Shown: positions 1 to 33,748 of the stretch, in pieces | Layout of the letters: every line of letters starts with the position of its first letter | How positions within the stretch are numbered: position 1 is the stretch's first letter | Translations under genes and position numbers: made by a program | Notes under the pieces: model-generated | Databases searched by the model: none | Told to the model about the DNA's origin: nothing | The model's input: the letters and a program-made list of their open reading frames with translations, nothing else | NCBI GenBank assembly: GCA_003223295.1 | Contig: QHYM01000145.1 | Coordinates: forward strand, 1-33,748 | Length of the DNA: 33,748 bases | Reading direction: 5' to 3' | From: Acidobacteriota bacterium | GTDB taxonomy: Bacteria; Acidobacteriota; Terriglobia; Acidiferrales; UBA7541

Positions 1-6
1 TTCTTC

Positions 7-357
7 TCAGGGCTTTAGCCCCTTGATTTCGCGCATGCGGGCGAAGGCCCGGCGCACATGCGGAATGGTGATGGAGCCGCCGACGATCAGGGCTACGTTG
101 AGGGCGTCAATGACCTCGTCGCGCTTCCAGCCTTCCTCGCCGCAGCGCACCAGGTGGTAGGTGATGCAGTCGTCGCAGCGAAGCACTGCGGAGGCAACCA
201 AGCCGAGTAGTTCCTTGGTCTTGGTGGCCAGAGGCCCGGGTTCGTAGGCTTGATGGTCGAGCGCGAAGAAGCGCTTCATCCCCAGGTGGCCACACCCAAG
301 GATCTCTTCGTTCAAGTCAGCGCGAAATTTCTGAAAATCCTCCAGGCGGTCGGCCAT
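7..357 (-). CDS. Carboxymuconolactone decarboxylase / AhpD-like family protein
   Basis: Encodes 116 aa, the usual size for small single-domain carboxymuconolactone-decarboxylase (CMD) family proteins. The family signature is visible: a Cys-x-x-Cys pair at C61/C64 followed by His68 (CDDCITYH), flanked by alanine-rich helices. In AhpD-like members this Cys pair supports thiol peroxidase or disulfide chemistry; in true decarboxylases the Cys pair is usually absent, so a redox role is more likely here. The start is well supported: GGAGGA lies five bases before ATG at 357. The protein has no signal peptide and should be cytoplasmic. It stands alone, transcribed away from padR, so context does not reveal a substrate. 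The family call is firm; the exact function is unknown. Confidence 0.88.
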   Translation of the reverse strand: MADRLEDFQKFRADLNEEILGCGHLGMKRFFALDHQAYEPGPLATKTKELLGLVASAVLRCDDCITYHLVRCGEEGWKRDEVIDALNVALIVGGSITIPHVRRAFARMREIKGLKP

Positions 358-512
358 GGTTCCTCCGGAAGCGTTAGCGGCTAAGGAAAACGGCCGCGTT
401 CGCTATTATGAACGGTTTGCGCGTGGAGAGTGCATTTGACTGGAAGTCATCATCGGTGCGTCTCACTTTGTTGACTGCGAACGAAAACTGTTGCAAAGGG
501 CGGCCCGCCGGC

Positions 513-534
513 GTATAGTCGATTATCGATATAC
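513..534. promoter_or_regulatory. Imperfect inverted repeat upstream of padR, likely PadR operator
   Basis: The arms GTATA(G)TCGA and TCGATATAC flank a TTA spacer; one arm carries a single extra G. The site ends 16 bases before the padR ATG. PadR repressors usually bind AT-rich dyads in their own promoters and are released by a ligand, so autoregulation of the padR-protease pair is the natural reading. This is inference from position and symmetry only. Confidence 0.45.
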
Positions 535-550
535 TGATGATCGAGCGTCT

Positions 551-901
551 ATGCCCAAACAAAAACTCAACCCGCTTCCTTCCGCTGCATTTCAAATCTT
601 GTTGGCCCTGGTCGGCGAAGACCTGCACGGCTACGGCATCATGCGCCAGGTAGCAGACCAGACCGGCGGCCGCATGCGACTGGGCCCGGGAACTCTATAT
701 AGCTCCATTCAGACGCTGCTCGAAGCAAAACTCATCGAAGAAACGGATTCACGCGAAGACGCAAAACTCGGGGATGAGCGGCGCCGGTATTACCGGTTGA
801 CTTCGGCTGGACGCAAACTCGCGCGCTCAGAGGCCGAGAGACTCGCTGACTTGTTGCGTGTTGCACGCTCCAAAAAGATCTTGAGGGGGGAGTATGTCTG
901 A
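551..901 (+). CDS. PadR-family transcriptional regulator
   Basis: Encodes 116 aa from ATG 551. An upstream in-frame TTG at 491 would run through the inverted repeat at 513-534 and is less likely. The winged-helix PadR domain fills most of the protein: LHGYGIMRQV around residues 25-34, the recognition-helix stretch LGPGTLYSSIQTLL at 44-57, and the wing RRYYRLTSAGRK at 78-89. It belongs to the short PadR subfamily without a long C-terminal dimerisation domain. The coding sequence overlaps the downstream protease gene by 8 nt, so the two are translationally coupled. In Acidobacteriota such padR genes are typically paired with genes carrying the 'permease prefix' domain, as here. The effector ligand is unknown. 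Confidence 0.9.
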   Translation: MPKQKLNPLPSAAFQILLALVGEDLHGYGIMRQVADQTGGRMRLGPGTLYSSIQTLLEAKLIEETDSREDAKLGDERRRYYRLTSAGRKLARSEAERLADLLRVARSKKILRGEYV

Positions 902-2444
902 GAAGATTTATGCTTGGCTTCTCCGCCTGTATCCTTCTCGCTTTCGCGGGGCTTACCGTGATGAAGCCCTGCAACTGTTCCGCGACCGTTCCCGCGACGA
1001 AAGAGGATTCCATGCGCGCTTGAGGCTCTGGTTTGACCTGCTCTGCGATTTGGCTTTGACCGTGCCGCGGGAGTATTTCCATGTCCAACCAGAGCTCGTG
1101 AGCTATTCAGCCCATTTGCGTTCAGAAGGAGTGCCATCCTTTTTCGTTCTGGTAGAGGAATCACCTGGCCCTGGTGCACTGCTCTTCGGAGGCGTCCTCT
1201 CCGCAGCGGCATTGGTTACATGCTCGGTTTTGCTCAACCATGGCGCAAAGCACGTGCCCTTGAGTGCGCTAATCCGTCCGACTCAAAGCTCGGCCCATGA
1301 GCGGTCGTTCCAATCGAGCCCTCCTGAGCCGCGGACGGCCAACACTACGAACGAGCGGACGGCCTCATCAACATCGCAGCCGCAGCCAGCAGCGGGCTCA
1401 ACCTCCTCCCAACCTAACAATACAGAGAATGCCAAGACGAGCGATTCACAATCGACGGCGCTCCCGCCCCCAGACACCGCGAAACCTTTGAAACAGCAAA
1501 TGCTGCAACCGCGGGGCGCTACCAACCCGGCAAGTGCGGTCGCGAGGATTGATGCAGCGGAGCGTCAACGCGTGGTTCATGGAGCGGTCGCGAATCTGAA
1601 GCAATACTACGTTTACCCGGACGTTGGGCAAAAAATGGCGGATGCGCTGCTGGCGCACCAAAAGAACGGCGATGATGACGCCGTAACGGATGGCGCAGCC
1701 TTTGCCAGCCTGCTGACCAAGCAGATGCGAGATGTGAGCCCCGACAGGCACTTGACGCTGGACTACAGCGAAGCCCCTCTGCCCCAGCATCCGACAGGCC
1801 CAACGCCAGAAGACCTTGCTCGCTATCGGGAGGCAATGAAGCAGCAAAACTGTGCGTTCGAAAAGGTCGCGGTTCTGCCGCACAATATCGGCTATCTGAA
1901 GCTCAACGCGTTTCCTGATGTTTCCGTATGCCAGCAAACAGCGGCCGCTGCGATGGCCTCTCTGAACCATGCGGACGCAGTTATCTTTGATTTGCGCGAC
2001 AACCGTGGCGGTGAGCCGGACATGGTCGCGTTCATGGCTGCCTATCTCTTCGACCATCCCGAATACTTGTACAACCCGAGGGAAAATACGACCGAGCAGT
2101 CGTGGACGCGCTCGCCTGTTCCGGGAAACAGACTAGCCGACAAGCCGGTATTCGTGTTGACATCCGGCCGAACTTTTTCCGGTGCGGAGCAATTCAGCTA
2201 CGACTTGAAGATGCTGAAGCGCGCCACGCTGGTGGGCGAGACGACTGGCGGTGGCGCGCATTCGGGAGTTCGGCGTCGCATCGATGATCATTTCGGAATG
2301 GGCATCCCTGAAACAAAGGCCATCAATCCCTTCTCAAAGAACGATTGGGCGGAGGTCGGCGTGGAGCCGGATGTGAAGGTGAAGGCCGCGGATGCGCTGG
2401 AGACTGCCGTGAAAATGGCGGAGAGCAAGCTGCAGAGGAAATAG
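894..2444 (+). CDS. Membrane-anchored S41 family peptidase with N-terminal 'permease prefix' domain
   Basis: Encodes 516 aa. Residues 1-65 (MSEKIYAWLLRLYPSRFR onward) match the short cytoplasmic prefix seen at the N-terminus of acidobacterial MacB-like ABC permeases. A hydrophobic segment follows at about 94-116, then a Ser/Thr/Pro/Gln-rich linker at 130-200 that probably crosses the periplasm. The C-terminal part is an S41 (C-terminal-processing/IRBP-like) protease: N-terminal helical part about 220-290 and core 330-500, with NIGYLKLNAF at 331, DLRDNRGG at 366-373 and TSGRTFSGAEQF around 423-434. Ser429 is the expected nucleophile. No PDZ domain is evident. The gene overlaps padR by 8 nt, so PadR probably controls it. 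The prefix normally introduces a transporter; here it introduces a protease. Substrate unknown. Confidence 0.82.
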   Translation: MSEKIYAWLLRLYPSRFRGAYRDEALQLFRDRSRDERGFHARLRLWFDLLCDLALTVPREYFHVQPELVSYSAHLRSEGVPSFFVLVEESPGPGALLFGGVLSAAALVTCSVLLNHGAKHVPLSALIRPTQSSAHERSFQSSPPEPRTANTTNERTASSTSQPQPAAGSTSSQPNNTENAKTSDSQSTALPPPDTAKPLKQQMLQPRGATNPASAVARIDAAERQRVVHGAVANLKQYYVYPDVGQKMADALLAHQKNGDDDAVTDGAAFASLLTKQMRDVSPDRHLTLDYSEAPLPQHPTGPTPEDLARYREAMKQQNCAFEKVAVLPHNIGYLKLNAFPDVSVCQQTAAAAMASLNHADAVIFDLRDNRGGEPDMVAFMAAYLFDHPEYLYNPRENTTEQSWTRSPVPGNRLADKPVFVLTSGRTFSGAEQFSYDLKMLKRATLVGETTGGGAHSGVRRRIDDHFGMGIPETKAINPFSKNDWAEVGVEPDVKVKAADALETAVKMAESKLQRK

Positions 2445-2518
2445 CGCTCCCGAATATCCCGTTACGAACTGACCGCAACCACGCAAAAATTCATGGATGA
2501 GATGGGTCTTGTGAGAAA

Positions 2519-4222
2519 TCACGGAGCGTAGCCGGGGCCACGCAGGACTTTTCCGGGGCGAGCTCCGGTCATTTTGCCCTGATCGATGACGGGAACGCCG
2601 TTGACCAATACATAGTCTATTCCTTGCGAAAGTTGATTGGGATTCTCGAAGGTCGCAACGTCGCGGATGGTCGCGGGATCGAAGATCGTGACGTCCGCCC
2701 ACATGTTCACGCGAAGCAAGCCACGTCCTTCGAGCCGCAGACGCTGCGCAGGAAGGGCGGAGAACTTGCGGATGGCGTCTTCCAGAGTGAGCTTGTGCTC
2801 TTCACGCACGTACTTACGGAGGATTCGCGGGAAGGTCCCGTACGCGCGGGGATGCGAATGCTCCCGTCCTAGAATTCCCTCCGGGGAAACGCCCGAGGAA
2901 TCATTGTCAATGGATACCCATGGCTGCTGAAGCGCGAGCGCGACGTCAGGTTCGGCCATACCCGAGACGGCCACGCCCGTGAACGCATCGTCCTGGATCA
3001 AAAGGTCGAAGATCGTATCCATGGGGTTTTTGTTCCACAGCTTGGCAACCTCCGCGATCGTCTTTCCCTGAAGGGACAGTAGCTTCGGATTTTGGACTTG
3101 GCCGATGAGAATGGACTCGGGGCCGGGGATTTGCTGCCATTCATTTTCCCATTCATCAGAGGGAGTGAGCATATCCTTGCGAATGCGTTCGCGTGCGGCG
3201 GGATCTTTCAACCGCTCGAGGAGCTTGGATGTTCCGCCGTCATGCGCCCAGGGAGGAATGAAGGCGGAGAGGCCATTGCCCCATGCCGTGTACGCGTACG
3301 TGTCCGCCGCCATGTCCACACCCCGAGCGCGAGCCGCCTCGATTTTGGCGATGGCTTCGGGCATGTGTCCCCAGGACGGTTTGCCCGCAACCTTGAAATG
3401 CCAGATTTCGATGGGAATTTGCGCCTCGCGGGCGATGCGAATCACCTCGTCGAGCGACTGAAGAATTGCGGTGCTTTCGCTGCGCATGTGCGTGGCATAG
3501 ATGCCGCCAAAACGCGAGGCTTCGGAAGCAAGCGCGATTAATTCCTCGGTCTTGGCGTAGGGCGCCGGCGGATATTCAAGCGAAGTGGAAACACCGACGG
3601 CACCATCAAGCATGGCTTGGCGAACGAGCTGCTTCATCTGGTCGAGCTGCTCGGGCGTAGGTTGGACATCGTCATCACCGAGGGCCATGCGGCGGACGGT
3701 GGTGGCGCCGACGTAATCGGCGACGTTGATGCCGATACCTTGCTTTTCCAATCGCGCGAAATATTCCCGGAACGTTTGCCAATCGGCTTGAATGCCGAGG
3801 AGATCCAATTGTCTCTTGCCGGAGCGGCGAATGGCGTCGTTCATTGGCGCAACGGATTCACCTTCGCCGGTGATCTCCGTGGTGATGCCCTGATAGATTT
3901 TTGATGGCAGGCGAGGGTCCACGAGAATCGTGAGTTCCGATTGGCCCAGCATGTCAATGAAGCCGGGGGCGACTACCTGTCCGTGCGCATCTATGCTGCG
4001 CGTGCGTCGCGCGGCGGTGAGATTGCCAATCGCCGCGATTCTTCCGCCGCGAATGCCGATGTCGGCCGAGTACCACGGCGAGCCCGTGCCGTCGATGATC
4101 CACCCACGCGTGATGACAATGTCGAAGGGCGGAGACTGCGCGCTGGAGCGCGAGAGGACTACCAATGAAAGAAGAAGCGCCAGGAAGACAGGCAGCCGCC
4201 GCACCGATGTGGATTGGCTCAT
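2519..4222 (-). CDS. Secreted D-aminoacylase-like amidohydrolase lacking the usual HxH ligands
   Basis: Encodes 567 aa from ATG 4222, which overlaps the permease stop by 4 nt (ATGA) and has GGAG just upstream. A Sec signal peptide covers residues 1-28 (hydrophobic core 10-24, cleavage near SSA-QS), so it acts outside the cytoplasm. The fold is the urease-like amidohydrolase superfamily, N-acyl-D-amino-acid deacylase branch: the start strand DIVITRGWIIDGTG, then APGFID at 85-90, ATHMRSES with His245, IEIWHF with His275 and DNDSSG near the end of the barrel. The two metal-binding histidines that normally follow PGFID are replaced (D-M-L-G-Q at 90-94), and the region that carries the zinc-ligand cysteine in D-aminoacylase reads TTEITGEGE. 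It is the last gene of the transporter operon. Substrate is inferred as an N-acyl amino acid or amine. Confidence 0.82.
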   Translation of the reverse strand: MSQSTSVRRLPVFLALLLSLVVLSRSSAQSPPFDIVITRGWIIDGTGSPWYSADIGIRGGRIAAIGNLTAARRTRSIDAHGQVVAPGFIDMLGQSELTILVDPRLPSKIYQGITTEITGEGESVAPMNDAIRRSGKRQLDLLGIQADWQTFREYFARLEKQGIGINVADYVGATTVRRMALGDDDVQPTPEQLDQMKQLVRQAMLDGAVGVSTSLEYPPAPYAKTEELIALASEASRFGGIYATHMRSESTAILQSLDEVIRIAREAQIPIEIWHFKVAGKPSWGHMPEAIAKIEAARARGVDMAADTYAYTAWGNGLSAFIPPWAHDGGTSKLLERLKDPAARERIRKDMLTPSDEWENEWQQIPGPESILIGQVQNPKLLSLQGKTIAEVAKLWNKNPMDTIFDLLIQDDAFTGVAVSGMAEPDVALALQQPWVSIDNDSSGVSPEGILGREHSHPRAYGTFPRILRKYVREEHKLTLEDAIRKFSALPAQRLRLEGRGLLRVNMWADVTIFDPATIRDVATFENPNQLSQGIDYVLVNGVPVIDQGKMTGARPGKVLRGPGYAP

Positions 4223-5052
4223 GAGGATTCTCCAGGTGTTTCCAGAAGTTCTTGCGACCGGCCGCCGAGGCTGCGGGCACGCAAGTGGTACCAGATCACA
4301 ATGAGGCCGACCGAAACAGCAAAAATCAGCGTGGAAACGGCATTGATTTCCGGTGTGATGCCGCGGCGGAGGCGGCCCCAGATTTCCAGAGGAAGAGTAT
4401 TGTCGCGGCCGATGAGGAAGAATGTAACTGCTATTTCGTCTGTCGAGAGCGTGAAGATGAGGAGGCCGGCAGCGATGAGCGAGAGCTTGAGATTGGGCAG
4501 AGTGATGCGCCAAAACGTTTGCCAGGGAGTCGCGCCCAGATCGAGCGAGGCTTCTTCTTGGGCGCGGTCCATTTTTTGCAAGCCCGCAAAGAGCTCGGTG
4601 GTGGCAACGGAGATGAGCGCAGTGCCGTGGCCGAGGAAAACCGTGAACAGGCTGAGCGGCATGCCGGCAAACACCGCAAACATCAGAAGCGAAAGGCCAG
4701 TGATGATGCCTGGAAGAATCAAAGGGAGGAGCACGAGGCGACGAAACAGCGCCTTGCCGGGAAAGTCGGCGCGGTCGAGGGCGAGGGCGGCGAGCAAACC
4801 CAACGTGAGGGCCAGCAAGACGCTGCCGGCGGCCACAATCAAACTGTTGAGGACAGAATCCCAGATGGCAGAGTCAGCGAAGAGCTGTGCATACCAATTC
4901 AGAGTGAGGTGGCGCGGAGGAAAGCCGCCAACGCCGTCGCGATTGAAGGAATAAAGGATGAGCACCACGATCGGCAAATAAATGAAGCCGAAAACAAGCG
5001 TGGCATAGAGAGCAAGGAACGGCGCGCGGCGCGTTGAAGAGTTTGCGGTCAT
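4219..5052 (-). CDS. PotC-like ABC transporter permease (spermidine/putrescine type)
   Basis: Encodes 277 aa from ATG 5052, chosen because it overlaps the upstream permease stop by 4 nt (ATGA); an upstream in-frame start would lie inside that gene. The protein has about six membrane segments and the BPD_transp_1 coupling motif EEASLDLGATPWQTFWRITL, the EAA loop that contacts the ATPase. N-terminal FGFIYLPIVVLILYSFN is typical of PotC/YdcV-type permeases. It should pair with the PotB-like protein as the inner-membrane channel of a type I importer for polyamines or similar cationic amines. Its own stop overlaps the following amidohydrolase start by 4 nt, so both are coupled. Family call is firm; the substrate is inferred from homology. 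Confidence 0.9.
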   Translation of the reverse strand: MTANSSTRRAPFLALYATLVFGFIYLPIVVLILYSFNRDGVGGFPPRHLTLNWYAQLFADSAIWDSVLNSLIVAAGSVLLALTLGLLAALALDRADFPGKALFRRLVLLPLILPGIITGLSLLMFAVFAGMPLSLFTVFLGHGTALISVATTELFAGLQKMDRAQEEASLDLGATPWQTFWRITLPNLKLSLIAAGLLIFTLSTDEIAVTFFLIGRDNTLPLEIWGRLRRGITPEINAVSTLIFAVSVGLIVIWYHLRARSLGGRSQELLETPGESS

Positions 5053-5894
5053 TTGAAGGCCCAGCGCTTTTCGAGGATTTCGCTGAGAAAAAGCAAAGAA
5101 ATAGTGATGACCAGAATGCCGACGGAAATCGCGGCTCCCAGCGGCCAATCAAACGCTGCGCCGAACAGGCTTTGCACCACGTTGGCAATCATCGTCCCGG
5201 AAGGGCCGCCGACAAGAAGCGGCGCCAGAAAATCACCGAGCGAGAGCACGAACGCGAACGTCGCGCCCGCGAGCAAGCCCGGCATGGAGAGCGGGAGAAT
5301 GACGCGCCAGAAAGTTTGGAACGAGCCGGCGCCCAAATCCTGCGAGGCTTCCACAAGCTGCCGAGGGATATGTTCGAGAGCGGCGTAAATGGGAAGAAAA
5401 ACAAAGGGTGTGTAAATGTGCGTGAGCATCAGCACGACGGCGAAAGGGCTGTAGAGGAAAAAGCCAACGGGCTCGTGCGTGAGATGGAAGTATTGTAGGA
5501 AGCCGTTGAGCACGCCGTCGCTGCCGAGAATGGTTTTCCAAGCGTAACCGCGCACCAAATAGCTAACCCATAGAGGCACAATCACGAGTTGGTAGAGAAG
5601 ATCCTTGCGCGCGCCGGCGTGGAAAGCCAAATAGTAGGCGAGGGGATAGCCGAGCAGAAGAGAGCAAAGCGTGACAGACGCCGCGATGCGCATGGTGCGG
5701 AAAAGCACCTGGGCATACAGCGGGTTTGTGAAGAGAGTTTTATAGTTGTCCCAATTCCACTGGTGAACGATGAGGCCCTCACGGACGGCCCACAAACTGT
5801 TTACAAACATGAGGGCATACGGAAGCAGCAGGAACACGCCGACCCATAGGAGTGGCGGTATAGAAGCGACCGATTTGTATGCCCTCGAATACAC
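5049..5894 (-). CDS. PotB-like ABC transporter permease (spermidine/putrescine type)
   Basis: Encodes 281 aa if GTG 5894 is the start. The alternative ATG 5978 would overlap the ATPase gene by 70 nt and add a charged leader not expected in this family; neither start has a strong ribosome site, so the start is uncertain. The first membrane segment LLWVGVFLLLPYALMFVNSLW follows within about 15 residues of the GTG. The coupling loop VEASQDLGAGSFQTFWRVILPL is the EAA motif. PotB/YdcU-like features include the region RGYAWKTILGSDGVLNGFL. It forms the heterodimeric channel with the PotC-like protein encoded directly downstream. Position between ATPase and second permease is the standard pot operon order. 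Confidence 0.88.
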   Translation of the reverse strand: MYSRAYKSVASIPPLLWVGVFLLLPYALMFVNSLWAVREGLIVHQWNWDNYKTLFTNPLYAQVLFRTMRIAASVTLCSLLLGYPLAYYLAFHAGARKDLLYQLVIVPLWVSYLVRGYAWKTILGSDGVLNGFLQYFHLTHEPVGFFLYSPFAVVLMLTHIYTPFVFLPIYAALEHIPRQLVEASQDLGAGSFQTFWRVILPLSMPGLLAGATFAFVLSLGDFLAPLLVGGPSGTMIANVVQSLFGAAFDWPLGAAISVGILVITISLLFLSEILEKRWAFK

Positions 5895-5908
5895 GAAACT
5901 TGGTGTTG

Positions 5909-6988
5909 CTACTCCTGGACCCGAACGGCGTCGGCAAGCGAAAAAATAAATTCGTGTTCGCCCGTGAGCGGACCGCACGCGGGAATGCGAACGCGCAAAG
6001 TCTGTCCGCTACCGCAATCCACTTCGAGCAGCTCGCTCGAACCTCCATACAGTTGTTGGCGTATGCTTCCCCGACACTTCACCTCATTGGTCTGCCGCTT
6101 TCCGTCCGCACAAATGCGAATGGCTTCCGGACGGAGCGAAAAAATCACCGGACCGTCGGTCTCTTCCAAAGGCCAGCGCAACGCGCCGCAGGTCGCGATG
6201 CTACCCCGAATTTCCCCGCGCAGAAGATTGGTCTGGCCGATAAACTGCGCCGTGTAAGCGGTCGCAGGATGAGCATAGATCTCGCGCGGCGGAGCGACTT
6301 GCTCGAGCGCGCCGTCCCGCAGCAGTGCTATGCGGTCGGAGAGCGCCATGGCTTCTTCCTGGTCGTGTGTAACAAAAAGAAAAGTGATGCCGATTTCGCG
6401 CTGCAGAGATTTCAGTTCGCTTTGCATCTGCTTGCGTAAATTCGCGTCCAAGGCAGAAAGAGGTTCATCGAGCAACAGCAATTGCGGGCGATTCACAAGC
6501 GCTCGCGCAAGGGCGATGCGCTGCTGCTGTCCGCCGCTGAGTTTGCAAGGGCGAGCAGCGGCAAAACCCTGCATCTTCACCATGCCAAGGGCTTCTTCGA
6601 CGCGGCCGCTGATTTCACTAGCGGGCGTATTTTTCACGCGAAGCCCGAACGCGACGTTATCGCGGGCGCTCAGGTGAGGAAACAAGGCGTAGTTCTGAAA
6701 AACCGTGTTGACGCGGCGCTTATAAGGCGGCAGGATGTCCAGGCGCTCGCCGACCATCCAAATTTCTCCCGCCGAAGGCTGTTCGAATCCGGCAATCAAG
6801 CGAAGAAGCGTGGTTTTGCCGGAACCGCTTTCGCCAAGAAGCGTGAGAAATTCACCGGAAGCGATATTCAACGAAATATTCTTTAGAACGTCGAGCGCGC
6901 CAAAGCGTTTTGCTACGTTGCGCACCTCGAGAAGCGCTGCGCCATCGGTCGTGCTTTGCTCGGGCGGATTGGCAGCAGAAGCGCTCAC
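5909..6988 (-). CDS. PotA-like ABC transporter ATP-binding protein
   Basis: Encodes 359 aa from GTG 6988, which overlaps the stop of the binding-protein gene by 4 nt (GTGA). All ATPase motifs are intact: Walker A GESGSGKTT, Q-loop VFQNYALFPHL, signature LSGGQQQR, Walker B LLLLDEPLSALD and the H-loop THDQEE. A C-terminal TOBE-like regulatory domain follows (about residues 260-355), as in PotA/CysA/MalK-type subunits. It powers the PotB/PotC-like channel. The intact motifs argue that the transporter core remained under selection even though the binding-protein gene upstream is frameshifted. The 14-nt spacing to the GTG-started permease gene fits one transcript. Confidence 0.92.
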   Translation of the reverse strand: MSASAANPPEQSTTDGAALLEVRNVAKRFGALDVLKNISLNIASGEFLTLLGESGSGKTTLLRLIAGFEQPSAGEIWMVGERLDILPPYKRRVNTVFQNYALFPHLSARDNVAFGLRVKNTPASEISGRVEEALGMVKMQGFAAARPCKLSGGQQQRIALARALVNRPQLLLLDEPLSALDANLRKQMQSELKSLQREIGITFLFVTHDQEEAMALSDRIALLRDGALEQVAPPREIYAHPATAYTAQFIGQTNLLRGEIRGSIATCGALRWPLEETDGPVIFSLRPEAIRICADGKRQTNEVKCRGSIRQQLYGGSSELLEVDCGSGQTLRVRIPACGPLTGEHEFIFSLADAVRVQE

Positions 6989-7987
6989 TGTGCGGCCTTC
7001 ACCTCGTTCCAGACTTCGGTGTATTTGGCGCGCCGTGGAACGTCCTGCCAAAAGTAGATTCGCCGCATGTAAGCATCGGGACTGTCGAGATGCAGGCTCT
7101 TGATTTCATCCACCGTGAGAAATTGCGCCGCGCCGGGATTTGCGGGCGTGTAGTGCGTGCGGTCGGTCACCAGCTTTTGCGTCTTGGCTTCGATCATGTA
7201 TTCGAGGAAGGCATGCGCCAGTTCTTTGTGGCTGCTGGCTGCGGTGATCATCAAATGGTCGATCCACCCAGTGGTGTTTTCCTTTGGGATGGTTTCGCCG
7301 ATGGGGAAATTTAGCTTTTTGAGGTCGTTGGTGTTGAGTGGCCAGCCCATTGCAAGAACGATCTCGTGATTCTGAAAAAGATTGGTGAGTTCCCCGCCGG
7401 TCGTCCAGATTTTGCGAATGTTGGGCTTGAGCTCGAGAAGCTTTTTCTCCACGGCAGCCAGTTGCTCGTCGGTCAAGTTGTAGAGCTGCGAGGGTTACAG
7501 AAATCTTTCCCTTGTATTTAGGGTTCCAGAAGATGGCCCAGGAATCCGGCGCCTGTACAAAAGCCGTCGCGTCGTAAAGGAGCGGATTCGGGCCCCACAT
7601 AAAGGGCACTCCGTAGACCTGGCCGTTGGCTTTAACTAACGGCAAATCACGAAGCTTGGAAGAGAGCTGAGAGTACGAAGGCAGTTTCGAAAGATCGAGT
7701 GGCGCGGCCAGGCCGGTACGCGTGATGGAGGCGGCCACGTCGCTCGAAGGGGAAATGACGTCGTAATTGGAAGCGCTGCCGCCGCGCAGTTTGGCTACCA
7801 ATTCATCGCTGGAACCCATAAAGGACGAGTGGATCTTGCAGTGATGACTTTGTTCGAAGTCGTGGACAGCAGCATCATCCGAATACCCTTCCCAAACAAG
7901 AAGGCTTAGGGATTCTTCTTTCTTGCCGCAAGCCCCGCACGCCAACGCAACAACGGCAATCCCCAGAAGAATCGCGCGAGGTTTCAT
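6985..7987 (-). pseudogene. PotD-like periplasmic polyamine-binding lipoprotein, interrupted by internal deletion/frameshift
   Basis: Begins at ATG 7987 behind a strong site (GGGAGGAG). The N-terminal half encodes a lipoprotein leader (ALACGACG) and a solute-binding domain of PotD/PotF type: LLVWEGYSDD, YDVISPSSD, GVPFMWGPNPLLYD, DSWAIFWNPKYKGKI. The C-terminal half continues in another frame: LTDEQLAAVEKKLLELKPNIRKIWTTGGEL down to NEVKAAQ, ending at 6985. The break is at about 7485-7500. Start to stop is 1003 nt, not a multiple of three. From family memory, about 20 residues that usually follow KYKGKIS (starting WDD) are missing, so a deletion of a length not divisible by three is likely. 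Either the gene is dead, or the assembly has an error here. The flanking transporter genes are intact. Confidence 0.8.
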
Positions 7988-7999
7988 CGCTCCTCCCGG

Positions 8000-9718
8000 C
8001 TACTTGGAATCTGCTTGATAGACCAGATGCCCGCCAACGATGGTCGCAACCACCGTTGTCGCTCCAATCTTATGCGGATTGATGTCAAAAATGTTCTGCG
8101 AAATGATAATCAAGTCGGCGAGTTTGCCAACTTCCAGCGAACCTTCCGTTTTTTCACGGCGACCCGCGAACGCAGCTCCCAGCGTGTAGCCATCGACCGC
8201 CTGCTCGACGGTCAGGCGTTGTTCCGAAACGAAGCCGTTTGCCGGCGTGCCCTCTGCCGTTTGCCGCGTCACCGCGGTTTGGATACCTTCCCATGGGCTG
8301 AGAGTCACTACCGGCCAATCGCTGCCGAATGCCAGGTGGCCGCCTCCATCCGCGATGCTCTTCCATGCCCATGCTCGCGAAGCGCGATGAGGACCGGCAT
8401 TGCGCGCCCAAATGTCGAGCGTGTCGGCATCCGGATAAGAGTGAAGTGGTTGCATGCTGGCAATGACTCCTAGCCTTCCGAAGCGGGGAATATCGGCTGC
8501 CGTGACGGTTTCGATGTGCTCGATCCGCCAGCGGCGGTCTCGTTTGTGATTTCGTTGCCCCGCGTTCTCGTAACCATCGAGAGCCATGCGAACACCATAA
8601 TCACCAATAGCATGCGTGAAGAGCTGCAAACCGCGCTTGTCCAGGTCGGCAACTGCGGCGTTGTAGTTTGCAGGCTCCCAGAAGGGCCTGCCCTTCAACG
8701 AAGGGTCGTCGCTGTACGGTTCGAGCATGGCCGCCGTATGAGATTCCACGACGCCATCCAGCATGAATTTCACCGCGCCCGCATCAATCCATTCATCATG
8801 GAATTTCTTGCGCGCTGCCTCGATGGCCTCGAGATCCTGGGGCCGCAGCGAAGGCGGATTCAGAAAATACGCGATGTACATCCGCAAGCTAAGGTCGCCG
8901 CCATGGCGCATTTCATCGTAAAGGTCGAAAATCTCAAAATCGCCTCCAGCGCTGTGGACTCGGATGATGGCGTGTTCGTTGGCCCATTTCATTCCCGCGC
9001 GCAGGGCCAGAAGCTTTTCGGCGCGAGTGGGCTTCGGAATGACCTTGGCAACCAAGTCTTGAGCAGCCTCTTTTAAAGCGCCAGTGGCTTCGCCGGTTTG
9101 CGCGTCGCGTACAATGATGCCGTTCGGCGGGTCTGGTGTTTCGTGCGTGATGCCGGCAAGCGCGAGTGCTTTCGAATTGGCCCAGTAGGTATGCCCATCA
9201 AAGCCTTTCAGGAAAACGGGCCGGTTAGGGAAAATCTCGTCGAGATACTTCTTGTGAGGCAGAGTTTCCGAACCGAACATCGCGTAATTCCAGCCGCGGC
9301 CCACGATCCAATCATCGCCGGCGTGTTCCGCTGCATATTCGCGCAGCTTCTTTTGAATATCGGAAACGTCTTTCGCGCCTCCCAGGTTCACGCGGCCCAA
9401 GCTAAGCGAGCCATCCAGAAAATGAATGTGGCAATCCGTGAAGCCAGGCAGGACGAGCTTTCCGCCGGCATTGATAACTTTCGTGCCCATGCCGCGCATT
9501 TTCTCGATAGCGGTATCGTCGCCGACAGCAACAATCTTCGCCCCGTGAATCGCGACCGCCTGCGCCCAAGGCTGCTTGGGATTTTCGGTGTACACCCGGC
9601 CATGGATCACGATGATGTCGGCCGGTTCGACGATGAGGCCCTGCGCGCCTCCCCTGCCGCAGAGTCCGAGAAGAAATGCAGAGAGCTGAATTGTGAGGCG
9701 AGTGACACGGTTGTTCAT
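8000..9718 (-). CDS. Secreted amidohydrolase, YtcJ-like (Amidohydro_3) family
   Basis: Encodes 572 aa, normal for YtcJ-like amidohydrolases. A Sec signal peptide occupies residues 1-25 (core LSAFLLGL). The metal site looks complete: HxH at H97/H99 in TDCHIHF, then histidines in LFTHAIGD and RIEHIET and the aspartate in AFGSDWP. The Amidohydro_3 family hydrolyses C-N bonds in amides or formamide-like substrates; exact substrates are mostly unknown. The gene starts 31 nt after the regulator gene and ends 12 nt before the binding-protein gene, so it sits between regulator and transporter in one operon. Its export places hydrolysis in the periplasm, before import. AAGGA is about nine bases before the ATG. 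Confidence 0.88.
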   Translation of the reverse strand: MNNRVTRLTIQLSAFLLGLCGRGGAQGLIVEPADIIVIHGRVYTENPKQPWAQAVAIHGAKIVAVGDDTAIEKMRGMGTKVINAGGKLVLPGFTDCHIHFLDGSLSLGRVNLGGAKDVSDIQKKLREYAAEHAGDDWIVGRGWNYAMFGSETLPHKKYLDEIFPNRPVFLKGFDGHTYWANSKALALAGITHETPDPPNGIIVRDAQTGEATGALKEAAQDLVAKVIPKPTRAEKLLALRAGMKWANEHAIIRVHSAGGDFEIFDLYDEMRHGGDLSLRMYIAYFLNPPSLRPQDLEAIEAARKKFHDEWIDAGAVKFMLDGVVESHTAAMLEPYSDDPSLKGRPFWEPANYNAAVADLDKRGLQLFTHAIGDYGVRMALDGYENAGQRNHKRDRRWRIEHIETVTAADIPRFGRLGVIASMQPLHSYPDADTLDIWARNAGPHRASRAWAWKSIADGGGHLAFGSDWPVVTLSPWEGIQTAVTRQTAEGTPANGFVSEQRLTVEQAVDGYTLGAAFAGRREKTEGSLEVGKLADLIIISQNIFDINPHKIGATTVVATIVGGHLVYQADSK

Positions 9719-9749
9719 CGCAGCCCGTCCTTTTTCAATGCCCTCTCTT

Positions 9750-10580
9750 TCAAAATGTAGGCGGCGTATTGACCCACAACACCCACGCTTCTTTGCGGCC
9801 GGGATTCTTCCAACGGTGCGGCGTCGTGCTTTCGAAATAAAGGCTGTCGCCGGGCTTCAGCCGGTAATGTTCGCCCTTGTCGAGCCAGATCTCAAATTCT
9901 CCCCGAAGCAGATGGAGAAATTCCTCCCCTTCGTGAGAGTAGGATTCACCGCTCCCGCCACCCGGCTTCACTCGGAAGAGGTGTGGCTCCATTGCCGTGT
10001 TACCCCAGGCAAGCAATTCCATGCGGACATCCGGAGTGGTTTCCAGGATTTTTCTTTCGGAAGGGCGCACCAGCCGCGGATTGTCGCCCGCCGTTTCGAA
10101 CAGCGAAAGAATGTTGGTGCGATAGAAGCGCGCGATGCGGCGCAACGTCGCGACGGACGAACGCATTTGGCCGCGCTCCAGCGCGCTGAGGAAACCGACG
10201 GAAACGCCGGTGGCTTTGGCGACTTGTGCAAGAGAAAGGCCGCGCTTGGCGCGCAAGCGGCGAAAACGCTGCCTGGGAACGAGCGTGCCTTCCGCGGGCG
10301 AAGTCACCACGCCTTGGCGTTTGAGGACATGAACGATGGCGGGCGGATTGAGCCCGCGGGCCCGGCGAAGAAAAATGGCGCGCCGCAGCAAGCGCACGTC
10401 GGATTCACCATAAAGGCGGTAGCGGCTCTGCGTCCGCTGCGGAGTGACCAGCCCAAGCGCTTCCCAGGCGCGCAAGGCGGAAGAAGAAATGCCCACGCGG
10501 CGAGCGACTTCGCTGATGCGCAGCAGGCCGTTGCTGCCGCGCTTAGCAGATTCTTTGGATAAATTCTTTCTGCTTGACAT
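9750..10580 (-). CDS. Transcriptional regulator with MerR HTH, XRE HTH and cupin domains
   Basis: Encodes 276 aa from ATG 10580; a GTG directly before it (10583) is an alternative but overlaps the palindrome. Three domains are visible in order. A MerR-type winged HTH (about residues 18-88) shows LLRISEVARRVGISSSALRAWEALGLV and SRYRLYGESDVRLL. An XRE/HTH_3 domain (about 105-160) shows LRAKRGLSLAQVAKATGVS followed by SALERGQ. A cupin_2 barrel (about 190-275) shows SHEGEEFLHLLRGEFEIW and PGDSLYFESTTPHRW. XRE plus cupin is the architecture of PuuR, the putrescine-utilisation repressor; the extra MerR domain is unusual. It heads the minus-strand transporter operon and is divergent from the TonB receptor, so it probably controls both arms by sensing a small metabolite. 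Confidence 0.85.
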   Translation of the reverse strand: MSSRKNLSKESAKRGSNGLLRISEVARRVGISSSALRAWEALGLVTPQRTQSRYRLYGESDVRLLRRAIFLRRARGLNPPAIVHVLKRQGVVTSPAEGTLVPRQRFRRLRAKRGLSLAQVAKATGVSVGFLSALERGQMRSSVATLRRIARFYRTNILSLFETAGDNPRLVRPSERKILETTPDVRMELLAWGNTAMEPHLFRVKPGGGSGESYSHEGEEFLHLLRGEFEIWLDKGEHYRLKPGDSLYFESTTPHRWKNPGRKEAWVLWVNTPPTF

Positions 10581-10581
10581 C

Positions 10582-10593
10582 ACAGTTAACTGT
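10582..10593. promoter_or_regulatory. Perfect 12-bp palindrome ACAGTTAACTGT, candidate operator
   Basis: A perfect two-fold symmetric 12-mer abutting the regulator start codon and lying just upstream of the candidate -10 of the receptor promoter. It would be transcribed in the leader of the regulator and overlaps the -35 area of the plus-strand promoter, so binding there could block both directions. The neighbouring gene encodes a double-HTH protein, which makes autoregulation plausible. No second copy was noticed elsewhere in the window. Confidence 0.5.
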
Positions 10594-10608
10594 CTCTAAG
10601 TTTGCTGG

Positions 10609-10637
10609 ATTATAGTAAGGTTTCAGGGGCACAGCAA
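10609..10637 (-). promoter_or_regulatory. Sigma70-type promoter for the regulator operon
   Basis: On the minus strand TTGCTG (10632-10637) is separated by exactly 17 bp from a perfect TATAAT (10609-10614). Transcription would start near 10602, giving a leader of about 20 nt that contains the palindrome. The spacing and consensus -10 make this the clearest promoter in the window. Confidence 0.55.
10611..10616 (+). promoter_or_regulatory. Candidate -10 (TATAGT) for the TonB receptor transcript
   Basis: TATAGT on the plus strand overlaps the minus-strand TATAAT, so the two divergent promoters share the same bases. The -35 area is poor (TTAACT at 10586-10591, 19-bp spacing) and coincides with the palindrome, suggesting the promoter is weak or needs an activator. 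Confidence 0.35.
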
Positions 10638-10684
10638 CCACGAACAACCGCTCTTTCGAAGCATCTTCGCGGCAGGGGTGAGTC

Positions 10685-13600
10685 ATGAAAGGCAAGGCAC
10701 TCTTCTCGGGATTTCCCTCGTCGTGGGGGCGCAGCATTTCATTCACCGTAGCCTTGATTCTCGCAGTTCTCTTGGCCACGCCATTTGCGGACGCGCAGAG
10801 TACCGGCGGCCGCATTCGCGGTACGGTCACCGATCCGAGCGGCGGCGCTGTGGTCGGTGCCACCGTCACGTTAATCAATGAAGGCACGCACGCCACGCGC
10901 GACGCGCAAACGGGAGCCAACGGCGAATACGTCTTCCTCGAAGTGCCCGTTGGAACTTACGAAATTGACGCGACCAGCCAGGGTTTCAAGAAATCCGCAC
11001 GCAAAGCAGTCCCCCTCAACCTCAACGAAGTCGCTACTGCCGACCTCGTGCTGCAAGTAGGTGGGTCAACCGATGTCGTGGAAGTCACTGGCGCTCCTCC
11101 GGTGATCGATACCACGTCGACGCAGCTCGGCGCCGTCGTCAATGAACGTTCCTCCACGCAGTTACCCCTGAACCAGCGCGACGTCTATCAATTGCTCCAA
11201 CTCCAGCCCGGCGTGCAGTCCCAGCTTGGAAACGATCTCTTTTATGGCTCGGACAAGGCCGGCGTCGTCACCGTGAATGGCGGCCGCGGGCGCTCCAACA
11301 ATTACACCGTCAACGGCGGCGATGGAAACGACTTGTTTGCAAATTTGCCCGCGATCGAACCGTCGCCGGATAGCATTGAGGAATTCAAAGTGATCTCCAA
11401 TGCGTTTGACGCGGAATACGGCCGCAATTCCGGCGCCGTCGTCAACGTGGTTACCAAATCGGGAACCAATGATTTGCACGGAAGCTTTTACGAATTCTTC
11501 CGAAATGACGTTCTGAACGCCCACCAATTTACGTTTACTCCTTCTCCGAAAACTCCATTCAAGCAGAACCAGTTTGGCGGCACGCTGGGCGGTCCCATCA
11601 GGAAGGACAAGACCTTCTTCTTTGGTTCGTATGAAGGCCGCCGGGTCGTACAGGGTGTTGTGTCTCAGCCTGTCACCGTTCCCACGTCCACCGACTTGTC
11701 CGGTGACTTTTCAAGCAGTCCGGCGTTTGGCGGCTCGCTGGTCGATCCGACCACCGCGAATATCCTGCAAAACCGTTGCGGCAGCGGCGCGCCTGCTTCC
11801 CTGCCTGCAAGCCAGAAGCTTGCTCCTGGTGCGCAAACAGCGGTAAACACGGTGAGCAACGGCGGTGGGCCCGTGCCATACACCACCGTATTCCCAGGGA
11901 ACCAGATTCCGAGCGGATGTTTTGACCCAGTGGCACTTTCCCTCTTGCAATACGTGCCGGGGGCAGGGGGGAGCAACAGTGAGGTCGTGACAGTCCCGAA
12001 AAGGACGGACCGCGGCGATCAATTCCAAATCAAGATTGATCACGCTTTTTCCAATAACCAGAAGACGGCTATCTATTACTACTTCGATGACGACAACACC
12101 CTGGACCCCTTTGCGAAATTCCAAGCGGAAGGCGCCCCGCTCGGAAACTTTCCAGGGTTGTATGCTACCCGCACGCAGCAGATTAATGTCAGCCATACCT
12201 CTACCCTCGGCTCATCGGCGGTGAACGAATTCCGCTTCAGCTACTTCCGCGAAGGCCAGCTCAAATTCGATACTCCCACAAGAACTAATGCCATCCAGGA
12301 TTCGTGCGGGAGCGGTGCCGCCAAAGCCTTCTGCTTTACCGGCCAAACCGACACGCCGCTCCTGGACGCCAGCGGCAACTGCCTGTCTACAGGAGCTCCA
12401 CCCTCAGGTACTCCGCCCTGTCCAACCAATCCTGACTTCGGTCTCCACAGTGGATTGGGCGCAAGCAAGGAAGGCGTGCCATTCATTCAGCTCAACGGTG
12501 GCTTTTCAATCGGCAATAACGCCGGCGGGCAATTGCCGCAGGTCGGTAACACTTTCCAATTCAGCGATAACTACAGCAAGATTATCGGCAATCACAGTTT
12601 TAAGTTCGGTGGGGACTTCCGTCACCAGAAGTTCGATCAGCTTCTCTACTTTGACGTAAACGGCTGGCTTACCTTTAACAGCGACCCGAACATTTGCCCG
12701 CCGGTAAACCCGCCTGCGAATTGCTCCCCGATTAGCGGCGATGATGTGGGCTCCGCCAGCATCTACCCGAACTATTTGCTTGGATTGGGCAACAGCCTCA
12801 TCCAAGGTTCGGCTCAGCATGAATTGGTTCGCAGTAAATCCGTTTACTTGTTCGCCCAGGATAGCTGGAAACTCAAGCCCAACCTGACGCTCAACTATGG
12901 CTTACGCTGGGAGGTCAATACACCCTTGGCCGACCTAGGTAAGAAAGTACAAACCTTCCGGCCAGGACAGCGTTCTACCATCTATCCTTGTGCTCTAACG
13001 CCGGGTTCTCAACTTTTCAATGACTTTGGGGCTGGGGCGGCTGGATGCGACGCCGCTGGTGTTACTCCCATCGGCCTCGTGTTTCCGGGTGACAAGGGTA
13101 TTCCGAACGGTCTGACGCAAACCTACTACAAATCTTTCGCTCCTCGCCTGGGCCTAAATTGGAGTCCTGGCGCCCACGATGGCTGGCTCTCCAGGTTGAC
13201 TGGCGGCCCCGGCAAGATGAGCATCAGCACAGGCTTCGGCATTTTCTACAATCCCATCGAACAGCTCGTTCTCGAACAGTTCAGTGCAGAGCCTCCCTTT
13301 GGCGGCAGCAACTTCATTGGCTCCCCGTTCCTCCAGACACCCTTTGTCGACCAGGCCGGAGATGTTTTTCCTAATCCTTTCACCGGAATATTGTCGCCGC
13401 CGCGAAACCAGCCTTTGGATTGGTCGGGATTCCTCGGCAGCGTCTATTTTGGCCAGTTCCCCGCGCACATGCGCACGCAGTACACGGAACAGTACAACCT
13501 GACCATCAAACGCGAGCTGCCCGGCAACATGCTGATGCAAGTCGCCTACGTCGGAACGCAGGGGCATCGTCTCCTGGCAACTTACGAAGCGAATCCAGCC

Positions 13601-14728
13601 AATCCGTATACTTGTCTTGACCTGGGGAATCTAGGGCAAGGTTGCGGTCCATTTGGCGAGGACTCTATTTATTCCTTCATGCTCAACCCGGGAGAAAGTA
13701 TCCGCTTGCCGTATGCTCCCGGTGGACCGAACGGGCAGAACATTCCGTGCCCCATCGTTGCCGACCCTACCGGAGCGTGTATCGTCAGCGTGCCGGCAAA
13801 CGGTGCGGCAATTCCCATCACGATAGCTGGCACTCGCCGTTATTCCTCTCCGCTCTGCGACCCTCTCACGGGCACGGGCTGTCCTGTTGAAGCCGGCGTA
13901 CCCGTCTTCTCCGGTATCTTCAGCGAAGACACCATTGCTCATTCGAATTACAACTCTTTGCAGGCTATGTTCGAAAAGCGCTTCTCTCACGGCCTGCAAT
14001 TCCAGGCCTCCTACACTTTCAGCAAGTCACTGGACAACGCCTCGAGTTTCGAGAGTGCCCTCAATCCCCTGAATTTCAATGCCACCTATGGGCTTTCAAA
14101 CTACGACGCGCGCCATCGCTTCGTCTTTAACTATGTTTGGGATCTCCCAGTGCCTCAGATGGATGGGTTCAAAGGGAAGCTGCTCAACGGCTGGCAAGTT
14201 TCGGGAATCTTGACTTTCCAGAGCGGCTTCCCGGTCCGCATAACCTCGCAGGATGACATTGAATTGTTGGATACCACCTTTGACTTCGAGGAGCCGGGTC
14301 AGCCGAACTTCAGTCCCGGGGCGAAGTTCAAGACGGTCAATCCGCGCAACACCGTTTGTGCCGCCGGCACGGGTCCCCTGGCGCAGGCCCTCGACCCAAC
14401 CGCCGGCGCTTGCCAGCCCGTTACCGGTTTTACCTTTGATCCCAACATCTTTACGAACTCTACCGTTCCGCTAGGTACCATCGGCAATGCGCCGCGCTCC
14501 ATTTGCTGTGGTCCAGGAATCAACAATTGGGATATGAGCTTCTCGAAGGGGACCAGGCTGGGCGAACGATTCCAGATGGAATTTCGTGGCGACATTTTCA
14601 ACGTCTGGAACCATGCGCAGTTCTACACCGTCGATGGCAACATCTCCAATATAGGCGCCACCTTCGGCCAGGTGTTGCATGTCCGCGATCCGAGATTGGT
14701 GCAATTTGCGCTGAAGTTCCACTTTTAG
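10685..14728 (+). CDS. Oar-like TonB-dependent receptor with N-terminal carboxypeptidase-regulatory domain
   Basis: Encodes 1347 aa. Residues 1-38 form a signal peptide ending near FADAQS. Residues about 41-125 are a CarboxypepD_reg-like domain (GRIRGTVTDPSGGAVVGATV, TGANGEYVFLEVPVGTYEI). A plug domain follows (TQLPLNQRDVYQLLQLQPGV; DSIEEFKVISNAFDAEYGR; SGAVVNVVTKSGTNDLHGS), then a long beta-barrel ending in VQFALKFHF with a terminal aromatic residue, as outer-membrane proteins require. The size and order match the Oar-like receptors that are abundant in Acidobacteriota. It imports a bulky substrate through the outer membrane using TonB energy. AGGGG lies about eight bases before the ATG. Its divergence from the regulator and position ahead of catabolic genes suggest it delivers the substrate of this locus. 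Confidence 0.93.
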   Translation: MKGKALFSGFPSSWGRSISFTVALILAVLLATPFADAQSTGGRIRGTVTDPSGGAVVGATVTLINEGTHATRDAQTGANGEYVFLEVPVGTYEIDATSQGFKKSARKAVPLNLNEVATADLVLQVGGSTDVVEVTGAPPVIDTTSTQLGAVVNERSSTQLPLNQRDVYQLLQLQPGVQSQLGNDLFYGSDKAGVVTVNGGRGRSNNYTVNGGDGNDLFANLPAIEPSPDSIEEFKVISNAFDAEYGRNSGAVVNVVTKSGTNDLHGSFYEFFRNDVLNAHQFTFTPSPKTPFKQNQFGGTLGGPIRKDKTFFFGSYEGRRVVQGVVSQPVTVPTSTDLSGDFSSSPAFGGSLVDPTTANILQNRCGSGAPASLPASQKLAPGAQTAVNTVSNGGGPVPYTTVFPGNQIPSGCFDPVALSLLQYVPGAGGSNSEVVTVPKRTDRGDQFQIKIDHAFSNNQKTAIYYYFDDDNTLDPFAKFQAEGAPLGNFPGLYATRTQQINVSHTSTLGSSAVNEFRFSYFREGQLKFDTPTRTNAIQDSCGSGAAKAFCFTGQTDTPLLDASGNCLSTGAPPSGTPPCPTNPDFGLHSGLGASKEGVPFIQLNGGFSIGNNAGGQLPQVGNTFQFSDNYSKIIGNHSFKFGGDFRHQKFDQLLYFDVNGWLTFNSDPNICPPVNPPANCSPISGDDVGSASIYPNYLLGLGNSLIQGSAQHELVRSKSVYLFAQDSWKLKPNLTLNYGLRWEVNTPLADLGKKVQTFRPGQRSTIYPCALTPGSQLFNDFGAGAAGCDAAGVTPIGLVFPGDKGIPNGLTQTYYKSFAPRLGLNWSPGAHDGWLSRLTGGPGKMSISTGFGIFYNPIEQLVLEQFSAEPPFGGSNFIGSPFLQTPFVDQAGDVFPNPFTGILSPPRNQPLDWSGFLGSVYFGQFPAHMRTQYTEQYNLTIKRELPGNMLMQVAYVGTQGHRLLATYEANPANPYTCLDLGNLGQGCGPFGEDSIYSFMLNPGESIRLPYAPGGPNGQNIPCPIVADPTGACIVSVPANGAAIPITIAGTRRYSSPLCDPLTGTGCPVEAGVPVFSGIFSEDTIAHSNYNSLQAMFEKRFSHGLQFQASYTFSKSLDNASSFESALNPLNFNATYGLSNYDARHRFVFNYVWDLPVPQMDGFKGKLLNGWQVSGILTFQSGFPVRITSQDDIELLDTTFDFEEPGQPNFSPGAKFKTVNPRNTVCAAGTGPLAQALDPTAGACQPVTGFTFDPNIFTNSTVPLGTIGNAPRSICCGPGINNWDMSFSKGTRLGERFQMEFRGDIFNVWNHAQFYTVDGNISNIGATFGQVLHVRDPRLVQFALKFHF

Positions 14729-14854
14729 CATCTGAGCGGGGATTTACAGTTGCTAGGCGAGGCTCGCAAGGGCCGCGTCTTCGCGGGTGAGATAATGGAT
14801 TCACGGCTTTAAACTGACCGCAGGGAACAGACCTGCCATCCACGGAGCAGCATC

Positions 14855-16237
14855 ATGCACGAGGCACTACAGAAAGAACTGGCCACGTACGAAAAGCGCA
14901 CGCCGAAATCCGCTGCCGCGCACAAGCGCGCCCTGGAACGAATTCCCCTGGGCGTTGCCAGCAACTACCGCCATTACGAGCCTTATCCGATCTTCGTGAA
15001 AGACGGGAAAGCCAGCCGGATTCACGACCTCGACAGCAACGAATACATTGATCACAATCTCTGTTTCGGTGCGCTCATGGCCGGGCATTGCCATCCCGCC
15101 GTGGTCAAAGCCGTCGAGCAGGAGCTCCATCGCGGCACCACCTTTGGCATGCCGCACGATCAGGAATGGGAACTCGCCGAAGAAATTTGCAAACGCTATC
15201 CCGTCGAAATGGTGCGTTTCGGTTCCAGCGGTACCGAAGTGACCATGCACGCCTGCCGCATCGCCCGTGCCGCTACCGGTCGCGACAAAATCCTGAAGTT
15301 TGAGGGCGCGTATCACGGTCTGCACGACACGGCCCTCGTCAGCGTCAAGCCCAAGGCCGAAGATTACGGCGATCCCGACGCGCCCACGAGTGTTCCCGGA
15401 GGTGCGGGCATCCCGAAAGCCTCGCTCGCCAACGTGGTTGTCGCCGCCTTCAACAATCTCGGCAGCGTCGAGCGCCGCTTCCGCGAAAACCCCGGCCAGA
15501 TCGCCGCCGTCATTCTCGAGCCCATTCTGATGAACGTGGGCCTCTGTTTGCCTCAGCCCGGTTTCCTGCAAGGGTTGCGCGATATTTGCAGCAAGAACGG
15601 CGCCCTGCTCCTTTTCGACGAAGTGAAAACCGGCGCCAAGCTTGCCTGGGGCGGCGCCAGCGAGTTCTTCGGCGTGAAGCCGGACATCATCTGCCTGGCA
15701 AAATCCATCGGAGGCGGTTTGCCGCTCGGCGCGTTCGGTGCAAGCCGCGCCGTCATGGATCTCATCTCGCAGCACAAAGTTTTTCACGGCGGCACCTACA
15801 ACACCAACCGTGTTGCCATGGCCGCGGGCCTCGCCACGTTCCGCCAAGTCCTCACGCGCGAAGCCTACGCCCACGTCGGCAATCTCAGCAAAAAGCTCAC
15901 CGAAGGCTATCGCGCAATCGTCAAGAAATCCGGCTTGCAAGCCTATGTCGCGAGCGCCGGCGTCAACGGCGCGCTGATGCTCTATCCGCAGGAAATCCGC
16001 AGCTACCGTGACTGGACCAAGATTGACATCGATCTCTGGCGCCACTACTGGTTCGGCATGGTTAATCGCGGCGTCCTTGCTCAGCCGTATTGGTGGGACG
16101 AGCAGTGGACCATTTCCGTGCAGCACACCGAAGCGGACATCGACAAGCATCTCGCCGCCTTCGAAGAGGTCGCGCCCGCATTGGCAAAAGCGCAGCAAGA
16201 GCGTGGCGCAGCTTTCGTCGGAGCCGCGGGGCACTAA
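14855..16237 (+). CDS. Class III PLP-dependent aminotransferase, glutamate-1-semialdehyde aminomutase-like
   Basis: Encodes 460 aa with the full fold-type I pattern: GSSGTE phosphate-binding loop at 123-128, FEGAYHGLHD at 149-158, LFDEVKTG with Asp255, and the Schiff-base lysine in LAKSIGGGLPLGAFG (Lys283). The closest family by pattern is HemL-like, but true HemL usually reads FDEVMTGFR; here FDEVKTGAKLAWGG suggests a paralogue acting on another amine or amino acid rather than heme synthesis. Placement ahead of an amino-acid permease, an aldehyde dehydrogenase and a GabT-like enzyme supports a catabolic role: transamination to an aldehyde. It is 126 nt downstream of the TonB receptor and may share its transcript. 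Confidence 0.85.
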   Translation: MHEALQKELATYEKRTPKSAAAHKRALERIPLGVASNYRHYEPYPIFVKDGKASRIHDLDSNEYIDHNLCFGALMAGHCHPAVVKAVEQELHRGTTFGMPHDQEWELAEEICKRYPVEMVRFGSSGTEVTMHACRIARAATGRDKILKFEGAYHGLHDTALVSVKPKAEDYGDPDAPTSVPGGAGIPKASLANVVVAAFNNLGSVERRFRENPGQIAAVILEPILMNVGLCLPQPGFLQGLRDICSKNGALLLFDEVKTGAKLAWGGASEFFGVKPDIICLAKSIGGGLPLGAFGASRAVMDLISQHKVFHGGTYNTNRVAMAAGLATFRQVLTREAYAHVGNLSKKLTEGYRAIVKKSGLQAYVASAGVNGALMLYPQEIRSYRDWTKIDIDLWRHYWFGMVNRGVLAQPYWWDEQWTISVQHTEADIDKHLAAFEEVAPALAKAQQERGAAFVGAAGH

Positions 16238-16273
16238 TCCGCCACGGAGAATAGCGGCCGGGAGAAAACCGCA

Positions 16274-17734
16274 TTGGCGAACGAAGTCATCACAACGACG
16301 CTTCCGGCAGTGGAATCGCGCGAAGCGCCTCATCTGAAGCGCGTGCTCGGACGTTGGGACCTCGTTCTGCTCTTTGTCGTCGCGGTCTTCAACTTAAACG
16401 TGGTCCCTTCAATTGCTGCCAACGGTGGCGTCACCGCCTGGCTCTGGATCATTTCGCTGCTTCTTTTTTTCTGGCCCCAGGGCATCGCGGTCATCGAACT
16501 CGCCCACCGCTATCCCGGCGAAGGCGGCGTCTACCTCTGGGCCAAGGAAGTCTTCGGCGACTTCCACGGTTTTCTCTCCGGCTGGTGCTACTGGACCAAT
16601 AACATGATGTACGTGCCCACCATCATGCTCTATTTCGTTGGCGTCTCCGTCTTCGTCCTCGGCCCTGCCCATGCTGGGCTAGCCGACAGCAAGTCCTTCG
16701 CGCTTGCGGCCTCCCTCGCGCTCCTTATCATCCTGGTCGTAATGAACATCGTCGGCCTCGGCGTCGGCAAATGGATCAACAATGTCGGCGGCCTCGGCAC
16801 GCTGATCGCTGGCGGCCTTCTGATTACCCTCGGCGTCATTGTGTGGATTCGCTTCGGAACTTCCGTAACCCCGGCGGATTTCCGGATTCCGGCGAACCCG
16901 CGCTTTGTTCTGAATTCTTTCGGCGTGATTTGTTTTGGTTTGGTCGGCCTGGAACTCGCCTCCGTTATGGGCGATGAAATCGAAAACCCGCGCAAAACTC
17001 TACCCGGAGCCGTCGCCTGGGGCGGCATTCTTTCCGGTGCGCTTTACATCGGCACGACGCTAACCTTGCTGGTCGCCGTCAGTAAAGACCAAATCAGCGT
17101 GCTCCAGGGCATCGTCCAGGCCGTCAGTCACATGTCCGCGCGTGTAGGCATCGGCTGGATAATCGCTCCTTTCGCTCTGATGCTCAGCTTGTCCATCGCC
17201 GGAATCGGTTCTGCCTGGCTCGGCGGTTCCGCGCGCATTCCCTTTGTCGCCGGACTCGATTCCTATATGCCCGAATGGCTCGGCAAGATCCATCCCAAGT
17301 ACGCGACGCCCTACGCCGCGCTAATCGTGCACGCCACGGTTTCCATGATTCTCGTAGTCATCAACTTCAGCTTTACACGAGCGGGAGTCCAGGAAACGTT
17401 CCAACAATTGCTATCGCTGGCTGTGGTTCTTCAGCTCATCCCGTTTCTCTATGTCTTTGGAGCACTTCTGAAGATCGCGATGGACAAAGATTTTCAGCCG
17501 GCCCGTTACCGTCGCCCCACACTGATTCTCGCGGGAGCTAGCGGATTGTTGACGACCATCCTGGCGATGGGTGTGGCATTTTTCCCGGCACAGCAAATCA
17601 AGTCCCTTCTGCGCTACGAAGTGTGGATGTTCGGCGGCACGCTTGCCTTCATTGGCCTGGCCGCGTTTTTCTTTTTTGTTTACGGCAGGCGCAAAGCCGC
17701 GCGCAAACTTGCTTCCGCGGTCCCCGCGTTATGA
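16274..17734 (+). CDS. APC-superfamily amino acid permease
   Basis: Encodes 486 aa from TTG 16274, 36 nt after the aminotransferase; GGGAG lies about ten bases upstream and no ATG fits better. The protein has about twelve hydrophobic segments. The APC signature is seen in the first helices (VVPSIAANGGVTAWLWIISLLLFFWPQGIAVIELAHRYPGEGGVYLWAKEVFG): the unwound glycine-rich helix 1 and the RYPGEGG motif typical of amino-acid/polyamine antiporters and uptake carriers. Helix 6 region FGVICFGLVGLELASVMGDEIENPRKTLP is also characteristic. It is an inner-membrane transporter for an amino acid or amine; with its neighbours, a substrate such as GABA or another amino acid is plausible but not shown. Confidence 0.88.
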   Translation: MANEVITTTLPAVESREAPHLKRVLGRWDLVLLFVVAVFNLNVVPSIAANGGVTAWLWIISLLLFFWPQGIAVIELAHRYPGEGGVYLWAKEVFGDFHGFLSGWCYWTNNMMYVPTIMLYFVGVSVFVLGPAHAGLADSKSFALAASLALLIILVVMNIVGLGVGKWINNVGGLGTLIAGGLLITLGVIVWIRFGTSVTPADFRIPANPRFVLNSFGVICFGLVGLELASVMGDEIENPRKTLPGAVAWGGILSGALYIGTTLTLLVAVSKDQISVLQGIVQAVSHMSARVGIGWIIAPFALMLSLSIAGIGSAWLGGSARIPFVAGLDSYMPEWLGKIHPKYATPYAALIVHATVSMILVVINFSFTRAGVQETFQQLLSLAVVLQLIPFLYVFGALLKIAMDKDFQPARYRRPTLILAGASGLLTTILAMGVAFFPAQQIKSLLRYEVWMFGGTLAFIGLAAFFFFVYGRRKAARKLASAVPAL

Positions 17735-17754
17735 AATGAATCTGGGAGGAAGTC

Positions 17755-19236
17755 ATGTCCAGCATTGCCAAGACCAGCGTTCGCACTTATCAGAACTACA
17801 TGAATGGCCAATGGGCCGCCAGCGTTTCCGGCGAAACGTTTCCTGTCTACGATCCTTCCACCGAAGAAGTGATCGCCCAGGTCGCTTCCTCGAACGCCGC
17901 CGACGTCGACAAAGCCGTCAAGGCCGCCCGCGCCGCCTTCGATTCCGGCCCCTGGCTCAGCACCACCGCTCAGGATCGCGGCCGCATTCTCTTCAAGCTC
18001 GCCGAAAAAATCCGCCAGAACACCGCGCAGCTCGCCGAACTCGAATGCCGCAACACCGGCAAGCCCATCGTCGAAGCCGAATACGACATCGCCGACGTCG
18101 CCACCTGCTTCGAATATTACGGCGGCCTCGCCAACAAGGTCACCGGCAGCGTGAATCCCGTTCCCGCCAACGCTCTCAGCTTCACCATGCGCGAGCCCAT
18201 CGGCGTCGCCGGCCAAATTATTCCGTGGAACTATCCGCTGCTTATGGCTGCCTGGAAACTCGCGCCCGCCATCGCCGCCGGCTGCACCTGCGTGCTCAAG
18301 CCCGCCGAACAAACTCCGCTTACCGCGCTCGAATTTGCAAACCATTTCGAAGAAGCCGGCCTGCCGCCCGGCGTGGTCAATATCGTCAACGGGTTCGGTG
18401 AATCTGCGGGCGCGGCCATCGTCGCGCATCCCAATGTCGACAAAATCGCCTTCACCGGTAGCGCCGCCGTCGGAAAGATCATCGTGAAGTCCGCCGCGGA
18501 CACGCTCAAGCGAGTTACTCTTGAGCTCGGCGGCAAGTCGCCCAACATTGTTTTCCCCGACGCGGATTGGGAAGCCGCCGTGGATGGCGCGCTCTTCGGT
18601 GTGTTTATCAATCAGGGCGAAGTTTGCTCTGCCGGCAGCCGCATCCTCGTCGAGAAAAAGATTTATCCCAAATTTGTCGAGGCCATGACGGAAAAAGCCA
18701 AGCGCATCAAGCTTGGCGCTCCGCTCGAACGCGACACCAAGATGGGCCCGCTTGTCAGCAAGGCGCAATACGACCGCGTCAACTCCTACCTCGATCTCGG
18801 CAAAAAGGAAGCCAAGGTCGCCATCGGCGGCGGCCGCCCCAAGCAGTTCACCAAGGGTTACTACGTCGAGCCCACGATCTTCTACGACGTGGCCAACTCC
18901 GCGCGCATCGCTCGCGAAGAAATTTTCGGCCCGGTCGCTTCCGTCATCCCCTTCGATGGCGAATCCGAAGCGATTCGCATCGCCAACGACACGCCGTACG
19001 GCCTCGCTGCCGCCGTTTGGACCCGCGACATTTACAAAGCCTTCCGCGTCGTCAAGTCGCTGCGCGCCGGCATCATCTGGGTCAATCACATGCAGCCGAC
19101 CTACGTCGAGGCGCCCTGGGGCGGCTACAAACAATCCGGCTTTGGCCGCGAACTCGGTCCCTGGGGTCTCGAAGAATATCTCGAGACCAAGCAAGTCTTC
19201 GTCAATCTCGACGAAACGCCCATCGGCTGGTACTAG
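17755..19236 (+). CDS. NAD(P)-dependent aldehyde dehydrogenase (aminoaldehyde/betaine-aldehyde type)
   Basis: Encodes 493 aa, normal for ALDH superfamily enzymes. Catalytic residues are intact: Asn159 in IIPWNYP, Glu257 in LELGGKSPN, and the nucleophile Cys291 in NQGEVCSAGSR. The Rossmann element FTGSAAVG is at 233-240. The short C-terminal region PWGGYKQSGFGRELGPWGLEEYLETKQV fits the betaine-aldehyde/aminobutyraldehyde dehydrogenase branch. It would oxidise the aldehyde made by the neighbouring aminotransferases to a carboxylate in the cytoplasm. The ribosome site GGAGG is strong and the gene begins 20 nt after the permease, clearly in the same operon. Substrate specificity is inferred. Confidence 0.92.
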   Translation: MSSIAKTSVRTYQNYMNGQWAASVSGETFPVYDPSTEEVIAQVASSNAADVDKAVKAARAAFDSGPWLSTTAQDRGRILFKLAEKIRQNTAQLAELECRNTGKPIVEAEYDIADVATCFEYYGGLANKVTGSVNPVPANALSFTMREPIGVAGQIIPWNYPLLMAAWKLAPAIAAGCTCVLKPAEQTPLTALEFANHFEEAGLPPGVVNIVNGFGESAGAAIVAHPNVDKIAFTGSAAVGKIIVKSAADTLKRVTLELGGKSPNIVFPDADWEAAVDGALFGVFINQGEVCSAGSRILVEKKIYPKFVEAMTEKAKRIKLGAPLERDTKMGPLVSKAQYDRVNSYLDLGKKEAKVAIGGGRPKQFTKGYYVEPTIFYDVANSARIAREEIFGPVASVIPFDGESEAIRIANDTPYGLAAAVWTRDIYKAFRVVKSLRAGIIWVNHMQPTYVEAPWGGYKQSGFGRELGPWGLEEYLETKQVFVNLDETPIGWY

Positions 19237-19271
19237 CGTTGAATACGCGCCGCCAATCCGCCTTTGTAGAG

Positions 19272-19289
19272 GCCGGGCTTCAGCCCGGC
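19272..19289. repeat. REP-like hairpin between aldD-like and gabT-like genes
   Basis: GCCGGGCT and AGCCCGGC form an 8-bp perfect stem with almost no loop. About 30 bases on, TTCCGAGCGTAGCGAG at 19321-19336 is nearly repeated at 20888-20903 (TTTCGAGCGCAGCGAG), so this 171-nt gap holds pieces of a dispersed intergenic repeat family. No T-run follows, so it is not a classic terminator; the operon may continue through it or be attenuated here. Confidence 0.5.
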
Positions 19290-19407
19290 GCGCGGGTGCC
19301 GCACCGCAACGCCATTGTCATTCCGAGCGTAGCGAGGAATCCTGGCAGCGAACTAGACGAACCGAGGTCGATGAGAAACACTCCCTAGATACCAAGTGAG
19401 GCTCTCC

Positions 19408-20802
19408 ATGAAAACCATCCAACTTCGCACCGAAATCCCCGGCCCGAAATCCCGCGCCCTCATGGCCCGCCGCGAAGCCGCCATCCCGCGCGGCCCCGCC
19501 AATGCCACGCCCATCTTCGCTGCGCGCGCTGAAGGCGCGATCCTCGAAGACGTGGACGGCAATCGCTATCTCGATTTTGCCGGCGGCATCGGGTGCCTCA
19601 ACGCCGGCCACCGTTCGCCTCGCGTCATCGCCGCGATCCGCCAGCAGCTGGAGAAGTTTTTGCACCTCTGCTTCGCCGTCACTCCCTACGAAGGCTACGT
19701 CGCCGTGGCGGAAAAGCTCAACGTACTCGCCCCCGGCAATTTCCCGAAGAAAACCATTCTGGTCAACTCCGGCGCCGAAGCCATCGAAAACTCCATCAAG
19801 ATCGCCCGCGCGTATACCAAGCGCCCCGCCGTTATCTGCTTCGAGGACGCATTCCATGGGCGCACGCTGCTCACCATGTCGCTCACCAGCAAGACGCATC
19901 CCTACAAAGCAGGCTTTGAGCCGTTCGCCAGCGACATCTACCGCATCCCGTACGCCTATCCGTATCGCCACGCCGCCGGAACATCCGCCGCGGATTTTGC
20001 GCATCATCTCGAAGACGCCTTCAAGCGCTCCGTCGCTCCCGAATCCGTCGCCGCCGTCCTTGCCGAGCCCGTTCTCGGCGAAGGCGGCTTCGTCGTGCCG
20101 CCGCGCGATTACTTCAAGCTGCTGCAAAAGATTTGCCGCGGGCACGGCATCCTTTTCATCGCCGACGAAGTGCAAGCCGGCTTCGGCCGCACCGGAAAAT
20201 GGTTCGCCTCCGAGCATTTCGGCATCGAGCCCGATCTGCTCGTCACCGCGAAATCGCTCGGCGGCGGCATGCCCATCGCCGCTGTCACCGGCCGCTCCGA
20301 AATCATGGACGCTCCGGGCCCGGGCTCTCTCGGCGGGACCTACTGCGGCCACCCGCTTTCCTGCGCCGCGGCGCTCGCCGCCATCGAAACCATCGAGAAG
20401 GATGGTTTGCTCGCGCGCTCCGCCGCCATCGGCAAGCGCTTCGAGGCGCGCGCCCTTGGCTGGCAGAAGAAATGGGACCTCGTCGGCGACGTGCGCGGCC
20501 TCGGCGGCATGTGCGCCATCGAACTGGTCCGCAGCTCCGCTGCCGCGGCTAGCGGCGCGAAAAACGACACGCGCGAGCCTGCTCGCCCTGGCGAGCCTGC
20601 CGATACCGAGACCAGGCAGATTGCGCGGTATTGCTATGAGCACGGCCTCATCACCATCACCGCGGGCACGTTCAACAACGTCATTCGCATCCTCGTCCCG
20701 CTCGTCGTTACCGACGAGCAGTTCGACGAAGGCCTCGACGTCATCGAAGCCGCCCTCGCTTCCGTCGCCGAGCCCAGGCACGCCGCCCTCTCCCGCGCGT
20801 AA
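19408..20802 (+). CDS. GabT-like class III aminotransferase (4-aminobutyrate/omega-amino acid)
   Basis: Encodes 464 aa from ATG 19408; a GTG 12 nt upstream is less likely because it lies where the ribosome site GTGAG should be. Class III features are intact: VNSGAEAIENSIKIARA at 119-135, FEDAFHGRTLLTMSLT at 145-160, IADEVQAGFGRTGK with Asp253, and the PLP lysine Lys282 in TAKSLGGGMPI. The overall pattern matches 4-aminobutyrate/omega-amino-acid aminotransferases. It would convert GABA or a similar omega-amine to a semialdehyde, which the upstream dehydrogenase could oxidise. One oddity is a low-complexity insert near residues 385-400 (EPARPGEPADTE), encoded by an imperfect repeat of GAGCCTGC. 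It ends the plus-strand cluster. Confidence 0.9.
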   Translation: MKTIQLRTEIPGPKSRALMARREAAIPRGPANATPIFAARAEGAILEDVDGNRYLDFAGGIGCLNAGHRSPRVIAAIRQQLEKFLHLCFAVTPYEGYVAVAEKLNVLAPGNFPKKTILVNSGAEAIENSIKIARAYTKRPAVICFEDAFHGRTLLTMSLTSKTHPYKAGFEPFASDIYRIPYAYPYRHAAGTSAADFAHHLEDAFKRSVAPESVAAVLAEPVLGEGGFVVPPRDYFKLLQKICRGHGILFIADEVQAGFGRTGKWFASEHFGIEPDLLVTAKSLGGGMPIAAVTGRSEIMDAPGPGSLGGTYCGHPLSCAAALAAIETIEKDGLLARSAAIGKRFEARALGWQKKWDLVGDVRGLGGMCAIELVRSSAAAASGAKNDTREPARPGEPADTETRQIARYCYEHGLITITAGTFNNVIRILVPLVVTDEQFDEGLDVIEAALASVAEPRHAALSRA

Positions 20803-20815
20803 CGCTTCATGTGTG

Positions 20816-20837
20816 GCACAGCCATTCTTGGCTGTGC
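20816..20837. repeat. Hairpin repeat GCACAGCC-N6-GGCTGTGC
   Basis: Perfect 8-bp stem with a 6-base loop (ATTCTT), 14 nt after the gabT-like stop. There is no T-run, so it looks like a dispersed REP-type element rather than an intrinsic terminator, though it could still stabilise the 3' end of the transcript. Confidence 0.5.
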
Positions 20838-20883
20838 GCTTACCGTGGCCTGGCTCCCAGCCGGCGTGTTCGCGGTTTCGCCC

Positions 20884-20982
20884 GTCGTTTCGAGCGCAGC
20901 GAGATTTCTGCGCCATTGCGTGCCGTATACGCAATGAAATCGCTCTTCGCTTGCTTCTTTCCTTTCCGAAACTTGAGATGAC
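20884..20982. repeat. 99-bp element with inverted ends and an internal hairpin (MITE/REP-like)
   Basis: The element begins GTCGTTTCGAG and ends CTTGAGATGAC, whose reverse complement GTCATCTCAAG matches the left end at 8 of 11 bases. Inside, CATTGCGT (20914-20921) and ACGCAATG (20929-20936) form an 8-bp stem with a 7-base loop. It contains the TTTCGAGCGCAGCGAG core shared with the copy at 19321-19336. It lies in the gap between gabT-like and DinB-like genes and encodes nothing. Confidence 0.45.
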
Positions 20983-21043
20983 TTCTCCCGCCACAAGAGC
21001 GTAAGATTCTCCCCGCCTTACTTCACGAGACAAGGAGAACCCG

Positions 21044-21664
21044 ATGAAGAACTTCGCCGTATCGCTCGTCCTGCTCGCCGCCGCCACCGCGGCCCCAGCC
21101 GTTCGCGCGCAAGCCACCTCAACGTCGCAGCAACCGCCCACCGTCGCGTCCGTCCTCAACACGCTTTACGGCATTGTCGAGCAGCAAGTGGTTTCCGCCG
21201 CCGAAGCTATGCCCGAAGACAAGTATTCCTTCGCGCCTACCAACGGCGAGTTCAAGGGCGTGCGCACATTCGCCGAAGAGGTGAAGCACCTCGGCTTCGC
21301 CAATCACCTCTTTTTCGGTCCGCTCACGGGCGAGACGATCGACGTGAAGTCCCTCGAGCAAAACACGAATGGCCCCGCTGAACTGAAGACCAAAGCCGAA
21401 ATCGTCCAGTACCTGAAGGACTCCTTCGCGCTCGGGCATCGCGCCATTGCCGCCATCACCTCTGAAAACGCGGTTACGCCGCTCGCCAAGCCGGTGCTGC
21501 CGTTCCTATCCACGCGCCTCGCTATCGCTAATATCGGCGCTTGGCATGCAGGGGATCACTACGGCCAGATGGTCGAGTACCTGCGGATGAACGGAATCAT
21601 CCCGCCCGCCAGCCGCCCCCGCCCGCCGCAACAGCCATCTTCGCAACCCAAATCTCAACGATAA
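21044..21664 (+). CDS. Secreted DinB-family protein
   Basis: Encodes 206 aa with a signal peptide (residues 1-22, cleavage near VRA-QA). The rest is a DinB-like four-helix bundle: LYGIVEQQVVSAAEAMPEDKYSFAP, a first histidine in VKHLGF (His82) and the C-terminal pair in WHAGDHYGQMVEYLRMNGIIPP (His168, His172), the expected metal-binding triad. Despite the name, DinB-like proteins are metal-binding proteins of mostly unknown activity, some being thiol-dependent transferases; exported forms are frequent in Acidobacteriota. The tail is Pro/Gln/Ser-rich. AAGGAG precedes the ATG. It is not obviously linked to the neighbouring catabolic operon. Confidence 0.88.
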   Translation: MKNFAVSLVLLAAATAAPAVRAQATSTSQQPPTVASVLNTLYGIVEQQVVSAAEAMPEDKYSFAPTNGEFKGVRTFAEEVKHLGFANHLFFGPLTGETIDVKSLEQNTNGPAELKTKAEIVQYLKDSFALGHRAIAAITSENAVTPLAKPVLPFLSTRLAIANIGAWHAGDHYGQMVEYLRMNGIIPPASRPRPPQQPSSQPKSQR

Positions 21665-21724
21665 ATCCGTCTTCATCGCAGTGGCGCAGCCCGCCTGCGG
21701 CAGACAGGCATTCTGGAACGGCCA

Positions 21725-22450
21725 CTACCAGAGTTCTTCGTGGGCGGGTTCTTCGGGCGCCTCTTTGCTTCTTGGCTTGCGTTCGTGGCGGGCGAGGGAG
21801 TCTTCGAGCATTTTGGAGATGCGGCGGTCGCGGGTTTCGGGAGTGCGGCAATAGAAGATGCCGAGGAGATGGTAGCGGCGTTGTAAGGGAGTCATGGACT
21901 GCCAGCCTTGATAGGCGCGGGGATCGCGAGCGAAAGCGAGCTTCAAAATGGGGGGCAAGTTCAGTTCGGCTTCCATGGTGGCCATAAGCTGTTCGGCAAT
22001 TCGTTCGGCGCGGCGGATGCGAGCTTCGGGACTTTTTACGCTCACGATCCAATCGCAGATCCATTTGCGCATGGAAAGGCCAAGCTGGTCGAACCAGCGG
22101 CGGAAGGAGCGGTCTTCGTTGAGGACGCGCTGGAATTCGGCGGGGACGATGGCAACGCGCTTTGCCGTGTCCGGCTCCAGATGGAACTGGGCGGTTTCGC
22201 CCAGGGCGGCGTTGCCGCCGATCCGCAAGCGCTTGGTGACAAGCAGGCAGTGGTAGCCTTTGCGGGTGGAGAACAGAACGCTGCGAAACGCGAAGCCGTT
22301 GATTTCGCCTTTGACTCGGACGTTGCCGTGGGCTCCCCAGACTTTGGAGACGTTAAACGGGATGCGGATAAAGACCAAGTTGAATCTCGAAGGGATGCGC
22401 TCGAGCGTGGCTTTGAAGGATTTGGCGACAAGTTTGGGCTTCGACTTCAT
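21725..22450 (-). CDS. YdeI/OmpD-associated family protein with DUF1905 domain
   Basis: Encodes 241 aa from ATG 22450. The reading frame extends to 22612 but the extra part is basic and unlike the family. The N-terminal half is a DUF1905 barrel: GNVRVKGEINGFAFRSVLF then LLVTKRLRIGGNAALGETAQFHLEPD. The C-terminal half matches YdeI-like proteins (bacteriocin-protection/OmpD-associated): FQRVLNEDRSFRRWFDQL near the middle and RIRRAERIAEQLMATME after it. The family is linked in other bacteria to envelope stress or antimicrobial peptide tolerance, but the mechanism is poorly known. It converges with the DinB-like gene. The tail is highly charged (RHERKPRSKEAPEEP). Confidence 0.78.
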   Translation of the reverse strand: MKSKPKLVAKSFKATLERIPSRFNLVFIRIPFNVSKVWGAHGNVRVKGEINGFAFRSVLFSTRKGYHCLLVTKRLRIGGNAALGETAQFHLEPDTAKRVAIVPAEFQRVLNEDRSFRRWFDQLGLSMRKWICDWIVSVKSPEARIRRAERIAEQLMATMEAELNLPPILKLAFARDPRAYQGWQSMTPLQRRYHLLGIFYCRTPETRDRRISKMLEDSLARHERKPRSKEAPEEPAHEELW

Positions 22451-22669
22451 GGCGGTTTCGCGCGGAAAAGGATAACACCGCGCAGGGCGTTGGCTGGTGG
22501 CGAGCCCTTGACCGGTTGAATCGAGAGGGGTGCCCCACCTTTGCGTTTGTCTTTGAAAGGAGCCCGTGGTGAGCGCCGCCGAACCATGGGACATTCTGCG
22601 CGGTTGGGGCAACTTGTAGCTACGCTTTTCGGGTGGGCATCGAACGAAGGAACTTCAAGGAGGAAAAGA

Positions 22670-22735
22670 ATGTCCCGCGTCCGTCAGGAAGAGCTGCCGT
22701 TTGTGGGGAGCTTACACATCTACCTTGGTGCTCCG
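22670..22735 (+). pseudogene. Possible remnant of a cupin-domain gene (5' end only)
   Basis: AAGGAGGAAAAGA precedes ATG 22670, an excellent ribosome site. The first residues, MSRVRQEELPFVGSLHIYLGA, resemble the N-terminus of small cupin proteins as I remember them; homology then stops and the frame runs into hairpin repeats. Nothing downstream restores a cupin barrel. The likely story is a truncation with repeat insertion. The match is short, so confidence is low. The 643-nt gap 22451-23093 otherwise holds only repeats and a terminator. Confidence 0.3.
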
Positions 22736-22766
22736 CATCCGTGCCGTCAGCTCTGCGGCACGCGTG

Positions 22767-22791
22767 CGGATTCCGCGAGCAGCGGAATCCG
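22767..22791. repeat. Hairpin CGGATTCCGC-N5-GCGGAATCCG
   Basis: Perfect 10-bp stem with a 5-base loop, preceded by a weaker stem TGCCG/CGGCA at 22742-22760. No T-run. It lies right after the cupin remnant and probably belongs to the same class of intergenic repeats seen elsewhere in the window. Confidence 0.5.
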
Positions 22792-22853
22792 AGACTCCAA
22801 CCTTGTAGGAGAGATTCTTCTTTCCCCGGTTTACTTTCAACTTTGAACTTTCG

Positions 22854-22905
22854 ATCGGAGGCCCTTCTAAGGCCGGAGACCCCGACCCGGTCGGGGCTGT
22901 GGACC
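22854..22905. repeat. Two-stem 52-bp repeat, copy 1
   Basis: Starts ATCGGAGG and ends GGACC. Stem 1 is GGCC (22860-22863) with GGCC (22871-22874) around a 7-base loop. Stem 2 is CCCCGACC (22880-22887) with GGTCGGGG (22889-22896). It aligns without gaps to copy 2 at 23025-23076, 38 of 52 positions identical, and the differences in the stems are paired changes that keep base pairing. Confidence 0.6.
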
Positions 22906-22972
22906 TCTGCAAGTTCTTTAAAATGCGCAGTTACGAAAACGACCGGCTAACCCCTTTGGAATGCGCACTTAC

Positions 22973-23006
22973 AAAAAAAGGGGGAGGGGGCAGTTGCCCC
23001 TTCCCC
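22973..23006 (-). terminator. Intrinsic terminator downstream of the DUF2911 gene
   Basis: GGGGAGGGGGCA (22981-22992) pairs with TGCCCCTTCCCC (22995-23006) over 12 bp with one G-T pair and a 2-base tip (in practice a slightly larger loop). Read on the minus strand the stem is followed by C and seven Ts (22973-22979). It sits about 90 nt past the stop of the DUF2911 gene, so it should end that transcript. Confidence 0.65.
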
Positions 23007-23024
23007 ATGCTGTCCCCACTGACA

Positions 23025-23076
23025 ATCGGAGGTTTCCCGCAGACCGGAGATTCCGACCGGGTCGGAACTGAGGACC
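23025..23076. repeat. Two-stem 52-bp repeat, copy 2
   Basis: Same layout as copy 1. Stem 1 is GGTT (23031-23034) with GACC (23042-23045), one G-T pair. Stem 2 is TTCCGACC (23051-23058) with GGTCGGAA (23060-23067). It falls in the 3' untranslated part of the DUF2911 transcript, between its stop and the terminator. Confidence 0.6.
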
Positions 23077-23093
23077 GTAGACTGACGACTGCC

Positions 23094-24179
23094 TTACTTA
23101 TTGATGTCGTCTTTGGCTTCCAGGCGCTTCAGCAGTGGCTCCAGGAAGGGCTTGTTCGTATCCGGCGCCCCGCTGATGGCCTGCGTCATCTCTTTCGCGG
23201 CTGCCGGGAAGTCTCCTTTGTTGGAGTCAACGCGTGCCAGCGCTAGGTGGCTGATCCAATGATTCGGATCCTTCTTGGGGACCTGGGGATACAGCTCGAA
23301 CGCCCGCTTGGTGTTCCCATTGCGCTGCAGTCCGCGCGCGTAAACGTAGAGTTGTATGGCGTTCGCCTTGTCCAACGCTGTCGCGAGCGCTTTGTCCGCA
23401 TCTTCTTTCTTGCCCATGGCGGTCAGAATACGCGACTTGGTCTCCCAGTTTTCAAAGCGATCTTCGTTTTGAATGGATGTGTTTTCCCACTTCAGCGCTT
23501 CTTCCAGGTTGTAATTGTTGTCCAGGCACCATTGCGCGGCTTCGTCGAAGCCCGCCCAGGTGAACCCGCCCACGCTCCGAAGCTCGTGCTTGATGCTCCG
23601 CAGCACCACGGCTTTGACGTCCACGCCGATCTGGAACGGTACGGCCAGCTTCTCCCAGCGCAGGGTCGCCACCGCCGACTCCGGCTTCACGTCGTCGAAC
23701 GTGTACGTCAGCGCCTCAAACGCTTCCGCGGCATGCGGCTTCACGCTCACGCGCAGCGCGTCTTCCTTTTCATCGTAGCTAAAACTTCCCCAGGACGTCG
23801 CATTCTTCGAGAAGATAATCGTCCACTGCTCCTTGTCCGGAATCGTGTGCAGGCCGTACGTGCCCGCCGCCAGCGCCTTTCCTTCCACTGTCACATCGTC
23901 CGGAAAAGCAATGGTGGTGTTCTCATTCGCTCCGGCGCGCCACACCTTCCCATAAGGAACTGTTTTGCCCCAAATCTCGCGGCCGCCCACCATCGGCCGG
24001 TGATAGTTAATGGTGATATCCGTCAGCCCAATGCGTTGCGTGACGCTCCCGCGCTGGCTGACGCGCGGAATATTCAATTCCGTCGGCTGGCTGCCATTTT
24101 TGAATTGCGCTTCCGCGCTGCTGGCAAGAAGGAGTACTCCTGCGAAAAGGCCTAGAACAGACTTCGACATGCTGCACAT
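23094..24179 (-). CDS. Secreted DUF2911 protein with C-terminal TPR-like repeats
   Basis: Encodes 361 aa from ATG 24179, favoured over ATG 24170 because GAGAGGA lies about eleven bases upstream of it. A signal peptide covers residues 1-24 (core VLGLFAGVLLLASS, cut near AEA-QF). DUF2911 spans about 38-185: RGSVTQRIGLTDITINYHRP, GREIWGKTVPYGKVWRAGANE, TTIAFPDDVTVEGKALAAGTYGLHTIP. The rest (about 210-355) has helical repeat character with EAAQWCLDNN, AMGKKEDADKALATAL and GNTKRAFELYPQVPK, a TPR-like arrangement. DUF2911 proteins are common exported proteins of Acidobacteriota and Bacteroidota with no assigned activity. An intrinsic terminator follows on the same strand. Confidence 0.87.
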   Translation of the reverse strand: MCSMSKSVLGLFAGVLLLASSAEAQFKNGSQPTELNIPRVSQRGSVTQRIGLTDITINYHRPMVGGREIWGKTVPYGKVWRAGANENTTIAFPDDVTVEGKALAAGTYGLHTIPDKEQWTIIFSKNATSWGSFSYDEKEDALRVSVKPHAAEAFEALTYTFDDVKPESAVATLRWEKLAVPFQIGVDVKAVVLRSIKHELRSVGGFTWAGFDEAAQWCLDNNYNLEEALKWENTSIQNEDRFENWETKSRILTAMGKKEDADKALATALDKANAIQLYVYARGLQRNGNTKRAFELYPQVPKKDPNHWISHLALARVDSNKGDFPAAAKEMTQAISGAPDTNKPFLEPLLKRLEAKDDINK

Positions 24180-24328
24180 AACTGCACCATCCTCTCTCTG
24201 TCATTTACGACCCGGTGAGTGCGCCGGACCTGCCGGCAGCAACACCCCCGTTTGCGATAGACGCCCTCTCGGCCAAGGGGTGAGCAGAAACCCAGGTGGC
24301 GGGACGCATGAATTGGGCAATTTCAGGC

Positions 24329-24334
24329 TAAAAT
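24329..24334 (+). promoter_or_regulatory. Candidate -10 (TAAAAT) of the tRNA gene
   Basis: TAAAAT lies 14 bases before the first tRNA base, the right distance for transcription to begin just upstream of the mature 5' end. A convincing -35 was not found at 16-18 bp spacing. Confidence 0.35.
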
Positions 24335-24348
24335 GTTTCTCAAGCGTG

Positions 24349-24386
24349 GGGCCCGTAGCTCAGCGGTTAGAGCAGCGGACTCATAA
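24349..24386 (+). pseudogene. 5' half of a tRNA gene with CAU anticodon, truncated after the anticodon loop
   Basis: The segment reads as a canonical tRNA from base 1: acceptor GGGCCCG, T-A at positions 8-9, D-stem GCTC (24358-24361) with GAGC (24370-24373), loop AGCGGTTA, then anticodon stem GCGGA (24375-24379) and loop CTCATAA (24380-24386) with anticodon CAT, so tRNA-Met or tRNA-Ile2. The next bases should pair as TCCGC but read GCTCA. No variable loop, T-arm (GGTTCGA) or CGGGCCC acceptor strand follows, and I did not find the missing 3' half elsewhere in the window. It therefore cannot make a functional tRNA as assembled. Confidence 0.75.
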
Positions 24387-24507
24387 GCTCAGGCTGTAGT
24401 ATTGACACGCAAGGTACAATGTCTCCGCCTCTAATCGGGGTCCTTAGGTGTTCGACTGCAAGGCCATTCCGCCCTTCCAAGAAAACTCACAGTGGAGGTG
24501 AATGCTC

Positions 24508-26370
24508 ATGTCTAGGATTACGGCTCGTGTTTTTCGCGCGGCATCAAACGGAGCCTGGTTAGCTTCTAAGGCCATTAATGGACTTTTTCCCGAGGCGAAT
24601 TTGCCCAGCCCAAGCTGGGCGCCTGGCCGACTTCTAAAGCAGCGGAACCGCAGGCTGATGGATACGGGCGTTCCCAGGAATACCCTGTCGCTATGCCCCG
24701 ACTGCAACCGTGAAGCAGTCGAGGCTCTCCTCAAGGGTGAGATTGACGCGGCGGATTTTAGAGACAATCCCGGAATCATCGAAGCGGAGATATTGGAAGA
24801 GGGCGGGCGCATCCTCATGCGTAAGGCCTGCGAGCAGCATGGTCCGTTCGAAGACACTCTTTCCAATCACCCGGATTTCTTTCGGAAGATGGAACGTCTT
24901 GCCTTTGGAAGAGACTTCGAATGCGTTGACGATTGCAAGGTCCACGGTCATGGCCCAAACAGCCTTAGGTCTGGTAGAGGGACATTTTTGATCGTAGATA
25001 TCACCAACCGATGCAACATGATGTGCTCGCCGTGTTTCATGGATGCGAACGCTGCCAGCTACGTTCACGAACTGACCATCGAAGATATAAAGACCATTTT
25101 CAGCAACGCACTTTCGTTTAAGCCTCAGCGAGAGATCAACGTCTTGTTTTCAGGAGGGGAGCCAACCGTTTCACCGATTTTTCTTGATGCCGTTCGCCAC
25201 GCGAAAAGCATGGGTTTCCATCGACTTCATGTTGCGACGAACGGTGTGCATTTCGCCGAGAGTAGGGATTTTGCTTTCCGGGCGAAGGAGGCTGGTCTGC
25301 ATGCCGTATACCTTCAACTGGACGGCGTTTCCGAAGAAAAGAACAAACATCGTGGATTGGGGAACTACATCGCGGTGAAGCGGCAAGCCTTGGAGAATAT
25401 CGCTTCTGCCGGGATGCGAACAACGCTTCAGGTCACCGTAACCAATGGCGTCAATGACGACGGGCTTGGCGACATTGTTCGCTTCGGGATTCAGAACATA
25501 GACAAAATCCACGGCGTCGTTTTTCAACCCATCATGTTTGCCGGCAGGGACGAGGGCGTATCCGCCGATGAGCGATATGCCCATCGCTATCCTCTCACGC
25601 AGCTCGCTTTCGATCTGCATGAGCAGACTTCGATTGGCTGGCAGCCAATGCGGGACTGGTTCCCACTGTCAGACTTTGGGATATTCGCGCATCTGTGCGA
25701 TGTCCTGAACCCTCAGGCGAAGTTAGGAAGCCTTTTCCAGGAGACGCATCCGAACCGTGGCATCTTCAGCCCCTTGCTTGTGGACACACATCAGAAACAC
25801 GCGATCCCGATTCCCGTCTTCTTTAATTTGGAACAATTCATGAGGGACGTTGTAGAAATCACGGACTCTGCAAGGGGACCGGCGGTAACTAAGGCGCATG
25901 TCTCCCTTTCCGCACTTCGTAATTTCAACCAGCAGAAGGCACCCTCAGGTTTTGGGCCTGCCGACCTTCGGCGCGTGCTTGAGGATTGCTTCTATCGCGT
26001 TGCCGGTAGTTGCGATCATTGGTCTCAGAAGGTTCATTCGTATGGCGGGCGCTGGAGAGTGATGATCTTTAACGGCATGTGGTTCCAGGACGTTTTTAAT
26101 TACGATTTCTCGGGAATCTGCAATTCCACTACTCCTGTGGCAACGACCCAAGGAGAAATCAGCTTTTGTGCTTACTACGGCGGAGGTTGGCGAAAAGTTG
26201 TCGAGCACCAAAGCCGAACTGCCACCTTGGCAGAATGGCACAGGACCCACGGTCGCCACGAAATCTACGCCAACGGCAAGAAAGTTGACCTAGGGCAGCC
26301 GGTACATGGCGCGGATACCGAATTGATTCAGCTAGACGCCCAACCTTTGGCAATTCCGACCAGCAATTGA
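24508..26370 (+). CDS. Radical SAM protein of the Tes/MJ0619-like superfamily, candidate membrane-spanning/ether lipid enzyme
   Basis: Encodes 620 aa from ATG 24508, nine bases after GGAGG; ATG 24502 is too close to that site. An N-terminal metal-binding region has CPDC (63-66), RKACEQHGPFED (106-117) and FECVDDCKVHGHG (138-149). The radical SAM core follows: CX3CX2C with Cys169, Cys173 and Cys176 in NRCNMMCSPCF, then FSGGEP at 214-219. Near the C-terminus NGMWFQDVFNYDFSGIC and GEISFCAYYGGG match the family's closing motifs. This layout is that of archaeal tetraether lipid synthase (Tes) and related MJ0619-like enzymes; bacterial relatives are proposed to make membrane-spanning lipids, which Acidobacteriota contain. 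The family call is strong; the lipid role is inferred. It stands alone behind the tRNA remnant. Confidence 0.83.
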   Translation: MSRITARVFRAASNGAWLASKAINGLFPEANLPSPSWAPGRLLKQRNRRLMDTGVPRNTLSLCPDCNREAVEALLKGEIDAADFRDNPGIIEAEILEEGGRILMRKACEQHGPFEDTLSNHPDFFRKMERLAFGRDFECVDDCKVHGHGPNSLRSGRGTFLIVDITNRCNMMCSPCFMDANAASYVHELTIEDIKTIFSNALSFKPQREINVLFSGGEPTVSPIFLDAVRHAKSMGFHRLHVATNGVHFAESRDFAFRAKEAGLHAVYLQLDGVSEEKNKHRGLGNYIAVKRQALENIASAGMRTTLQVTVTNGVNDDGLGDIVRFGIQNIDKIHGVVFQPIMFAGRDEGVSADERYAHRYPLTQLAFDLHEQTSIGWQPMRDWFPLSDFGIFAHLCDVLNPQAKLGSLFQETHPNRGIFSPLLVDTHQKHAIPIPVFFNLEQFMRDVVEITDSARGPAVTKAHVSLSALRNFNQQKAPSGFGPADLRRVLEDCFYRVAGSCDHWSQKVHSYGGRWRVMIFNGMWFQDVFNYDFSGICNSTTPVATTQGEISFCAYYGGGWRKVVEHQSRTATLAEWHRTHGRHEIYANGKKVDLGQPVHGADTELIQLDAQPLAIPTSN

Positions 26371-26891
26371 CATAACCATGCCCTTTGCTCGGCTGGATTC
26401 TGTGGTATTCGGTTGACGTTTTCCGAAAACAGGTACTCTCTGAATAGATGGGAGTGAAACTGGCCCTCGCAGCGCATCAAGTTGTTGGAATCAAATGGGC
26501 TCCTCCCGATGAATCTCTCGCGCTCTGCCTGCTTCAGGACCTGAGCGTGGAACCTCAACAGCGAATGCAGCTATGTGGCTTGCCAAAGGCGCGCCCGATC
26601 TCATGCAACGACTGCCCGGACTTCCAACGGCTTCAGACCTCGGTTCTCTGCGTGAGAGAAAGTCTCGATCGTTTCCCTTCGCTCATAAACACCATCCTTA
26701 AACAGCACGTCTATCAGATGGTGTTGCATCGACCCATTGAATCCACCGCGGTTATCGGACATATGATTTTAGGTGTCCGAGTGCAACGCAAGCGGGCTAT
26801 CAGCCTCAGGGCCAAATGTGAGAAGGTTACTCCAGCATCAGAGCCCCGCTTTGCAGGCCACTGCGCGAGAGTGGAATCTTGCGACTTGCGC
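26371..26891. other. 521-nt region without a secure gene
   Basis: Lies between the radical SAM gene and the convergent lipoprotein gene. One open frame on the plus strand, ATG 26448 to 26918 (156 codons), contains several cysteines (LCGLPKARPISCNDCPDF), but it has no ribosome site, resembles no family I know and overlaps the lipoprotein end by 27 nt. No terminator hairpin or repeat was recognised. Treat as intergenic with a doubtful ORF. Confidence 0.4.
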
Positions 26892-28655
26892 TTAATGGAC
26901 AGAGATCGAGACGGTTGACGTGGTGCGCCCAAAGGCGTTTGTGGCATAGAGGGTGTAGGTGGTTGATTGTGCCGGACTAACGGTAACACTAGTGCCTCGT
27001 ACTGCGCCGACTTCGGGAGAGACGATCACATAAGAAGCTCCGCTCGCCTGCCAGGACAGCGTAACCTGAGTGCCCGCGGATACCGATGTGGCACTTGCGG
27101 TGAACGAGGTGACCTGCGGGGCATTCCCCTGTGGGATGTTGGAAGATGTATAGGTTTGACTTGCTGCCAGAACTTCGAAATCAGATGCTTTCACCTGCCC
27201 GAGAGCGTGCAGGTCAGTATTGTCCCAGCGATCATCGGGCGCGCCACTGAGAAACATATTCGATCCGTTGTCCGCCATAATCATTCCATATTTCTTGAGC
27301 GCGTTCAGAATCACCTGATTGGTAGAGGAATATCCAGAAACGTCGAAGCTGGCTTTCAATCGCAAGCGCATTCCCATTGGGGCCGCCAGCGAATTGGTTG
27401 AATTTGCCGCCCAGTGAGTGGCAGGGAGAACGAATGCTGCGCGGCTTTGTTGCAGGGTGAAGCGCAAGGCGTGACGAATTTGGCCTGCAGCGATTTCATC
27501 GTAACGCACAAGTCCAGAGAAGATTGGAAGACCAGCAGCGTCCGCGCTTGTCCATGTGTAAGGACGCTGCTCATTCGAAAGCAGATCCCAGACTGCAGCG
27601 GAGCCGACATTCCACGAATTCCCAGAGGCGTAAGAGCTGAAAAGCTCGTAGAGAAAACAATTCGAATTGTCGAGAACGAGGACGTGGCGGTCTCCGGTGC
27701 CGGGATTCGGATAGCCTTCGACAGGCGCGGTCACGGGAATGGGCATGGGCCCGGGATCACTTTCACTTCCGTAAGCAGTGAAGTTAATCGTTACCGGCGA
27801 CTGCTGAGCGCCGACAATGAGATAGGGAATGCCAATCGTCGATCCCAGGTATTGGCCACCACCGAAATCCGCGTGCATTCCCGTGGCACCGCCGATGAAA
27901 TTGATGATCGCTGTCGAATTGGGATCTACGGCAGCAGAAGAAATGTCCTCGTTCCAAAGGCTGTCAGGGGGGAAAGGAACGAAGCCTCCGAGGCTCGCGC
28001 CCTGGCCGAGCGACATGGTGCTGCAGTTGGAGGCTTGCGGAGAGCCGGTTACCTGGAGATTGACCGCACCGGACGCGCTGCCGCCTGGGTTTGGATTGTT
28101 CACAGTCACCGCGTACAGTCCGGCAGAAGGGGCCGTACCTGTTGCGATGAGCTGGGTCGACGAGACGAATGTTGTCTGAAGCGCGGCGGTTCCAAAAAGC
28201 ACTTCAGCGCCGTTAACAAATTTGCTGCCAGTGAGAGTGAGCGTGAAACTGCCCGTGCCTACACTCGCTGGATTGATACCTGTCAGCACAGGCGTTGGAT
28301 TCAGGAGAGTTACGCTGCTTGAACCACTGGCGGAGGAGTCCGCGGCGCTCGTCGCGCGCACCGTAATGATATTGGGGTTTGGAAGACTGTCCGGCGCTGT
28401 ATAGTCGCCACTTGCGCTAATGGTGCCGAGTGTGGACGAGCCGCCGCCGACGGACCAGGTGACGGCAGTGTTTGTCGTCCCCGACACGGTGTCGCTGAAC
28501 TGGAAGGTGTCGCCTGCGCGTATGCTCGCGGTGGGAGGAGACACGACGACACTGATTGAGGATGGCGGAGGCGGTTGATTATTAATGGCAAATCCGGCGC
28601 AGCCGGTGAGAGAGAGCGCCAAAAACACGTGGCTGAAACTGAATAGGATGCGCAT
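26892..28655 (-). CDS. Putative lipoprotein with Ig-like and IPT/TIG domains
   Basis: Encodes 587 aa from ATG 28655, chosen because it gives a clean lipoprotein signal: LALSLTGC with Cys at about residue 18. A Pro-rich stretch (NNQPPPPSS) leads to a Big_2/Ig-like domain at about 33-118 (ISVVVSPPTASIRAGDTFQF). An IPT/TIG domain spans about 120-202 (PVLTGINPASVGTGSFTLTLTGSKF). A central domain of about 300 residues (DSLWNEDISSAAVDPNS, HVLVLDNSNCFLYELF, AAGQIRHALRFTL, NALKKYGMIMADNG) is one I do not recognise by name but it looks globular and conserved. A final Ig-like domain spans about 508-587. It is probably surface-exposed and may bind or process a polymer. No strong ribosome site is seen. 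Confidence 0.8.
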   Translation of the reverse strand: MRILFSFSHVFLALSLTGCAGFAINNQPPPPSSISVVVSPPTASIRAGDTFQFSDTVSGTTNTAVTWSVGGGSSTLGTISASGDYTAPDSLPNPNIITVRATSAADSSASGSSSVTLLNPTPVLTGINPASVGTGSFTLTLTGSKFVNGAEVLFGTAALQTTFVSSTQLIATGTAPSAGLYAVTVNNPNPGGSASGAVNLQVTGSPQASNCSTMSLGQGASLGGFVPFPPDSLWNEDISSAAVDPNSTAIINFIGGATGMHADFGGGQYLGSTIGIPYLIVGAQQSPVTINFTAYGSESDPGPMPIPVTAPVEGYPNPGTGDRHVLVLDNSNCFLYELFSSYASGNSWNVGSAAVWDLLSNEQRPYTWTSADAAGLPIFSGLVRYDEIAAGQIRHALRFTLQQSRAAFVLPATHWAANSTNSLAAPMGMRLRLKASFDVSGYSSTNQVILNALKKYGMIMADNGSNMFLSGAPDDRWDNTDLHALGQVKASDFEVLAASQTYTSSNIPQGNAPQVTSFTASATSVSAGTQVTLSWQASGASYVIVSPEVGAVRGTSVTVSPAQSTTYTLYATNAFGRTTSTVSISVH

Positions 28656-28930
28656 GGCCGTCAGCACAGTCAACAACTTAAGGCGTGGTGATAGCTTGTC
28701 TGATGGACCTGTGCGTGGATACTGGACGGAAGGGAAAAAATGGGTCAATGTTCCGAGAGTGTACGCGCCCAAAGAAGCGCAGTTGTTTTGACGGCCGCCG
28801 CGCATTCAGTACTTCGTGTCCGACCTTCTTGTCGCGCAGGGACGTGACTTTACGCAGCTGCCGCACGACGGTGAACGTGGGCGTGCAAAGCGGCAATCGC
28901 ATTTGATTTCCGGTAAGGCCCTACCAGGAC

Positions 28931-29824
28931 CTACGGCTTACAAACGCAATCCAATTGTTTCATCTCGAACTTCCGACAGCTGTTTGGAAGCAGCCAATCC
29001 TCACTATATCCGGCGGGATTTGGGGTGAGCCGTAGAACAAACATGCGCATCCCGATGAATATGGTTCCATCAGAAAGAGCAACAATCGAATTGGGAAATT
29101 GCACCTTCATCCAATTCGGGAAGCCATGGTCCAGCTTTGTCGCTGGTTCTGATTTTGTGATTGCGTGCAAACTATGCGTTGTAACAAAAAGAACGGAACC
29201 GTCAGCCAGTTTTGCGTATGCCATCGGTGCACCATCAAGGTGGGCCGAGTATTGGAGCGTGATGTTCAGTCCGTCTGGGTTGGAAAAAATAAACTCATTG
29301 CCGAAGTCCATTGACATGTGTGCAAGCCCTGACAGGACAAGAATGCCGCCGCCATCGAGAGGCTCTACAGCACGAACGTTGTCACTAAGAACTCGTTTTG
29401 TCTCGCTTCCGTCTTCGGTCGTTAGCCACAAGCCCCCGCCAAATTCGCCTCCGTCGTATGCCACGAGCCAACCGTTCGCAAAGTGAATTACACCACTCAA
29501 ACCCGCACTCACAGTGCGACCGGGCATCCCCGGTTCGAGCTTCAACCGAGGGGGCAACGATGGAATATCGACCTTTCTTCCCGACCACTTTGCAATCTTG
29601 ACGTCGTCACCTTCGACGCTTACATGCCATTCGTCGTGCGAGAAATTGAAGCATCGCGAAGTGGTCTCACTGGCGTGTTTCAGTTTCGAGTCAGGGTAAA
29701 CAAACCAGCCCGGTGGAATATGTTCGCTGGAAGATGGAGGCCGCCGCCCAATCAGTGTGCTAGGTATCGCAAGGCCGAGCAGGGCGATAACGAAATGGAC
29801 GGCATAGAACCTCCAATTGGACAT
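28931..29824 (-). CDS. Hypothetical membrane-anchored or exported protein, beta-propeller-like
   Basis: Encodes 297 aa from ATG 29824, eight bases after GGGAG. The N-terminus has a single hydrophobic segment (FYAVHFVIALLGLAIPSTL), serving as signal or anchor. The remainder is rich in short beta-strand stretches separated by Gly/Asp turns (GVIHFANGWLVAYDGG, AYAKLADGSVLFVTTHSLHAI, NSIVALSDGTIFIGMRMFVLRL), which suggests a propeller-type repeat fold, though no named repeat is clear. Four cysteines occur, two of them near the end in LDCVCKP. It follows an IS-interrupted membrane-protein gene on the same strand with an 81-nt gap. Function unknown. Confidence 0.65.
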   Translation of the reverse strand: MSNWRFYAVHFVIALLGLAIPSTLIGRRPPSSSEHIPPGWFVYPDSKLKHASETTSRCFNFSHDEWHVSVEGDDVKIAKWSGRKVDIPSLPPRLKLEPGMPGRTVSAGLSGVIHFANGWLVAYDGGEFGGGLWLTTEDGSETKRVLSDNVRAVEPLDGGGILVLSGLAHMSMDFGNEFIFSNPDGLNITLQYSAHLDGAPMAYAKLADGSVLFVTTHSLHAITKSEPATKLDHGFPNWMKVQFPNSIVALSDGTIFIGMRMFVLRLTPNPAGYSEDWLLPNSCRKFEMKQLDCVCKP

Positions 29825-29905
29825 CGAGTTTTCTCCCGAAAAACTTATGAATTTGAGAACAGTATAGGTCAAATTCCGAGCAAGGTCTGGTAAACGCTCC
29901 AGGAG

Positions 29906-30586
29906 TTACTGCGGCCCGGGAAGAGTTTTGAGTTGACGGAATTTGGTTCTCAGAAACGGAACGGCCACCATGGCGACGCCAACTAGGCAAAGAACGAATG
30001 CGATAGCGTCCGTAAGTGCTCCAGCAATGATGAGGTCTTCTCTCACGAAAGAGTCGAGTTCGACCTGAACTCTTGGAGGCGGGATCGTCAGTTCGCCCGC
30101 ATTCTCCTCAAACTTGAGCGCTACGTGATATTGGTGTTTCTTTCGAGCAGGAAATCCAACGATCTCCACTCGCAATGCGCCGTCCACTGTCGAAATGCTT
30201 CCCATATCAGCCGAAGACCCGCTTCCCGCGAACTGACCATCGCGACGCAATTCCCACGAAAATTTGAGGAGTGGAGCGGTACGGGAGCAGTCAAGGTTTG
30301 GTCGAACTTCTGACTTCGTTGTACCCAAGAGACATCTAGCGTGGGCCTCGGGCACGCTTCCGGCGAACATGACGTCCATCGAGTAGATGGGCCCATCGTA
30401 GTCTACTGTGAAGTCTCTGCCGACCGTTTCGGCGCGCATAGGCATAGGAATATCTGCCAGCGTGGTGCGGACTGTCTTCATCCAGATCGCAACGGTCAAG
30501 AAGGCGGCCAATCCGACCCCGACCAGACCTAGCAGGCTGCTGAAAAATCGTGTTGAGCCAGCACTTTCTAGGTTGGTTTGAGTCAT
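29906..30586 (-). CDS. Hypothetical two-pass membrane protein, 5' end displaced by the insertion sequence
   Basis: The open frame gives 226 aa from ATG 30586, but bases 30533-30586, the first 18 codons, belong to the insertion sequence. Native sequence starts at 30532 with LGLVGVGLAAFLTVAIW, a membrane segment. A soluble region of about 150 residues follows, then a second membrane segment (IIAGALTDAIAFVLCLVGVAMVAVPF) near the C-terminus. The family is not recognised. Removing the IS and one CTAG copy joins this frame to ATG 31880, giving about 222 codons whose first residues MDYQLREAGLKFRA precede the membrane segment; that start would overlap the VOC gene by 31 nt. The present gene is either a hybrid or broken at its 5' end. 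Confidence 0.55.
   Translation of the reverse strand: MTQTNLESAGSTRFFSSLLGLVGVGLAAFLTVAIWMKTVRTTLADIPMPMRAETVGRDFTVDYDGPIYSMDVMFAGSVPEAHARCLLGTTKSEVRPNLDCSRTAPLLKFSWELRRDGQFAGSGSSADMGSISTVDGALRVEIVGFPARKKHQYHVALKFEENAGELTIPPPRVQVELDSFVREDLIIAGALTDAIAFVLCLVGVAMVAVPFLRTKFRQLKTLPGPQ
30533..30542 (+). repeat. Left terminal inverted repeat of the IS
   Basis: CAGGCTGCTG, directly inside the CTAG duplication at 30529-30532. Similarity to the right end weakens after the tenth base. Confidence 0.75.
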
Positions 30587-30684
30587 TCGGGAGTTTTCGA
30601 GCGTCTGCGGCGTGATTTTTCGTACTACCGAGCGCCTGAAAGAGGCGTTTCCGCGCCGTTCAGAGACACTACGGCCCGGACGGA

Positions 30685-31779
30685 TTACGTCGGAACTGTC
30701 CTGCGCATCAGGTTCCGCATGCGCACCAGGTTGTAGGCCGCGCAGGCAAACGTGAAGATCCAATCGACTTTCAGCGTTCCGCGATGCCGCACTTTGCGTA
30801 ACAACGCAATGGTCTTCAGCCAACCAAAACATTCTTCGATGCGCTTTCTCTTCTTCTGGCTGATGGTATAGCCCGCCTGCCGCGTCGTGCGGCTATCAAT
30901 GGCGCTGCCGCCTCTTCGCCCAAGGTTTTGCGCCACGTGCGGCGTCACCCAAATGTTCCGGCACTCGCGCACGAATTCCGCCGTGTCGAAGCCCTTGTCG
31001 CCGCCCACCGTCACGCGCCCGCTTCCCGGAATTCCCTGCAGCATTTCCAGCGCAGCATAGCGCTCCGCCGTGCCTGTGGCTTCCCACACCCGGCTGTCCA
31101 CAATCAAGCCGTTGCGATTCTCCACCAGCAGATTCCCGCTGTAGCTCAACTTGGCCTCCTTGCCCGCACCTTTGCGTGCCAGTTGCGCTTCGGGATCACT
31201 TTTCGACTCGTGCGTTTCGTTCGAGCGCTTCTCGCCGCGATAATCCACCGTGGGATTTCCGGGATCCTCCGGTGGAGGCCCACTCTTCTTGTTCTTGGGT
31301 TGAAAGCTCTTCACGCTGGCCCAGGCTTCCAACAAACTTCCGTCCACCGTGAAGTGTTCTTCCGAAGCCCATCCCTGTCCTCGTGCTTGCTCCACAACTA
31401 GCGCCAAAAAGTCCTTGGCCACTTCGGCCTCCAGCAAACGATCGCGGTTCTTGGTGAACACCGTGGCATCCCACACCGCATCGTCCAAATTCAGCCCCAC
31501 GAACCAGCGGAACAAAATGTTGTAGTCGATCTCCTCCATCAGCAGCCGCTCGCTGCGTACCGAGTACAACATCTGCAACAGCAGCGCGCGCAGCAACTGC
31601 TCCGGCGGAATCGACGGACGCCCCACTTTGGAATACATCTTGCTGAACTCAGGTGAGAGTTCCTTGAGTACCTTGTCTACCATCGCGCGGATCGGCCGCA
31701 GCGGATGATCTTTGCGCACCCGCTGCTCCGGAGAAATGTAGCTAAAAACATGTCCTTGCTGCTGATCGGTTCCTCGCAT
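30685..31779 (-). CDS. IS5-family-like DDE transposase
   Basis: Encodes 364 aa with a full DDE core. The N-terminal region (GRPSIPPEQLLRALLLQMLYSVRSERLLMEEI, residues 53-84) is the helical DUF772-like domain of IS5/IS1182-type transposases. Catalytic residues are Asp146 in FTVDGSLLEAW, Asp261 in VGGDKGFD and Glu315 in KRKRIEECFGWLK. The C-terminus is basic (VRMRNLMRRTVPT). No frameshift or premature stop is seen, so it should be active. The gene fills most of the 1302-bp element, leaving about 150 nt on its 3' side and 55 nt on its 5' side. A strong ribosome site is absent, as is usual for transposases. Confidence 0.92.
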   Translation of the reverse strand: MRGTDQQQGHVFSYISPEQRVRKDHPLRPIRAMVDKVLKELSPEFSKMYSKVGRPSIPPEQLLRALLLQMLYSVRSERLLMEEIDYNILFRWFVGLNLDDAVWDATVFTKNRDRLLEAEVAKDFLALVVEQARGQGWASEEHFTVDGSLLEAWASVKSFQPKNKKSGPPPEDPGNPTVDYRGEKRSNETHESKSDPEAQLARKGAGKEAKLSYSGNLLVENRNGLIVDSRVWEATGTAERYAALEMLQGIPGSGRVTVGGDKGFDTAEFVRECRNIWVTPHVAQNLGRRGGSAIDSRTTRQAGYTISQKKRKRIEECFGWLKTIALLRKVRHRGTLKVDWIFTFACAAYNLVRMRNLMRRTVPT

Positions 31780-31824
31780 GTCCAGTGAGACGCACCGCCC
31801 GCTGCTTCGTTACAAAATTTCCGG

Positions 31825-31834
31825 CAACAGCCTG
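31825..31834 (-). repeat. Right terminal inverted repeat of the IS
   Basis: CAGGCTGTTG on the minus strand, directly inside the CTAG copy at 31835-31838, one mismatch to the left end. Confidence 0.75.
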
Positions 31835-31849
31835 CTAGTGCACGGAACT

Positions 31850-32260
31850 TCAGGCCAGCTTCTCGCAGTTGATAATCCATGGGATACCAAATTGGTCCAC
31901 GAGCACACCGAAACGTTGCGCCCAAAATGTTTCCTGGAGGGGCATTTGAACAGTTCCGTTCTCTGAAAGGGCCTTGAAAATACGCTCCGCTTCCACTGGA
32001 TCATTGAGATTGAACTGTAGAGCGAAGCCCTGCGGTTTCTGATACTGTCCCGGCGGCGCATCCGAGCCAGCAAACACAAACTCGGCAAGAGCGAACGTGG
32101 CATGGAAGATCTTTTTTCGCCAGTCAGACGGCGTTTGTAGATCCATGGGCGCATTCTCGTACGTCATCATGAATACGGTCCTGCCGTTGAGACACTCCTC
32201 GTAGAACTTAAAGGCCGCTTCGCACTGACCGTTGAACGTCAGATTTGGATATAACTGCAC
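31850..32260 (-). CDS. VOC family protein (PhnB/glyoxalase-like)
   Basis: Encodes 136 aa from GTG 32260. This start is favoured by AAGGAGG five to six bases upstream and by the family's usual length near 137 aa; the frame extends to ATG 32332 but that leader is not family-like. It starts QLYPNLTFNGQCEAAFKFYEECLNGRTVFMMTYENAPMD, the PhnB-type vicinal-oxygen-chelate pattern, and has EFVFAGSDAPPGQYQKPQGFALQFNLND in the middle and WAQRFGVLVDQFGIPWIINCEK at the end. PhnB-like proteins are cytoplasmic, often metal-binding, and mostly lack a proven reaction. The insertion sequence lies 15 nt past its stop without damaging it. Confidence 0.88.
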   Translation of the reverse strand: MQLYPNLTFNGQCEAAFKFYEECLNGRTVFMMTYENAPMDLQTPSDWRKKIFHATFALAEFVFAGSDAPPGQYQKPQGFALQFNLNDPVEAERIFKALSENGTVQMPLQETFWAQRFGVLVDQFGIPWIINCEKLA

Positions 32261-32577
32261 CCTGCCCTCCTTTGAACCATGGACTAGCCCGGATGATTCA
32301 GGGTACCCATGAATCTGTGCAGCGGTGATCATAAATCACCTGTCGACCGAAGCTGAAAATCCTCTCCGGAGACCGGGAGAAAACGGGGTTTTTCCGCAAC
32401 CTGCTAGACCAACTTTTGCCGGAAGGGCTAGTTTTGTTTTCATCAAGAACAGAATATCAACGACGAACGACAAGAGAAGTGGTATTCAGCCGCGACCGTT
32501 CCATGTCGGCCAATTCTCCAGGCTAACTCCTGATAGACGCTAATCGGACATGTGACTTAGAGGAGGAATCTGTCAGA
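32261..32577. other. 317-nt intergenic region
   Basis: No convincing gene, repeat or RNA was found. A short plus-strand frame at 32325-32543 lacks a ribosome site and family resemblance. The promoter of the VOC gene should lie at its left side; no consensus boxes stand out. Confidence 0.4.
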
Positions 32578-32877
32578 TTACGCGAACAATACACGCTGAC
32601 GCGGCGGTAGGCCCTGAACGGAACGGCGGTTCTTGCGTCGGGGCGGTGAAGCTGTTCGCCGGTTTCTACGATTCGTGGGTTGTTCACTCAGCGCTTCGGC
32701 AGCATGAGCCGCCACATTGGTCAGGACTAGGTCGGCGGCTGCGCTGGCCAAGAATACTCTGGCCGCTATTTTGTCCACAGGCGCATCACAGACCTGGTCG
32801 AGTGCGGAAAGAAGTTCCTCCACACTACTGAAGTGGTGATCTCGTAAGCCTAGAGTGTCAGCCGCGATGCCCATCAT
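32578..32877 (-). CDS. Hypothetical small protein with basic C-terminal tail
   Basis: Encodes 99 aa from ATG 32877, preceded by GAGG at a good distance; a second ATG follows directly. Residues 1-65 are alanine-rich and probably helical (FSSVEELLSALDQVC, FLASAAADLVLTNVAAHAAEAL). The tail, residues about 66-99, is very Arg-rich (NRRNRRTASPPRRKNRRS), suggesting nucleic-acid contact or simply GC-rich read-through. I recognise no family. It may be genuine but could be a chance frame; the neighbouring region is sparse in genes. Confidence 0.4.
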   Translation of the reverse strand: MMGIAADTLGLRDHHFSSVEELLSALDQVCDAPVDKIAARVFLASAAADLVLTNVAAHAAEALSEQPTNRRNRRTASPPRRKNRRSVQGLPPRQRVLFA

Positions 32878-33262
32878 TCTTACCTCGGATTGAACACAGC
32901 ATATCATCCCAATCGCGCCTTGCAGCTGTACGAAAAGACAGGTACCTCGAAACAACATTATTTCGAGATAGTCAACGCTACTGAGCTTCTCTGTTGCTCT
33001 GGGTCAAGTAAACGTTAGCGCTTTACCGGACACTGACGTAGAAATTTAAGGGCACAAGTGGGCACAGTAGCGGGCCTCGGGGCTCAAATAGCGTCAAAGG
33101 CGAATAAAAGGCGAGAAAATACAATTTGGACACACTGCTTTTCATACCGAAGACCTGAACTAAAGCCCGGTACCGGATCGGACACATCCGTCCGTTTGGA
33201 AAATCGCTGCTACAAATGTCTATATGCAAAGATTAAGGCGCCGATTTACTTAGGGGGAGACC
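32878..33262. other. 385-nt region without a recognised gene
   Basis: A plus-strand frame at 33058-33282 has no ribosome site and overlaps the next, better supported start. No hairpin of note, repeat or RNA gene was recognised. Confidence 0.4.
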
Positions 33263-33448
33263 ATGAAATCGGACTATCTTGAACAGCTAAAATCTGATAT
33301 CGCAGCACGCTTCGAAAGGGATCTTGGCAAACCAAGGGCTAAACCCGCAGTGAAGCCAACCATGGAAGAGGACACGGCGTTCGAACAGCAGAAACAGGAT
33401 CATTTCGCTAGGCTCCTGATGGCGGAGGCTGTACGTCAGCTTAAGTAG
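33263..33448 (+). CDS. Hypothetical 61-aa charged protein
   Basis: ATG 33263 is preceded by GGGGGAG at an ideal distance. The product is short and strongly charged (MKSDYLEQLKSDIAARFERDLGKP, then EDTAFEQQKQDHFARLLMAEAVRQLK), with a Pro/Lys hinge in the middle and probable helices at both ends. It resembles no family I know. The strong ribosome site and balanced composition make it more credible than other short frames here. No neighbour suggests a role. Confidence 0.5.
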   Translation: MKSDYLEQLKSDIAARFERDLGKPRAKPAVKPTMEEDTAFEQQKQDHFARLLMAEAVRQLK

Positions 33449-33748
33449 GTTTTAGGAACCATTCGCCTACAGGCTGCCCTGGCAACGACTTTCGGAGTAT
33501 CGCGAAGCGGTCGCTCTATTTGAAAGTCGCGAAGAGCGCATTCGTTCGTCAATCAGCAACACCCAGAGCGTGCCGCCGGATTCTCGAAAGACTTACGGCC
33601 TTCCAAGAACGGTGGTCGATGCTAACATCATGAGTCCAGCATAGCCAAGAGCGACTGCACTAACGCGGTAACCGCCGAAGTTGATTTGGGCGCAGGGAAC
33701 TCTACCGGTTTGGCAACTTATCAGGATTCAGCCTCAGCCTCGCGAACG
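33449..33748. other. 300-nt right end of window, no gene seen
   Basis: No open frame with a start site, no RNA and no repeat was recognised. A gene could begin beyond the window. Confidence 0.35.

Follow-up and report, generated by a model that had tools for sequence, protein, structure and literature searches.

Known tetraether synthases and related enzymes

The closest described relative of the gene reported here is the archaeal tetraether synthase Tes (GDGT-MAS; MJ0619; structures 7TOL and 7TOM). In the available text of Lloyd et al. (PMC9433317), whose 7TOL residue numbering is used below, Tes parks the first substrate radical as a bond to sulfur of its C-terminal cluster. Among the ligands of this cluster only Met439, a labile one, is numbered in that text; the M439A variant remains active, so the methionine itself is not decisive, and other radical SAM enzymes are described there in which Ser or Arg ligates a cluster.

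In bacteria, 456 Tes homologs were reported by Zeng et al. in 2022 with brGDGT synthesis as a hypothesis (PMC8941075), and bacterial homologs have been proposed for brGDGTs, as yet unproven, in several studies (PMC8941075, PMC10087280, PMC11868695). Acidobacteria produce iso-diabolic acid (PMC13274423). The bacterial membrane-spanning lipid synthase Mss couples fatty acyl tails and was modelled as Tes-like in architecture (PMC13274423), while the GDGT ring synthases GrsA/GrsB act on lipid tails by radical SAM chemistry, for which they probably use no auxiliary cluster (PMC11186832). Both are likened to our gene by description only, and the structures of GrsA/B are described as notably different from those of Gms and Tes.

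Gene structure, motifs and predicted fold

Here, we analysed a DNA stretch of 33,748 nucleotides (contig QHYM01000145.1, assembly GCA_003223295.1), called the window below, whose acidobacterial origin was correctly stated in a preliminary description. The gene lies at 24502..26370 (+) as an ORF of 622 aa. Its probable true start is the ATG at 24508, the third codon of this ORF, because a ribosome-binding site (GGAGG at about 24494–24498) and the N-termini of close relatives (MSGIT...) fit this position; the protein has 620–622 aa depending on the start. The clade to which it belongs is called W.

The preliminary description had recognised a Tes-like protein by its N-terminal Cys/His region, CX3CX2C core, GGEP motif and C-terminal pattern, and every one of these is present. 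A rubredoxin-type metal site is found at 24694..24840 (+), where the CPDC segment (C65-X2-C68) is paired with C110-X2-H113; the site was aligned to C33/H36 of 7TOL and its CPxC is conserved. Compared with the Tes site (C9-X2-C12-X20-C33-X2-H36), the W equivalent is conserved with a longer spacer. The radical SAM cluster motif CX3CX2C (C171, C175, C178; 25012..25035, +) is invariant in A1 and kept in 17 of 17 W members, and the SAM-binding motif GGEP occupies residues 218–221 (25153..25164, +), with GGEA in 6 of 15 W members. The C-terminal motifs are NGMWFQDVFNYD at 524–535 and GEISFCAYY at 551–559.

The superfamily assignment is borne out by similarity searches. Pfam finds Radical_SAM (E 3.9e-19) and Zn_ribbon_HMPTM (PF23545; E 1.5e-12, 47 bits), and the best NCBIfam match is the Tes model NF045702 (E 7.5e-75), at 252 bits and hence below the equivalog cut-off of 450 bits. 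The best PDB match by sequence is 7TOL (E 3.7e-53), at about 28% identity. We confirmed the ORF as a real radical SAM gene and not a chance reading frame. The match to the zinc ribbon with the HMPTM label corresponds to the rubredoxin site of MJ0619, which is Tes. A known pterin methylase, the non-lipid alternative named in the preliminary description, was rejected; comparison with pterin methylases does not discriminate here, because the MJ0619 family is Tes itself, and in the available text of Lloyd et al. the older pterin-methylase claim for MJ0619 could not be corroborated (PMC9433317).

The AlphaFold model of the window protein, built from 55 sequences (pLDDT 87, pTM 0.89), superposes on 7TOL from end to end with Z 39.0 and an rmsd of 2.5 Å over 477 residues, and Foldseek gives a TM of 0.89 by target length, while the next PDB family reaches a Z of about 20. 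W thus shares with Tes the full-length fold, CX3CX2C, GGEP and the positions Gln268/Arg275. It differs from Tes by an extra N-terminal helix and by the lack of Cys73/77/80, Cys338, Cys455, Tyr459 and Ser271. The extra N-terminal region also exists in the Tes-like proteins of the groups CORE, F21 and F29 (described below) and of Anaeromyxobacter, and is helical in the two models made. In several W members the N-terminal helix is amphipathic, which lends weak support to membrane contact.

Phylogeny and distribution

A tree of 93 proteins, 15 of them from W, was built by a quick maximum-likelihood search with SH-aLRT support only. W is monophyletic (SH-aLRT 100), on a stem of 0.98 compared with 0.16 for its sister group. 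This sister consists of F21 and F29, accessory paralogs of other acidobacterial families, and the CORE group lies outside these. A branch of 1.92 (support 100) separates W, F21, F29 and CORE from 7TOL and the TES group. The phylogeny with Tes and MJ0619, which the preliminary description had proposed as a check, therefore keeps the protein in the same superfamily but sets it outside the clade of Tes proper. W belongs to the broad bacterial Tes-like set of Zeng et al. (PMC8941075); the homologs of about 40% identity in that set (Koribacter, Solibacter) fall by identity into the ligand-complete TES clade, whereas W is a separate mobile branch. In the literature that we found on bacterial Tes homologs, the W clade is not singled out.

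Most of the genomes compared are metagenome bins with short contigs. At a threshold of E 1e-40, 171 of 297 acidobacterial genomes have a Tes-like match, and true Tes-like proteins above the cut-off, a third group, are found in 34 of the 297. Among the 52 good genomes of the host's order, 50 contain a match at E 1e-100, and almost all of these matches belong to CORE. W genes (identity at least 63%) are found in 14 of 95 genomes of this order, 13 of which belong to the host's genus (36 genomes), as well as in two genomes sampled from f2, another family of the class. A close relative of the window protein (84%) comes from a Candidatus Acidoferrales genome, and G434, which has the same W locus as the window, was placed in the window's genus. 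One W-containing sequence, L010 (CAJCHZ010000054.1), is titled Betaproteobacteria; G433, with W in the same place, groups in the window's acidobacterial genus, and the title is probably wrong.

Loss of presumed cluster ligands

To compare the C-terminal domain, 17 W members were set against about 107 other sequences (with a few duplicates), among them TES, CORE, F21, F29 and Anaeromyxobacter. Outside W, Cys338, Cys455, Cys470 and Met439 are invariant. These four residues presumably ligate the C-terminal cluster of Tes; the three cysteines were taken as ligands because three Cys and one Met make up the expected ligand number.

In W, the place of Cys338 is occupied by R419 in the window protein (codon 25756..25758, +) and by His, Arg or Gln in 17 of 17 members, His in about half of them, while all 107 other sequences have Cys. 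The place of Met439 is M526 (26077..26079, +), with Met in 14 of 17 members. In the segment 26125..26139 (+), Cys455 is replaced by Ser (S542; 17 of 17) and Tyr459 by Val or Met (V546 in the window; 17 of 17). The sole retained cysteine of the presumed C-terminal ligands is C556 (26167..26169, +), in the place of Cys470, and it is kept in 15 of 17 W members. Ser271 of Tes is also lost in the window protein. As for the N-terminal auxiliary cluster (Cys73, Cys77, Cys80), alignment to 7TOL indicates that it is absent not only in W but also in CORE, F21, F29 and Anaeromyxobacter.

Other cysteines were considered as substitute ligands: Cys stands at window position 141 in 14 of 15 members, at 399 in 11, at 496 in 12 and at 540 in 7, and it is invariant at none of them. 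Since W lost Cys338 and Cys455, two of the presumed ligands, the known Tes reaction is not to be expected of it. An unusual cluster in W is possible, given the Ser at position 455 in all 17 members.

The dN/dS ratio is 0.13–0.21 in divergent W orthologue pairs and equally low in the C-terminal domain; for the very close pair L010/L013 (pS 0.03) it is 0.41, on few changes. Judged by these ratios, most sites of the W clade are under purifying selection.

The resident paralog

The host genome (G000) contains two Tes-like genes, W in the window and a CORE paralog on contig C32 (24073–25647; L023 1099–3267, −; 318 bits), with 41% identity between them. The two proteins share the fold, the domain order and the absent N-terminal cluster. 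Unlike W, CORE retains the three C-terminal cysteines, Met439 and Tyr459, is about 100 aa longer, has host-like codon use and is near-universal in the host's order. Paralogs of this type are common across Acidobacteriota, and a ligand-complete paralog stands alongside W in most W-positive genomes of the order. Compared by similarity only, the neighbours of CORE include no lipid gene recognised as common across families.

By its ligand set and distribution, the CORE paralog on C32 appears a better candidate than W for iso-diabolic acid. The proposal of the window gene, in the preliminary description, as a good candidate for linking lipid tails was not supported: the protein falls below the Tes cut-off and outside Tes proper and has lost cysteines of the C-terminal cluster, and the ligand-complete paralog of the same genome fits the role better. 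Nor is a tetraether product specifically indicated. In a search of the host genome for a Ger/PlsA ether-lipid gene, only a BcrAD protein of 333 aa was above the cut-off; no long protein of the PlsA/Ger type, with BcrAD domains for making ether bonds, was found in it, and this route gives no indication of ether lipids.

Genes of the true Tes-like and CORE kinds are neighbours in some Terriglobia, 320 bp apart and in the same direction in L153 (2818–7001, −) and about 6 kb apart in L152 (1991–11481, +), suggesting that the two may work jointly in one pathway.

Genomic context and mobility

The left part of the window is a stable chromosomal block (TonB receptor, aminotransferase, permease, aldehyde dehydrogenase, DUF2911) that also exists in W-negative relatives. 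Its last gene, DUF2911/TPR (23094..24179, −), borders an integration hotspot in W-negative genomes too, and past it the relatives diverge in content. Between this gene and W lies the 5' half of a tRNA-Met gene (24348..24386, +; 39 bp), which breaks off directly behind the CAT anticodon and represents a relic of the attachment site of an integrated element. It is identical (39/39) to the intact tRNA-Met of the W-negative L137 and, with its flank, to L138 (45/45). Two W-negative relatives have an intact tRNA-Met at the same place, while the window has the 5' half only, followed by W; the right-hand attachment site of the window element lies off this contig. The GC3 of the W gene (0.594) is below that of the left-hand genes measured (0.65–0.81), and its codon-use value is lower than theirs too.

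Directly downstream of W, the variable right flank contains a large TIG/choice-of-anchor repeat protein on the opposite strand (26892–28805), which was not found in syntenic relatives. An IS5-family transposase (30685..31779, −) lies 4.3 kb downstream in the same flank; nothing indicates that it was the vehicle, as the tRNA half-site abuts W on the opposite side. No relaxase, coupling protein, recombinase or partition genes were found within the window itself.

The same tRNA target recurs elsewhere in the clade. In G418, W lies between two tRNA-Met halves 2.7 kb apart, with a full tRNA-Met and a phage-integrase fragment farther on. L144 (6426–12848) is a tRNA-Met hotspot with two tandem half-tRNA copies ahead of the intact gene, in which W stands alone between the first two copies and the next interval contains a toxin gene of the AbiEii type together with an integrase fragment.

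Other W genes are found with conjugation and replication functions. W adjoins TrwB and TrwC in five loci (L009, L011, L012, L022, L205) and, on a short contig, TrwB alone (L019). RepB/ParB and a recombinase are near W in L012 and L205, with ArdC in the former, and in both loci W is placed between the partition genes and TrwB/TrwC. These two (Acidobacteriaceae-type) have a recombinase at 96% and a ParB-like protein at 98%, while the adjacent TrwB genes look more divergent; the element looks like a mosaic conjugative element. The coupling protein TrwB, at 45–56% identity, occurs in many Terriglobia genomes for which no W is listed, and only the close form (>70%) was seen with W. In G421, G433 and G402, W occurs with RepB primase, SSB, EVE and IrrE genes.

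G421 and G433 have a common block of about 7.5 kb with 97.6–97.9% nucleotide identity, ending inside the last codons of W. Their W genes are 97% identical with a pS of 0.03, compared with a pS of 0.51 for their CORE genes, and this difference together with the near-identical block indicates recent horizontal transfer. A vertically inherited lipid gene was rejected on synonymous divergence and context. No conserved operon partner of W was found outside mobility functions. Curated plasmids gave only distant radical SAM matches, none covering 80% of the W query, and no close W match was found in viral contigs.

In summary, movement of the W clade with conjugative and tRNA-integrating elements is supported by gene context and divergence. 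The location on mobile DNA, raised as a possibility in the preliminary description, is corroborated by the conjugation, replication and recombinase genes around the clade and, for the window copy, by the tRNA-Met half-site.

Possible functions of W

At about even confidence, we consider W to be a mobile, derived and neofunctionalised Tes paralog that accompanies a resident Tes-like enzyme in soil Terriglobia, predicted to carry out radical chemistry on lipid tails other than coupling of the Tes type. The enzyme would still generate the 5'-deoxyadenosyl radical and abstract hydrogen from a lipid tail, in a pocket like that of Tes. Lacking the C-terminal cluster, it could not park the first carbon radical in a sulfur-carbon adduct, and most likely the outcome would be a one-radical or intramolecular tail modification, as opposed to the coupling of two saturated tails by Tes. 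Such a modification could be, for example, a desaturation, the closing of a ring (the reaction proposed for GrsA/B) or an addition to an unsaturated chain. A lipid tail as substrate is inferred from the modelled fold and from kinship.

It is possible, though unlikely, that W still couples tails, if an unusual cluster is bound by Ser542, His/Arg419 and Met526 in place of the missing cysteines, or if the radical is held cluster-free. The full Tes fold of the model, the invariant Ser at the 455 site and the His that about half of the members have at 338 are consistent with this, as is the production of iso-diabolic acid by acidobacteria (PMC13274423). GrsA/B, moreover, probably make C-C bonds on tails with the SAM cluster only (PMC11186832), so loss of the C-terminal cluster does not rule out every C-C chemistry in W. 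However, no set of replacement ligands is invariant in W (position 338 has His, Arg or Gln, and 439 and 470 vary), and Tyr459 and Ser271 are lost too. Tail coupling by W would also be redundant, because most W-positive genomes of the order have the ligand-complete paralog.

The positions of W between partition and TrwB/TrwC genes (L012, L205) and beside TrwB/TrwC in five loci, and the presence of the resident paralog in the majority of W-positive genomes, would suit an enzyme that does not couple tails but assists or competes with the resident one. Conjugative elements would carry it to lower or alter the membrane-spanning lipids of their host, for instance so that the membrane stays sufficiently fluid for mating. 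A lost acceptor cluster in a retained fold points the same way, but the SAM cluster motif, which a pure decoy would not need, is strictly conserved, and we regard such a role as quite unlikely. The broader idea that conjugative elements carry a Tes-derived lipid enzyme to change or block host membrane-spanning lipids during transfer and establishment is likewise a long shot; if true, it would be a lipid-membrane counterpart of anti-restriction genes.

Rather improbable, too, is a reading in which the old Tes scaffold acts on a small molecule, peptide or protein instead of a lipid. The long stem branch, the many clade-specific replacements and a core matched by many radical SAM folds would agree with it, whereas W retains the complete Tes architecture with its C-terminal domain, several members have the amphipathic helix that weakly supports membrane contact, and no conserved partner gene exists outside mobility functions. 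Finally, a decaying pseudogene relic of an integrated element is hardly credible: some distant copies (L019, L022 and L021) are frameshifted or truncated, but the window copy is intact, and decay is contradicted for it and its near relatives, with dN/dS at 0.13–0.21 among divergent orthologues and equally low in the C-terminal domain.

Implications for lipid biology

Counts of Tes homologs in bacterial genomes and metagenomes serve as indicators that membrane-spanning or brGDGT lipids are produced (PMC8941075, PMC11868695). Such counts need a ligand check (Cys338, Cys455, Cys470), because W would pass a plain homology cut-off, lacks two of the presumed ligands and is mobile. A W gene is no proof of membrane-spanning lipids and, by its residues, probably does something different to lipids. 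The two paralogs in one genome form a natural experiment on the role of the C-terminal cluster in Tes chemistry, and the pair points to the resident enzyme as the candidate for iso-diabolic acid in Acidobacteriota.
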